From positions 102,853 through 166,852 of IMG/VR virus record IMGVR_UViG_3300020057_000496: a stretch of DNA of 64,000 bases. One strand, 5' to 3'. The notes beneath the pieces are model-generated. The model did not search any database. It was not told the DNA's origin and was given only the letters and a program-made list of their open reading frames with translations. Positions 1 through 64,000 of the stretch are shown piece by piece. Both the position numbers and the translations under genes were made by a program. This stretch comes from a virus. The stretch's first letter is position 1. Each line of letters opens with the position of its first letter.

Positions 1-199
1 CGCTAAGCTTCGCCCTGGATTCGGACGTTCTATCATCTATGTAATAAAGAACAGATCTGAGTGTGGCACTATCGGTAAGATAGAATTAGCATTTGATATG
101 AACGCCCAGAAATATATCGACCGACTTGGAAATGAGCTTGACTTTATACCAGAAATGGACGAGGATATAGCTCCAGTCAATGAAGAAGAGTTTAGATAA
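1..199 (+). CDS. Replicative DNA helicase, DnaB-like, C-terminal fragment
   Basis: Open frame from base 2 to the TAA at 197-199; the start lies left of the window. The roughly 65 visible residues contain GFGRSIIYVIKNR followed by GTIGKIELAFD. This matches the end of the DnaB/SF4 RecA-fold helicase domain, where a K-x-R segment precedes a G-T-x-x-L-x-F strand. It would be the ring helicase unwinding phage DNA ahead of the fork. Its last 20 bases overlap the next gene, so the two are probably co-translated. The catalytic Walker motifs lie outside the window, so a related RecA-fold ATPase cannot be excluded. Confidence 0.55.
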   Translation, partial: AKLRPGFGRSIIYVIKNRSECGTIGKIELAFDMNAQKYIDRLGNELDFIPEMDEDIAPVNEEEFR

Positions 200-785
200 G
201 CCACTCAATATTGCAACGATGAAGCTCCCGGCCGATGTGCTGGAGTTCGGGCTTACCCTTAGAAAACTAAGGACGGCTGCTGGGCTTACCTGTCAGCACG
301 TTGCTGACGCTGGCTGGGTCCGTGAGGCTTCGGTCCGGAAGATGGAAGCGGGAATGAAACTCCCGGCAGCACCGTCCACCCTGCGGATGATCGAAAGGGA
401 ATTGAACTGTAAGCCGGAGTACTTAGTTTCACTAGCAGAGCAACACCGGAAGTATCTGGCTCAGTTCATTGAACTCTTTAGCTCTACCCTGATCGAGTTA
501 CATGACCTTCTCAGGTTTTACCAACCGGACGAAGCCGAGAAGGTTCTTTTACAGATTGTGAATACTTGGAAATTTCAAAGAAAGGAGGAGCAAACAGTAA
601 TGAAGTCAACGGCAACCCCACGTCCGCTCGTAGCCCCGAAGGCTGCGCCGACGCGCAAGACGACCACGAAGTCCGCGCCTGCACGACGCAGCACGACAAT
701 GGCCACGGCGAAGACCGCAGCGAAGACCGCAGCGAAGACCGCAACGAAGACCGCACTGAATCTCGCACTGAAGCGCAGCAAGTAA
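180..785 (+). CDS. XRE-type helix-turn-helix protein with histone-H1-like basic tail
   Basis: 201 aa, ATG start inside the end of the helicase gene. Residues about 24-80 form an XRE/Cro-like helix-turn-helix (LRKLRTAAGLTCQHVADAG, then SVRKMEAG). A helical middle part follows (about 85-135). Residues from about 140 are Lys/Ala/Thr/Pro-rich with tandem AAKT units, like a histone H1 or HU-type DNA-compaction tail. The last 220 bases overlap a second open frame. An internal in-frame ATG at 600 with a strong ribosome site could release the basic tail alone. Probable role: DNA-binding regulator or nucleoid-like protein (inferred). Confidence 0.7.
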   Translation: MKKSLDKPLNIATMKLPADVLEFGLTLRKLRTAAGLTCQHVADAGWVREASVRKMEAGMKLPAAPSTLRMIERELNCKPEYLVSLAEQHRKYLAQFIELFSSTLIELHDLLRFYQPDEAEKVLLQIVNTWKFQRKEEQTVMKSTATPRPLVAPKAAPTRKTTTKSAPARRSTTMATAKTAAKTAAKTATKTALNLALKRSK

Positions 786-1147
786 AGTCCAGTCAAGACG
801 CGGACACGGACCAGAAATGGGACTGTGTCCGCGTCTCCAGCCCCGCCGGTAAGTGGTACCTGTCGAGGGACGACGACATAGAGCGCCTGTCCGTCAGGGC
901 CGACGGAACACGGCGGGCAGTTTTCTCTCGTGACGAACTAGTAAGGATCAACGGCGGGCTTAAGTCCGCAAATAAGGAAGAGCGCCAAGAGTTACTTCGT
1001 TGTCTGATAGACCTGAAAGAAGTAATTGGAGGAAAGGTTCAGTCAGTTAGCAATCGAAGTATCGACACCTTAAAGAATTCCGTGAGGTCCCACGCGGATT
1101 GGGGATATCAGGACGCCCTTGGCGACGATCCGACAGACCCTACTTAG
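566..1147 (+). CDS. Acidic-tract protein in the -1 frame overlapping the XRE-type gene
   Basis: 193 codons from TTG 566, the only conventional start codon in this frame before the clearly protein-like C-terminal half. Residues about 45-70 are E/D/R repeats (EDRS units) written by the same 12-bp DNA repeat that encodes the basic AAKT units in the other frame. Residues about 85-165 look like a folded domain (KWDCVRVSSPAGKWYLSRDD, FSRDELVRINGGL, EERQELLRCLIDLKEV); the family is not recognised. TTG 566 has no good ribosome site, so the C-terminal part may be made by -1 frameshifting from the XRE-type frame, for example near A-AAG at 581-585. Ends next to the tRNA-like cluster. Confidence 0.5.
   Translation: MEISKKGGANSNEVNGNPTSARSPEGCADAQDDHEVRACTTQHDNGHGEDRSEDRSEDRNEDRTESRTEAQQVKSSQDADTDQKWDCVRVSSPAGKWYLSRDDDIERLSVRADGTRRAVFSRDELVRINGGLKSANKEERQELLRCLIDLKEVIGGKVQSVSNRSIDTLKNSVRSHADWGYQDALGDDPTDPT
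581..602 (+). promoter_or_regulatory. Internal ribosome binding site for the basic tail peptide
   Basis: AAAGGAGG at 581-588 lies 11 bases before an ATG at 600 that is in frame with the XRE-type gene. Translation from here would give a free 61-residue Lys/Ala/Thr-rich peptide ending at 785. The match to the Shine-Dalgarno consensus is better than at most gene starts in the window. Whether it is used cannot be told from sequence. Confidence 0.5.
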
Positions 1148-1222
1148 CTCAGCGGCTAGAGCACCGGTTTGGCCGTCGGCAACGCGCGAATGCCTATAAC
1201 GTCATCACGATTCGCGACTAGG
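1138..1222 (+). tRNA. tRNA-like sequence with intact D-arm, anticodon arm abnormal
   Basis: A TA dinucleotide and D-arm GCTC-AGCGGCTA-GAGC (1147-1162) are canonical. The next segment forms only a 4-bp stem (CCGG with TCGG) around an 8-nt loop with no standard anticodon context. No TTCRANT T-loop follows; instead CGCGAAT and ATTCGCG form a 7-bp hairpin. No matching 3' acceptor strand was found at the expected distance. It could be a decayed tRNA or the remnant of one whose 3' half was replaced. Extent is approximate. Confidence 0.3.
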
Positions 1223-1293
1223 CTCCCGTAGTTCAAGAAGGTAGGGCACCGGATTATCATCCGGGGATGCATGTGCAAGTCGTGCCGGGAGCC
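1221..1293 (+). tRNA. tRNA with 6-nt anticodon loop
   Basis: Acceptor GCTCCCG (1222-1228) pairs fully with CGGGAGC (1286-1292), and G1221 can pair with C1293. D-stem GTTC/GGGC and T-arm GCATG-TGCAAGT-CGTGC are in place. The anticodon stem CCGGA/TCCGG (1249-1253, 1260-1264) encloses only six bases, TTATCA. Aligned on the universal T33, the anticodon reads ATC, but the identity is unsafe because the loop is one base short. Otherwise a well-formed cloverleaf. Confidence 0.55.
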
Positions 1294-1299
1294 CTCTTG

Positions 1300-1364
1300 C
1301 TGCCCGTAGCTCAATTGGTGGGCGCCATCGGCGCCAGGTGCGGGTTCGAATCCCGTCGGGCGGT
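1300..1364 (+). tRNA. Short tRNA-like gene lacking a normal anticodon arm
   Basis: Acceptor CTGCCCG (1300-1306) pairs with CGGGCGG (1357-1363). The D-arm starts TAGCTCAATTGGT, and a textbook T-arm GCGGG-TTCGAAT-CCCGT lies at 1340-1356. Between them there is no 17-nt anticodon arm; the sequence is GGCGCC-ATC-GGCGCC, a perfect 6-bp hairpin with three loop bases. Total length is about 65 nt, some 9 shorter than usual. No isotype can be assigned. Confidence 0.45.
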
Positions 1365-1580
1365 ATTGTGTTGTATTTTTTACGAACAAGTACTTTTCTG
1401 AATACCACCAGGGATAGACGGAATCGGTCGCCACGGCACTGCTATGGCGACCCTTCGCTCGTTGGGAAATTCAAATACGTCCAACGCCGTGAATGCAATC
1501 TTGCGTTCTCCCCGAATGGTCAGCGAGTTCACGTCCGACAGCTCGCTAAGTTCAGGGCCAGAACTTTAAGGGTAAAATAA
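1365..1580 (+). other. Non-coding leader between tRNA-like genes and the kinase gene
   Basis: No convincing gene. An 8-bp inverted repeat, GGTCGCCA (1426-1433) and TGGCGACC (1445-1452), can form a hairpin with an 11-nt loop. A weaker GCGAG/CTCGC pair lies near 1520-1545. The sequence before the kinase ATG at 1581 (AAGGGTAAAATAA) is a moderate ribosome site. The hairpins could be processing or leader structures. Confidence 0.4.
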
Positions 1581-2438
1581 ATGAAGGTAGTCGTTACTCG
1601 CGGATTGCCTGGCTCTGGGAAGTCGTGTTTCGCAAAGGAACTGATAGACTCCGACAAGAGCTACGTACGCGTCAACCGGGACGAGATACGCCTGACACTC
1701 TATAACGGAAAGTTTTCTGCGAAGAACGAAGAGCTTACGACTGCCGTTCGGGACTCCATGATTGACGCCGCGCTCCTCTCCGGTCGCAACGTCGTCGTGG
1801 ACGAAACTGCGCTGTCCCCGTCGGTCATGGCGACACTCAAGCTTAAGGCAGAGGCACACGGGGCGGAATTCGAAATCAAGGAATTCAACAAGCCGTACGA
1901 AGACTGCATCCGTGACGACTTGACTCGCGCCAATCCAGTCGGCCACAAGGTGATTACGAGGATGTACCTGAAGTACATCAAGCCAAAAGAAAAGAAGCTC
2001 TATGAACAGACTGAAGGACTACCTTCCGCTATCCTCGTGGATATCGACGGCACGGTCGCAAATTGCGATTCCCGCTCTCCGTTTGACACGAATGCTTGTT
2101 TACAGGACAGACCTAATAATCATGTTATTAGCGCGGTGGTTTCATTAAGCCGTGATCACCGAGTCTTTTTTATAACCGGACGAGACGAGCGCTTCCGAGA
2201 AAAGACCACTACTTGGATCAAGCGGCACGTCTTCCCTGGCGACTACTGGTTTAAGTTACACATGCGCGCGGACGCCGACAAGCGCAAGGACTACGAAGTC
2301 AAGGAAGAGATTATCGTCAACGAGATCATAGGGCGCTATAACGTCCTCGTATGCTTCGAGGACCGTCCGCGCAATCTCAGGATGATGCGCCGACTCGGCT
2401 TGTCTACAATGGACTGCGGACTGGGGTTTGAATTCTAA
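1581..2438 (+). CDS. pseT: Polynucleotide 5'-kinase / 3'-phosphatase (T4 Pnkp family)
   Basis: 285 aa, near the 301 aa of T4 Pnkp. The N-terminal kinase has P-loop GLPGSGKS (residues 8-15) and the NRDEIR segment. The C-terminal HAD phosphatase has motif VDIDGTVA (153-160), FFITGRDE and CFEDRP. It heals RNA or DNA breaks by phosphorylating 5'-OH ends and removing 3' or 2',3'-cyclic phosphate. Its stop overlaps the start of the RNA ligase gene by 1 nt, reproducing the T4 kinase plus Rnl1 pair that repairs tRNA cut by anticodon nucleases. Family assignment is firm; the tRNA-repair role is inferred from T4. Confidence 0.93.
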   Translation: MKVVVTRGLPGSGKSCFAKELIDSDKSYVRVNRDEIRLTLYNGKFSAKNEELTTAVRDSMIDAALLSGRNVVVDETALSPSVMATLKLKAEAHGAEFEIKEFNKPYEDCIRDDLTRANPVGHKVITRMYLKYIKPKEKKLYEQTEGLPSAILVDIDGTVANCDSRSPFDTNACLQDRPNNHVISAVVSLSRDHRVFFITGRDERFREKTTTWIKRHVFPGDYWFKLHMRADADKRKDYEVKEEIIVNEIIGRYNVLVCFEDRPRNLRMMRRLGLSTMDCGLGFEF

Positions 2439-3508
2439 TGGACTGCCATCTCCAGGACTATCTACGTAACGGCGGATCGCTTACTAATCTCGAAGAAGTA
2501 CTTCGCGTCAAGCACAAGCGGCACGGGACATATCCAAACCTCTTACTGTTCTCTTACTCTATCGGCTGTTCGTTCGAATTCCCACTACAGTTAGAGTCAC
2601 GCGGAATCATTCTCGACGAACAAGACGACTGGCGCGTAGTCAGTCGCAGCTTTGACAAATTCTTCAACCTCGGCGAAGGCAGGGCCACAGCTATCGACTG
2701 GGCCAGTATAGTAGTAAACGAAAAGCAAGACGGCTCGCTCGTGAGTGTATATAGACACAACGGAAACTTGCAATTCGCGACTACGGGGACACCGGACGCC
2801 AACTGCCCAATTGGCGACTATCAGGTGACGTTCGCGGAATTGTTCCGGCAGACGCTGCAAGAGCTTAGCCTCTGGCCACTTCCGGAGATGCCCGGCGTAA
2901 CTCTCTTGTTCGAGTTGTGCACGCCGCTGAATAGGGTCGTCGTCAACTCCTTGACGAATAAGGTGTTCTTTCTTGGGGCAAGAGAAGCCGAGACTGGATG
3001 CTGGCTATCTAATGACCTACCGGAGTTCAGTCACCTCCCAAAGCCACGCATATTTTCATTTCGAACACGAGAAGAAGTGCTGGCCTCACTCGAACATTTC
3101 AGTGGGCTCCATCAAGAAGGTTACGTCGTTACCGACGCTAATTACAACAGAGTAAAGATCAAGCACCCCGAATACGTCCAGTTACACCACTCGGTTTTTG
3201 GTACGACTTATTCGAGCATCGTCGAGCTTGCCCTAAAGCAGGAGTCATCCGAGATCCTAGCTCATTTCCCGGACTTAACAAAGCTGCTCAAGGACACTGA
3301 GCAGAAGATCATAAGCCTCTGTGTAACAGTCGAGAATACCTACGCCGAAATTAAAGACCTGACTACGCGTCGGGAGTTTGCACAGAGGGCGAAGTTCTAT
3401 AAGTATTCGGCCGTTCTATTTAAAATGCTAGACAAGAAGCTGTGCGCCCTGGAGGTCCTGAGACTGGAACGAATTAAGACCGTAATTGAATACCTCAAGG
3501 AGAACTAA
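2438..3508 (+). CDS. rnlA: RNA ligase 1 (T4 Rnl1 family)
   Basis: 356 aa versus 374 in T4. Nucleotidyltransferase motif I is EKQDGSLV with the adenylated Lys at residue 96. It is preceded by SRGIILDE and SRSFDKFFNLGE, both hallmarks of Rnl1. Motif IV is EGYVV (227-231) and motif V is VKIKH (239-243). The enzyme seals 3'-OH and 5'-phosphate RNA ends using ATP. The C-terminal quarter is helical and would correspond to the tRNA-binding domain of Rnl1. Coupled to the kinase gene upstream and to the next gene by 1-nt overlaps. Confidence 0.93.
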   Translation: MDCHLQDYLRNGGSLTNLEEVLRVKHKRHGTYPNLLLFSYSIGCSFEFPLQLESRGIILDEQDDWRVVSRSFDKFFNLGEGRATAIDWASIVVNEKQDGSLVSVYRHNGNLQFATTGTPDANCPIGDYQVTFAELFRQTLQELSLWPLPEMPGVTLLFELCTPLNRVVVNSLTNKVFFLGAREAETGCWLSNDLPEFSHLPKPRIFSFRTREEVLASLEHFSGLHQEGYVVTDANYNRVKIKHPEYVQLHHSVFGTTYSSIVELALKQESSEILAHFPDLTKLLKDTEQKIISLCVTVENTYAEIKDLTTRREFAQRAKFYKYSAVLFKMLDKKLCALEVLRLERIKTVIEYLKEN

Positions 3509-4014
3509 TGGAAGAGAACAATCGGTCTATATATCTACAGCGTAAAGACGGTCTCTTTGTTGTAAAATTCTTCCGTCAAAAGCATGAATACTACGTTGGG
3601 GCCTTCAAGGATATCAACGTAGCCCGTGTCGAACGGGACAGGGCGTACCTAAAGCTGAAGTGCGGGGATCTTTCCGGAATCAAGGTTCGCGAGTCCGTAA
3701 AGCGCAAAGTCTTCTCCGAAGAGCAGTGGTACAAGCAGTACCTGGAGTACCCGTTATATATGGATACTCCGCAGTATAAGCTCCGTTATGCCGTATTAAT
3801 TTCGGCGTTACGGGATTTCTGCGATACCGCTCGGATAGGCAAGTACACAAAGGCCCAACACTGGATCATGGAATCGTCACATCCGGACGACACCTTCTCC
3901 TTCGTCAATGTCTGCGAACTCTTCCATCTCAGCCCTGCGGCGGTAAGAAAGCAACTAAATGGACTTAATCAAAAGCAAAAGCAAGCACTCAAGTCGTATA
4001 CGATCTTTAACTAA
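3508..4014 (+). CDS. Putative AP2-like DNA-binding protein
   Basis: 168 aa. Residues about 6-52 (IYLQRKDGLFVVKF, YYVGAFKDINVARVERDRAY) resemble the AP2 fold: beta strands, a G-x-F turn, then a helix rich in Ala/Arg. This domain is common in phage homing endonucleases and regulators. The middle is Tyr/Arg-rich without a known motif, and the last 40 residues (VCELFHLSPAAVRKQLNGL) look like a helix-turn-helix. No HNH catalytic residues are seen, so it is called DNA-binding only. It overlaps the next gene by 56 nt. Confidence 0.45.
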   Translation: MEENNRSIYLQRKDGLFVVKFFRQKHEYYVGAFKDINVARVERDRAYLKLKCGDLSGIKVRESVKRKVFSEEQWYKQYLEYPLYMDTPQYKLRYAVLISALRDFCDTARIGKYTKAQHWIMESSHPDDTFSFVNVCELFHLSPAAVRKQLNGLNQKQKQALKSYTIFN

Positions 4015-4282
4015 GACACAGAATCTTATTGTTAAAGAATGCGACTCTATACGTGATCTTCTATTAGAAAAAAACCGTAGTTACGGCGATTCATTTTCAA
4101 GGCCAATTGGAATATTCGCTGCCGGTCACGATGCCGATGTGCAAATTAGGGTCCGAATTGATGACAAGCTGGCCCGCATCTCGCGCGGAACTGAGTATTC
4201 AAATGAAGACACGATCACGGACCTTATTGGATACTTGATATTATTGCGCCTCCTTGTAAACGTGAAAAAGAAAAAACATTAG
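3959..4282 (+). CDS. Nucleotide-modification-associated domain 1 protein (DUF1599-like)
   Basis: 107 aa. The core CDSIRDLLLEKNRSYGDSF, followed by QIRVRIDDKLARI and a helix EDTITDLIGYLILL, matches the small all-helical DUF1599/NMAD1 family. That family is frequent in phages near nucleotide-metabolism and base-modification genes. Its biochemical role is not firmly known. The start overlaps the previous gene; an ATG at 3959 is used. A 165-nt spacer without a recognisable gene follows (4283-4447), with two copies of TATCTCGT. Confidence 0.7.
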   Translation: MDLIKSKSKHSSRIRSLTKTQNLIVKECDSIRDLLLEKNRSYGDSFSRPIGIFAAGHDADVQIRVRIDDKLARISRGTEYSNEDTITDLIGYLILLRLLVNVKKKKH

Positions 4283-4447
4283 TATCTCGTGCAGTACATG
4301 GGCGGCAAGGTCAGGTTAATTAAAAGATCAGCAAGCGAGCTTCCGTAATTGCGTCCTTCCCGCACAAAACTGAAATGCGTACTCCAACTTCGAAAAATCA
4401 AACAAGTAGAGTCGAGAACCTGTATCTCGTAAGGTAGGCAAAATTTA

Positions 4448-5422
4448 ATGAGCAATAGCACACATGACGTCGTAGTATACAAACTAGGTCCCGTTACCGA
4501 GCACCCGGCCGCCGACCAAATCGAGATCCACCACGTCTGGAATTACGTCTGCATCTCCCAGAAGGGTCTCTATAAAGAAGGAGACTTAGTTGCGTTTATT
4601 CCGCCGGACAACGTCGTCCCAGACATCGAACAGTACGCCTGGCTAAGTGGCAAGCGGCGAATTAGGGCAAAGAAGATTCGTGGCATAGTGTCGTACGGGT
4701 TGCTGGTCGCCGCACCGGAAGGTTCGATTGAAGGGGACGTAGTCACTGAGCAGCTCGGAGTCGCACATTACGAGCCGCCAATATTAACATCCAATGGAGG
4801 TGGTTTCAGTCAGGCTAAGCCACCGCCCGGCTACTATGCCAAGTACGACATAGATTCCCTTCAGCGATACGCGGACTGCCTTGAGCCGGGCGAGGAAGTA
4901 TGGATTACCGAAAAGCTCCACGGATGTTGCTTTTCTGCGATCTATATCGACGGAGCCCTGCACGTCCAGTCACATAATTTCTGGCGCAAGGAGGACGACG
5001 ACAACGTATTCTGGCCGGCACTCCGGAACACTCCGGGCCTAGCGGAGTGGCTAGAAGAGCATCCGGGAACTCTACTACAGGGAGAAGTAGTCCCGACCGC
5101 ACGTGTCGCCAAGACAGTCTTCGACTACGGGTACACCTGGGGGACTCCGCGAGTCGTGTTGTTCGATATGTCCCAAGACGGTTCTTACTTCTCACACGAG
5201 GTGGCGCGAGGACTTAGCAAGGACCTGACTTGGGTGCCTACTATTGGCCGCGAGGCGTTCTCGTTGGAGCGAGCGGAGGAGCTGACAACTGGGCCGAGTC
5301 TTATGCCAGGTGCAAATCATCTCAGAGAGGGCCTTGTTCTCACGCCGGTCAATGAGCGCATGCACGACCGCATAGGACGAATTAAACTAAAGCTCGTATC
5401 GCACAAGTACCTAGAACTTTAA
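4448..5422 (+). CDS. RNA ligase, DRB0094 / Rnl5 family
   Basis: 324 aa. An N-terminal OB-like domain (about 1-110, with GLYKEGDLVAFIPPD) precedes an adenylyltransferase domain. This order is typical of the Deinococcus DRB0094 RNA ligase, in which the OB domain comes first. Motif I is TEKLHG with Lys156; EGLVL (294-298) fits motif IV and RIKLKL fits motif V. Such ligases seal 3'-OH/5'-phosphate ends and can join RNA ends in nicked duplexes. It is a second, unrelated RNA ligase within 2 kb of the Rnl1 gene, which suggests different substrates. Confidence 0.88.
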   Translation: MSNSTHDVVVYKLGPVTEHPAADQIEIHHVWNYVCISQKGLYKEGDLVAFIPPDNVVPDIEQYAWLSGKRRIRAKKIRGIVSYGLLVAAPEGSIEGDVVTEQLGVAHYEPPILTSNGGGFSQAKPPPGYYAKYDIDSLQRYADCLEPGEEVWITEKLHGCCFSAIYIDGALHVQSHNFWRKEDDDNVFWPALRNTPGLAEWLEEHPGTLLQGEVVPTARVAKTVFDYGYTWGTPRVVLFDMSQDGSYFSHEVARGLSKDLTWVPTIGREAFSLERAEELTTGPSLMPGANHLREGLVLTPVNERMHDRIGRIKLKLVSHKYLEL

Positions 5423-5458
5423 TAGCCCGCAACACGCCTGACGGCGCCTGGGGATACT

Positions 5459-5779
5459 ATGACGAAAAAGATAAAATTCCTTATCGAAGTTGAATACGTA
5501 CTGGATAAATGGGACCCGAAACAGAAAGACAAGGACTGGATTCCGGACTACGCCCTTGACCTCCGTGAGCGCTGTGACATGGTGATTGAATTCCCATGTA
5601 GCGAAGTAATGGACGCCGGGCGCGAGCTAGGCCACACCGGTGCGACCTATGACTATCTCGACGTCAGTTACTGTCGCGACCTGGGCTACCCCTCGAAGAT
5701 CAAGGTTCGCCGTGTTAAGACCCCAGCGCCGCGCCGTAAGCCAACGCCCGGGGTGGCAAAGCGTAAGGCCAAGAATTAA
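5459..5779 (+). CDS. Conserved hypothetical with basic C-terminus
   Basis: 106 aa, ATG start. Alternating beta-type N-terminus (MTKKIKFLIEVEYVLDKW), an acidic middle and a basic Pro/Lys/Arg tail from residue 85 (TPAPRRKPTPGVAKRKAKN) that may bind nucleic acid. The family is not recognised. It is separated by one base from the next gene's GTG start. Confidence 0.6.
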   Translation: MTKKIKFLIEVEYVLDKWDPKQKDKDWIPDYALDLRERCDMVIEFPCSEVMDAGRELGHTGATYDYLDVSYCRDLGYPSKIKVRRVKTPAPRRKPTPGVAKRKAKN

Positions 5780-5780
5780 C

Positions 5781-6206
5781 GTGATCTTTCTCGGTGGAAC
5801 TTGCGGCAACAACGACTGGCGCAATCGTCTCTTTACGGACTTAAATAGGGCGCAAGTAAATACGGACAACCTCTACAACCCAGTAGTGCCCGACTGGACT
5901 TCTGTCGCACAGGCAAGCGAAGAGAAGGCAAAGGCGAGTGCTGAGTATTGTGTTTTCTATATTGCCAACCCTCGCTTAGATGGCGTCAATATTTCTGCTT
6001 TCTCAATGGTTGAGGCAACGATGGCACTCTACGACAGTCCAGACACGACTGTCGTGGTGTTCGACGAAGACGGGATAGAAGGACACGTACTTAAGGCGAT
6101 GCAGCGGACACGTCAGGTTCTACAGGCTCGATTCCCTACCGTCGAGTTCTTGAGTTCGTATCAAGCACTAGTAGATTACTTGATCGTAATGGCAGTCAAG
6201 AACTAA
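5781..6206 (+). CDS. Nucleoside 2-deoxyribosyltransferase-like protein
   Basis: 141 aa from GTG 5781, chosen because family similarity begins exactly there (IFLGGTCGNNDWRNRLF) and the frame upstream overlaps another gene. The GGT...WR motif, a central NPVVPDW loop, an acidic SAEYCVFYIANP segment and FSMVEATMAL fit the deoxyribosyltransferase-like Rossmann fold (Nuc_deoxyrib_tr_2). This fold cleaves or exchanges nucleobases on deoxynucleosides. Together with the NMAD1 protein it hints at nucleotide salvage or modification. Stop and next ATG overlap by one base. Confidence 0.65.
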   Translation: MIFLGGTCGNNDWRNRLFTDLNRAQVNTDNLYNPVVPDWTSVAQASEEKAKASAEYCVFYIANPRLDGVNISAFSMVEATMALYDSPDTTVVVFDEDGIEGHVLKAMQRTRQVLQARFPTVEFLSSYQALVDYLIVMAVKN

Positions 6207-7363
6207 TGCCGACGTTGCTCTTTAAGAAGGGTTCGAATGGGAAAATTATCCAGTGGCGAAACTGGGTAATTGGTGCCGAACTCCAGACCGAACACGGCCA
6301 AGTCGGAGGCAAGTTGCAGCTTACCTCTGAGGTGTTTTTCGCAGGGAAGAATATCGCCAAGTCAAACGCGACCACGGCCGAAGAGCAGGCCGAGCTGGAG
6401 GCGCAGGCGCGCTGGACGAAGAAGAAGAAATCCGGCTATGTCGTTTCACTAACAGAAGCTAGAGCTGGCGGACGTGACGTGGTGATCCAGGGGGGCGTTG
6501 ACCCGATGTTGGCACAGTCTTACTCGAAACACGCCGCAAAGATCAAGTGGCCGGCTTACAGTCAACCCAAACTCGACGGAATTAGATGTCTGGCGTTACT
6601 CACCGAAAAAGGTGACGTAACGCTGTGGTCACGGACTCGAAAGCCTATCAAGTCGATGCCTCACGTGATCAAGGCGCTCAAGGGCCTGCACGTCAAGGCA
6701 GGTACCGTCCTGGACGGCGAGTTATATTCGCATGCGGCCTGGAATGCTGTCGCCGACGAAGCCGAGGACTCGGAGTCGGCCCATAAAGTCTTGTTCGAAA
6801 AGATAACAAGCCTGGTGCGTCCGCTTGAGCCAGTACCGGGCCACGAAATTATGGAATACCACGTCTACGACATGTGTGTAGATCTACCTTTCGAACAACG
6901 ACATTGGAATTTAGCCAGGCTACTAAGGAAGGCAACCCTGCCGCTCGTCCTAGTCGAGACCTTACATTGCGAGTCCGAGCCCGACGGCGTGTCTCACTAC
7001 GGGGACTGTCTTACGCGTGGTTACGAGGGTGCGATGTTCAGGAATGCCGACTCAACCTACGAATTCGGCAAGCGCAGTTATTCGCTCCAGAAGGTCAAGC
7101 AGTTCGATGACGCCGAATACGAGATTACCGGAGTAATGGAAGGGCGTGGTAAACTTGCCGGGTGTGCGGGCTCCATGGAGTGCAGGTTGCCGAACGGAGG
7201 GGTGTTCAATGTCAAGATGAAGGGCTCCTTCGAAAGATTGCGGGAGTTCTTCCAGCATCCGCCGGTGGGAAAACTACTCACGGTGCAGTACCAAAACTTA
7301 ACGGCAGCCGGTGTACCTAGATTCCCCATTGGACTAAAGATTCTACAGGACAAGGACTACTAA
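6206..7363 (+). CDS. ATP-dependent DNA ligase
   Basis: 385 aa. The N-terminal 95 residues resemble a WGR-type domain (IIQWRNWVIGAELQTEHGQVGG), and the adenylation domain follows. Motif I is QPKLDGIRC with Lys122, then LDGEL, a YDMCVD segment, YEGAMFR (motif IV) and LQKVKQF (motif V). An OB domain ends the protein. It seals nicks in duplex DNA during phage replication. WGR plus ligase fusion is known in phages and some bacteria. Third nucleic-acid ligase in this region. Confidence 0.88.
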   Translation: MPTLLFKKGSNGKIIQWRNWVIGAELQTEHGQVGGKLQLTSEVFFAGKNIAKSNATTAEEQAELEAQARWTKKKKSGYVVSLTEARAGGRDVVIQGGVDPMLAQSYSKHAAKIKWPAYSQPKLDGIRCLALLTEKGDVTLWSRTRKPIKSMPHVIKALKGLHVKAGTVLDGELYSHAAWNAVADEAEDSESAHKVLFEKITSLVRPLEPVPGHEIMEYHVYDMCVDLPFEQRHWNLARLLRKATLPLVLVETLHCESEPDGVSHYGDCLTRGYEGAMFRNADSTYEFGKRSYSLQKVKQFDDAEYEITGVMEGRGKLAGCAGSMECRLPNGGVFNVKMKGSFERLREFFQHPPVGKLLTVQYQNLTAAGVPRFPIGLKILQDKDY

Positions 7364-7464
7364 AGCGACATTAGTCTTTATATCCATAGCTGGCGGTAAG
7401 TACTGTGCTAGACATCTCGCCAGACTTTGTCTCTAACTAGCAGAATTAAGCAAGGAAAACGGTA

Positions 7465-7908
7465 ATGCGAACTAAGATTAAATTCCCAATTGGTGACTGG
7501 TCAGATGATGGCCACGGCAGGTGTGACTGGTACATGGCTAGCACCACGATGACGGTCGAGGACGTCAGAGAGGCACATTTTGCTTGTAAAAATAAGTTCG
7601 GGTTCGATATCGGTGAGATCTGTTCCCAGTACGGAGAGACGACTATCGACTCCGATTTAGCTAAGAAGATTTCCGCCGTAGTTCCACTAGGTGATTATGC
7701 GTACGGCGCAGAAGGAAGTGGCGAATATACCTTTGAGTACAATACTGAGGCCGTTTTTGCGCTATGGATTGCTATCTTAAATAAGTCTAACCTAGATTTA
7801 GATTTAGTCACAGAAGAAGTAGCGATTGAAGCTATTCAGTTCAGCGGCCACGACTCGCTAGGGAGACATATAGTCGTACCGGGCTACGGAGTGTTCGGGG
7901 AAGCCTAG
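7465..7908 (+). CDS. Hypothetical acidic protein
   Basis: 147 aa, ATG start with AAGGAAAACGGTA upstream. Mixed alpha/beta, rich in Asp and Glu, with two Cys in the first 50 residues (C21, C37) and no recognised motif. A 101-nt spacer before it contains a possible CTGGCG/CGCCAG hairpin. The stop overlaps the next gene's GTG by one base, so it is a genuine operon member of unknown function. Confidence 0.6.
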   Translation: MRTKIKFPIGDWSDDGHGRCDWYMASTTMTVEDVREAHFACKNKFGFDIGEICSQYGETTIDSDLAKKISAVVPLGDYAYGAEGSGEYTFEYNTEAVFALWIAILNKSNLDLDLVTEEVAIEAIQFSGHDSLGRHIVVPGYGVFGEA

Positions 7909-8111
7909 TGGACTGCCAGGGGTGCTTCAAGCCAACGAAGGAGTACGGACCTATCTGTCCTGAATGCAACCCACTACTGTTCGAAATGATCAAAGCTGGT
8001 GCGGACATAGGCGGGGTAGAGTACCGCTGGTCTGTACTCTGTCCCGCCTGCGTTCATCTCCATAAACAGGAACATGCCCTCAGCCGAGCGGGGCCTGACA
8101 TCGAACTTTAG
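7908..8111 (+). CDS. Small zinc-ribbon-like protein
   Basis: 67 aa from GTG 7908, which overlaps the preceding TAG by one base. Cys pairs CQGC (3-6) and CPEC (17-20), then CPAC (45-48) with nearby His residues, suggest one or two zinc knuckles. Such mini-proteins are common in phage early regions; function unknown. It is the last + strand gene before the minus-strand tRNA cluster. Confidence 0.6.
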   Translation: MDCQGCFKPTKEYGPICPECNPLLFEMIKAGADIGGVEYRWSVLCPACVHLHKQEHALSRAGPDIEL

Positions 8112-8187
8112 GCCACAACGCAAAGAGGCCACCCGGAGGCGACCTTTCTACAGGCATACGATTTCAGCGTTGCCCTTTACTGAGAGT

Positions 8188-8261
8188 AGAAATGGACAGG
8201 ATTCGAACCTGCATCAATACCGTAATATGGTACCAGCCTTGACCAATTAGGCTACCATTTC
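8188..8261 (-). tRNA. tRNA, anticodon reads ATT (Asn type)
   Basis: On the minus strand GAAATGG pairs with CCATTTC as a perfect 7-bp acceptor. The D-arm is GCCT-AATTGGTCA-AGGC, and the T-arm GCAGG-TTCGAAT-CCTGT is canonical. The anticodon stem GTACC/GGTAT encloses ATATTAC: T33 then ATT then A37. A34 in an Asn-type anticodon is unusual, since GTT is normal. Two bases instead of one separate D and anticodon stems. Length about 73 nt. Confidence 0.65.
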
Positions 8262-8269
8262 TATCCAAG

Positions 8270-8339
8270 TCGGACCGGCAGGAGTTAAACCTGCGTCCTG
8301 GGAGCGACCCAGTGCTCTGGTCGCTAGAGCTACGGTCCG
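8270..8339 (-). tRNA. tRNA with shortened anticodon arm
   Basis: Acceptor CGGACCG/CGGTCCG, D-arm GCTC/GAGC with loop TAGCGACCA, and T-arm GCAGG-TTTAACT-CCTGC are all good. The anticodon arm is only 15 nt, read either as a 5-bp stem CTGGG/CCCAG with loop TCGCT or as a 4-bp stem with loop GTCGCTC. In the second reading T33 precedes CGC (Ala type), but position 37 is T. Identity uncertain. Total about 70 nt. Confidence 0.55.
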
Positions 8340-8344
8340 AAAAG

Positions 8345-8416
8345 CTGGCAGGGCACGACTTGAACGTGCATTTCCTGGTAACAGGCCCAGGGTCCTTTCT
8401 TTTAGATGACCTGCCA
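8345..8416 (-). tRNA. tRNA with 8-nt anticodon loop, probable Asn (GTT)
   Basis: Acceptor TGGCAGG/CCTGCCA and T-arm GCACG-TTCAAGT-CGTGC are perfect. The anticodon stem CCTGG/CCAGG encloses eight bases, GCCTGTTA; T33-GTT-A37 gives anticodon GTT (Asn) with one extra base on the 5' side. The D-arm is poorly paired (ATCT with AGGA). Confidence 0.5.
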
Positions 8417-8419
8417 GAC

Positions 8420-8498
8420 AAAGCGAGGCGACACCGGCGTTTCACCGAGACCTTTCGGCCTTGTCCCTCTCTAGAACTGTAGCCTGCCGACACTCTAA
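8420..8498 (-). ncRNA. Structured RNA candidate between tRNAs, possibly a decayed tRNA
   Basis: On the minus strand a D-arm-like GTTC-TAGAGAG-GGAC is followed by AGGCC-GAAA-GGTCT (5 bp, GNRA tetraloop) and CGGTG-AAA-CGCCG. GCAGGC and GCCTCGC at the ends can pair around one bulge. The arrangement mimics a cloverleaf, but both the anticodon and T arms have tiny loops. No known ribozyme consensus was found; CTGATGA, for example, is absent. It may be a decayed tRNA or a small structured RNA. Confidence 0.3.
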
Positions 8499-8579
8499 CT
8501 TCGGCAGCATGAGTCGAACATGCACCACTTTCTTTCTTCTTTTTAAGAAAGAATCGCTCTACCGTTGAGCTATACCGGA
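8499..8579 (-). tRNA. tRNA-like gene with enlarged anticodon/variable region
   Basis: Acceptor TCCGGTA pairs with TGCCGAA (one C-A mismatch and one wobble). D-arm GCTC-AACGGTA-GAGC and T-arm GCATG-TTCGACT-CATGC are canonical. The region between is 31 nt of T/C then A/G. It can fold as TTCTT-TCTTAAA-AAGAA, with positions 34-36 reading TTA but C at 33, plus a 13-nt variable loop. It can also fold as a 9-bp stem TTCTTTCTT/AAGAAAGAA. The isotype cannot be fixed. Confidence 0.45.
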
Positions 8580-8668
8580 GCAAGGACAGATTGGCCGTTT
8601 CTTAACAGAAAGTCAACTATTTTATTTCGAACAAACAAAATAAATCATTCGAGCTTTCGGCCACTTGT

Positions 8669-9166
8669 GTGTCAGACTGGTGTCTACCTAATTACGACTC
8701 AACAGGGGGCCATATCGCAACATACGTTTCAAGTGCAACGTCATTCTTGACGCAGACCGGGAGCCTAGCTTTTTCTAAGCTGCGGGACGGGATCAAGGTC
8801 GATGTCCTGACACAACGCGGAACCTGGAAGCCGGGCACGGTCCGGAGCGTCGGGCGTCGGCCCATGTCGGACCTTACCTTCGTAGCCTCCGACGGAGACT
8901 CGATGGTAATACAGGCGACTGCCGGGTCCAAGTGGCTCCTGGCCGACGACAGTATTTCTTTCGTTCTGGGCCCAGGTGACTTCGTGAAATCCTTACGGCT
9001 CAAGGTCTTTACTGGGGACGAGGTTCTGTTTGTTTTAGAGAACGAAATGTGGCAGCTCCGGGAGGTCAGCGAGCCTCGGACGCGTGACGCCTGGACCATT
9101 GAACTGGCCGAAGACTTCTTCTTCGTCGCGACCGGCAACATCGTTATCGGTGGGAGCGCCAGGTGA
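8669..9166 (+). CDS. Stand-alone Hint (intein-like) protein, catalytic residues lost
   Basis: 165 aa from GTG 8669. Residues about 30-75 (GSLAFSKLRDGIKVDVLT, GTWKPGTVRSVGRRPMSDL) match the start of Hint domains seen in ribonucleotide-reductase inteins. Block B appears as QATAGSKWLL, where the usual His after T-x-x is Ser. The end, FFVATGNIVIGG, aligns with the intein C-terminal block, but the His-Asn pair is replaced by Gly-Gly. No endonuclease is present. It is not fused to any extein. Splicing is therefore unlikely; it may be a captured mini-intein. It overlaps the next Hint gene by 4 nt. Confidence 0.6.
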   Translation: MSDWCLPNYDSTGGHIATYVSSATSFLTQTGSLAFSKLRDGIKVDVLTQRGTWKPGTVRSVGRRPMSDLTFVASDGDSMVIQATAGSKWLLADDSISFVLGPGDFVKSLRLKVFTGDEVLFVLENEMWQLREVSEPRTRDAWTIELAEDFFFVATGNIVIGGSAR

Positions 9167-10161
9167 TTCATTCTTCCTCTTACGTTCTTACGAGCAAGGG
9201 GCTGCGGCGAGCAGGCGACATCCGTGACGCGGAGGTCGTCACGTTTGACGAGAAGGGGGTTTCACTTACTTTAATCACCGAACCACGCCCTTTGTATAGG
9301 GAAGGCAATTTACTTACACTCGTGACCAGTGACGGCCACGAGCTTCTTTGTAGTGGCCTAATCAAAATCAAGACGCCGTTCGGGTTCATAGCGGGGACCG
9401 ACCTGGCGGCAGGGGACCGCGTAAGCCTCCAGCCACGAGAGGGCAACTTTGGTGAAGCTAGCTTACTACACAACGACTGCGAGACTGGGCTCATTTTGGG
9501 ACTACTAGCAAGGGGGACAGTCAGCGCCAAGGATACGCTGGCGCTTTTCGGTACCTCTTCTTTTATTGATCCTGAAGAAGCGCGGGCGGCAGTGGCCAGT
9601 CTTACGGCACTCTCTGGACCTGTAGAGTTGTTCGAAAAGAATATTGACCAGATTGGCGGAAGTAAGCTTTTCTATTGGCTTGCCGACTACGTCAGTCACC
9701 CCGAGTTAATCCTCGACCAAGTGATTGAGCCCGTCATGAGTGGTTCGATTGAGGCAACGCTCTGTTACCTCGCTGCGCTATTCGCGGACCCTGACCTCAA
9801 GGCAGAGCGACTGGGCGAACAGATCTCGGTTTACTCCTTGAAGACGCACACCTTCGCTAGGCAGGTCCAGCTCTTACTACTTAATCACGGGATTCTTTCT
9901 AGTGTCCATGGAAAAGTTGTCTACATGGACATGAAATCTTTTTCTTCTTTAATTGGCAAAATCGCCAGATACGGCCGGACCTTTTCTTACAGCGACAAGC
10001 TCTGGGCGATGTTAGATCCGTTTTTCAATCAACAGCGGGCTTTCTTCTCCACTGTTAGGTCTGTTAAAACTAGTCAGATGAGTTCCGCGCCGGACTCGTC
10101 GGGAATATACGCCATATCAAGTCAACCATATATAGCTAACGGACTTATTGTCCAGGAATAG
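9163..10161 (+). CDS. Second stand-alone Hint protein with endonuclease-like insert
   Basis: 332 aa from GTG 9163 (GTGA overlap). Block A-like start SSSYVLTSKGLRRAGDI; block B-like LTLVTSDGHELLCSGL lacks the T-x-x-H motif. GLILGLLARGTVS (about 107-119) resembles the first LAGLIDADG helix but lacks the acidic residue. The C-terminus GIYAISSQPYIANGLIVQE is clearly an intein C-block with the final Asn replaced by Glu, followed directly by a stop. It looks like a full intein that has lost its exteins and activity, lying 6 bases before the ribonucleotide reductase gene. Confidence 0.65.
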   Translation: MIHSSSYVLTSKGLRRAGDIRDAEVVTFDEKGVSLTLITEPRPLYREGNLLTLVTSDGHELLCSGLIKIKTPFGFIAGTDLAAGDRVSLQPREGNFGEASLLHNDCETGLILGLLARGTVSAKDTLALFGTSSFIDPEEARAAVASLTALSGPVELFEKNIDQIGGSKLFYWLADYVSHPELILDQVIEPVMSGSIEATLCYLAALFADPDLKAERLGEQISVYSLKTHTFARQVQLLLLNHGILSSVHGKVVYMDMKSFSSLIGKIARYGRTFSYSDKLWAMLDPFFNQQRAFFSTVRSVKTSQMSSAPDSSGIYAISSQPYIANGLIVQE

Positions 10162-10167
10162 CAACGC

Positions 10168-12090
10168 ATGTCAAATATTCTCACCGACGCTTTTCTCGCC
10201 AAGTACGCTACTAAGGCCCCACCGTTCGGTGGCTCCGGCTTGGGCCAGTTCGTTGCTAATCGTACTTACGCCCGCCTCAAGGCGGACGGAACAAAAGAGC
10301 ACTGGAGGGAAACTATCGCTAGGTGCGTGAATGGTGCCCAAACGATTGGTGCAGAGTTCACCGAAGACGAAGCTATGGCGCTTTTCGATCACATGTTCAA
10401 TCTGCGCGGCCTAGTTGCTGGGCGTTGCCTGTGGCAACTAGGCGTAGATAACATGATCGAAAGATTCGGTTTTGGCAGCCTAGTGAACTGTTATTATACA
10501 AATATCGAATCGATTGATGATATTAGGTACTTATTTACTATGTTAACCTTAGGTGGCGGGGTCGGCGTAGGAATAAAGCGCGCCATGATCCACGAGTTCC
10601 CTAAAGTCAAGCATAATGTTACTATCTCGCACGAACGAACTAACGATGCCTCGTTTATAGTACCTGACAGCCGTGAGGGTTGGGCAGAACTCCTAGTCAA
10701 GACACTTGAGTCTTATTTTTTTACCGGTAAGTCATTTACATACTCGACTATCTTAGTGCGTCCTCCTGGGTCAAAACTTGCCAGCTTTGGTGGTCGCGCC
10801 TCTGGCCCGCAAGCTTTAATTGATGGCATTAAGGATATTTGCAATCTACTGGACGGTCGTGCTGGCAAAAAGATTCGCAGCATTGATTCTTTAGATATAG
10901 TAAATATTATTGGGCGAGTTGCCGTTGCCGGGTCTTCCCGGCGTAGCGCTATTTTAGCGATTGGCGATACGGACGATTACAGTTATTTACGCGCGAAGAA
11001 CTGGGCCGCTGGTAAGATTCCGGCATGGAGGTCCCAGTCTAATAATAGCGTAGCTGCCGATAGTTACGACCAGATTGTAGAAGAGTTATGGAAGGGATAT
11101 ACGGGAGACTCTGAGCCGTACGGCTTAGTAAATCTAGAATTAGCAAAAAAGTACGGTCGCCTAGGCGAACTAAGACCAGATCCAAACATTGAAGGTTTTA
11201 ACCCCTGCGCGGAGCAGGCACTAGAGAGTCGTGGGTGTTGCAATCTATCTACCGTATTCCTGCCACTAATTTCGTCGCGCGACCAATTCTTTGAGGTGTC
11301 CAGATTACTCTTTAAGGTCCAAAAAGCAATCACGCGCCTACATCATGTAGACAAAGAGACCGAAGAGATTACCCACAAGACTCGTCGAGTGGGTCAGTCT
11401 ATTACTGGCTGGATGCAATTAACATCAGAGCAGTTATCGTGGATTAGCCCTGCATATTCTCATCTCAGAGAATACGACAAGTCACTCTCGGCTCAATGGG
11501 GTATTAATCAATCAATTCGCATTAGTACTTGTCAACCGTCTGGAACCATGTCCCTTTTGCCGTTCGTAACTCCGGGAGTACACCCGGCGTATGCAACTCA
11601 CTTTATTCGGAGAGTCAGACTCGCTGCCGACGACAACCTCGTTCAACAGGCCAGTAAGAATGGCTACGAAGTAGAATACGAAATTCAACTTGACGGTAGT
11701 AAAAACCACAATATCTGTATCGTTAATTTCCCCTGCGAAATGCCAAGCCATGCCGTGACTAGTAATCAACTATCGGCGATTGGTCAACTAAACTGGCTCG
11801 TAAGGGTAAATACCGACTGGAGTGATTCGGCCGTCTCGTCTACCGTTTATTACAAGCGAGAAGAACTTGAGGAAATCAAGGCTTGGTTAAGGGATAATTA
11901 CGAATCTAAGATCAAGGCAGTTTCTTTTTTACTGCACCAGGACCATGGCTTTGCGCAACCACCTTACGAAGAGATCTCGCGAGAGCAGTTCACGAAGATG
12001 TCTTCTCAAATTACCAGTACTAGCTTCGACGACGAAGGATCAGAGGAAATCGATCTAGAGTGTGCCGGCGGGCACTGTCCGATTAAATAA
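10168..12090 (+). CDS. nrdJ: Class II (adenosylcobalamin-dependent) ribonucleoside-triphosphate reductase
   Basis: 640 aa, shorter than the 739-aa Lactobacillus monomeric enzyme. The active-site motif NPCAEQ has the radical Cys at 347, with Asn and Glu in the expected N-x-C-x-E spacing. The redox-pair Cys residues are in LVNCYYTN (C108) and RGCCNLST. QPSGTMSLLPFVTPGVHPAY is the phosphate-binding loop. The C-terminal shuttle is ECAGGHCPIK. It makes dNTPs for phage DNA using B12, without oxygen. Two inactive Hint proteins lie directly upstream, but the reductase itself carries no intein. Confidence 0.93.
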   Translation: MSNILTDAFLAKYATKAPPFGGSGLGQFVANRTYARLKADGTKEHWRETIARCVNGAQTIGAEFTEDEAMALFDHMFNLRGLVAGRCLWQLGVDNMIERFGFGSLVNCYYTNIESIDDIRYLFTMLTLGGGVGVGIKRAMIHEFPKVKHNVTISHERTNDASFIVPDSREGWAELLVKTLESYFFTGKSFTYSTILVRPPGSKLASFGGRASGPQALIDGIKDICNLLDGRAGKKIRSIDSLDIVNIIGRVAVAGSSRRSAILAIGDTDDYSYLRAKNWAAGKIPAWRSQSNNSVAADSYDQIVEELWKGYTGDSEPYGLVNLELAKKYGRLGELRPDPNIEGFNPCAEQALESRGCCNLSTVFLPLISSRDQFFEVSRLLFKVQKAITRLHHVDKETEEITHKTRRVGQSITGWMQLTSEQLSWISPAYSHLREYDKSLSAQWGINQSIRISTCQPSGTMSLLPFVTPGVHPAYATHFIRRVRLAADDNLVQQASKNGYEVEYEIQLDGSKNHNICIVNFPCEMPSHAVTSNQLSAIGQLNWLVRVNTDWSDSAVSSTVYYKREELEEIKAWLRDNYESKIKAVSFLLHQDHGFAQPPYEEISREQFTKMSSQITSTSFDDEGSEEIDLECAGGHCPIK

Positions 12091-12127
12091 TGCTCTCCCA
12101 CATTCTAACCGGCGCACGGTGTTCATA

Positions 12128-12337
12128 ATGCTATACCATATAATAACTTCATATACTTGTGGGGATTGTTATCAAAGAAATATAAGTTGGTCCGCCGAGG
12201 AGTACGAAAGAGAACAAAGAGAACCAAGTTCAACATTCACCGTCTGCACCCACGACTCAACTGGTATACATTTCGGAGAAGAAATCTGCCCCTGGTATGC
12301 TGTAAACAAAGAGATTGATGAAGGATATGACATTTAA
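12128..12337 (+). CDS. Small hypothetical with Cys pair
   Basis: 69 aa from ATG 12128, chosen over the upstream in-frame start because that one lies inside the reductase gene. CGDC at residues 10-13 and two further Cys (C41, C55) could bind metal. The rest is acidic and unrecognised. The last 20 bases overlap the primase-like gene. Confidence 0.5.
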   Translation: MLYHIITSYTCGDCYQRNISWSAEEYEREQREPSSTFTVCTHDSTGIHFGEEICPWYAVNKEIDEGYDI

Positions 12338-13868
12338 TAACAATAGAATGATTAACAACTTGTACCATGATCGAGCTTACCCTGCGAAGGAGGTTTCGGC
12401 TAAGGGAACTTGCGCTTACACATTCCCTTCTTTGGCGGCTGCCGAAGAGTCCGGCAGGTCCTTCATGCTTATGCCGAAGAATAATCTGATAGTTATCGAT
12501 TTCGATAGGTCGGAGCCTGCTTATAAAACTGAGCCTTACTTCATTTACCTTGACTGGCTAAAGTCTCGCGAAGTCGCTTACTTCGAATGGAACTCCGGAC
12601 GGGCCGGACACCGGCATCTCGTTGTAGCTTTCTCTACCGTTGCGTTGCAGACGGAAGCGTGGCATTACTTGAAGTCCATCAAGTTGCCGTGTCGCTGGAA
12701 CCAGTACTGTCGGCCGCCGCTCGCGCCTCACAAGCACGGCCTGAATGTCGGACTTTGTGACGGAGTAACTTTAGAAGATGTAGAAAGGGTACTTTCCGTA
12801 CAGTCGGACGGTGAGTTCGAATCCCCAAATCACTTGCTGAACAATACGGTGCGTGTCCTGCGTCCGGCTCCGCCTCGTGCCCTCAGTCAGGAGATGCAGG
12901 CTTTCCTTGTGTCCGGAGCCCCTGCCGAATCAGACCGTTCTTACTTCGTGACGAAGGTGGCGCTGGCACTCGTGAATTCCGGCTATTCTGATACGGACGG
13001 CGGTGCCGCACTGGCCAATCCGAAGAACGGAATCTCGGCACATATCCTTGACAAGCGGCGGGGGACGCAAGAACAGGCCCGTTACGGCCAGTTCTTCATG
13101 CGTAAGGCGCGGGTTTTCGCCCAGAAGAATCCAGTCCAGGTGGTTCGCTCCGAAGAAGAAACAGAACAAAACAGGAAACTTCTTTTCTTTATACAGAACC
13201 GTCCGTGGCCCGGACGTACCGGCTCAAGTGACTTGAGCACGCTGGAGGCACATCTTGGCTGCGCGTTGCGAGCCGGAAGCAAGCAGTACGGCCTCTCCGC
13301 AAGAGAACAGGAGCTGGAGTCCCGTCTAGCCCTAAAGACCTGCCTGAAGGCCAACCGGCGGCTTGTCGAGGCCGGCTGGCTCCGTCGGGTAAAGAAGGGG
13401 TCAGGGGACGAGGCTTCGGTCTGGGTGGTTGGCCTACCCTCCCACCTAGAGCAAGAGTACCACACTACCTTCCAAGAGAGAGATGCAAGAGAGTGTGGTA
13501 GATTAGCTCGCCCCGTAAAAAGCCCCGTATTCCGTGCCTTTCTCTCTGGCGGGTTGCGTGGACTCGGGCAGGCCGCAGGCAGGGTGATGCCTTACCTGGA
13601 GGCCGGAATCACCTCTACAGGGCTCCTGGCTCGCAAGACTGGGCTGTCCGTCTGGAGTGTCCGGCGGGCTTTGAAGATCCTTTCAGGGGTCGGGATGGTA
13701 AAGAGCACCTCGGAAGGGTTCGTTTTGGGTCGGGAAGTCCCGGAATTCCTGGAGAAGTCGGCTAACCGGAAGCTGGAGCTGATTTCAGCCAGGCACGTCC
13801 GCGAACGGGACGCCTGGAAGGCTGGCCGGGTCGCCCGGCAGATCGCGGAATACCGCCTCTGTGCCTAG
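12318..13868 (+). CDS. Primase-like (archaeo-eukaryotic primase fold) replication protein with winged helices
   Basis: 516 aa from ATG 12318; TTG 12315 and ATG 12327 are alternatives. NNLIVIDFDRSE (55-66) supplies a D-x-D pair and WNSGRAGHRHLVVAF (91-105) an SGR-G-x-H strand, as in AEP-superfamily primases and plasmid Rep proteins. Residues about 280-400 and 430-490 look like winged-helix domains (LEAGITSTGLLARKTGLSVW, then SVRRALKILSGVGMV). Likely role: primer synthesis or replication initiation. No helicase motif is seen. The AEP call rests on two motifs only. Confidence 0.55.
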   Translation: MKDMTFNNNRMINNLYHDRAYPAKEVSAKGTCAYTFPSLAAAEESGRSFMLMPKNNLIVIDFDRSEPAYKTEPYFIYLDWLKSREVAYFEWNSGRAGHRHLVVAFSTVALQTEAWHYLKSIKLPCRWNQYCRPPLAPHKHGLNVGLCDGVTLEDVERVLSVQSDGEFESPNHLLNNTVRVLRPAPPRALSQEMQAFLVSGAPAESDRSYFVTKVALALVNSGYSDTDGGAALANPKNGISAHILDKRRGTQEQARYGQFFMRKARVFAQKNPVQVVRSEEETEQNRKLLFFIQNRPWPGRTGSSDLSTLEAHLGCALRAGSKQYGLSAREQELESRLALKTCLKANRRLVEAGWLRRVKKGSGDEASVWVVGLPSHLEQEYHTTFQERDARECGRLARPVKSPVFRAFLSGGLRGLGQAAGRVMPYLEAGITSTGLLARKTGLSVWSVRRALKILSGVGMVKSTSEGFVLGREVPEFLEKSANRKLELISARHVRERDAWKAGRVARQIAEYRLCA

Positions 13869-13931
13869 AATTCTGTTGACGAACCATGCCTAGTCGTGTT
13901 AACGTGCGGATCTCTGGATAGGGGGTATGCC

Positions 13932-14246
13932 ATGGCGAAGCTGATACTTACATTACTGTGTGTTCTTCTGGCTAGTTCGGCATTTGCGTGGACCAAATGC
14001 ACGACTCGTGGGGCGAACACGTACTGCGACGACGGGACCACCTTGCACCGGACTCCGGGCGGTGGAATTGTGGATTACAAGACCGGCGAGACGCACTCGC
14101 GGTACGGGCAACACCTTTACAGTAATAAAGACGGTTCGTGGCGCGCGAAGAACGGCAAGGGGCGAGTCACGAGTAGCCTGAATCACAAGCCTCAAGTCAA
14201 GGACCGGGTCCTGGACGAGATCTTCGGCAACTCGGAGGACTGGTAG
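13932..14246 (+). CDS. Small secreted protein with Sec signal peptide
   Basis: 104 aa from ATG 13932, which puts a clean signal peptide at the N-terminus (MAKLILTLLCVLLASSAFA, cut after AFA). The mature part is polar, with two Cys (C22, C30) and a Gly/Tyr/Asn-rich middle resembling small periplasmic bacterial proteins. Upstream, TTGACG at 13876 followed 18 bases later by TAACGT could be a weak promoter. Function unknown; it may act on the host envelope. Confidence 0.6.
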   Translation: MAKLILTLLCVLLASSAFAWTKCTTRGANTYCDDGTTLHRTPGGGIVDYKTGETHSRYGQHLYSNKDGSWRAKNGKGRVTSSLNHKPQVKDRVLDEIFGNSEDW

Positions 14247-14270
14247 TCGTGAGTAAAGGAACTTCCTGAT

Positions 14271-14309
14271 TCATCGATTCTCCGGGGCGGAAACCCCGTC
14301 CTTTAGGGC
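14271..14309 (-). repeat. Left copy of 39-nt inverted repeat with hairpin
   Basis: The reverse complement of this segment matches 21368-21406 at 38 of 39 positions. It contains a CCGGGGCGGAAACCCCG hairpin followed by a GTCCTTTAGGGC half. The style (CCCCGTCCT-TTAGGGCGGGG) is like terminal hairpins of IS200/IS605-type elements, but no transposase gene is visible. The remaining 14247-14494 spacer carries no convincing gene. Confidence 0.75.
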
Positions 14310-14494
14310 CGTACAGAGCGCCACCGCAGTTTAGGAACCAATGCTTTACTATATTCAAACTGGCGTTTGGTGTTCTCATTGCGACAACCCAGTCAACGGC
14401 ATCAAGGCGAACCATATTCGGGTTTCCTGGCAGTCTTGGTTTTGCTTATTTCAGAATCGAACAAGCGCTTGTTCGAAGTAGAGAGGGATGCGAA

Positions 14495-14737
14495 TTGAAG
14501 AATGACGGCGCGCTACCCGAACTCGGCGTTCGGGATTTGAGATTGAAATTACGCTTGACTCAAGAGGAGTTGGCGCACGCGATAGGGGTGACGTTCTCGA
14601 CGATCAATCGCTGGGAGAACGGCCATGCCAAGCCCAGTAAGCTCGCCAGGCGCGCTATCGAGCTTTTGCGGCAGACTCGCGGAATGACGGCCGCGTCGCG
14701 TCAGAGCAGTAAGTCGAGTACTACTCAATTCATTTGA
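14495..14737 (+). CDS. XRE-family helix-turn-helix regulator
   Basis: 80 aa from TTG 14495, with GAGGG upstream. LRLKLRLTQEELAHAIGVTF, then STINRWENGHAKPS, is a textbook XRE helix-turn-helix. A near-relative (VTFSSVNRWENG) is encoded at 32423, also just downstream of a hairpin of the 14271 type. Probable DNA-binding regulator; the C-terminal 20 residues are Ser/Thr-rich. It ends 4 bases before tRNA-Leu. Confidence 0.75.
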   Translation: MKNDGALPELGVRDLRLKLRLTQEELAHAIGVTFSTINRWENGHAKPSKLARRAIELLRQTRGMTAASRQSSKSSTTQFI

Positions 14738-14741
14738 CGCT

Positions 14742-14815
14742 GCGCCCGTAGCCCAATTGGAAGAGGCACTTCCCTCAAGAGGAAGTTAGTGTCCGTTCGA
14801 ATCGGACCGGGCGTA
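14742..14815 (+). tRNA. tRNA-Leu (CAA)
   Basis: Complete cloverleaf: acceptor GCGCCCG/CGGGCGT with one G-T pair, D-arm GCCC-AATTGGAAGA-GGC, and anticodon arm CTTCC-CTCAAGA-GGAAG with a normal 7-nt loop and anticodon CAA. T-arm GTCCG-TTCGAAT-CGGAC. The variable loop is only 5 nt, whereas cellular tRNA-Leu has a long arm, so a different charging identity is possible. This is the only tRNA in the window with a fully standard anticodon arm. Confidence 0.85.
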
Positions 14816-14841
14816 TTCAGGAGTGGTGGGAGGCTTCAAGC

Positions 14842-15582
14842 ATGGGCACTGTGTTCGTAGGTGATCTACATGGGCGTATCAGGACCTTACGTGAGATTGA
14901 AAAACTGGATCACTACTTTGTCTTCATGGGGGACTTCCTGGACTCGTTCACGCAGTCACGCGAGGATCAAATCGAAGTGGTCCGGGAGGTGCTACGCCTG
15001 GACGGAGAAGGCAAGGCCAGGTTCCTGCTCGGCAATCACGAATTGAGTTATGCAAACCCGGACTGGCGCTGTTCTGGCTGGAATAAGCAGACACAGCACG
15101 CCGTTGCTCCGTACCTAGATCAGCTATTGCGACGCGGCTTGAACTGGTATTCACCGGGACCAGGAGTTCTCGTTACTCACGCCGGGGTCACGGCGCGACT
15201 CTGGCATTTGCTGACCGACTACCCGGCATTCGACACGCCAGAGGCGAAGCTCGACGAGTGCTGTTGTCAGATAAATCGTGCGAGTGGGGACGCCTATTCA
15301 TGGCTATATGCGGCTGGAGCCGGTCGAGGTGGGGGCAGCCTGTTGCCAGGCCCATTTTGGTGTGACTGGAATTCCGAATTCGAACCTGTTTCCGGACTAA
15401 CACAGATTGTCGGGCACACGGCAGTGGTGGAAAGTACCCGCTTCTTTAAGCAAACGACGAGACAGGGGTTGCGCCAGACCCCGAACGGAGACTGGAACAT
15501 AGACTGCCTAGATCTCGATACGGCACGGACGGTATTACTGTACGAAGAAGGCGCCTTGACGCCACTTCCGCTAGGGGGCTAG
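14842..15582 (+). CDS. Calcineurin-like metallophosphoesterase
   Basis: 246 aa. All metal-binding motifs are in order: GDLHG (8-12), GDFLDS (31-36), GNHE (68-71), THAG (about 113) and GHT near 194. It resembles lambda-type Ser/Thr phosphatases and diadenosine tetraphosphatases (ApaH-like). Substrate unknown; phage relatives can dephosphorylate proteins, nucleotides or nucleic-acid ends. Its stop abuts the next ATG directly. Confidence 0.85.
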   Translation: MGTVFVGDLHGRIRTLREIEKLDHYFVFMGDFLDSFTQSREDQIEVVREVLRLDGEGKARFLLGNHELSYANPDWRCSGWNKQTQHAVAPYLDQLLRRGLNWYSPGPGVLVTHAGVTARLWHLLTDYPAFDTPEAKLDECCCQINRASGDAYSWLYAAGAGRGGGSLLPGPFWCDWNSEFEPVSGLTQIVGHTAVVESTRFFKQTTRQGLRQTPNGDWNIDCLDLDTARTVLLYEEGALTPLPLGG

Positions 15583-15846
15583 ATGGGAATCTACGACACT
15601 CTTCATGGTAAGTGTGCTCACTGTGGAGAATACTGCGAGAAACAACAGAAGCCCGGTACGTTTATCTTTTTCGATCTAGAAAGGGCAACCGGAGCAGAGC
15701 TAGCGCGATTCTGTGGCAAGAATGAATTGCTCTGTGGGATGTGCAGCGGCGTTACCGTCGTTACTATCGAAGTGGAGAAGGTGTCAGTATCTATCAGTAA
15801 AAAGGAAAAGGAAATAGCAAAGGAAATAGCAAGGGGGCAGTCGTGA
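15583..15846 (+). CDS. Small zinc-ribbon protein with charged tail
   Basis: 87 aa. CAHCGEYC (11-18) and LCGMC (50-54) give a four-Cys zinc ribbon. The C-terminal 30 residues are Lys/Glu-rich helix (SISKKEKEIAKEIARG). Unknown function; relatives of this architecture are frequent among small phage accessory proteins. It overlaps the next GTG by 4 nt. Confidence 0.6.
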   Translation: MGIYDTLHGKCAHCGEYCEKQQKPGTFIFFDLERATGAELARFCGKNELLCGMCSGVTVVTIEVEKVSVSISKKEKEIAKEIARGQS

Positions 15847-16250
15847 GTACGGCGCGCGATAAGTTAGTAGCGGAACTGGTACGGGACTGCCTAGCCGCCG
15901 GAATCGCGCCAGAGGAGACGGGTGAGGGCCTGGATACAGGGCGAATACACCGCAACGGGCTTCGTCGCGGCATCGTCGAGTGGTTGCGGTGGTACGACCT
16001 GGACTCAATTCTTGTCGAGTTGCCAGAGTCAGAGTCGTTGTGTGCGCCAACTGGTCACGGCTGGTGGTGGGCGCGACGCAGAACCAGTGCTCAATGGGCG
16101 GCCGTTAAGGTCTTCGTGATTAGCGATGAGACCGCCACGGAGAAGTGGACAGTCCTGGAAGTTGGTGACAATCACGGTTATTCGTTGCACCACTATAACG
16201 CCTGGCTGCCGCTCGCCCAGCCAGTGAAGTCGAAGGATACGCCCAAGTGA
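15843..16250 (+). CDS. Hypothetical protein, N-terminal helix like the DELLRAV family
   Basis: 135 aa from GTG 15843. The N-terminus STARDKLVAELVRDCLAAG is a helix spaced like that of three downstream proteins (STRDELLRAVGEAVRDKC). The body is Trp/His-rich (GHGWWWARRRTSAQW) and the end reads PVKSKDTPK, echoed by PKDTPK in the gene at 16423. Unknown function. GTGA coupling to the previous gene supports translation. Confidence 0.55.
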   Translation: MSTARDKLVAELVRDCLAAGIAPEETGEGLDTGRIHRNGLRRGIVEWLRWYDLDSILVELPESESLCAPTGHGWWWARRRTSAQWAAVKVFVISDETATEKWTVLEVGDNHGYSLHHYNAWLPLAQPVKSKDTPK

Positions 16251-16255
16251 GGAAA

Positions 16256-16426
16256 ATGCGGCCGCTTGCAAGTTGCGTCAATGGTTGCCAAGCCGTGCCG
16301 CAACTTCCATCGCTCGTGCTTTGCGCGTCGTGCCTGGCAGGCTTGACGCGCAAGTTCAACGCATTAGCGGATTTGTTTGCGGCCAGGGGTCGCGCGCTAG
16401 CGAAGCCGAAGGAGATTTCCAAGTGA
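16256..16426 (+). CDS. Small Cys-rich peptide (56 aa)
   Basis: ATG 16256 to TGA 16426, 56 aa, with GAGG just upstream. Cys residues occur at 7, 11, 23 and 26 (SCVNGC and CASC), suggesting a zinc knuckle; the C-terminus is basic. The stop overlaps the GTG of the next gene in a GTGA junction, the arrangement used by the neighbouring genes, so it is probably real despite its size. Confidence 0.5.
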   Translation: MRPLASCVNGCQAVPQLPSLVLCASCLAGLTRKFNALADLFAARGRALAKPKEISK

Positions 16427-16674
16427 GCACGACCGACGACCTGCTGCGCGCCGTCGCGATTCGCATCATGAACGAGTGCTACCTTGCCTTGCGATCGGGT
16501 TCGAGTTGTCGGACCCCCGACATGCAGGCGTGGCAGCGCATCACCGAGCGCGTCGGGAACCACCTCGAAGCCTTGATCGAGGACGTCAAGGCCGAGCGTG
16601 CCTTCTGGGGCTTGCCATCTGGCGATTGCGCCGCGCTCGACAAGGCTGCGGAGCCGAAGGATACGCCAAAGTGA
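16423..16674 (+). CDS. DELLRAV-family small protein, member 1
   Basis: 83 aa from GTG 16423, preceded by GGAGA. The N-terminus STTDDLLRAVAIRIMNECY aligns with the STRDELLRAVGEAVRDKC start of the next two genes. The remainder (MQAWQRITERVGNHLEALIE) is helical. It ends PKDTPK. Its TGA overlaps the next GTG. Function unknown; the family appears to be built from a common N-terminal helix and variable bodies. Confidence 0.6.
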   Translation: MSTTDDLLRAVAIRIMNECYLALRSGSSCRTPDMQAWQRITERVGNHLEALIEDVKAERAFWGLPSGDCAALDKAAEPKDTPK

Positions 16675-16730
16675 GCACACGCGATGAACTGCTGCGCGCC
16701 GTCGGGGAGGCGGTGCGCGATAAGTGTCGC
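16671..16730 (+). repeat. 60-nt direct repeat, copy 1 (shared gene start)
   Basis: Identical over 60 bases to 16968-17027, starting exactly at the GTG start codon and encoding STRDELLRAVGEAVRDKCR. The sequences before and after diverge at once, apart from a similar ACGCC(C/A)AA before the GTG. Confidence 0.9.
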
Positions 16731-16952
16731 GTCGCCAAGGGTGACGCATACGGGGTCGGAAACTCCGATCTCGACGCTATTATCGCCCGCGTCAAGTCAG
16801 AATACGCCCAGCGCGAGCCAGATAGCGCGAGCGAGGTGGTTTCGCTTCGTGCAGAGGTGGCACGCTTGAAAGCAGACGTGCGGGCAGCGCGGGAGTTAAG
16901 CGCCGAGATCCGAGTTATTCGCCGCGCTCGACAAGACTGCGGCCGGGGATAA
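16671..16952 (+). CDS. DELLRAV-family small protein, member 2
   Basis: 93 aa from GTG 16671 (GTGA overlap with member 1). The first 60 bases are identical to the start of member 3. The body contains a long helix with heptad character (EVVSLRAEVARLKADVRAAR), probably a coiled coil, and a basic end. Function unknown. Confidence 0.6.
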   Translation: MSTRDELLRAVGEAVRDKCRVAKGDAYGVGNSDLDAIIARVKSEYAQREPDSASEVVSLRAEVARLKADVRAARELSAEIRVIRRARQDCGRG

Positions 16953-16967
16953 AAAGGAGACGCCCAA

Positions 16968-17027
16968 GTGAGCACACGCGATGAACTGCTGCGCGCCGTC
17001 GGGGAGGCGGTGCGCGATAAGTGTCGC
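16968..17027 (+). repeat. 60-nt direct repeat, copy 2 (shared gene start)
   Basis: Second perfect copy of the 60-base segment at 16671. The two copies start 297 bases apart. It marks a recent copying of a gene start onto a different body. Confidence 0.9.
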
Positions 17028-17411
17028 TTCTGGTCTGGCTTTCCAGCGGCCACGAAGGCTGAACCCCACGGCGTCGTTTCTCACGAGGCTAGAAGTGCCG
17101 ACGTCACAGGATCGGCGCCGAGCCCCGTGGTGGCGACCACGGCGACTGAGAAGGACGATGCCATGCCGCCTCCGAACTACGAGCGTCGGCTCACATACCG
17201 ATTCCTCACGCTGCCATTCCGCCACCAGATAACCGTCGCCAAGAACCTCGACGTACTCACCGACGCCGATCGGGCGCTCAGCGACGGGGCGCTCTTGCGT
17301 GTCCTGTTCAAGCGTGCCGCCGAAAAGAGCCTCCTCGGGAAGCTCTGGGCCGAGACGGAGAAGCTTCACGACGATCCGGCGGACTTCAACCCTTTCGAAA
17401 CCTCAAAGTAG
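16968..17411 (+). CDS. DELLRAV-family protein, member 3, with extra helical domain
   Basis: 147 aa from GTG 16968. The N-terminal 20 residues are the family cassette. A Pro/Ala/Thr linker (about 30-65) is followed by a compact helical domain from residue 65 (YERRLTYRFLTLPFRHQITV, LTDADRALSDGALLRVLFKR, LLGKLWAETEKL). That last domain resembles small adaptor/effector-associated helical domains found in bacterial conflict proteins. This likeness is from memory of pattern only and should be treated as a hypothesis. Confidence 0.6.
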   Translation: MSTRDELLRAVGEAVRDKCRFWSGFPAATKAEPHGVVSHEARSADVTGSAPSPVVATTATEKDDAMPPPNYERRLTYRFLTLPFRHQITVAKNLDVLTDADRALSDGALLRVLFKRAAEKSLLGKLWAETEKLHDDPADFNPFETSK

Positions 17412-17515
17412 ACGGGAGCAGAGCACATGCACAAGAACTTTGGCGAACGGTATCGGCAAGTCTCGATCCGCCGCTGATGATCTGGCGGAGGAGCAAGGTG
17501 CCCGAGTAACGTCTT

Positions 17516-17556
17516 CCCCGGCCTAAAGGCTGGGGCTTTCCGGACTGAAGTCCGGG
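17516..17556 (+). repeat. Double-hairpin element
   Basis: Two adjacent hairpins: CCCCGGCCT-AA-AGGCTGGGG (17517-17536) and CCGGACT-GA-AGTCCGG (17540-17555). They are of the same GC-rich CCTAAAGG style as the repeats at 14271 and 21368. They lie between two small genes in a 167-base spacer that holds no other convincing gene. May act as terminator, processing site or mobile-element end. Confidence 0.6.
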
Positions 17557-17578
17557 GTCTCCGCCGAGAGGATTTCAG

Positions 17579-18397
17579 ATGATCACAATTGAAGAACTGC
17601 AGAAGGTCGTGGATGACAACTTCGGCGGCGTACTCACGGCTGGGGGTCAGCACTCCAATACCAGGGGCAAGGCCTGCGTCTGGGAGGCGTACAACTTCGC
17701 CGAGGGTGATTACTGGGGAGACCAGTGCCCTGATTGTGTCGAGCCGGATCTATACCGGCTCCTGATCAAACTGAACGACTCGCGTCACTGGGCGAACGAC
17801 ACAGAGAGCGCGGAAGTGTTGTTGCCCGCCGTGGTCCGCTCCCTCGGGACGCGAGGCGATGTCGAGGCACGGCGGATGCGGTCGTTCCGGTTGGCCGACG
17901 TGGCTGTCCGCGTGATCGCAGCGGATGCGCTAGACTCAGCGAAGCTGCCCGAGTTGGCTAGCCAGCTACGCGCGCTCGTGCCGATCACGGACGTGGCAAC
18001 GGCCCTGGCTGCTCGCGACAAGTGTTGGGACGTGAGCACCGCCGACACCGACACCGACACCGCCGCCGACACCGCCGCCGACACCGCCGCCGACACCGCC
18101 GCCGCCATCGTCAACACCGCCGCAGCCGCCACCGTCGACGCCGCCGCAGCCGGGCACGGCGCCGGCGGCGCCGCCGGCGCAGCCACTTTAGCCGGCGCCG
18201 TGCCCGACGCCGCCGCAGCCGGGCACGGCGGCGGCGGCGGCGCCGCCGCCGCAGCCACTTTAGCCGGCGCCGTGCCCGGCGGCGTCGTCGCCGTCGCCGC
18301 AGCCGCCTCCGCCGCCAGGCACGGCGCGTGGCGATCGTACGTCGACGCGATACTCGTCGCGGCCGGGCTCGCTGGCGAGAAGGGAGCTTGGGCGTGA
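17579..18397 (+). CDS. Hypothetical protein with long Ala/Gly/Asp-Thr repeat region
   Basis: 272 aa. The N-terminal 150 residues look globular (ITIEELQKVVDDNFGGV, two Cys in DQCPDC, a helical middle). From about 155 the sequence is low complexity: DTDT, then AADT repeats, then two imperfect copies of AAAAGHG...ATLAGAVP. It ends in a short helical segment. The DNA of the repeat region is extremely GC-rich and palindromic. Function unknown. Repeat length is likely variable between strains. Confidence 0.6.
   Translation: MITIEELQKVVDDNFGGVLTAGGQHSNTRGKACVWEAYNFAEGDYWGDQCPDCVEPDLYRLLIKLNDSRHWANDTESAEVLLPAVVRSLGTRGDVEARRMRSFRLADVAVRVIAADALDSAKLPELASQLRALVPITDVATALAARDKCWDVSTADTDTDTAADTAADTAADTAAAIVNTAAAATVDAAAAGHGAGGAAGAATLAGAVPDAAAAGHGGGGGAAAAATLAGAVPGGVVAVAAAASAARHGAWRSYVDAILVAAGLAGEKGAWA
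18036..18325 (+). repeat. GC-rich low-complexity repeats with 16-bp inverted repeat
   Basis: GCCGACACC-type 9-12 bp tandem units are followed by two direct copies ending in GCAGCCACTTTAGCCGGCGC. A perfect 16-bp inverted repeat lies at 18151-18166 and 18191-18206 (CGGGCACGGCGCCGGC and its complement). The region stays open in several frames on both strands, which produces many spurious open frames. Confidence 0.85.
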
Positions 18398-18795
18398 GGG
18401 ACTGGTGCGACGATCCGAGCCGCGAGAGGCGCGATGGCGCACGCGCCGCTGAGCGTGGGTACGTATCGCACGATGAACGCGAAAAGCTCCGCGACTATGA
18501 GGACGAATGCGCGCGGCACTTCCGGGAGGGGTATCGCACTGAAGAGCGTCGCCAGCAGTATCGCGAGGAAGAGCGCGCAGAGGAAGCTCGCCTTGAGCGT
18601 GCAGCATTCGAGCGCCGCGAGATAGCTCGCGGCGAGGCGGACGCGTACGAAGGCCGCAGGCAGGAAGAACAGGAAGAGGAGCAAGCCGGGCCGGATGCCG
18701 CGATGTGCGACGAATGCGGTCGCAAGACGCGGCACCAGCTCACTGGCGAATGTACGGCGTGTGGCTCGATACTGGATCCGAAGGGGACGCCATGA
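18394..18795 (+). CDS. Charged coiled-coil protein with C-terminal zinc ribbon
   Basis: 133 aa from GTG 18394 (GTGA junction). The long upstream extension of the frame is Arg/His-rich shadow coding and is rejected. Residues 20-100 are almost entirely Glu/Arg/Ala helix (YEDECARHFREGYRTEERRQ). The C-terminus has CDECGRKTRH and CTACGS, a four-Cys zinc ribbon. Function unknown. Confidence 0.6.
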   Translation: MRDWCDDPSRERRDGARAAERGYVSHDEREKLRDYEDECARHFREGYRTEERRQQYREEERAEEARLERAAFERREIARGEADAYEGRRQEEQEEEQAGPDAAMCDECGRKTRHQLTGECTACGSILDPKGTP

Positions 18796-18983
18796 TGGAC
18801 ACGAGCAGCTGGCTGCTGGTCGAGACGTGGCTCTCTCTGGGGCTGCGGATCGAGTGGTCACATGCGTGGGACGACGACAAGGATAAGGACGAGACGAGGG
18901 AGAAACGTGATCACAATACGTGCAGAGGTGGCGCGTTGGCGAGGCACGGCCGCGAACGAGATGATCACCGACGCTCGTCGTGA
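18792..18983 (+). CDS. Small hypothetical protein
   Basis: 63 aa from ATG 18792 (overlap with previous TGA). The first 25 residues are hydrophobic and Trp-rich (SSWLLVETWLSLGLRIEW), the rest Asp/Lys/Arg-rich. The second half overlaps the next frame by 77 bases, so its 3' part may not be under selection. Confidence 0.35.
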   Translation: MMDTSSWLLVETWLSLGLRIEWSHAWDDDKDKDETREKRDHNTCRGGALARHGRERDDHRRSS

Positions 18984-19113
18984 GGTGTTCGAAGAGTGCG
19001 CTGAGATCGCGGAGGCAGACGAGCCGCGTTCGCTGGCTGATTCCTCGACTCGGATGGCCCCGCGCCGTATCGCTGCCGCTATCCGCGCCAGTGCGCAGAA
19101 AGGGACCTTATGA
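18907..19113 (+). CDS. Small hypothetical helical protein
   Basis: 68 aa from GTG 18907, preceded by GAGGGAGAAAC. Ala/Arg/Glu-rich helices (EVARWRGTAANEMITDARRE, EECAEIAEADEP). The tail IAAAIRASAQKGTL resembles the C-termini of other small proteins here (IRRARAQIKASC at 20786). It overlaps the next ATG by 4 nt. Confidence 0.5.
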   Translation: MITIRAEVARWRGTAANEMITDARREVFEECAEIAEADEPRSLADSSTRMAPRRIAAAIRASAQKGTL

Positions 19114-19451
19114 GCGAGCGGTGTCACGTTAAGCAGTGCCCAACGTGTCCGTGGCGAGTAGACTGTGACCCCGAACAGGACATTCCGAACGGCTACAGTG
19201 TCGAGTTACATTTAAAGCTGCGCGGCACCATCAACGAAGGGCTCGCATCCTTATTCCCTCGCGGCGGCATGCGTATCATGGCGTGCCATCACTCCAAGCC
19301 CGGTGAGGAGTTTGCCTGCGCCGGTTGGCTCTACAATCAGATCGGTGTGGGGAATAACCTTGGCGTGCGGATGGCCGCTGCTCGTGGCGATTTACCTGTG
19401 CCCGAGATCGGCGGCGAGCAACACGAGAGATTCGAGGACACGTTACCATGA
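19110..19451 (+). CDS. DUF6283-like phage protein
   Basis: 113 aa. CPTCPWR near the N-terminus and CHHSKPGEEFACAGWLYNQ in the middle are the signature of DUF6283, a small Cys/His protein family recurrent in phages. The Cys/His set probably binds zinc. Role unknown. Coupled by ATGA overlaps on both sides. Confidence 0.75.
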   Translation: MSERCHVKQCPTCPWRVDCDPEQDIPNGYSVELHLKLRGTINEGLASLFPRGGMRIMACHHSKPGEEFACAGWLYNQIGVGNNLGVRMAAARGDLPVPEIGGEQHERFEDTLP

Positions 19452-19816
19452 GTGCCAAGCGGAAGCTTCCTAGTGTTCCACCAACGGTTGAACCAGCCGG
19501 GTGCGTCCCTCGTTCATCACTAACGGGTTACGATCCTGGCCCGATTCAACTGGTCCCGACCGCTAACTATCCGCTCACTCACCGAGAGATCGACGTGATC
19601 GAGGTAACACACTCGCGCGATATTCAATTCCCCTACGTGCGGGAACTGTGCGCGATGGCGCGACGCGCGATTGGGGATCAGGGTGTGCTCCATATGGCCG
19701 TCGTGCGCCTCGGTGGCGAAGTGGAGGGGCGACCGACTGGACGACATAACTTCCTGCAGCGCATCGATGAGCTGAGGGAGCTGGAGAGGCGTTTGGCCAG
19801 GCGTGATCCTAGATGA
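19448..19816 (+). CDS. Hypothetical protein
   Basis: 122 aa. Pro-rich N-terminus, then a mixed alpha/beta body (REIDVIEVTHSRDIQFPYVR, HMAVVRLGGEVEGRPTGRHN). No recognised family. ATGA coupling to the DUF6283-like gene. Confidence 0.55.
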   Translation: MSAKRKLPSVPPTVEPAGCVPRSSLTGYDPGPIQLVPTANYPLTHREIDVIEVTHSRDIQFPYVRELCAMARRAIGDQGVLHMAVVRLGGEVEGRPTGRHNFLQRIDELRELERRLARRDPR

Positions 19817-19844
19817 ACGAGACTTAGTTAAAGGAGTTTTACAA

Positions 19845-20141
19845 ATGAAGAAAGTTTTACTTTGTGGACTACTGGTCGTGGTGAGTTTTTCGCTCGTCGT
19901 TGTATTTACTCGTGGCGAAGCCGACTGCGAGGGGGAGATCGAAACGGACATCGATGGCAGAATTTGTGTCACCGAGACGAGTCCGGACGGCGGAGCGCTC
20001 CATATTAAACAAGCCGATCTACCCAGTGTGGGGCCTCACGGGGGACTCGTCGGGGCGGACGGTCAACACGGGTTAGTCCCGGCGGTGTCGGCCCGAAGAC
20101 TGGACATTGAACACAGAAGCGAGACAACCAGTGAACACTAG
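19845..20141 (+). CDS. Small secreted or membrane-anchored protein
   Basis: 98 aa from ATG 19845, with a strong AAAGGAG ribosome site 10 bases upstream. N-terminal KKVLLCGLLVVVSFSLVVVF is a signal peptide or membrane anchor. The rest is acidic with a Cys pair (C28, C41) and a Gly/His-rich middle. It would act at or beyond the inner membrane. Family not recognised. Confidence 0.6.
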   Translation: MKKVLLCGLLVVVSFSLVVVFTRGEADCEGEIETDIDGRICVTETSPDGGALHIKQADLPSVGPHGGLVGADGQHGLVPAVSARRLDIEHRSETTSEH

Positions 20142-20179
20142 GTGGTGCCTTCAGCGCGAGTACGAGAGGAGGAATCACG

Positions 20180-20467
20180 ATGAGTAGCGCGGAGTTAAAG
20201 AAACGTACGTGGCGCTACCTGCAGGCGCCGTCGGTTTACGAAATGGCCCCATGCGCGTGCGGGAACGTCGATACGCAATGGTCCGAGTACGAGAAGCACC
20301 TGTGGTGCAATCGCTGTGAGATCGACTTTGTCCCCGAGCACGCCGGAATCTTCGATGGCCCGATTCCAGTTAATATCAGTCGTCTACTTGGTATTTCGTT
20401 CGATCGCATCGACCTCGCCACGGGTACGATCGAGCCGTTCATGCTGGAGGAGTCGGCCGATGTTTGA
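20180..20467 (+). CDS. Zinc-ribbon protein
   Basis: 95 aa, ATG with GAGGAGG upstream. CACGNVD and LWCNRCEIDF give a C-x-C and C-x2-C zinc ribbon. The hydrophobic C-terminal half is of unknown fold. Phage accessory protein of unknown role; overlaps the next gene by 8 nt. Confidence 0.6.
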   Translation: MSSAELKKRTWRYLQAPSVYEMAPCACGNVDTQWSEYEKHLWCNRCEIDFVPEHAGIFDGPIPVNISRLLGISFDRIDLATGTIEPFMLEESADV

Positions 20468-20786
20468 CACAACCGACGAGCTGTTGCGCGCCGTCGCTGA
20501 AGCGGTTCTCGAACGCTGTACGGATTTTACCGACCAAAACTCGTGTGCGTACGTTGTTGGCTTAGAACTCGACGCCATCATTGTTAGGTGCACGTCAGAG
20601 CACACTCCAGAGTGGCATGGTGGGGGCGACAGGCTCGCCGCCGCCCGCGCGGAGGGTAGGGCCGAGGGTACTCGCGGCGCGTACGAGAACGCTGCCATGA
20701 TCGCGGAGGAGAACCCACGCGGCTACGGTGAGTTCATCGCTGTTCTGATCCGCCGTGCCCGAGCGCAAATTAAGGCGTCGTGCTGA
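20460..20786 (+). CDS. DELLRAV-family protein, member 4
   Basis: 108 aa from ATG 20460. The N-terminus FDTTDELLRAVAEAVLERC matches the family cassette at protein level (diverged in DNA from 16671). Then LELDAIIVRCTSEH aligns with SDLDAIIARVKSEY of member 2, so the likeness extends beyond the first helix. The C-terminal part is helical (EGTRGAYENAAMIAEENPR). Function unknown. Confidence 0.6.
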   Translation: MFDTTDELLRAVAEAVLERCTDFTDQNSCAYVVGLELDAIIVRCTSEHTPEWHGGGDRLAAARAEGRAEGTRGAYENAAMIAEENPRGYGEFIAVLIRRARAQIKASC

Positions 20787-20992
20787 CCGTCAATAAAGCA
20801 AAGTGCCGGAAGTGCCAGCAGGTGCTTGAGTCGAAGCATTTGACTGAGGTGCTTAAATGTAAGTGCGGAGCACTCGGGGTTTCTGGTGGTATCGGGAAGG
20901 CCGGGCACATTCACCGCATAGGCAACAGCGAAGATTGCGAGGAAATGAGTGAATACGAACGCAAAACCAAACCACTCCAATGGCCGTGGTAA
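20780..20992 (+). CDS. DUF7695-like small zinc protein
   Basis: 70 aa from GTG 20780. NKAKCRKCQQVLESKHLTEV, then LKCKCGALGVSGG, is the pattern of a small phage/bacterial zinc-ribbon family (C-x2-C and C-x-C with a following Gly-rich loop). Function unknown. It overlaps the previous and next genes. Confidence 0.7.
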   Translation: MLTVNKAKCRKCQQVLESKHLTEVLKCKCGALGVSGGIGKAGHIHRIGNSEDCEEMSEYERKTKPLQWPW

Positions 20993-21242
20993 GCAAAAGC
21001 CCAGACCAGTTCGAGTCAGCACCGGGCTCAAGAAGGAATGGCTTGAGGCGAGCAAGGAGTACCGGCGACTGGAGAATGGTGCCTGGATACCGGCCGGGTT
21101 TATGCTGGTGGTCGTAGACCGCGAGTCGCGCGAGGACTACCCGGTCTATGCCGAGAAACAGCGTGATGTCAAGAGACTACAAATCGAGCTTGAGGGGAAA
21201 CAGCAGACGGTCAGGGGCGTGGTCGAATGCCTAGATCAGTAA
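20949..21242 (+). CDS. Hypothetical protein
   Basis: 97 aa from GTG 20949, overlapping the previous gene by 44 nt. Basic N-terminus, then an amphipathic alpha/beta middle (LENGAWIPAGFMLVVVDRES) and a helical end. The true start may be further in. No family recognised. Confidence 0.45.
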   Translation: MNTNAKPNHSNGRGKQKPRPVRVSTGLKKEWLEASKEYRRLENGAWIPAGFMLVVVDRESREDYPVYAEKQRDVKRLQIELEGKQQTVRGVVECLDQ

Positions 21243-21406
21243 AGAGACGCGAGGACGGATCAGTCGTTATAAGGCTCAACGGGAGAATGGTGGTCTTCGA
21301 GAAATTGTGCTTGGATGAGGCAAAAAAAGCAGATGCTACAGGGAGGGGCCGGGCAGTAATCAACCCCGCCCTAAAGGACGGGATTTCCGCCCCGGAGAAT
21401 CGATGA
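21227..21406 (+). CDS. Small basic protein ending in the inverted repeat
   Basis: 59 aa from ATG 21227 to TGA 21406. MPRSVKRREDGSVVIRLNG, then FEKLCLDEAKKADATGRG, looks like a small beta-hairpin plus helix. The last 13 codons are made entirely by the 39-nt inverted repeat (ALKDGISAPENR), so the gene's original end was probably replaced when the repeat arrived. The TGA overlaps the macro-domain ATG. Confidence 0.45.
   Translation: MPRSVKRREDGSVVIRLNGRMVVFEKLCLDEAKKADATGRGRAVINPALKDGISAPENR
21368..21406 (+). repeat. Right copy of 39-nt inverted repeat
   Basis: Opposite in orientation to 14271-14309, with one mismatch in 39. Carries GCCCTAAAGGACGGG and TTTCCGCCCCGGAG. The two copies bound a block of about 7 kb filled with small accessory genes and no phage core gene. 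Confidence 0.85.
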
Positions 21407-21888
21407 TTCGTTATGTCAACGGGGATGCGACCTACCCAGTGGGCACTGGGTCCCGTGTAATAATACATGTAGTAAACGATTCGGGGGGTTGGGGGCGTGG
21501 CTTTGTTAGGGCCGTGACAATGCGCTGGCTGCACGTCGAGAAGGCTTACCGGGAATGGGCCAAGGCAACGAATCCGGACGTCCCGTTCGAACTAGGCAGT
21601 GTCCAGTACGTGGCGGTCGGGCAGGATCTGTGGGTCGCTAACATGGTAGGACAGCACAACGTAGTCTGGGACGACGGGGTGCCACCTGTGCGCTACGGGG
21701 CCATTCGGACGGCCCTGGCTGACGTTGCAGCCTTCGTGCGCCCACTCGCAGCGACGGTCCATGCGCCCAGGTTCGGTGCTAGTCTTGCCGGTGGCTCATG
21801 GCGCGAAATCGAAAAGCTAATCCTGGAAGAACTGGCCGATACCGACGTTACTATCTACGACATGCCTGGCGGGAAGTACAATCCTTAA
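21403..21888 (+). CDS. Macro-domain protein (ADP-ribose-1''-phosphate phosphatase-like)
   Basis: 161 aa. IRYVNGDATYP, then IIHVVNDSGGWGRGF (Asn and Gly-rich ADP-ribose loop), LGSVQYV, VANMVGQHN and the final HAPRFGASLAGGSWREIEKL follow the Poa1p/OARD1 type of macro domain. It binds or dephosphorylates ADP-ribose derivatives. In tRNA splicing by 2'-phosphate routes such enzymes clear Appr-1''-P, which would fit with the kinase and RNA ligases (inference). It could instead counter ADP-ribosylating toxins. Confidence 0.8.
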   Translation: MIRYVNGDATYPVGTGSRVIIHVVNDSGGWGRGFVRAVTMRWLHVEKAYREWAKATNPDVPFELGSVQYVAVGQDLWVANMVGQHNVVWDDGVPPVRYGAIRTALADVAAFVRPLAATVHAPRFGASLAGGSWREIEKLILEELADTDVTIYDMPGGKYNP

Positions 21889-21911
21889 AGCCAGAGCGGC
21901 CGGAGGGACGA

Positions 21912-22103
21912 ATGAATTTGCTTCAGCAAGTATATCTAGCGGCATACATGGGCCACTTAGGAGTAAACGCCGGGCAGGACCGGCACCTGTTGTCCTATCC
22001 GTACACCCGCCGAGAAGCTCGCGACTACGCCGACTGGGTACTTCTGGACGTTACGTTAATTAACCGCCTACGAGAACTAGGAGACCCCGAGCCGCCACTT
22101 TAA
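21912..22103 (+). CDS. Small hypothetical helical protein
   Basis: 63 aa from ATG 21912 with GGAGGG upstream; the longer upstream reading overlaps the macro gene and is rejected. NLLQQVYLAAYMGHLGVNAG and YTRREARDYADWVLLDV are helices. Last gene before the terminator. Unknown role. Confidence 0.55.
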   Translation: MNLLQQVYLAAYMGHLGVNAGQDRHLLSYPYTRREARDYADWVLLDVTLINRLRELGDPEPPL

Positions 22104-22118
22104 TATTACGCCGCCCAC

Positions 22119-22150
22119 GAGCCGCGCCTGACGGTGCGGCTCTTTTTTTT
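22119..22150 (+). terminator. Rho-independent terminator
   Basis: GAGCCGC (22119-22125) and GCGGCTC (22136-22142) form a 7-bp GC-rich stem with a 10-nt loop, followed by eight T. It separates the accessory block from the packaging/head operon. Confidence 0.92.
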
Positions 22151-22267
22151 GCTCAATGTCAAGCATAAATATGGAGTTAAGATTTCGACTCCGAATTGCT
22201 TCTTCTTTCGTCCGACTGGCACAATGAGAATTGTGTTTTATTCTAGGAGACAGAAGGAGAAGTAGAA

Positions 22268-22558
22268 ATGCCAGTAGTTCGTTTGTTCGTAACTAATTTA
22301 TCGTATGAGGCGGAAGAGGGGGAGTTAAGAGAGCTGTTCAGGCAAATCGGCAAGCCTACGATCATCAACATCATGCATGACCGTAAGACAGGCAACCCGC
22401 GTGGATTTGCTTTCGTAACGCTCGATACGCTGAGTGCTCCAGAGGACTGCTGGCGTGCCGTCATCCAGGGCGAGATGATCAGGGGTCGCCCGATTCATGT
22501 CGATTTCGCAATTCCCAAGGGGAAGCCAATTCAGGGGAATGATGTCGGCCGGACCTAA
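22268..22558 (+). CDS. RRM-domain RNA-binding protein
   Basis: 96 aa, ATG with AGAAGGAGAAGTAGAA upstream. A single RRM: RNP2 is LFVTNL (6-11) and RNP1 is RGFAFVTL (46-53), in the right beta-alpha-beta order. It resembles the short Gly-poor RRM proteins of cyanobacteria and some proteobacteria. It would bind single-stranded RNA. Position as first gene of the terminase operon and 1-nt overlap with it suggest a post-transcriptional role in late expression (inferred). Confidence 0.88.
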   Translation: MPVVRLFVTNLSYEAEEGELRELFRQIGKPTIINIMHDRKTGNPRGFAFVTLDTLSAPEDCWRAVIQGEMIRGRPIHVDFAIPKGKPIQGNDVGRT

Positions 22559-22878
22559 TGGCGCGCAAGTCCGACATAGATAAATCCGTATCTGACAAGC
22601 TCGACGAACACTTACTGGAAGCCCTCGATGAGCTGAAGAAGATCGTCACGGACGCACGTCACCCGGAGCACAAGCGTCACTATTTCGAGGCGCTGCGCTT
22701 GATCATGAGGCATTGTGCGCCTGTCCGTAAGGAAATGGGTCCACCTGACCCTGGGCTAACTCTCCAGATCGGAGCGCTCTTTCCAGGTACCCAGTCCGAG
22801 CCTCGTTGTGAAATTGACGTAACTCCGTCAAGCATAGAAGAATCAGAAGAACCGGATGTCGATCCAGAACTACCTTAA
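22558..22878 (+). CDS. Probable terminase small subunit
   Basis: 106 aa, helical and charged (LDEHLLEALDELKKIVTDAR, YFEALRLIMRHCAPVRKEMG), with an acidic disordered tail. Assigned by size and by its position immediately upstream of, and overlapping, the large subunit; no sequence signature is recognised. It would recognise phage DNA for packaging. Confidence 0.6.
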   Translation: MARKSDIDKSVSDKLDEHLLEALDELKKIVTDARHPEHKRHYFEALRLIMRHCAPVRKEMGPPDPGLTLQIGALFPGTQSEPRCEIDVTPSSIEESEEPDVDPELP

Positions 22879-24310
22879 GCTTAGGCCAGAACTAAAGAAA
22901 TACGAAAACGACCCGGTCGGATTTGCGAAGGCGGTATTTAACTGCCCGATTGACCCATGGCAGGAAGAGTTTCTTTGGAACATCCAGAACCACCAAAAGG
23001 TGGCGTGTGCTGGCGCGACCGGAACGGGCAAGGGGTACGCGTCGGCACTGGCAATCTGGTGGTTCATCTCGACGAAAGAGGAGGGAGGTAAGTTTCCGAA
23101 GTTAATGTGCACCGCGCCTGACGAGAACACATTGAAGCGAGGGGTCTGGGCGCAACTTTCCGAGTTGGCGCGACAAGCTCCGTTGATTCAGCTATTGTTC
23201 ACTATTACGGCACAGAAAATTTACCTAAAGGGTGCCGAGCGTGAGTGTTTCTGTATTCTTAAAACTACATCGGCAAGATATTCCGCATCCGGCGATGCCC
23301 AGGCCGAAGGTTTGGCCGGTATGCATGCCCCCTGGACCCTTACGCTTCTTGACGAAGTAAGTGGCGTGGCAAGACCCAACGTGGAGGCCATTTTAGGTAG
23401 CTCCGTGGGGCCACAGCGCAAGGTCGTTATGACGTTCAATCCGTTGCGCGACGACGGGTATGTGTATCAGATATACACGGACAGGCGATACGGCGACGCC
23501 TGGAAGAAGATGAACGTATCATTCTATGATGTCAAAAGGCTATGTAGCGACCCGACACTAAGGGCCGAGAGGGAAAGTTGGGTAAAGACGTACGGGATGA
23601 ACTCGGCATATGTCCAGGCTCGCGTGTACGGGAAGTTCCCGACCGCAGCTACTACGAATCGAGTCTTTACTATCGACGAACTAAAGAAAGCTCGCGCACG
23701 TAACGACTCACTCGAAGACGACGACACCCAGTCAGTACAGATAGGAGTTGACGTAAGTCGCTACGGATCTGACGAGACAATTTACTACGTTCGGCGTGGA
23801 CTAAAGTCACTGGAGATGGTCTGCGAATCGCAGACGTCGGCGCCGCACGTCGAAGGCCGTACAATTGAGTTAGCCACGAAGTGGTGCCCGGAAGGTAAGG
23901 ACCCAAAGCAGCATACGTTGCTCGTCATCGACGAGACTGGACTCGGCGGTGGCCCGGTTGATCACCTACTTGAAGAGGGTTGGCTCGTGGCTGGCGTGAA
24001 TAATGGTTCGTCCCCGACGATGCCCGAAGAGTACCGAATCATGATCGACGAACTATGGCTGGAGGACGGCAAGGACGCCGTCCGTGACTGTGGGCTGGTT
24101 GACGACGACATATTAGTTAATCAACTACAGGGGCGTACTTATACGTTCACTGGCAAGATGAAGCAACGGCGCATCTCGACTAAGGACGAAATGAAAGCGA
24201 AAAAGCTGGATTCGCCTGACCGCGCCGATGCGTTTATTCTGGCGTTCGCAGACCCCGGGAAGCTGAGCTTGCGCTCGATTGACTTGAAGTCAAGCATATA
24301 TTTCCTTTGA
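22856..24310 (+). CDS. terL: Terminase large subunit
   Basis: 484 aa. ATPase: adenine-binding PWQEEFLW, Walker A GATGTGKG (53-60), Walker B TLLDEVSG (near 163-170) and coupling motif VVMTFNPLR. Nuclease: VDVSRYGSDE (298-307) with the first metal Asp, VIDETGLGGGPVDHL near 357 and DRADAFILAFAD near 455. The motor cuts and pumps DNA into proheads. A 120-bp stretch of the nuclease region is duplicated inside the prohead protease gene. Starts inside the small-subunit gene. Confidence 0.93.
   Translation: MSIQNYLKLRPELKKYENDPVGFAKAVFNCPIDPWQEEFLWNIQNHQKVACAGATGTGKGYASALAIWWFISTKEEGGKFPKLMCTAPDENTLKRGVWAQLSELARQAPLIQLLFTITAQKIYLKGAERECFCILKTTSARYSASGDAQAEGLAGMHAPWTLTLLDEVSGVARPNVEAILGSSVGPQRKVVMTFNPLRDDGYVYQIYTDRRYGDAWKKMNVSFYDVKRLCSDPTLRAERESWVKTYGMNSAYVQARVYGKFPTAATTNRVFTIDELKKARARNDSLEDDDTQSVQIGVDVSRYGSDETIYYVRRGLKSLEMVCESQTSAPHVEGRTIELATKWCPEGKDPKQHTLLVIDETGLGGGPVDHLLEEGWLVAGVNNGSSPTMPEEYRIMIDELWLEDGKDAVRDCGLVDDDILVNQLQGRTYTFTGKMKQRRISTKDEMKAKKLDSPDRADAFILAFADPGKLSLRSIDLKSSIYFL
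23741..23860 (+). repeat. Terminase nuclease segment duplicated at 27954
   Basis: Source copy of a 120-bp direct repeat; 116 of 120 bases are identical to 27954-28073. Encodes the first nuclease motif and the 25 residues after it. The reading frame is the same in both places. Confidence 0.95.
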
Positions 24311-24380
24311 CGAATTTCATGTTCTTTACATTAATTTGTTATGATGAGACACTTTGAGGACACTTTTCCAAGGGACCTAA

Positions 24381-26354
24381 ATGTTCGAAAGAATCAAGAG
24401 CGCTATATTTGAATCGCCAGCATCGCGCGAGATTGAACTGTCTGACACTTCGGTACAGGTACGTGGTGGTGCGCTCGCAGGTATTGCGGCCTCACGCGAT
24501 CGTTTTCTTCGTGGCTTTGACTTAACGTCGAACGGTAGTGGCGCAGTACGACTGGCGAATCCGTATCCGCAGCACGTCTCCGTGTTCCGTTGCGTGAATC
24601 TTATCGCGACGGCAGTCTCGACCATTCCATATAAGCTCCGTAACGGCGAGAAGGACGTTCTATCCGGTCCAGTGTTCAGCAAGGTAGCACAACCGAACGA
24701 ACTAATGAACTGGTCCGACCTATTGCTCAGGTTCATAACTGATTTACTTGTAGACGGAAACGCGTTCCTGCTCTGGGACGGCGAAGACCTATACCCGCTA
24801 CCTCCGTCACTAATGTCTCCAGTAATGGAAAAGGGTAGTTACGTTAATATACACCACTGGGAGAAGTCGAACGGCAGTGGCCAAAAGCCGGACAGTATCG
24901 ATCCAGCTAGCGTTATTCATATGGGGTACGCCCCTAGTATGAATAATTACATTATGGGTATTGGTCCACTTGTTTCCGCCAAGATCGTAGTTGATGCCGA
25001 CTATGCGTCTATGTGGAATAACCTTACAACACTGAATGGTGGCGGTCTGCCGGCCGGGATTCTGAAGTTCGTCGGCAAGGGGATGTTGACCGAGACGATG
25101 CGTAACGACATTCGCGAGACGTGGCGGCGTACGTTCGGTGGCCCCAATGCGGGCTCTCGACTGGCCGTTATTAATCAGGACTGGTCATGGATGCCGACGG
25201 GTGCGACGAACGCCGAGCTTGAATCAACAAAACACCGAGACTGGAATCTCTCGGACATTTGCCGAGCGTTCAACGTACCTAAGCTTTATTTATTCGAACA
25301 AGAACGCGGAGCGGTCGGTGACGCCACGATCAAGGTTCACCAGAAGATGTTCTATTACAATTGCATTATTCCGATTACGCGTAGACTTGAGGCTAAGCTG
25401 AACAAACAGCTCATGCCACTGCTTGGCGGACGCAACATCGTCGGAAGGTTCGATTTTGAGGAAGTCGAGGCGCTACGCGGCGACTTCAGTGAAAAGGTCA
25501 AGACTGCACAGATCCTCGTAAAGATGGGTTTTTCTCCCAATTCAGTGAACAAGAACCTGGGCCTTGGACAGGAAGATATGCCCTGGGGTGACGACTTTCT
25601 TGCTCCGATCAATCTCGTCCCCGCACAGGACATTGTTGACCACGAAGTTGTTCTACCTAGCGGTAGTGACGGAAAGATTGGCGGCATCGGCAGTGATCAA
25701 ATAGACAATGCGAAAGACACGGCACCCCCGACGAAGGCTTCCGCGACGCACTGGGAGACCCTCTCCACGCCGGTCGAAAACCTGATTGACGAAGCAAGCG
25801 GCAGGAGTCGGCGGGCGCTCTCTAAGGACCGAACCCGTATCCTGAGTGGGGACAGTGACGGCTTTGATGGCCCGGCTCTTATTGAGAAGTTGATGCCGTA
25901 TATCGTTAAGTCGTTCGTGCACGGGTATAAGACTGTCGATTTGAACCAAGACGAGGCGCTAAGGCTAGGTGCCGTATACGGTAATTCTCGATATGAAGAG
26001 ATTGCCGCATTTACAATTGCCCTTTCTGGGTTGCTGAGGATTGATCTGACGGAGACCGACAAGGACCGTGTTTTGCGCAACTTGCTCAATCGGATCATTA
26101 GGAAAATTAATGACCTATGTACGGCTGAAATTTATTCTGCCTACAACCATGCGCGGTATGCCGCGATACGTGCGACGAACTATAGTGAGGCGATTTGGGT
26201 AGCTGCACCGGAAGCTCGTTGTGATGACAGCAGTAACCACGGTCACGTCAGGATTCTTGGAGAGCAATTCCCAACCGGGCACAGATACCCAGGCGATCGT
26301 AAGGCGATCGTAGCGGTTGATTGTGATTGCATTATTTGCCCGAAGCTTAGCTAA
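24381..26354 (+). CDS. Portal protein with C-terminal MuF-like region
   Basis: 657 aa. HK97-type portal features: FRCVNLIATAVSTIPYKL, LLVDGNAFLLWDGE, PASVIHMGYAPSMNNYIMGI and the LGLGQEDMPWGDDF wing. The family is usually near 400-450 aa; the extra C-terminus (from about 460) ends in NHARYAAIRATNYSEAIWVA, then CDDSSNHGHVRILGE and CDCIICP. That resembles the head-morphogenesis MuF domain, so it may be a portal-MuF fusion. It forms the DNA entry ring of the head. A possible promoter (TTCATG, 18 nt, TATGAT) precedes it. Confidence 0.88.
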   Translation: MFERIKSAIFESPASREIELSDTSVQVRGGALAGIAASRDRFLRGFDLTSNGSGAVRLANPYPQHVSVFRCVNLIATAVSTIPYKLRNGEKDVLSGPVFSKVAQPNELMNWSDLLLRFITDLLVDGNAFLLWDGEDLYPLPPSLMSPVMEKGSYVNIHHWEKSNGSGQKPDSIDPASVIHMGYAPSMNNYIMGIGPLVSAKIVVDADYASMWNNLTTLNGGGLPAGILKFVGKGMLTETMRNDIRETWRRTFGGPNAGSRLAVINQDWSWMPTGATNAELESTKHRDWNLSDICRAFNVPKLYLFEQERGAVGDATIKVHQKMFYYNCIIPITRRLEAKLNKQLMPLLGGRNIVGRFDFEEVEALRGDFSEKVKTAQILVKMGFSPNSVNKNLGLGQEDMPWGDDFLAPINLVPAQDIVDHEVVLPSGSDGKIGGIGSDQIDNAKDTAPPTKASATHWETLSTPVENLIDEASGRSRRALSKDRTRILSGDSDGFDGPALIEKLMPYIVKSFVHGYKTVDLNQDEALRLGAVYGNSRYEEIAAFTIALSGLLRIDLTETDKDRVLRNLLNRIIRKINDLCTAEIYSAYNHARYAAIRATNYSEAIWVAAPEARCDDSSNHGHVRILGEQFPTGHRYPGDRKAIVAVDCDCIICPKLS

Positions 26355-26372
26355 CCACATACGGAGATTAAT

Positions 26373-28289
26373 ATGAAATACAATCACACTACACTAATTC
26401 CCGGCGAACAGCCCAATACTAGCGAATTCGCGTGGGTCCCTACTCTTCTCGATAATTCACTACTGGCAAGGGCTGCCATTGATACTGACGAGATTGCTCC
26501 AGTTAGGTTCGAAGATCCGAAGGTTGACCAGCGCTGGACGCAGCTTCGGCAGTTCGGACTTGATCTTCCGGGTAAGGACCTGTCGGTAGATCTTGATGCC
26601 AACAAGCGTATTCTCCTGCAGCGCGGGATGCACCTCCGTCAGGTGATTCCGGCCCCAGATATGGGCGACGGAGTTGTACAGTTTATCGCCGCGACGGAAG
26701 GCATCAAGCGTGACGGTAATATGCTGCTCAATAGTGGCTGGAAGTTCGATAATTTCGCGAAGAACCCCGTATTTCTTTTTCAGCACGACTACTCGCAGCT
26801 TCCGATCGGCAAGCACCTCGCCTGGCAGGTAGACAGCGACGGCGGCAAGCCTGTTCTGCGTATCTGGAGCCGCTTCGTTTCTGCCGACATCTACCCGTTC
26901 GCCGAGCGTGTTCGTATGATGTACGAGAAGGGCTTTCTTCGTGCCGTAAGTATCGGCTGGATTCCACTTAAGTACTCGGCTGTTAAAAACGAAGAAGATA
27001 TCCAGACTGGCTGGCTGTTCGAAGAGAACGAGCTACTGGAAGTCAGCGCTGTTTCCGTCCCCGCAGATCCGGATGCCATTATCCAGGGTATTAACCAGCG
27101 CATCCTGGAGCCTAGTGATATCGAGCAGATGGCTACGTATGTAGATTCTATCCGTGCGTACCGGAACATCGTCCACGTCGTATCGAACATCGATTCGGCG
27201 ATCTCGGCCCGTGCGGAGGTTGAGTCTGATCCCGAAGTCAAGTTGGAACTTGTAGCTGACGAGCCGGTGGTCGAAGTTGTTGTCGAGCCAGCAGCCGTAG
27301 ATGAAGCCGCAGTTGAAACCCCAGTCGAGGCCGTGGTCGAGGCGGCGACTGAGACGGTCGGCGGCGTTGAGGAGGCTTCCAATGAGTCGAATTATCGACT
27401 CAACGCCGAAGACTCCGTAGTTCATTCCTTCCCGGAGTGGACTTCGACGCTTACCGGTATGCGCGATCTACTGACTAGTGGGAATCACGCATTCGGTGGT
27501 GAGCCGTACAGTGCGGCGCGCGAAGACAGGCACAGGGAACTTGTGGCTACGTATGAAAGTGCCGGACGGAAGGCTCCTACTTTTGATGAAGTAGAAACTG
27601 TCTATCAAGTGTCGCGACAGCTCTATAGTCGAGGTCTTGCACATCTAGATAAGTACGAAGCTGCGACTGACGCCGAGCTTATTGAAGGGCTACTCTACGT
27701 CGGAGCCTCATATCCAGATGAACTAGCGGACATTCTCGGCCAGGTCCGTGACGCCGTGGACAGGCTGCACGACACGACCCGTGACTTCTCGTTAGCGGTG
27801 GAGCGTGTTGGTTCGAAAATTTCGAAGGATACACGCAAGTCTCTAATGGAGTGCGACTACTGCCTTGAACAGGCACGTACGCATCTGAAAAAGTTAATGA
27901 CAGCGGCCGACAACCTAGACGACTACGGCGAGAATGACCACGCATCGGCAATTATAGGAGTTGACGTAAGTCGCTACGGATCTGACGAGACAATTCACTA
28001 CGTTCGGCGTGGACTAAAGTCACTGGATATGGTCGGCGAATCGCAGACGTCGGCGCCGCACGTCGAGGGCCGTGTCGTGGGCGACGATTTCATTTTGAAT
28101 GACAGAATCAAGAAGGTAAGGCGTACATTCACCGGCGAACCTGAGCCCGTAAGTGTGGACGACGTCCTGGCGCGAGTGACTCGAATGAAAGCTTCACTAG
28201 CGGAAGAAGTCGTCGCGGACGTGTCCCGGACGAGTCGGTCTGAGTATATTCGTTCCTTGCTACAGAAAATTATCGACTCACAGTCGTAA
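26373..28289 (+). CDS. Prohead serine protease with long C-terminal extension
   Basis: 638 aa. Residues about 100-250 are the HK97/S78-type protease with FLFQHDYSQLPIG (His138) and RAVSIGWIP (Ser193). Residues 290-340 are Val/Glu/Ala repeats. The following helical half could serve as scaffold. Residues 528-567 are a near-exact copy of a TerL nuclease segment (VDVSRYGSDETIHYVRRG) not expected in a protease. The protein would process scaffold and capsid N-termini during head maturation. A palindrome of the GAGTCG type occurs at 27384-27401. Confidence 0.88.
   Translation: MKYNHTTLIPGEQPNTSEFAWVPTLLDNSLLARAAIDTDEIAPVRFEDPKVDQRWTQLRQFGLDLPGKDLSVDLDANKRILLQRGMHLRQVIPAPDMGDGVVQFIAATEGIKRDGNMLLNSGWKFDNFAKNPVFLFQHDYSQLPIGKHLAWQVDSDGGKPVLRIWSRFVSADIYPFAERVRMMYEKGFLRAVSIGWIPLKYSAVKNEEDIQTGWLFEENELLEVSAVSVPADPDAIIQGINQRILEPSDIEQMATYVDSIRAYRNIVHVVSNIDSAISARAEVESDPEVKLELVADEPVVEVVVEPAAVDEAAVETPVEAVVEAATETVGGVEEASNESNYRLNAEDSVVHSFPEWTSTLTGMRDLLTSGNHAFGGEPYSAAREDRHRELVATYESAGRKAPTFDEVETVYQVSRQLYSRGLAHLDKYEAATDAELIEGLLYVGASYPDELADILGQVRDAVDRLHDTTRDFSLAVERVGSKISKDTRKSLMECDYCLEQARTHLKKLMTAADNLDDYGENDHASAIIGVDVSRYGSDETIHYVRRGLKSLDMVGESQTSAPHVEGRVVGDDFILNDRIKKVRRTFTGEPEPVSVDDVLARVTRMKASLAEEVVADVSRTSRSEYIRSLLQKIIDSQS
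27954..28073 (+). repeat. Inserted copy of terminase nuclease segment
   Basis: 116 of 120 bases identical to 23741-23860, in frame. Three residues differ from TerL (Tyr to His, Glu to Asp, Cys to Gly). The sequence on each side is unrelated to TerL, so it is an inserted or recombined fragment rather than shared ancestry of whole genes. Confidence 0.95.
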
Positions 28290-28483
28290 ATTTGCATCTT
28301 CTTTTTATTATACAATAGTATAAGTCCTAGACGGTAGTCGGCAACCATTTGCAACGATTACAACGTCGAAGATTAACTTAGTCGAATGTCGGCTAGGTAA
28401 GTAGGAATCTTAGTTCATAACAAAATATCTTCGGTCGCCAAGAGCGACGGCGTTGTTGAGACGCGGCAAAGGAGTTGATTACT
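28290..28483 (+). other. Intergenic leader of the capsid gene
   Basis: No gene seen. Contains AT-rich TTATTATACAATAGTATAAG near 28305 that could hold a promoter -10 (TATACA or TATAAG), and a strong AAAGGAG ribosome site at 28468-28474 for the capsid ATG. Confidence 0.45.
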
Positions 28484-29752
28484 ATGTCTACCAAAGTTTT
28501 TGATATCGATCCAAAGGACAATCTGCACCCAATCATGGAGGCGCTTGAAGTTATCGAGCATGCCCAGAAGGAAAGTGCAAAGAAGCAGACCGAAGTCGCC
28601 GAGACCTCGATCCGCGAAATCGAGTCCGTCAAGGGTGCCCTGGCAGAGATGAAGCAGACGTGTGAGCGTCTGGATAAGGCTCTTCCGAAGGGTTCGAAGG
28701 TTTATCAGGCATCATCGCCTGACAAGACGCGCGGCATGTACAACCTTGGCCGTTGCATTACGGAGGCATGGCGCGTCAAGCAGTACGGCCAGACTTCACG
28801 CGATTTCGCCGAACTACAACGTGATCTAAGTTCAGGCGGTGGCCAGAAGGAAACTTCTGGTTCGGCAACCGGTGACTTGCTCGTTCCGACGATCATCTAT
28901 CCGGACATTGCTCGCCTGATTGGCGAGGCTTCTATTATCCGTCGAGTGGGTACCGTCATTCCGATGAGTTCACTGACGATGAAGCTGCCAACCAAGGGCA
29001 CTGGTCCTTCGGTGTCGTGGCCCAATGAAGGTATTGCTCCGAGCCAGACGTCAGTCGTCCTGCAGGACAAGACCCTTACGGCCAAGACCATGATGGCCCT
29101 GTCTGAGATCACCTCAGAGCTTACGGAAGATTCCGTGGTCGCACTGGAGCCCTTTTTCGCTCGTCTCTTCGCAGAGGCGGTTGCGCAAGAAGAGAACCAG
29201 AAGGCATTCTCTTCGACGACTATCTTTACCGGCGTTGGAACTGACGCTGACGTTACCTTGAAGTACTTCGGTAACTCGATCAGCTCGGGCAAGCGTGCCT
29301 TCTCGGACATCACTCACCAGGACCTCGTTCGGCTACAGTTCGCTGTAGATTCGAAGGTTGTTCACAAGGGTGCGTTCGTTCTTTCTAGTGCAGCATTCTC
29401 GAACATCGTCGGAATGCGCGACACCCAGGAGCGCCCTCTCTATATGACGAGTTGGAATGCCCTGCCTGGAATCGACAATGCCCCGGATCAGGTTCTTCCT
29501 ACCCCAACACAGATCATGGGTCGCCCGGCGTATCTTACCGATACGATGCCGGGTACGTCCAGTAATGTCCAGCTCTTCGCACTCTACGCAGACTGGAGCA
29601 AGTTCGTGTTCGGCGACCGTGCCGAACTGCGAATCGACTGGTCAGACCAGGTGTTCTTCGAGTCTGGCAACCTTGCCCTGCGCGTTCGTGAGCGTATCGG
29701 CATGATCACGGCAATTCCCGGTGCATTCGCGAGACTTTCGACTGCCGTCTAA
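28484..29752 (+). CDS. Major capsid protein, HK97 fold
   Basis: 422 aa from ATG 28484, 9 bases after AAAGGAG. Residues 20-75 form the coiled-coil delta domain (IMEALEVIEHAQKESAKKQT, then IREIESVKGALAEMK), which acts as built-in scaffold and is usually removed by the protease. The fold proper starts around GDLLVPTIIYPDIARLI, with E-loop MKLPTKGTGPSVSWPNEG and the spine MMALSEITSELTEDS. Forms the icosahedral shell. Confidence 0.93.
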   Translation: MSTKVFDIDPKDNLHPIMEALEVIEHAQKESAKKQTEVAETSIREIESVKGALAEMKQTCERLDKALPKGSKVYQASSPDKTRGMYNLGRCITEAWRVKQYGQTSRDFAELQRDLSSGGGQKETSGSATGDLLVPTIIYPDIARLIGEASIIRRVGTVIPMSSLTMKLPTKGTGPSVSWPNEGIAPSQTSVVLQDKTLTAKTMMALSEITSELTEDSVVALEPFFARLFAEAVAQEENQKAFSSTTIFTGVGTDADVTLKYFGNSISSGKRAFSDITHQDLVRLQFAVDSKVVHKGAFVLSSAAFSNIVGMRDTQERPLYMTSWNALPGIDNAPDQVLPTPTQIMGRPAYLTDTMPGTSSNVQLFALYADWSKFVFGDRAELRIDWSDQVFFESGNLALRVRERIGMITAIPGAFARLSTAV

Positions 29753-29773
29753 CGCCTAGTCGGATTTAACTAA

Positions 29774-29838
29774 GAGTCGAATTACGACTCACCCCTAGAA
29801 ATGGGTTGGCTCTGGAAACGGAGTCAGCCCATTTCTTT
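29774..29838 (+). terminator. Capsid-gene terminator preceded by GAGTCG palindrome
   Basis: GAGTCG-AATTA-CGACTC (29774-29790) is followed by AGAAATGGG...CCCATTTCT (about 29798-29836), a long stem ending in TTTTA. This is a plausible rho-independent terminator after the highly expressed capsid gene. Confidence 0.75.
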
Positions 29839-29857
29839 TACAGCCCAGGAGAAATAT

Positions 29858-30007
29858 ATGATTAAACAAGAGGCGCTCGACAAGGCCCCTGCCGCGAAGG
29901 CAAAAGAAAAGAAACTCAAGCCCAAGCTGGGTAAGGTGTACGAATACGTAAAGGGGTCGTCATTCCCGGCCCGACACGGGCGGATCAGTAACGTAGTTAC
30001 TCGGTAA
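29858..30007 (+). CDS. Small basic protein
   Basis: 49 aa from ATG 29858 with CAGGAGAAATAT upstream. Lys/Ala-rich (KAPAAKAKEKKLKPKLGKVY), then FPARHGRISNVVTR. Position directly after the major capsid protein is where small head-decoration or completion proteins are often found, but no family is recognised. Confidence 0.45.
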   Translation: MIKQEALDKAPAAKAKEKKLKPKLGKVYEYVKGSSFPARHGRISNVVTR

Positions 30008-30052
30008 GAAAGAGTTTCACTTTCTGTTTGAATTGGGCTAGACTGGCGTGAC

Positions 30053-38685: not shown

Positions 38686-39254
38686 AACTCAGCATTCTAG
38701 TTCCGACAGTTCCTTCCAGGATAGAAACATTCTATCCTAAGATCATGAATGAACTAAATCGACAGGTGGGCGAGAATCCGGAGATCGAGATCCTTGCATT
38801 CTATGACAACAAGCGTCGAAGTGTTGGTTCGAAAAGAAATGCATTGATAGAATTGTCACGCGGAGAGTTTATTTGTTTCGTGGACGACGACGACGAGGTC
38901 GCCGAAGACTATATCGAGAAGATTGTTCAAATGATAGACCGACATCCGGACTCCGACGTTGTCGTATTTGATGTCCTGTGTACGATTGATGGTGCACAAA
39001 AGCAGTACTGTCGGTACGGAATAGAGTTAGAATATACCACTGACCATAATAACTGGTATGGCAAGCCCGCACACACGCACGTCTGGAGAAGGGAGATTGC
39101 GAGAATGGCGCACTTTTCCGAACGACCGTGCGGTGAGGACATAGACTGGGTGTCCGAGGCTTGGCCGCGAGTCAAGATTCAGCATAAAATTGAGAAGGTC
39201 CTGTATTACTATAACTTCAACGAAAAAACTACAGAAACTCGACCAAGAAGCTGA
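38682..39254 (+). CDS. Glycosyltransferase family 2, short, paralog D
   Basis: 190 aa from GTG 38682. KLSILVPTVPSRIETF, ILAFYDNKRRSVGSKRNALI and FICFVDDDDEVAEDYI. It aligns with the preceding protein along its length, including VVxFDVLCT and (C/H)RYGIE-type segments. At about 190 aa both are shorter than most GT2 enzymes (240-300). Confidence 0.8.
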   Translation: MKLSILVPTVPSRIETFYPKIMNELNRQVGENPEIEILAFYDNKRRSVGSKRNALIELSRGEFICFVDDDDEVAEDYIEKIVQMIDRHPDSDVVVFDVLCTIDGAQKQYCRYGIELEYTTDHNNWYGKPAHTHVWRREIARMAHFSERPCGEDIDWVSEAWPRVKIQHKIEKVLYYYNFNEKTTETRPRS

Positions 39255-39263
39255 ATACTTAAT

Positions 39264-39965
39264 ATGCACAAAAAAGATAACGTAGATGTTACCGTTATTG
39301 GGCTTATTTATAGAAGTAAGAAGTGGCTAGATTTCTTGCTGGATCAACTGAGTATTGCGAAGAACAACTGTTCGTATAAGACATTGATTGTCGCTAACGA
39401 TCCTTATCTAGAAATCCGGACGGACCACAGGGTTGGGTATGTCCACGACAACCCGGACACGTCAGTGCATTACATAAAGAGAGTTTATTCCGCATGGAAT
39501 AGATCAGTTGAGGTGGCCGACACGAGGTACGTAGTTCTCGTAAATTCCGATATGGCATTCGCTGACGGCTGGCTGGATGCGCTCGTGCGGTACGGGGGGA
39601 CTAACATTCTCCCGACTTCACTCTTGGTTGAGTCGGGACGCATCCCCTCAGCGATGCCGGAGTACGTCAAGGACTGCGGGGTGACGCCGGACACATTCGA
39701 CCGTCGAAAATTCGTGGACTTCGCGTCCGAGATCCGCTGTCGGGCGATCGAACGCGGAAGGCTCTTTATGCCCGTCCTGTTCGAGCGAGAGAGATTCCTG
39801 GCAATGGGCGGGTACCCGGACGGAAACATCTATCACCCGGACGGAAGGGTCGAAAGTGGTGATGCATTTTTCTTTGACCGACTGGTTGCGTCCGGAATGG
39901 AGTGGGTGACTGTCATGGACAGTGTCTGTTATCACGTACAACAAGGGGAACAGGACTTATCTTGA
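39264..39965 (+). CDS. Glycosyltransferase family 2
   Basis: 233 aa. VTVIGLIYRSKKWLDFLLDQ, then YVVLVNSDMAFADGWLDALV (N-S-D-M metal site) and FLAMGGYPDG. Rhamnosyltransferase-like GT-A architecture. ATG 39264; the preceding 9-base gap contains no separate signal. Overlaps the next gene by 4 nt. Confidence 0.8.
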   Translation: MHKKDNVDVTVIGLIYRSKKWLDFLLDQLSIAKNNCSYKTLIVANDPYLEIRTDHRVGYVHDNPDTSVHYIKRVYSAWNRSVEVADTRYVVLVNSDMAFADGWLDALVRYGGTNILPTSLLVESGRIPSAMPEYVKDCGVTPDTFDRRKFVDFASEIRCRAIERGRLFMPVLFERERFLAMGGYPDGNIYHPDGRVESGDAFFFDRLVASGMEWVTVMDSVCYHVQQGEQDLS

Positions 39966-40846
39966 GAGGGTGGCTTGTCAATGATTACCTAACGTGTATT
40001 CCTGGTACGTCTACTTTTTGGCACAACCTGTTGGAGTGGTTCCCGGAGTTAGTAGACAAGACCGGCGTAGACTTCCCTTTCCTTGCTGATTCAGTGGAGC
40101 GGGATGCCGAGGTCGAAGGCTGTCCAGATCTCGTAATACGGAACGCCAGCTACTTCCGCCCACTCAATCTCACCACCCGGACCGTGTCCCTCCTACAGGA
40201 CATCGGCAGTTCGGACGAACAGCGCGCCGTCTGTCTTGGCTCGGACGTTGTCGTTGCTAATTCCCGCTATACCCTCTCGCATTATCCTTACCTTACGAAC
40301 CACCGTGTCATTCCGTTAGGCGTAGATTTCGGGCTTTTTCGGCCACTGTCGGATACCTCTTCGCTCCGTGAGAAGTGGGGCATACACGGGGACACCGTCC
40401 TGTTTATTGGTTCGACAAATGAAATCAAGGGCTGGGCGGAAGTCGTCGAGTTGGTGACTCATTCGGACTATAATTTCGTGCTCGTACTGAAGGACACGGA
40501 CACCGTCCAGATTCAATCGAACAACTACCGGGTGGTTTCGCGGGTTGGTCACGAAGATCTTGTAGAGATTATCAACTGCTGTGACGTCGGTGTATGTACT
40601 TCCGTAACCGAAACGCAACACCTTGCAGGGATCGAGATGGGGGCGTGCGGGCTTCCGATGGTAACAACGAACGTCGGTGCTTACTACAACCTTGAGTCAG
40701 GTGACTGGGGGTGTCGCTATGGGGACATTGGGTCAGCGATTGACTGGGCAATGACCGCCGACCTGAATCCGCGCGCTTACTGGCAGAATGCTGGCATGTC
40801 ACTTGAGTCGTGCCGAAAGGAATGGAGCGAGATTGTTTATGGTTAA
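39962..40846 (+). CDS. GT-B glycosyltransferase (GT1/GT4 type)
   Basis: 294 aa from TTG 39962 (TTGA junction). N-terminal TSTFWHNLLEWFPELV and VANSRYTLSHYP; donor half VIPLGVDFGLFRPL, TVLFIGSTNEIKGW, and GVCTSVTETQHLAGIEMGAC, then GLPMVTTNVG, the E-x7-E region. It uses an NDP-sugar donor. Confidence 0.8.
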   Translation: MRGWLVNDYLTCIPGTSTFWHNLLEWFPELVDKTGVDFPFLADSVERDAEVEGCPDLVIRNASYFRPLNLTTRTVSLLQDIGSSDEQRAVCLGSDVVVANSRYTLSHYPYLTNHRVIPLGVDFGLFRPLSDTSSLREKWGIHGDTVLFIGSTNEIKGWAEVVELVTHSDYNFVLVLKDTDTVQIQSNNYRVVSRVGHEDLVEIINCCDVGVCTSVTETQHLAGIEMGACGLPMVTTNVGAYYNLESGDWGCRYGDIGSAIDWAMTADLNPRAYWQNAGMSLESCRKEWSEIVYG

Positions 40847-41702
40847 GTGGAACTTAGAACAAATACCAAAGATTGTTCACTTTTACTGGGGCAGGACGCC
40901 GCTTAATTTCATGCGTTATCTTTCGGTGAAGTCGTTTGCCGCGCATAATCCGGACTGGCAAATTCTCGTGCATGTACCGGTGGAGTCCCAGATCATTAAT
41001 ATCTGGCCATGGGCGAGCCTGGAGCATACGACTCGTGCGGTACCAGATATTGACTATTTCGAACAACTCTGGAGTATTCCGGGGGTTCAAAAAATAGAGC
41101 ACGAGTTGTCACGTGAAATTTCTAGATGGTCCGACGTGCACAGGTCTGACTACTTAAGGCTCACCGTGGTCTTTGAACACGGAGGGTTCTGGTCTGATTT
41201 TGATGTTCTTTACGCCAAGCCAATGACTAACCTACTCGTGAACCACACCCCGTCCATGGAGGCTATTTTCTGCCCGTGCCACAGCCATGCGGCTGGGTTT
41301 AGCGGTTACGTGATTGGACTATGGGGCGCGGCTGAGCAGTGCGGTTTTGTTACGCAAATACTGAATGAAGTTAGTCGGGCCGAAAAGCGAGATGAATACC
41401 AGTCTATTGGAAGCGACCTTTGGAACAAGTGCCTGCCATGGTCACAGCTTCTGGGCCGTGGCGCGAGTGTAGCGAATCTCGGTACGGCAAGTGTTTATCA
41501 CTTCAATTATTTAGATATCCATGACTCTCTTAGGGCTCGATCAGGGGTACCCTACGGGGCGGATGTTCTAGATTTTCATGAGATTGGAATTCACTGGTAT
41601 GGTGGCGATCCAGTGATGTGCAGACTGGCGTCAGTAATTGACGAACACAACTATGCCGAGATGGGGCAACTTTACTCGTCCATTATCGAACCGATCCTTT
41701 AG
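40839..41702 (+). CDS. Glycosyltransferase with DXD motif, GT32-like
   Basis: 287 aa from ATG 40839. IPKIVHFYWGRTPLNFMRYL and HRSDYLRLTVVFEHGGFWSDFDV carry the hallmark R-x-x-x-L...GG-x-x-x-D-x-D of the Gly_transf_sug family, which includes alpha-galactosyl and mannosyl transferases and capsular sugar enzymes. The upstream extension of the frame overlaps the previous gene and is rejected. Confidence 0.82.
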   Translation: MVKWNLEQIPKIVHFYWGRTPLNFMRYLSVKSFAAHNPDWQILVHVPVESQIINIWPWASLEHTTRAVPDIDYFEQLWSIPGVQKIEHELSREISRWSDVHRSDYLRLTVVFEHGGFWSDFDVLYAKPMTNLLVNHTPSMEAIFCPCHSHAAGFSGYVIGLWGAAEQCGFVTQILNEVSRAEKRDEYQSIGSDLWNKCLPWSQLLGRGASVANLGTASVYHFNYLDIHDSLRARSGVPYGADVLDFHEIGIHWYGGDPVMCRLASVIDEHNYAEMGQLYSSIIEPIL

Positions 41703-41704
41703 CG

Positions 41705-42478
41705 ATGAAAACTTGCTTGATATATCCGTCATTTAATCGAGCCGACCTATTGAAGATTACATTAAGGCGGCTAGCCAGTATCCGTCGCTCTGAAGAAATT
41801 GAGATTATTGTCGTCAACGACGGACTTGATGACGGGACGGAGCAGGTTGTTGCGGAAAGTAACTTGCCATATAAATACTTCTTCACTGGCCAGCGCCACG
41901 AGAATGGGGTTGTCCGAAGAAATCCTGGGGTAGTTCACAACATAGGCGTAAGGAATAGTGATTCGGACTTTATTATCATTACTAGCCCCGAGATATACCT
42001 ATGGGATGACTGTTCGCTATCTAAAACAATTGAGGCGACTAGCGGAAATAGAAAAGCACTGGTCACGCCAAGTGATGTAGTGGACGATCAAGACGGGTAC
42101 GGTCTTTTCAGGCTACGTAATGGCCATGAAGTTGACACTCTGGAGTGTCTCATGTCGCACCGGGCGACTGGTCCATTTGTTTCGAACCGCTACATGCCTT
42201 ACTGGATGGGTATGTGGAGGTCTGAATTCGAATTGATTGGCGGCTACGACGAAGATCTAACTGGCACGTGCTCCGACGACAACGACCTGGTGGACAGACT
42301 TCTGTGGAATGGATGTAGCTACTTGCACGAGAATTTTTACGCTGTTCACCTATATCACCCAAAGCCAGACCCGGACAGCGTGCTAAATGATCCGTTGTAT
42401 AAATTCAACCTCGACGTAAGGGCAAGTAAGGGACGGTCAATTGTCCGTAACGCGGGGCGCGTCTGGGGTAAGCTGTGA
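41705..42478 (+). CDS. Glycosyltransferase family 2
   Basis: 257 aa. KTCLIYPSFNRADLLKITLR, IIVVNDGLDDGTE, FIITSPEIYLWDD and IGGYDEDLTGTCSDDNDL. The DDND site near residue 195 and the opening are as in the 35835/36593 pair. Overlaps the next GTG by 4 nt. Confidence 0.82.
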   Translation: MKTCLIYPSFNRADLLKITLRRLASIRRSEEIEIIVVNDGLDDGTEQVVAESNLPYKYFFTGQRHENGVVRRNPGVVHNIGVRNSDSDFIIITSPEIYLWDDCSLSKTIEATSGNRKALVTPSDVVDDQDGYGLFRLRNGHEVDTLECLMSHRATGPFVSNRYMPYWMGMWRSEFELIGGYDEDLTGTCSDDNDLVDRLLWNGCSYLHENFYAVHLYHPKPDPDSVLNDPLYKFNLDVRASKGRSIVRNAGRVWGKL

Positions 42479-43227
42479 TAGCCGATTGCTTCTGTTTCTT
42501 TAACGAGCTAGAGCTTCTTAAAGCTCGTTGTGAAATCCTAAAGGACGTAGTTGATGTTTTCGTCTTAGTTGAGTCTAGATTTACTTTTACTGGGGAAAGG
42601 AAGATTCTTTTTTTCGAAGAAAATAAACATCTATTCGATCAGTACAATATTCATCACGTGATTTGTGATGATATGCCCAATAATGGAAATGCTTGGGACA
42701 ATGAGTATCATCAGCGAAGTAAGATCTGCCCGGTCGAAATTGCGAATGACTGGCTTATCATTGGCGATCTTGATGAAATTCCAGATCCGGGTGCGACCAT
42801 AAATGCGCACAGGAACGGGGAGCGTGATAAGTTTTACGTATTTCGAGGCCCAACATGTTATTATAAAATGACCTGGATGTCTGTCATTTGGGATGGATCT
42901 AAGATTGTGCACCGAAGCTATATGAATAAGGTGTCAGGGGACCCCGCTCAGTTCAGGAACATATGGCAGGGCGAGGACCGTATTACGATTGATGGCGGTT
43001 GGCACTTTAGTTATCTACTAACTGGTGAAATTGACGAATCGATTCGATATAAAATGAACAGCTTCTCTCATACTGAATTCAGAAATGAAATAGACAGAAC
43101 GATTAGTGATGCAAAAAAAATGATTGACCCAAGGCGGCGGGGGTTGTCTCGTATGTCGATCTCGGAATTGCCTGAGTATATTCAGAAAAACCAGGACCAT
43201 TACAGACAAATTGGCTGGATTGATTGA
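42475..43227 (+). CDS. Glycosyltransferase family 17-like
   Basis: 250 aa from GTG 42475. DCFCFFNELELLKARCEILK, VDVFVLVESRFTFTGERKIL, DEYHQRSK-like NEYHQRSKICP and IIGDLDEIPDP are characteristic of GT17 (beta-1,4-N-acetylglucosaminyl-transferase-like) enzymes, common in phage and giant-virus sugar loci. Acceptor unknown. Confidence 0.88.
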   Translation: MIADCFCFFNELELLKARCEILKDVVDVFVLVESRFTFTGERKILFFEENKHLFDQYNIHHVICDDMPNNGNAWDNEYHQRSKICPVEIANDWLIIGDLDEIPDPGATINAHRNGERDKFYVFRGPTCYYKMTWMSVIWDGSKIVHRSYMNKVSGDPAQFRNIWQGEDRITIDGGWHFSYLLTGEIDESIRYKMNSFSHTEFRNEIDRTISDAKKMIDPRRRGLSRMSISELPEYIQKNQDHYRQIGWID

Positions 43228-43963
43228 TATCGTACTGATAACAACTAATTGGTCTCGTGAACGACTTGATATTCTAAGTCGAACCGAGTCGTACTTGGTT
43301 GGCAGTTTCGCCAAGAAAATCATGTCGGTAGATATGTTACCCAATGGAGCATTGGGGCGCGAGGATTTTTCTATATTCGCAAAAAATGGATGGGAGGTAT
43401 ATTTCGGTGAGGGCGGTGGTCGCAGTGGAATGGTGAATAATCAATTGCGAGGCATTAAGCATGCTACGGCTGAGTGGCTATTGTTATGCGAGGACGATGC
43501 GCCGCTTTTATTGTTTCCGGATATCTCAACACTAGAAGAAGGTGAGATAAACTGGTTGTGTTATAATTGCCACTTGAATGACGAGGACTTGCTCAATGAT
43601 TACGTTCAGGATCGTGGTTCGTATCTTGTGTCGAACGGTGGCGTCTTTATGATAAAACCCGTTAACTTGTGCGATAAGTGGCTCCTTACGTTTCCGGCAT
43701 CTATTACGAAGAAAAGCGTTATTCTTGCCCTGCACGAAGTGGCGGCTCGGATTGCGATCGGAACTTCAATTGAGGAAGGACTGAGCGTGGCATGGCGGGC
43801 GGGGAGCTTTGGTAACGTAGCCATATACCTGAATAGGGAAGTCCTTGATAACTTACATCGTATCACGACCAGTGACCTACATAAATTCGCGAACATGCGC
43901 TATTGGAACAATGATGAGTCCACGAGACATGGTTCTGTCGATAAGTCGTGCATGTGGTATTAG
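43220..43963 (+). CDS. Putative glycosyltransferase, end of cassette
   Basis: 247 aa from TTG 43220, overlapping the previous stop. IDIVLITTNWSRERLDILSR, then EWLLLCEDDAPLLLFPDI (E-D-D-A metal site) and GGVFMIKP indicate a GT-A fold, more diverged than the others. Its stop codon lies inside the 66-nt direct repeat that flanks the methyltransferase. Confidence 0.65.
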   Translation: MIDIVLITTNWSRERLDILSRTESYLVGSFAKKIMSVDMLPNGALGREDFSIFAKNGWEVYFGEGGGRSGMVNNQLRGIKHATAEWLLLCEDDAPLLLFPDISTLEEGEINWLCYNCHLNDEDLLNDYVQDRGSYLVSNGGVFMIKPVNLCDKWLLTFPASITKKSVILALHEVAARIAIGTSIEEGLSVAWRAGSFGNVAIYLNREVLDNLHRITTSDLHKFANMRYWNNDESTRHGSVDKSCMWY

Positions 43964-44026
43964 CCAAATCGAACCGCGTCTATTGAGTCGTACTTCGACT
44001 CAACCCTTGTGACTTCTCCTAGTTTA
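43961..44026 (+). repeat. Direct repeat flanking methyltransferase, left
   Basis: TAGCCAAATCGAACCG, a GAGTCG-TACTT-CGACTC palindrome (43985-44001), and TTGTGACTTCTCCTAGTTTA. Repeated with about 60 of 67 bases at 44894-44960. Probably an intergenic transcription-control module as well as a recombination seam. Confidence 0.9.
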
Positions 44027-44085
44027 AAGGCAGACTTAACGCAAGAAAAATGGAATAGAATGAAGGATGATATAGAGTACTACCT

Positions 44086-44866
44086 ATGAACATCTTAACA
44101 TTAAAGGAACAGGAATCCGTAGGGAGGATTGAACCAAATAGCTTGATTAAAGCAGACTGCTTACATGCTATGAAGTTTATCGCAGACAAAAGCATCGATA
44201 TGGTGCTCTGCGATCCTCCCTACGGATAGTGGCACCACGGCTTGCAAATGGGATACAGTCATCCCATTTGAACCTATGTGGGCGCAGCTCAAGCGCATTG
44301 TGAAGCCGAACGGGGCGATTGTGCTGACGGCATCGCAGCCGTTCACGTCGGCGCTTGGGGCTTCAAATCTCACCATGCTTAGGTACTCTTGGATATGGAA
44401 AAAAACAGCGGCGACAGGGCATCTGAATGCGAGACGTATGCCTATGTCAGACAGTGAAGACATTCTTGTTTTTTACCGTCACCAACCTGTTTACAACCCC
44501 CAAGGTTTGACACCCCACGGAAAAACTACTCGGCGTGGTGGGAATGGTGGATGCTATGGTGAAAGCGGAAAAGAAAACTTCCAAGAGTTTACAAATTATC
44601 CTCGACGTACTTTAGAAATTGCGTCTCAAGGTGGTACAGTCCACCCCACCCAGAAGCCTGTCGCCCTGATGGAATACCTGATCCGCACCTACACCAACGA
44701 GGGCGAAACCGTTCTGGACTTCACGATGGGCAGCGGGACAACCGGAGTCGCCTGCATCCGCGCAGGCCGCAAATTCATCGGCATAGAGAAAGACCCGACG
44801 CACTACGCCACGGCACTGAAACGAATCACCGACGAATCACCGACGGACTCGCCTGCAGCTCGCTGA
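44086..44866 (+). pseudogene. DNA methyltransferase (N6-adenine/N4-cytosine, beta order), frameshifted
   Basis: ATG 44086 reads MNILTLKEQESVGRIEPNSL to CDPPYG and then hits TAG at 44227. Shifting +1 at that point continues as SGTTACKWDTVIPFEPMWAQ to the end at 44866. The catalytic DPPY comes before the SAM motif DFTMGSGTTG, the beta-class order; HPTQKPVALMEYLIR is also typical. So a one-base insertion, or a +1 recoding event at the stop, splits the gene. The second piece has its own ATG at 44276. The gene sits between direct repeats like a cassette. Confidence 0.8.
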
Positions 44867-44893
44867 GGTTGGCGTGTCCGGGGCAAGCTGGAT

Positions 44894-44960
44894 TAGCCAA
44901 ATCGAACCGTACCTATTGAGTCATACTTCGACTCGCCCCCTTGTGACTTCTCCTAGTTTA
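44894..44960 (+). repeat. Direct repeat flanking methyltransferase, right
   Basis: Second copy of the 43961 element, with palindrome GAGTCA-TACTT-CGACTC (44918-44934). It is followed by a good -10 hexamer TATAAT (44984-44989) before the next gene; the left copy is followed by TAGAAT (44066-44071). Confidence 0.88.
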
Positions 44961-45003
44961 GTGGCAAACTCTAGAGTAAGGCTTATAATAAATAAAGGAA
45001 AAT

Positions 45004-45243
45004 ATGCCGTCATCTACTGGAGGGCTTACTGGCCGTAAAAATGTAACTGGAAGAATAACTGGAGCAACTTCTGCTGGAGGGCTCACTGGCCGTAAAAACG
45101 GAACTGGAAGAATAACTGGAGCAAATTCCTCAGCGTCGACGATCACCCCTGCGGAGGTCTTCTGGTACCGGAAGGGGAAGGGGTACTTCAGTAGACTTGA
45201 TTTTGACAGTGTAGTTGACAATGCTGTCGTAAGCGACGGATAA
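45004..45243 (+). CDS. Tandem-repeat protein, fibre-associated
   Basis: 79 aa, ATG with AAAGGAAAAT upstream. Two 19-residue tandem units, each STGGLTGRKNVTGRITGAT or a close variant, precede a short C-terminal domain with EVFWYRKGKGYFSRLDFD. The Gly/Thr repeats look like fibre or decoration material. Family unknown. Confidence 0.55.
   Translation: MPSSTGGLTGRKNVTGRITGATSAGGLTGRKNGTGRITGANSSASTITPAEVFWYRKGKGYFSRLDFDSVVDNAVVSDG
45010..45123 (+). repeat. 57-bp tandem repeat (2 units) within gene
   Basis: TCTACTGGAGGGCTTACTGG and following bases repeat with a few changes 57 bases later. The unit length is a multiple of three, so the repeat number can vary without breaking the frame. Confidence 0.85.
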
Positions 45244-45249
45244 CTAGAT

Positions 45250-45597
45250 ATGATATTCGGCGGAACTGGAATCGAGATAGACGCCGGCAGCGACCTCTAT
45301 ATGGGGGCGATTGTCGACCCCTCGCGCGAGGCGGTATGGATTCCCCTGCCCAGTGTCTCGATGACTCATCTCTATGTCGCGTCGAGCCTGGCGCCGGGGG
45401 CGGGCGAAACATACGTCTTTACGGTCTACAAGAACACGGTCGCAACGTTGATGGTGGCAACCATCTCTAATTCGGAGACCTCGTCAAGCTATGTTGGAAC
45501 TATCACCTTTGCCGCAGGTGACAAGTTCTCTGTTAGAATCGTTTCGTCGGCAGGTGCGAGCACCGGTTTCGTGACATACTCGGCAAGAATCGAGTAG
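45250..45597 (+). CDS. Beta-rich virion-associated protein
   Basis: 115 aa. Mostly beta strands with Gly/Ser/Thr (THLYVASSLAPGAGETYVFT, SYVGTITFAAGDKFSVRIVS), like head or fibre accessory jelly-roll modules (TNF/collar-type). No specific family recognised. Placed between the tandem-repeat protein and the fibre proteins. Confidence 0.5.
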   Translation: MIFGGTGIEIDAGSDLYMGAIVDPSREAVWIPLPSVSMTHLYVASSLAPGAGETYVFTVYKNTVATLMVATISNSETSSSYVGTITFAAGDKFSVRIVSSAGASTGFVTYSARIE

Positions 45598-45607
45598 AGG
45601 TATTCTT

Positions 45608-46597
45608 ATGAAGAAAATTCTAGTTATTTGTCTATTGCTCACTCTGCCGTCGCGTGCGTACGCCCTTCGGGCAACCGCGCCGCTGGCGTTCGACAACGGC
45701 GGAATCACCTGTACGAATTGTTCGACCGCAGCGGGGACCCTTACTTCTAATGCCGTTATAATCGGCGGTGGCACTAAGGCCGTTAGTGCTGTTGGTATAA
45801 ACAGCACGGCGACCGCTATGTACCTGAGGCAGGCGTCTAGCGGGGCACCCGCCTTTACTGAAATTGTCATTGGGGACCTGGCCGCGATGGCGTCGGCCGC
45901 ACTGTTTGCTAAAATATCGGACGAAACTGGCTCTGGTAGTGGTACACCGGTGGCGGTGTTTAGTATCAACCCGGCATTGACTGGCGTTACGGTGACGGGC
46001 ACGGCAGCCCTTACTGGCGCGACGGTCAATTTGCCTAGCGGCGCGGTCGATGCGATTGGTGAAATTGCCACCGGTATTAAATCTGGCGGCGCAGCGGGCG
46101 TGCTGTTGGCCACTACTGCGGCGTCGTTAACCAATGGCCAGTGCGTACAGTCTAATGTGGACGGGAACCTCGTTTCGAGCGGTGCTGGGTGCGGCGGTAC
46201 CGGCGTATTTTCACGTATCGTTGCCAATTCGGAAACGCCGGTGACTGTCACGACTGCAACGCCTGTATATATGAGTCTCGGTGGTGCCCTCTCGACGACG
46301 GAGGCGGACGTCAGAACTCCGATTGTTTCAACGGCAACCTTCACTGGACTGGCTTGCATTGCTAAGACCGGAACGACGAACGCTATTACGGCAACGCTTG
46401 GCGAGAACGCCTGCACGGTGACAGCGGACGTAGCTACGAAGCTGGCCAACGTCATGTCAGCCACTGCCAATACGTTTACGGCCGACAATACCGGAACGAC
46501 CATAGTGTCCGGCGGTGAGTGTGCAGTTATTAAGCTGACGGTGGGAACGGACGCGCTCGTAACGGACATTGTCTGTACGCTTGAAATTACTGGCTAA
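45608..46597 (+). CDS. Fibre-like protein with signal peptide
   Basis: 329 aa. N-terminal MKKILVICLLLTLPSRAYAL is a Sec signal peptide. The mature chain is Ala/Gly/Thr repeats (NPALTGVTVTGTAALTGATV) like trimeric fibre stalks, with scattered Cys (CTNCST). The C-terminal domain is beta-rich. A tail-fibre-type protein with an export signal is odd for a phage. Confidence 0.65.
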   Translation: MKKILVICLLLTLPSRAYALRATAPLAFDNGGITCTNCSTAAGTLTSNAVIIGGGTKAVSAVGINSTATAMYLRQASSGAPAFTEIVIGDLAAMASAALFAKISDETGSGSGTPVAVFSINPALTGVTVTGTAALTGATVNLPSGAVDAIGEIATGIKSGGAAGVLLATTAASLTNGQCVQSNVDGNLVSSGAGCGGTGVFSRIVANSETPVTVTTATPVYMSLGGALSTTEADVRTPIVSTATFTGLACIAKTGTTNAITATLGENACTVTADVATKLANVMSATANTFTADNTGTTIVSGGECAVIKLTVGTDALVTDIVCTLEITG

Positions 46598-46623
46598 TGC
46601 ATAAAATGGAGGACTGGCCTTTG

Positions 46624-49425
46624 ATGTTTCGGATTCTACTACTGCTAGTGGCGGCCGTCTTTCTGGGGACCGTGCCAGCGCACGCCATTAACGATGGGCT
46701 GAACGGCTACTCGGGGCCGCAGCTTAACGTGCGCGCGTTCAACGTCGGCTGCGCGTACTCGAAGAACGAGACGGCGGTACTGCGGGCCGCGCTCGAATCG
46801 GGCGGCGCAGCAGCCGGCAAGACGCTGTTCGTTCCGAGTGGCTGCAAGATTTTGCTCGGTACGTCGGGCGCGGCCGACTCGGTTGCGGACCTCGCCAGCA
46901 ACACGACGATCCAGTGCGAGGATGGAACCGCTGGCTTCGTGCTGGCGCGCAAGTCGTGCAGTGGAGTCAGCGACACGCCGGGCGCTGCCTGCACGGCCGA
47001 TAACCAGTGCGTCAACGGGACGTGCGTCGCCGACGCTAATGCGGTGACGGCCTTCGCCCCGACCGAAGCATCGACCTACACCGTCTTTGGCGCTGCGGCG
47101 AGCGCCAAGAACATCGCGATCAAGAACTGCGGAATCTGGGTCAACGGTGCGTCTGGCGACTCGCCGGCAATGGGTGGCGCCGGGAAGTCGTGGGGATACT
47201 GCGACGGTACCGGCACGTCGATCCTGGGCGCGGCCTGCGCGCAGTTCTGTAACGCGGCGTCCGGCGGGCTGGAGGGCGTCGCCTGTAACGTCAACGGCAC
47301 CTGCGGGGCTGGCGCCTGCACGATCCCCGCCGGGCACTGCAAGGCGTCGAGCGGAACCTGCGGCGACCCTCCCCATGCGACGAATTGGGCTGCGAGCGGC
47401 CCGGGCAAGATCAACCCGATCGACTTCAGCGCGGCCTCGAACGCTCGGGTGGAGAACGTCACGGTCTACGACCACCGTCGCGGCGACTTCACGATCAAGA
47501 CCGGCGCCAGCGGCCAGGTGATCGACAGCGCGAGCAACGGCGACTCGCTGACGACGCCGCAGATCGCCACGAACGGCTGGGTCAACTACCTGCCCAACAA
47601 CTACGTTGACAAGGGCATCATCGCCGGCTTGGCCACTTCGGTTGTCCGGTCGACCGGCTACGGCTGGACGGCCGGTATTCACGCGATGGGCTTCAACACC
47701 ATCTCGTCGTCCACCGGAGGTGGCTATGGCGGCCCGTCGCTGAGCGGCTGGGTCGGCAACTCCGACCTGTTGATCTCGTATGCTGGCGTGATCGCCGACG
47801 ACTTTCGGGGTGGCTCCAGCCTCTATTGCGTCCTGCCAAAGTTCGCCGACGGCTACAACTTCATCGTCACGAACGCCTTCTGCGACGGCAACATCGGGTC
47901 GAAATTTATCGTTCAGGGGGCCGGGAACCAGTACATCGGCAGTCGCGGTGCATGGGGGGGCCGTGGCGCAGTCGTGGGCCTCGGCGACCAGCGCGGCCTC
48001 TGCGCGTCGGGTACCAGGTCGGGGCAGGTCTGTGTCTTTGGTGCTGGCAACGACGCCACGATCGGGTGCCCGACTGGCGCAACGTGTGCCGCGAATGACT
48101 TGTTCCCGGCTGGCTCGGCGGGTCACTTCGTGCTCGGCGCTGGTTCGCTATGGCACACCGACCAGGTCCTTGAGACGACCTTCCTTCGGACGACAGACTC
48201 GAAGCGTTGCGTGAACTCCGACGCTACCGACTTGGGGGGGCCGTGCACGGTAGATGGCGACTGCTCCATGGGCTCGTGCGACTTTCTAAACTGGAACAAT
48301 TCCCTGATTGACGGTGCAATGTTCCTCGGCAGCCTTGGGAAGGCAGTCGATCTCTCAACTTCCTCGGTCGGTGTTGCCGTGGTGGCTGACACACCATCAA
48401 TTTTAAATTGGGGCGTGTTCGGCGTCAGTCTCCCGGGATTCACGACTGGCTTCAAGTTCCCGGCAATCGCGCGCGTCTGCGTCGGCGGCACGAACGACGG
48501 AACATCGTGCGCAGCCGACGCCACCTGCACCGGGAGCGGCAAGTGCAGGGGGCAGGTGGAGGGAGTGACGATCTCTGGTGACGCCTCCGGGGTCACGACG
48601 CCGCTGGTGAATTGGGACTGGAGCTATGGCGACGTCTCGGGCCTGAAGGGATTGCTCGCGACGGACTACCAGGGCGCGCCCGTCACGCTGACTGCGGGCG
48701 AGGCGCTGACGCGCGGCCAGGTCGTATCCGTCTCGACTGCGGCAGCCAACACGGTCACCAAGACGACGACGGCAAATCCCGAGCGCGCGGTCGGTGTCGT
48801 GCTCGCGACCACGCTGAGCACCTACCCGGCGAAGGTGCTGACATCGGGTGTTGGGGCATGCATCGCGCAGGGCTCGGTGACGCGCGGCGACATCCTGAAG
48901 CCGTCCGGAACCACGGACGGCAGCGTCGCGACGGTGTCCAGCAGCTCCGACATTTCGATCGGCTCCGCGCTTGAGACCACCACGACCGGCCTCACGTTCG
49001 ATTGCTTGATCGGTGTTACGCCGCCGATCCAGAACACCACCCAGACGTTCCCGAAGTTCGCCTACGGGCAGAACGCCGGCACCGTCGGCATGACGGGCTG
49101 CACGACCTTCACGCAGGCCACGTCGATCACTCACGCCGCCACCAGCGGCCGGACCATCAGGCTCCAGGGCTTTGCGGCGGCCGATATCACCGGCGGAGTA
49201 ACGCGCATATTCACCACGAAAATCGCGCGCGGGGCGGATTGCTCCGCTGCCGCGCTCGTGACGGCAGACACCGAACTCAAGTCGAATGAGAACACCACGG
49301 TCGCGCTGGGCTTTACCGACACCGGGCAGTCCGGCTCCGTGTCGTATCGGCTCTGCGCCTGCGCCGACACCGCCGCCAGCGCACAGTTCGGCGCCGGGGC
49401 GACGTTGCAGTTGACGGAGTACTAA
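46624..49425 (+). CDS. Tail-spike-like beta-helix protein with signal peptide
   Basis: 933 aa from ATG 46624, 10 bases after GGAGGA. N-terminal MFRILLLLVAAVFLGTVPAHA is a signal peptide. A pectate-lyase-like right-handed beta-helix probably spans about 30-650, judged from the Asn/Gly turn-rich repeats and the spike-like opening (LNVRAFNVGC, LFVPSGCKILL). Cys-rich units of the type C-x-D-x-x-C-x-x-G-x-C recur at least four times. The C-terminal part (TLTAGEALTRGQVVSVSTAA) resembles capsid/fibre decoration repeats. Probable receptor-binding or depolymerase spike; catalytic residues cannot be assigned. Confidence 0.65.
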   Translation: MFRILLLLVAAVFLGTVPAHAINDGLNGYSGPQLNVRAFNVGCAYSKNETAVLRAALESGGAAAGKTLFVPSGCKILLGTSGAADSVADLASNTTIQCEDGTAGFVLARKSCSGVSDTPGAACTADNQCVNGTCVADANAVTAFAPTEASTYTVFGAAASAKNIAIKNCGIWVNGASGDSPAMGGAGKSWGYCDGTGTSILGAACAQFCNAASGGLEGVACNVNGTCGAGACTIPAGHCKASSGTCGDPPHATNWAASGPGKINPIDFSAASNARVENVTVYDHRRGDFTIKTGASGQVIDSASNGDSLTTPQIATNGWVNYLPNNYVDKGIIAGLATSVVRSTGYGWTAGIHAMGFNTISSSTGGGYGGPSLSGWVGNSDLLISYAGVIADDFRGGSSLYCVLPKFADGYNFIVTNAFCDGNIGSKFIVQGAGNQYIGSRGAWGGRGAVVGLGDQRGLCASGTRSGQVCVFGAGNDATIGCPTGATCAANDLFPAGSAGHFVLGAGSLWHTDQVLETTFLRTTDSKRCVNSDATDLGGPCTVDGDCSMGSCDFLNWNNSLIDGAMFLGSLGKAVDLSTSSVGVAVVADTPSILNWGVFGVSLPGFTTGFKFPAIARVCVGGTNDGTSCAADATCTGSGKCRGQVEGVTISGDASGVTTPLVNWDWSYGDVSGLKGLLATDYQGAPVTLTAGEALTRGQVVSVSTAAANTVTKTTTANPERAVGVVLATTLSTYPAKVLTSGVGACIAQGSVTRGDILKPSGTTDGSVATVSSSSDISIGSALETTTTGLTFDCLIGVTPPIQNTTQTFPKFAYGQNAGTVGMTGCTTFTQATSITHAATSGRTIRLQGFAAADITGGVTRIFTTKIARGADCSAAALVTADTELKSNENTTVALGFTDTGQSGSVSYRLCACADTAASAQFGAGATLQLTEY

Positions 49426-49565
49426 AGCTCTTGAGGCCGAAATTAACGGTTCATATATAACGAACGAGTTATACTTACGAATGGCGCTTCTCTGGCCTGA
49501 CGTGCTATAGTGATTGAGTTGAGTTGTCGCCTCAATGGCGTAAGTAAGCAGTGAACGGAGCGTCA

Positions 49566-50144
49566 ATGAAATATATACTTGGTTTAATCTTACTGTTAGT
49601 TACCGCATCCGTCTCTTACGGTAAACCACTGAAGATCGAAGACTACGACGGCAAGTTGGTAAATTGCGGGAAGTGGGAAAATACGCTGCGTGCGGTTATA
49701 ATTCGTGGCTGTCCCGGCTTGCTTTACGGTACTGATCCGCTTCCAACTCCGGAACCAACTCCGTTCCCCACCCCAGAACCTCCAGTTGTTCCGACTCCCA
49801 AACCAACACAGGGTCCGGTTTTGTGTAGTGATGGCCGCTTTGTCAAGGTGAATGCCGGTTATTATGTCCTGAAAAATATCACTGTTCAGTACGGAACCCC
49901 CCAATACTACTGCGTGGACCTGCCCGGCGAAGGGTCTATTCCGTTCTTTGAACTGTACACAATTAATCTAGGTAACGCTAGCTGCAGTGACCTCCGCATG
50001 GTCGTTACGGACCCTTCCGGGCGTGTCTGGACGGACAATGGGCCTGCCCCAGGAGTGCGGCCATTCCGAGAGGCCGGCCGCTGGCAAATGAAACTATCTC
50101 AAGATGAGGGGTGTAACCGTTACGACTTCCATATCGATTACTAA
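49566..50144 (+). CDS. Secreted protein with Pro/Thr linker
   Basis: 192 aa from ATG 49566. MKYILGLILLLVTASVSYGK is a signal peptide. A 35-residue Pro/Thr/Glu linker (PTPEPTPFPTPEPP) joins a small N-terminal part to a C-terminal domain with CVDLPGEGSIPFFELYTINL, a Cys-containing lectin-like module. Third consecutive protein with an export signal. Upstream TATAGT at 49512 could be a promoter -10. Confidence 0.6.
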   Translation: MKYILGLILLLVTASVSYGKPLKIEDYDGKLVNCGKWENTLRAVIIRGCPGLLYGTDPLPTPEPTPFPTPEPPVVPTPKPTQGPVLCSDGRFVKVNAGYYVLKNITVQYGTPQYYCVDLPGEGSIPFFELYTINLGNASCSDLRMVVTDPSGRVWTDNGPAPGVRPFREAGRWQMKLSQDEGCNRYDFHIDY

Positions 50145-51067
50145 TGTCATTCGCTAGATATCAACCGAATACTTCCGCACTATTCAGCGGCACATTGATC
50201 GACGAGGCCGGGGTCGCCGTCCCCCTTGCCAATATCAATACGTTTACCTTGACACTGGTTGACGGGATGACCGGCAGTACCGTTAATGGGAGGAACGCGC
50301 AGAACGCCCTGAACGCCAATAATGTCACCGTGAACAGTACGACCGGTGCGGTTAATTGGTCAGTCCAAGTAGGGGACTTGACACCGGCTAGTCTCTTGAC
50401 GACGTACCGCGAGCATGTCGCGACGTTTGTCTGTACGTATTCAACCAGTAAGGTCATCCGCTTCCAGCATCGAATGCGGATAGTTACGGCCTTGACGCTG
50501 TGTGCACTGGAAGATATCGAGACATATCTCGGCGTAATTGAGGAGTCAGAACAGCCGTTCATTGAGATGCTGATCGAGCAAATCTCGGCGCGTGCCGAGA
50601 CGGAATGTGACCGAAAGTTCCTGCGTGTCGTCGACAAGGTCGAGTATTTTAGCCCGGACGGACGCGACACGCGTCTTCGCGTCAAGCACTACCCGATTGA
50701 ATCGGTATCGGAAATAATTGAAGAAGCAAGCGGGACGTGGACCAGCGGGTATGTGTATCCGGCAACCGACTACGGCATAGACAACGACAATGGGATTATT
50801 CGAACAAGGTTTTCTACTGCCTATGCAGGTCGCCAGTCTGTTCGAATTACGTATACAGGCGGACTGGCGCGTGATTGTAGCGGTATCCCTATGGACCTTC
50901 GGTTCGCCTGCACGCGGCAAGTAGTATTCGGATACCAGCGCAGGAAGAGTCTGGGAGTCGGGGCCATCAGCGTTGCGCGCGGAGGCAAGGAGGTGTTCGA
51001 TTTGTCAGAGCATGACCTGCTCAGCGATGTCCAGAGAGTTTTTGATCTCTACAGGAGCCTGTACTAA
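50144..51067 (+). CDS. Head-tail connector (HK97 gp6-like) with N-terminal beta domain
   Basis: 307 aa. Residues 1-110 are a beta-sandwich-like domain (SGTLIDEAGVAVPLANINTF). From about 118 LCALEDIETYLGVIEESEQP, then FIEMLIEQISARAETECDRK, is the gp6/connector opening helix pattern, followed by the beta strands YFSPDGRDTRLRVKHYPIES. It would form the ring under the portal. The N-terminal fusion is unusual for this family. Confidence 0.75.
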   Translation: MSFARYQPNTSALFSGTLIDEAGVAVPLANINTFTLTLVDGMTGSTVNGRNAQNALNANNVTVNSTTGAVNWSVQVGDLTPASLLTTYREHVATFVCTYSTSKVIRFQHRMRIVTALTLCALEDIETYLGVIEESEQPFIEMLIEQISARAETECDRKFLRVVDKVEYFSPDGRDTRLRVKHYPIESVSEIIEEASGTWTSGYVYPATDYGIDNDNGIIRTRFSTAYAGRQSVRITYTGGLARDCSGIPMDLRFACTRQVVFGYQRRKSLGVGAISVARGGKEVFDLSEHDLLSDVQRVFDLYRSLY

Positions 51068-51684
51068 TGGCCGAGTTAGTCGGGATTACTGTTGACGTCA
51101 AAAATCTTAGCCGAGCGTTTTATACGGCGCGCAAAAGTATACGCCTGGGTATAGAGCGCGGGCTTACGAAGTCTGGTCCCAAGTTACTGAAGAATGCGAA
51201 GTCAAGGGTTCGTGTTCGAAATAATAGACTGAAGACTGCGCTGAAGTTCAAGGTGGCGTACTCGTCCGGAGACGCCACGCTCGCCATCGTTGCGGACGAC
51301 CCGCGTGCGAAGAAGTACATGTGGCAACTAGAGCAAGGCGGCGATATTTACGGTAATCCGTTACTGGCGTTCGTGCCAGAGTTCAGTCCGTTCTATTCCA
51401 AGTCGGACATGTCAGTTGCTGGCGCAGAGCAACGCGCTAGGGCGGCCGGGTATCAGCATTTCTTTAGGGCTGGGAAGTTGCTCCTTGGTGTCCGTCGCCA
51501 GCGACGCGGGCCTCGCCGTAAGTGGGTCAAGGTCGGGGCCGAGTATGCACCGATCGCCGTTATCACGGAGATGGTCAGCCAAAAGGGTCATCCTTATATT
51601 CAGCCGGCATTTACTGAGGAGATGCCGGACATTCAACAGAGAATCATCGCGGAGATAGTGAGTATTTTTAATGGCGAGAGCTAA
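51067..51684 (+). CDS. HK97 gp10-like head-tail joining protein
   Basis: 205 aa. VKNLSRAFYTARKSIRLGIE, GPKLLKNAKSRVRVRNNRLK, a central beta region and GHPYIQPAFTEEMPDIQQRI are typical of the HK97 gp10 family. Sits between connector and tail terminator as expected. The coding end is part of a small duplication. Confidence 0.78.
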   Translation: MAELVGITVDVKNLSRAFYTARKSIRLGIERGLTKSGPKLLKNAKSRVRVRNNRLKTALKFKVAYSSGDATLAIVADDPRAKKYMWQLEQGGDIYGNPLLAFVPEFSPFYSKSDMSVAGAEQRARAAGYQHFFRAGKLLLGVRRQRRGPRRKWVKVGAEYAPIAVITEMVSQKGHPYIQPAFTEEMPDIQQRIIAEIVSIFNGES

Positions 51685-51768
51685 GTTCAAAGAGGTTCAG
51701 TAATGGCAACAATAATGGCAACAATAATGGCGAGAGCTAAGTTTAAAGAGGTTCAGTAATGGCAACAA
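51670..51768 (+). repeat. Direct duplication at a gene junction
   Basis: ATGGCGAGAGCTAAGTTCAA and following bases through ATGGCAACAA occur twice (51670 and 51726), with ATGGCAACAATA short repeats between them. One base differs. The duplication doubled the start region of the next gene and left two spare ATG codons. Confidence 0.85.
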
Positions 51769-52241
51769 TTCGCGACACGGCCATATCCTACGTCAAGGCC
51801 AGGCTAGCAGACATAACGATTGCCAACGGCTACGCACTAGACATCGGTGTTAAGCGCGTTCACGGTATTCGTGCGACCCCCAGTGAAGTGATTCCACCTG
51901 CCGTAATTCTCATGCAGGGCGAAGAGCAAGTCGAAAACAATATTGGCGAGCGCTTCAGTTGTGAACTGGAAGTCGCCGTAGGTTTCGTTGACCGCCAACG
52001 GACGCAGGACCCCGACGCGGACGCGACGGCATTTATGGCGATGATCCAGAAGGCCGTACCGATCGAGTTCGAAATCATCGCTAAGGTATATCCTAGCGGC
52101 AGCGACGTGCCAGGAAAGATCGTCATGATGGAGGTTGGCAATACAATTAACATCACGTCCGCCGGTAGTGGCATTGTCATGGGGCAAGTGACATATATCA
52201 TGTCGTACCGAAGGAATATCTACGACCCTAGTCGATTCTAG
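51759..52241 (+). CDS. Tail terminator-like protein
   Basis: 160 aa. TIRDTAISYVKARLADITIA, PAVILMQGEEQVE, FSCELEVAVGFVDRQRTQDP and MGQVTYIMSYRRNIYDPSRF fit the minor tail/terminator fold that caps the tail tube. Assigned by pattern and by position between the gp10-like and tube proteins. Starts at the second copy of a duplicated ATG. Confidence 0.65.
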   Translation: MATIRDTAISYVKARLADITIANGYALDIGVKRVHGIRATPSEVIPPAVILMQGEEQVENNIGERFSCELEVAVGFVDRQRTQDPDADATAFMAMIQKAVPIEFEIIAKVYPSGSDVPGKIVMMEVGNTINITSAGSGIVMGQVTYIMSYRRNIYDPSRF

Positions 52242-52405
52242 TGTTGTATGCTTTTTCGACGCTCTATGTCGAGGGAATCCTGGCACTGTATAGATATCCG
52301 AGCACGCTAATGCTCAGCGTTAAGAGTGGAAACGTTACTCATAAAACAGAAGAGTACCTGGCAAGTATTCACGACTGTCAAGAGGTGTTAGTTAGTTACA
52401 GATGA
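52241..52405 (+). CDS. Small coupled protein (54 aa)
   Basis: GTG 52241 overlaps the preceding TAG by one base, and its TGA overlaps the next ATG (ATGA). MLYAFSTLYVEGILALYRYP then a polar stretch ending ASIHDCQEVLVSYR. The exact coupling at both ends argues that it is translated. Unknown function. Confidence 0.5.
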   Translation: MLYAFSTLYVEGILALYRYPSTLMLSVKSGNVTHKTEEYLASIHDCQEVLVSYR

Positions 52406-53382
52406 AAGTAGAATGGGTCAGTCCCGCTAAGGATAATATCATAGGTAATAGTTTGGGTTACGGCTTGGCGAACATAAACTTACGTGCCGCCGCAGCTAAG
52501 GTAATGGAGCTAGACTGGCGGTCAGACGTTGCGTTACATTTTACGCACCCGCAGTTCTATTTTTCGGTGCCACGTCGCAAGAATGTCATTTTGACAATGT
52601 GCGAACATTCGTGGCTTACGGAAGATTACGAAGAGGCGTTCAAGCGAGTGGACCTTATCATTACGGTCTCGCAGTTCTGTAAATCAGTGTTCGAAAAATA
52701 CACAGACAAGCCGGTGTACGTCGTTCCACTCGGCGTTAACCCCAACATCTGGCACGCAAAGCGCAGGGTGCTTGATCCAAGAAAGAAATTCAGATTCCTT
52801 TACTGCGGAGCGCCCAACCTGCGGAAGTTCTCGATCATGGAGAGCGCCTGGCGGGCCTTGATGGACGGTTGTTCGAATGTGGAACTCTATATCAAAACTA
52901 CGGGGGCGGACATCCCGGAGGAGTTAGGTTCGATAGTAAGAAGTAATAACTGGATTGTTGACAACCGAAAATTGCCAGTCAGGGACTTAGTGAAGCTGTA
53001 CCACTCCGCGCACGCTTTCTTATTATTACATCTAGGCGAGGGTTACTCACTGTCGGCAATCGAGGCTCAGTGCACACAGATGCCTTTGATCATAAGTGAC
53101 CACACCGGCTCGATGGACTTTTGTAACGTGAGTAATTCATTCCCGGTAAAAGTTGACCCAGGAAAGATTGAAGTAATTACGGGGAGTGGACATAAGACGG
53201 AGACTAAGGTTATTGATGCCGGTATTCCGAATATTATCTCTGCGATGACGCAGATGGCGACGGTAATGCGCCATTACGGTCGCGCCTCGGAAGTGGCGCG
53301 GCAGGCTGCAAAGGATGCTCGTAAGTTGACGTGGGACAATTCGGCGAAAAGATTGAAAGAAGTTCTTGATTCTTCATTGTAG
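52402..53382 (+). CDS. GT-B glycosyltransferase within the tail module
   Basis: 326 aa. KVEWVSPAKDNIIGNSLGYG, LTMCEHSWLTEDY, YVVPLGVNPNIWHAK, FLYCGAPNLRKFS and LLHLGEGYSLSAIEAQCTQM, a GT4 E-x7-E motif. Related in sequence to the exteins of the intein-bearing enzyme at 30053. Lying between tail terminator and tail tube genes, it may glycosylate a tail protein (inference). Confidence 0.82.
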   Translation: MKVEWVSPAKDNIIGNSLGYGLANINLRAAAAKVMELDWRSDVALHFTHPQFYFSVPRRKNVILTMCEHSWLTEDYEEAFKRVDLIITVSQFCKSVFEKYTDKPVYVVPLGVNPNIWHAKRRVLDPRKKFRFLYCGAPNLRKFSIMESAWRALMDGCSNVELYIKTTGADIPEELGSIVRSNNWIVDNRKLPVRDLVKLYHSAHAFLLLHLGEGYSLSAIEAQCTQMPLIISDHTGSMDFCNVSNSFPVKVDPGKIEVITGSGHKTETKVIDAGIPNIISAMTQMATVMRHYGRASEVARQAAKDARKLTWDNSAKRLKEVLDSSL

Positions 53383-53491
53383 AATCTGTCAGATTTAAAC
53401 TAATGGCTGAGCACAATCGCGACCTAGTTGGACGAAGGAATCGATCAACGAAAATACGGGTTGCCGGAATAACTCTAAGAGGTTGACGTAA

Positions 53492-54586
53492 ATGGCAGTA
53501 TCTCCTAATCTAAGTCGTAAGACACTCGTATTGGCTCGGCGCGAAGCAACTGGCGACACGGCAACAACGCTCGGAAGTACCGGCACGAATAGTTCGGCCA
53601 TGTTGCTGTGGGACGAAGTTAATCCTATCCAGATCGATACGACTATCCTTGATCAGCAGGTTGTGCGTGCTTCGTTCTCGAAGTACCCGGATCTCGTCGG
53701 TCGTTCACTGTATATGTTCCGTCCGAAGACGATGCTCATGACCACGCCTGGTGGTGCGCACAGTCATGCGGACTTCGGTGAGACTGCCGGAACTGGCGAC
53801 AATTGCGGCCTTGCGGCTGGGGCTGGTAAGCCGCCGTTCTTCGGCCCGCTTCTGCGTGCTTGCGCAGTAAGTGAGACGGTGACCTCTTCGTCTACGGTCG
53901 TGTATGCTCCGGTCTCTTCGAACTTTAGTGCAGCGACTGTCGTTGTCTGGGCGGACGGACTGAGGCACTTTGCGAAGGGCGTCGTCGGCACGGCAGTTTT
54001 CGAGGGTCGCGCCGGTGAGGGTATCGACATTTCGTTCGACATGAAGGGTACCTATGCTGCGCCGGTTGGTGGTACAATTCCGACCAGCGTGACTTACCCG
54101 CTTGACGGCAAGGCGCTTGTCGAGAAGGAGTCGCTGCAGATCTCAACTGGCTACGTCGCGCCAGTTGCGCACGGCGTGCAGGAGCCGGTTACTGGTCCGA
54201 TCGTTCGTTCGTTCCGGTTCGACATGGGTGTAAATATTATCGAGCGTCGAGATATGAACAGCCCGTTCGGTTTGTTCGGCTTACTGCCGACTGACCGTAA
54301 GCCGACGCTGGATCTCGTGATCGAGGTCGAGAATAACCTGGCCGGTGCTGGCAATACTTCTCCGTACTTCAATCCATGGAGCATCCTGACAAGTGGTTCG
54401 AGTGCCCTGCAGACGGTAACGTTCACGCACGGCGCGGTGACTGCTAAGAAGAGTGAATTTACTTTCAGCTCCTGCCAGCTCCGTGAGGTCCAGTACGCCG
54501 ACGACCAGGGCGTCCGTACTTACAACCTGTCTTTTAATATCGTTTCTACACTAGACGACAACGACTGGCGTTTAAAGATTTTCTAA
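53492..54586 (+). CDS. Major tail tube protein
   Basis: 364 aa, ATG after AAGAGGTTGACGTAA. Opening SRKTLVLARREATGDTATTL, FSKYPDLVGRSLYMFRPKTM, then a beta-rich body with ISFDMKGTYAAP and a final SSCQLREVQYADDQGVRTYN. Typical of siphovirus tube subunits at the place before the chaperone genes. A 109-base spacer upstream has no convincing gene, only a 27-codon frame. Confidence 0.75.
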   Translation: MAVSPNLSRKTLVLARREATGDTATTLGSTGTNSSAMLLWDEVNPIQIDTTILDQQVVRASFSKYPDLVGRSLYMFRPKTMLMTTPGGAHSHADFGETAGTGDNCGLAAGAGKPPFFGPLLRACAVSETVTSSSTVVYAPVSSNFSAATVVVWADGLRHFAKGVVGTAVFEGRAGEGIDISFDMKGTYAAPVGGTIPTSVTYPLDGKALVEKESLQISTGYVAPVAHGVQEPVTGPIVRSFRFDMGVNIIERRDMNSPFGLFGLLPTDRKPTLDLVIEVENNLAGAGNTSPYFNPWSILTSGSSALQTVTFTHGAVTAKKSEFTFSSCQLREVQYADDQGVRTYNLSFNIVSTLDDNDWRLKIF

Positions 54587-54603
54587 TATAATCATAGCAA
54601 GGA

Positions 54604-54650
54604 AATTGAAGGTGGCTGCCTGCCTTCAATTTCTCTTTCCTTTCTGTTGG
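54604..54650 (+). terminator. Rho-independent terminator after tail tube gene
   Basis: GAAATTGAAGG and CCTTCAATTTC form an 11-bp stem around TGGCTGCCTG, followed by TCTTTCCTTTCT. Strong termination is expected after this highly expressed gene. Confidence 0.85.
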
Positions 54651-54674
54651 TAGTGTAATATCCTGAGTGGGTCA

Positions 54675-55106
54675 GTGACCCGGTGTTGTGTGAGCAATTT
54701 AGATTTATTCAAGAGACCATACCAAATAGATCCAGACGTAGCCGCCTTGAACGCCCTCGTGCGTTCCTACCAGGGCGGCGCCACGCGCCGGGGTCACGCC
54801 TTCAAGCTCTCCCTGGGGGAGTGCATCTTTCTTTTTAATTCGAACTGTTACTACTGCGGGGCCGAACCCGCGAATATAAAGCGCTCCGGGACCGGCCGTT
54901 ACGTTTATAACGGGATCGACCGGGTCGAAAACGACGTGGGTTACGTCGGCACGAATGTCGTCGCTTGCTGCTCGGCGTGCAACTACGCTAAGGGCACGCG
55001 CGGGCTGCCGGAGTACCTGGAATGGGTCGAGCGGTCCTACTTGTATCAAATGAAGTACCGCGATGTGGAGTTAGACGTAAAGTACGACCTAATAGATTTA
55101 AACTGA
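54675..55106 (+). CDS. HNH endonuclease
   Basis: 143 aa from GTG 54675 (GTG 54690 is an alternative). CYYCGAEP, then YNGIDRVENDVGYVGTNVVA and CCSACNYAKGT form a zinc-stabilised HNH-like nuclease of the phage homing type; the metal-binding Asn/Asp are in NGIDRVEND. AGTGTAATAT upstream (54652) matches the cassette promoter at 32726. Free-standing mobile gene in the tail operon. Confidence 0.85.
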   Translation: MTRCCVSNLDLFKRPYQIDPDVAALNALVRSYQGGATRRGHAFKLSLGECIFLFNSNCYYCGAEPANIKRSGTGRYVYNGIDRVENDVGYVGTNVVACCSACNYAKGTRGLPEYLEWVERSYLYQMKYRDVELDVKYDLIDLN

Positions 55107-55140
55107 GACATAGATTAAGGAATAGTATGTGGAAGAATAA

Positions 55141-55365
55141 TGGCGAGACGACCGGCAGGAATGTTCTTATTGCGGCATTGGTCCATCGCATATTCAGCGG
55201 TACTATAAGTACGTTGAGACCCATAGGTATAATGGAATTGATAGAATTGACTCTAGTGGTCCTTGTCGTGTAGATAACTGCGTGCCGTGTTGTGCTACGT
55301 GCAATAAGGCTAAGCTGGCCCAAACTCAGAATGAATTTTATTCAATGGATAGACAGAGTCTATAA
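55141..55365 (+). pseudogene. Truncated second HNH endonuclease copy
   Basis: No usable start, since TAA lies at 55138. The frame encodes CSYCGIGPSHIQRYY, then RYNGIDRIDSSG, CRVDNCVPCCATCNKAKL and a short tail to TAA 55365. It corresponds to residues from the first Cys pair onward of the preceding gene and lacks the N-terminal half. Confidence 0.7.
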
Positions 55366-55413
55366 TCATATTTACGTACAGCCAAATCTTGGCTATTAGG
55401 AAAGGTTAATGCA

Positions 55414-55887
55414 ATGAGTGTAAGTTTTCTACCGAAGGGGTTCGAGCTAGAGGAGGTCGATGACCCCGTCATTGAGTGTCCTATTATTCAGGTTGACGAA
55501 CTTGGCCCCGTGTTCGTAGTTTTTGTAAAACAGATGCCCGTGAAGCGTTACAAGAAGATTTTCGAGAAGTTAAGCAATCAGCCGACGAGTGGTGGGTTTC
55601 GTAAGAACAAGAGCCTCGATGATAAGGTTGATCGCGACTACCTGCGTGAAGTAATTAGTGGCTGGCGTGGACTGACTGTTGATAATTTCAATGGTTTCGT
55701 GAAGTCAGGAATGGTACTTAAGGGACCGAAGGAAGGGGAGATTGAATATTCTGAAGATGCAGCATTTTTTTGCTATCGCAACTCGTTCCCAAGTGAATTT
55801 GGTGATAAACTGTGGGATACACTGAAGAATGGGGCTGAAGAGCAGGAGGCCGAAGACAAGGACAAGGAGGAGGCGGCCAAGAAGTAA
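55414..55887 (+). CDS. Tail assembly chaperone-like protein, first
   Basis: 157 aa. RDYLREVISGWRGLTVDNFN, then GFVKSGMV, GEIEYSEDAAFFCYRNSFPS and an acidic Lys/Glu tail. The RDYL..VI.GW.GLTVDNF pattern is shared with the next gene. In siphoviruses this slot holds the G/GT chaperone pair that coats the tape measure. Confidence 0.65.
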   Translation: MSVSFLPKGFELEEVDDPVIECPIIQVDELGPVFVVFVKQMPVKRYKKIFEKLSNQPTSGGFRKNKSLDDKVDRDYLREVISGWRGLTVDNFNGFVKSGMVLKGPKEGEIEYSEDAAFFCYRNSFPSEFGDKLWDTLKNGAEEQEAEDKDKEEAAKK

Positions 55888-55944
55888 GAACATTAGTGAA
55901 GTCGTTACACGCCGAGTGTGGCGACTTCGGTAACTTCCCGTCAT

Positions 55945-64000: not shown

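Follow-up and report, generated by a model that had tools for sequence, protein, structure and literature searches.

Two splicing-dead inteins upstream of an intein-free viral nrdJ are probably exapted as stand-alone proteins

The stretch of viral DNA analysed here (the window, 64,000 nucleotides, bases 102853-166852 of a virus record of 166,852 bases) carries two adjacent open reading frames, ORF1 and ORF2, directly upstream of the ribonucleotide reductase gene nrdJ (Table 1). Both resemble inteins, neither sits in a host protein and neither appears able to splice. This raises the question of why two such genes should still be open, and whether they are remains of a past insertion or have been recruited to a new function.

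The arrangement of the locus is compact, with ORF1 and ORF2 overlapping by 4 bases (GTGA) and a gap of 6 bases between ORF2 and nrdJ. The GTG of ORF1 lacks a clear ribosome-binding site and the start of this ORF is uncertain. The nrdJ product was assigned to the RTPR-type class II reductases (TIGR02505, E 1e-84, under the curated cut-off), and both of its homologous insertion sites are empty (VN|CYYTNI and NP|CAEQ). An initial annotation, made from the sequence alone, had placed two ORFs directly in front of an intein-free reductase gene, and this is borne out by the coordinates and by the class II assignment. The TAG stop of ORF2 shares its frame with the nrdJ ATG, three codons before it (10159-10170). 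Readthrough of this TAG, fusing ORF2 to nrdJ, was considered and set aside, as the virus ends other genes with TAG too and the residues needed for splicing are absent.

Table 1. Positions of the two ORFs, of nrdJ and of the other inteins of the virus (window positions unless given as genome bases)
Feature	Position	Strand	Description
ORF1	8669..9166	+	GTG start, 165 aa; splicing-dead mini-intein with leader and tail
ORF1 parts			18-residue leader; mini-intein, residues 19-162; 3-residue tail SAR
ORF1 Hint core	8723..9154	+	Tyr19 at position 1, Ser87 for block B His, Gly162 for terminal Asn (VIA and alignment)
ORF2	9163..10161	+	GTG start, 332 aa; whole LAGLIDADG-type intein, extein-free
Arg117 codon of ORF2	9511..9513	+	position of first LAGLIDADG (GDG) aspartate
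Asp209 codon of ORF2	9787..9789	+	second LAGLIDADG aspartate, retained
nrdJ	10168..12090	+	ATG start, 640 aa; class II ribonucleotide reductase without intein
Other inteins of the virus (splicing residues kept)	window 30053-32248; genome bases 28494-30437 and 30401-32776 (L022)		in a glycosyltransferase; a MoxR-like AAA ATPase (HNH type); a DUF2201/VWA protein

Other genes of the region were also recorded. Just upstream of ORF1, a tRNA-Asn (8186-8262) and a tRNA-Leu (8498-8580) lie on the minus strand amid plus-strand genes, and ARAGORN called a tRNA with an odd two-base anticodon at 1222-1294. A polynucleotide kinase, two RNA ligases and a DNA ligase are encoded near tRNA genes (1581-7363), resembling a T4-style tRNA repair set. 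Downstream of nrdJ, an uncharacterised gene (12315-13868) has weak relatives (24-25%) in the same place in loci L001 and L107.

Neither ORF had a match in Pfam, NCBIfam or PHROGs, phmmer against PDB sequences gave chance matches only, and direct tblastn against phages, IMG/VR and GTDB contigs found no close relative; the intein families were reached only by profile and alignment queries. For ORF1, tblastn of phage records gave a match to an NrdD intein from Klebsiella phage FBKp34 (two-sequence E 4e-9), and an alignment of ORF1 with four NrdD inteins reached 53 IMG/VR loci. Most ORFs of these loci are class II NrdJ split at the first active-site cysteine, (Y/F)N|C, and at least one is an NrdD (L080). 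Against an HMM of phage ribonucleotide reductase (RNR) inteins built without it, ORF1 scored E 2e-15 among 10,231 six-frame ORFs, and it aligned end to end with the mini-intein of L041 (E 2.5e-17, residues 20-162 on 2-137). The resemblance to RNR inteins that had been noted initially for this ORF could be sharpened, as ORF1 belongs to a mini-intein family located at the first active-site cysteine (N|C) of phage NrdJ and NrdD. It is a distant member, with a long branch (2.06) and a mean identity of 29% to relatives that share 53% among themselves, which also fits relaxed constraint. A likeness between the leader of ORF1, CLPNYDSTGGHIAT, and an NrdD C-extein, CLVNYQDMLENGFHIGN, was taken as chance (E 1.5 in a two-sequence comparison).

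The AlphaFold model of ORF1, made from the locus alignment (pLDDT 86.8), matched the Ssp DnaB mini-intein with a Foldseek E of 4e-8, and in the VIA comparison with solved inteins it reached Z 18.4 (rmsd 2.0 over 132 residues). VIA places residue 19 on intein residue 1 and residue 162 on the last intein residue, and the endonuclease domain is absent. Cys5 was rejected as a candidate for position 1, as this placement occurs in one alignment only and needs a 14-residue insertion, and the structural match disagrees with it.

For ORF2, tblastn gave a match to the NL|CTEI intein of LR756511 NrdA, the second in that protein, which is of one family with SPbeta BnrdE and with the inteins that Thermus phage NrdJ carries at NP|C. 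The closest relative is the second intein of the L057 NrdJ (25% over 262 residues), and the HMM of phage RNR inteins, built this time without ORF2, gave E 1.3e-11 among the 10,231 ORFs. ORF2 thus belongs to a family of LAGLIDADG inteins found at NP|C(A)E, downstream of the first-cysteine site, and the RNR likeness given initially for the first ORF only extends to the second. The AlphaFold model from the locus alignment is of middling confidence (pLDDT 66, pTM 0.72). It spans the whole TliVMA intein, including the nuclease domain (VIA Z 19.1, rmsd 4.4 over 284 residues, 1..332 on 1..371), with Z of 17-19 over the solved inteins. The ends of ORF2 are the exact boundaries of an intein, with the start codon at position 1, a stop after Glu332 and no extein residues. 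Of the two LAGLIDADG aspartates, one is replaced and one kept (Table 1), the conserved PDGxGGxK loop is missing and the PADLOC homing-endonuclease model gave only E 0.043. The nuclease part is slightly more acidic than in relatives, some of which are nearly equal, so that net charge speaks neither for nor against DNA binding.

The Hint (HINT) fold proposed for both ORFs was recovered when their predicted structures were compared with solved inteins, by VIA for both and by Foldseek for ORF1. Aligned relatives show no or almost no variation at the block B His and the C-terminal Asn; at position 1, all relatives of ORF1 and most of those of ORF2 have Cys. In ORF1, block B reads TAGS for TxxH and the residue in place of the terminal Asn is followed by Ser. 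In ORF2, the start codon occupies position 1, Ile67 replaces the block B His (SGLI for TxxH), Gln321 the block F His and Glu332 the terminal Asn. Neither protein has a nucleophile at position 1, a block B TxxH or a C-terminal Asn followed by Cys/Ser/Thr, and neither is inserted in frame in a host protein. The initial annotation had reported the block B His and terminal Asn as lost, which holds for both ORFs and can be extended to position 1; it was also right that no extein is fused to either (ORF1 has a leader of 18 residues and a tail of 3, and ORF2 has nothing on either side). In three further inteins of the same virus, Cys1, the block B His and the terminal HN are all present.

Related inteins inside nrdJ of other genomes, which the initial annotation had named as support, were found, and some NrdJ ORFs hold both kinds in the same order. 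In L044, L048, L057 and L074, a single NrdJ carries an intein at the first-cysteine site, followed after an extein stretch of about 225-230 residues by one at the NP|C site. The order of ORF1 and ORF2 is the order in these proteins, with the intervening extein shrunk to three codons (SAR) and zero codons after ORF2. L042 and L057 are among the intein-bearing proteins that lie closest in the NrdJ tree, and their inteins rank high among the matches of ORF1 and ORF2. Within the clade of the adjacent nrdJ, 99 fetched relatives gave no match to either intein profile, in a set that may favour uninterrupted genes since best matches were retained. A pattern scan of the whole IMG/VR collection for an intein end before CYYTNI (GN|CYYTNI) gave only three chance matches, outside nrdJ. 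As the clade members examined showed no first-site intein, the pair is probably derived from an older or foreign nrdJ. Direct excision from the adjacent nrdJ would be no more likely than exchange of an older nrdJ that bore the inteins, or than a separate arrival of the inteins.

Other nrdJ loci carry further combinations of inteins. In L041 (3617-8438), a split intein divides nrdJ into two halves that are separated by a GIY-YIG gene; the N-terminal half also holds a first-cysteine mini-intein, and the C-terminal half a further intein that is LAGLIDADG-like. In L076 (3710-7681), and in L077, one NrdJ ORF of 1324 aa contains at least four intein-like regions.

Although neither protein retains the splicing chemistry and at least one acidic residue of the nuclease has been lost, both genes look as if they are maintained. 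The shared order could mean that they are recent neutral relics of a deleted or replaced intein-bearing nrdJ, which are open only because too little time has elapsed. However, in a simulation of unconstrained decay, the joint probability of 0 stops in 497 codons and changes at 6 of 6 splicing positions was at most 1.4e-6 at any divergence; the simulation ignores indels, and including them would make the probability still lower. The ORF boundaries also match inteins too well for random deletion. Unconstrained decay of ORF1 and ORF2 is very unlikely, and we regard neutral relics as highly improbable.

Another explanation is that the proteins have no role and that the frames are kept open by coupling, stops being avoided only since translation or transcription of nrdJ would drop. 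The 4-base overlap and the 6-base gap agree with this, as does the finding that family members, when left to drift without stops by about 0.35 substitutions per site, end with HMM scores close to the one of ORF1. At 33% identity, such drift never gave the score of ORF1 and at 50% it did, so the HMM-score test alone cannot split selection from coupling. Codon usage speaks against coupling, in a test that is indirect. The in-frame codon scores of ORF1 (0.123) and ORF2 (0.106) lie among those of other genes of the virus (0.069-0.201; about -0.105 off frame) and were reached after drift of 0.35 substitutions per site in just 1.4% and 3% of trials, respectively, with equilibrium base composition assumed. 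A second indirect test compared residue classes: 1/9 of the splicing and cutting residues were retained and 43/79 of the other conserved positions (Fisher p 0.03, a modest value with a grouping of residues chosen by the analyst), so that splicing residues were lost more often than other conserved residues. Together, codon usage and the pattern of residue loss favour selection on the protein, and coupling is an unlikely account of the open frames. No stand-alone relatives of ORF1 or ORF2 were found in the IMG/VR, GTDB and phage searches, and the pair is known from one genome.

The initial annotation had offered either exaptation or relics left after the reductase was freed. Exaptation fits best, because neutral decay hardly gives 497 stop-free codons together with the loss of every splicing residue tested, and the second half is weaker where it concerns the present reductase, as no first-site intein was seen in the members of its clade that were examined. 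We therefore consider ORF1 and ORF2 to be two exapted, splicing-dead nrdJ inteins that now exist as separate non-splicing proteins, with a probability of roughly 0.6.

A decaying free-standing homing element would be a different end for the same inteins. Splicing would have been lost, homing beside nrdJ kept for a while, as in yeast WHO/HO, and the nuclease would have died recently. The place next to the target gene, the lack of exteins and the loss of splicing residues with the frame kept are all as in WHO elements (PMC7282813), and a LAGLIDADG-type domain with Asp209 is still there in ORF2. However, ORF1 has no endonuclease domain, so homing leaves its open frame unexplained, and both Asp117 and the PDGxGGxK loop are gone in ORF2, so its nuclease is probably not freshly dead. 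This course of events is rather doubtful.

In the exaptation reading, ORF1 and ORF2 descend from two inteins of a phage NrdJ, a mini-intein at the first-cysteine site and a LAGLIDADG intein at the NP|C site, and their exteins are gone. From their arrangement, ORF1 and ORF2 appear to be in an operon with the intein-free nrdJ and may be co-transcribed with it. The Hint fold would have been held by selection while the splicing residues went, and in their new role the proteins could be accessory or regulatory factors, without catalysis of their own, for nrdJ or NrdJ. ORF2, through its dead endonuclease part, could bind nrdJ DNA without cutting, or act as a protein scaffold, with ORF1 as a possible partner. 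A more specific and quite unlikely possibility is a guard against homing, in which ORF2 would bind, but not cut, the empty NP|C site into which its family presumably once homed; together with ORF1 it would block the nrdJ homing endonucleases of competing phages, or would repress nrdJ. If true, this would be a domesticated defence built from the parasite itself. Should protein-level selection be confirmed, the Hint fold itself has been recruited, beside its usual host gene, which bears on whether inteins are parasites only or also raw material for new proteins.

The inteins embedded in phage RNRs (NrdJ/NrdD at the first cysteine; NrdJ/NrdA/NrdE at NP|C or NL|C, with SPbeta BnrdE and Thermus phage G20c) are the sequence families of ORF1 and ORF2. 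They differ in that they lie inside the RNR, and the aligned ones keep Cys1 (Ser in few), the block B His and the terminal Asn. Fractured phage nrdJ genes with split inteins (NrdJ-1 type; L041) also have intein pieces in separate ORFs, but there each piece is joined to one half of nrdJ and trans-splicing would follow, whereas ORF1 and ORF2 have neither exteins nor splicing residues, each is a whole intein, and nrdJ is intact. An intact nuclease active site, as in free-standing phage homing endonucleases, is lacking from both.

For Lactococcus phage 949, hypothetical proteins with intein traces beside nrd genes and similarity to RIR1 inteins have been mentioned (PMC3653736), and these are likewise stand-alone phage proteins near RNR genes. 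There the traces were read as unknown endonucleases, and the passage on them does not describe catalytic loss, order or boundaries; the comparison is one of descriptions only. WhiA (PMC11701221) is a transcription factor in which a nuclease-inactive LAGLIDADG domain now serves in a regulatory protein. It has an HTH and no Hint, whereas ORF2 has a Hint and no family match for an HTH in Pfam.

A further likeness in kind is to yeast HO and WHO, stand-alone intein-derived genes without exteins that have lost motif G, with WHO beside its target gene (PMC7282813). ORF1 and ORF2 are also stand-alone, intein-derived and extein-less and have lost motif G. However, HO/WHO have an active LAGLIDADG nuclease and a C-terminal zinc finger, whereas ORF1 has no nuclease domain, ORF2 is minus one catalytic Asp and there is no CxxC in either translation. 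Here there are also two inteins of different families, in tandem and in a phage. The stand-alone intein derivatives that we found described in the open-access literature (yeast HO/WHO) retain their nuclease.

Follow-up and report, generated by a model that had tools for sequence, protein, structure and literature searches.

The DNA analysed here (the window) is a stretch of 64,000 nucleotides, bases 102,853-166,852 of the IMG/VR virus record IMGVR_UViG_3300020057_000496, a sequence of 166,852 bp from an uncultivated phage. It contains the genes for the terminase large subunit (TerL), the portal protein, the prohead protease and the major capsid protein, in this order (Table 1). Positions refer to the window, unless they are called record positions.

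Table 1. Genes and repeat copies of the head gene region, in window positions
Feature	Position	Strand	Evidence
terL, terminase large subunit, 484 aa (donor gene)	22856..24310	+	PHROG 2, conserved motifs, AlphaFold model, Sf6 gp2 match
Donor segment, TerL residues 296-335	23741..23860	+	repeat; model secondary structure; invariant residues
Portal protein gene, between the two copies	24381..26354	+	Pfam PF04860, E 5e-50
Prohead protease, 638 aa (recipient gene)	26373..28289	+	Pfam PF04586, E 1.4e-7
Copied patch, protease residues 528-567	27954..28073	+	116/120 bases identical to terL 23741-23860
Major capsid protein gene, HK97 fold family (context)	28475..29752	+	Pfam PF05065, E 8e-34

A terL segment in the prohead protease gene

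A gapless direct repeat of 120 bp, 97% identical, connects the terL and protease genes (blastn E ~4e-51). This pair is the only direct-repeat family of at least 25 bp reported in the 20-34 kb region of the window, and no further match to the segment was found elsewhere in the whole record. The copies are spaced by 4,213 bp, around the portal gene. Both start at codon position 1, which confirms the preliminary description of a terL piece carried by the protease gene in the same frame. The four mismatches (terL/protease: 23783/27996, T/C; 23815/28028, G/T; 23822/28035, T/G; 23854/28067, A/G) comprise three replacements (Y310/H542, E320/D552 and C323/G555) and one silent change (E333/E565), leaving 37 of the 40 amino acids identical. 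The patch amounts to 8% of TerL and 6% of the protease.

Beyond the repeat, the DNA flanks are at background, with 33-43% identity upstream and 17-28% downstream over 12-120 bases. The protein flanks gave shuffle p values of 0.03-0.13 upstream, depending on the length compared, and of at least 0.85 downstream, and are not convincingly similar. The surroundings of the patch are thus unrelated, as had been described, and the terL fragment in the protease gene is a real copy with sharp ends.

The donor gene belongs to the terminase large subunit family, with a profile match to PHROG 2 (E 6.6e-27) and an AlphaFold model (mean pLDDT 86) whose best PDB match is the Sf6 gp2 terminase (E 5.8e-21, Foldseek), followed by other terminases. 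In an alignment of 38 TerL proteins (this one and 37 relatives at ~30% identity), G297, D299, R302, G304 and D306 are invariant, as are the acidic nuclease residues D359 and D455, while D458 is nearly invariant. The model places β-strands at residues 294-299, 307-314 and 317-325 and a helix at 329-343, so that the donor segment corresponds to strands β1-β3 and the start of the next helix of a predicted RNase H-like nuclease, including the motif I aspartate D299. Judging from these sequences, the stretch is native to TerL, being carried by all of its relatives, and TerL is the source of the patch; the copying was directed from terL to the protease gene.

The first catalytic Asp motif lies inside the patch, as previously noted (D299 in TerL, D531 in the copy). 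However, the regions of D359 and D455/D458 were not copied. With one of the three acidic motifs, the patch cannot act as a nuclease on its own. Like the donor TerL, Sf6 gp2 (PDB 4idh) is a large subunit with an ATPase and an RNase H-like nuclease, whereas the copy in the protease has only the nuclease strands β1-β3.

The recipient protein contains a Peptidase_S78 domain at residues 132-240 (PF04586, 32.2 bits, cut-off 21). The patch lies outside this domain, in a lineage-specific C-terminal extension (residues 255-638) for which no convincing match was found among phage records or PHROG families. Since the extension matches no known family, the name "scaffold region", which the preliminary description gave to this part, would be a presumptive label. 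A structure model of the protease predicted from the single sequence, with no alignment, was too poor for use (pLDDT 36). The frame is open and codon-biased on either side of the patch, and among the forward frames the codon usage favors the same one before, within and after it, implying that the protein most likely reads through the patch.

Reading frame, divergence and age

The shared frame had been regarded as remarkable. The frame is indeed kept, but this is largely explained by survival: only two of the six frames of the patch are free of stops, the TerL frame (+0) and one reverse frame (-2), and the other four contain stops. Given that only two open frames were available to a surviving copy, the shared frame says little in favor of a function. 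The three replacements and one silent change correspond to a pN of 0.033 and a pS of 0.033, a ratio of ~1 that carries little weight with four changes. This ratio gives no sign of a conserved protein sequence and may reflect relaxed constraint on one copy or both.

Two other IMG/VR contigs represent strains of the same phage. Contig 3300015360_001087 has 15 differences from the window in 14.8 kb of sequence, and contig 3300020213_000276 has 45 in 17.9 kb. The comparison with relatives that had been proposed shows that both copies are kept, with zero differences from those of the window, so that the patch is present in three assemblies. The transfer had been called recent, which holds only in a relative sense: the copies differ from each other by 3.3%, as against 0.1-0.25% between the strains. 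The patch is thus probably older than the strain split, and much older if the rates were similar. Part of the 3.3% may be older than the transfer, if the terL gene of another phage was the donor. The retention of an open 40-codon piece beyond the strain divergence could also indicate a role.

Searches of viral contigs with the protease, TerL, portal and capsid proteins, and of genome contigs with the protease and capsid proteins, revealed no relative that has an empty site; the matches listed were only the two near-identical contigs or TerL relatives at ~30% identity. Attempts to assemble a protease family from related loci yielded none. A second terL piece was absent at 190 other terL loci, with 1.66 Mb of flanking sequence, where short flanks or diverged copies could let one escape.

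Origin of the patch

Among the three readings that had been offered, a recombination scar fits best with the sharp ends and the unrelated flanks. We consider it likely, with a probability of about 0.7, that the patch is a duplication of terL sequence tolerated in the protease extension, made by non-homologous recombination or template switching. In a single copy-and-paste event, 120 bp of terL would have entered the protease gene towards its 3' end, leaving terL itself intact; the route would have been template switching or another form of non-homologous recombination during replication of the phage. The patch would have survived because the frame was kept, this frame is free of stops, and the site lies in the C-terminal extension outside the S78 catalytic domain. 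It would now encode 40 residues that the protein tolerates and that by themselves have no nuclease activity. The extension itself is probably dispensable or degraded during head maturation. Recombination between the direct repeats would delete part of terL, the portal gene and most of the protease gene, so that the duplication looks more like a liability than an evident advantage.

The event is real, uncommon and mechanistically ordinary, and a function, though possible, has no support. It is uncommon in that no in-frame patch between two ORFs was found in nine comparison phage records, and no second terL piece at the 190 other terL loci. A search of the record for a reverse transcriptase (PF00078) gave no match, so that a reverse-transcribed origin is unlikely; a diversity-generating retroelement was rejected on the same ground and because the changes have no adenine bias.

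Comparable processes are known. Illegitimate or homeologous phage recombination, by lambda Red and related recombinases, leaves patches of >90% identity whose borders carry no signal (PMC2327257). The terL patch is likewise sharp-edged and free of border signals, but it was copied ectopically inside a single head module, whereas those are exchanges between phage genomes. A survey of recently emerged protein mosaicism in phages found fragments of at least 70-90% identity common to otherwise unrelated proteins (PMC10684548, Nat Commun 2023). The cases highlighted there are receptor-binding proteins, endolysins, and neck and replication proteins, the fragments are at least 50 aa long, and neither terminase nor protease is named in the main text. 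The present case resembles these in that a fragment of at least 90% identity makes up no more than half of two unrelated proteins. It differs in joining two head genes within one genome and, at 40 aa, in lying below the detection size of that survey. Searches of the open-licence literature yielded no account of a prohead protease that carries a TerL piece. The patch is a clean example of a phage pasting a piece of one head gene into another with the reading frame kept open. Judging from this case, insertions seem to be tolerated in the C-terminal extension of this prohead protease.

The patch may instead have come from the terL gene of a related co-infecting phage, with part of the 3.3% difference already present before the transfer. 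Phage mosaicism through recombination of co-infecting phages is well documented (PMC2327257), and the difference between the copies far exceeds that among the sampled strains. On the other hand, three of the four differences are replacements, whereas a functional terL gene would be expected to contribute mostly silent ones, an argument that rests on four changes; in addition, the matches listed include no related TerL that exceeds 33% identity along the entire protein. We regard a foreign donor as rather unlikely, although it is the strongest of the alternatives to a copy of the phage's own terL.

A functional tag, with the β1-β3 piece serving as an interface for the terminase, the portal or another packaging partner, seems improbable. 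The patch sits in a head gene adjoining the packaging genes, with its frame kept and its presence shared by three assemblies. However, the pN/pS ratio of ~1, the lack of most of the nuclease fold and of two of the three acidic motifs, the single copy at other terL loci, and the lack of any relative showing conservation all argue against it, and the earlier proposal of a tag for a terminase partner found no support. Still less probable is that the β1-β3 piece is a working part of the protease, docking onto the packaging machine or mimicking the nuclease surface, so that head maturation would be coupled to packaging. A functional patch would tie the evolution of the terminase physically and directly to that of the protease.

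The chance is slimmer again that terL and the protease gene share a longer and older homology, of which 120 bp were later homogenized by gene conversion. The weak match just upstream of the patch (LKK.....N.L.D, with the variable shuffle p values given above) would fit such a history, but it is not significant when 60 residues are compared, no match is found downstream, and the DNA flanks are at background; a longer flank homology was therefore rejected as not convincing. The metagenomic nature of the record raises the question of an assembly or amplification chimera. Three assemblies that differ by strain-level SNPs share the junctions and the same four differences between the copies, and a chimeric copy would normally be expected to be identical to its source, which makes a chimera very unlikely; mis-assembly was rejected, given the same junctions in two further contigs.

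Terminase genes often contain a packaging site or lie close to one, and the preliminary description had suggested a packaging-signal duplication, but this found no support. A duplicated DNA or RNA signal (a packaging site or a structured RNA) is the least credible origin, since the patch folds no better than its shuffles (z +0.53), the frame and codon usage of the copy are those of coding sequence, and in terL the same sequence is an ordinary coding stretch for a conserved motif region.

Other repeats and elements of the record

Dispersed repeat pairs, defined by a length of 80 bp or more, an identity of 85% or more and a spacing of 500 bp or more, number 16 in the record, compared with five in phage T4, which is nearly the same size, and zero to six in eight other contigs of 56-76 kb. 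Several of the pairs involve a TnpB-like gene (record 26251-27441) together with fragments that resemble its 3' end. Others are not related to TnpB, which indicates that patch copying has been repeated in this genome.

One of these is a second in-frame patch, of 218 bp and 93% identity (record 57079-57296 and 62241-62458). Its hosts (L100 and L101) are an 84-aa ORF (57051-57305, - strand) and the middle of a 213-aa ORF (62003-62644, - strand). With a pS of 0.135 and a pN of 0.055, this patch suggests some conservation of the encoded protein piece. In addition, 380 bp (record 6163-6542) of an 810-aa ORF are duplicated, at 88% identity and ~142 kb away, at window 45208-45587 (record 148060-148439). 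The 810-aa ORF is tail-fibre-like by appearance only. Its copy, which falls in the region spanned by the second strain contig, forms a truncated ORF of 115 aa that is closely preceded by an in-frame stop.

The record contains three TnpB-like (OrfB_IS605) genes, at record 26251-27441, ~44202-44492 and 74504-74803; the stretches resembling the 3' end of the first, at record 19610, 20657, 25381, 26199 and 42532, are possibly decayed elements. An intein with a LAGLIDADG homing endonuclease lies inside a glycosyltransferase gene (window 30053-32251), and further intein or LAGLIDADG matches are found at record 28524-30440, 30407-32779 and 96820-99723. An AAA_24 protein (record 94628-95533) offers a possible lead to a recombinase. 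Record ~61.9-75.4 kb is densely filled with repeats of 60-300 bp, many of which lie outside long ORFs; among them are three similar stretches of ~90-140 bp, at record 61885, 62687 and 63367. Finally, a near-perfect inverted repeat of 42 bp has its copies 7 kb apart (window 14268-14309 and 21368-21409), and one position of the second copy varies between the strains.
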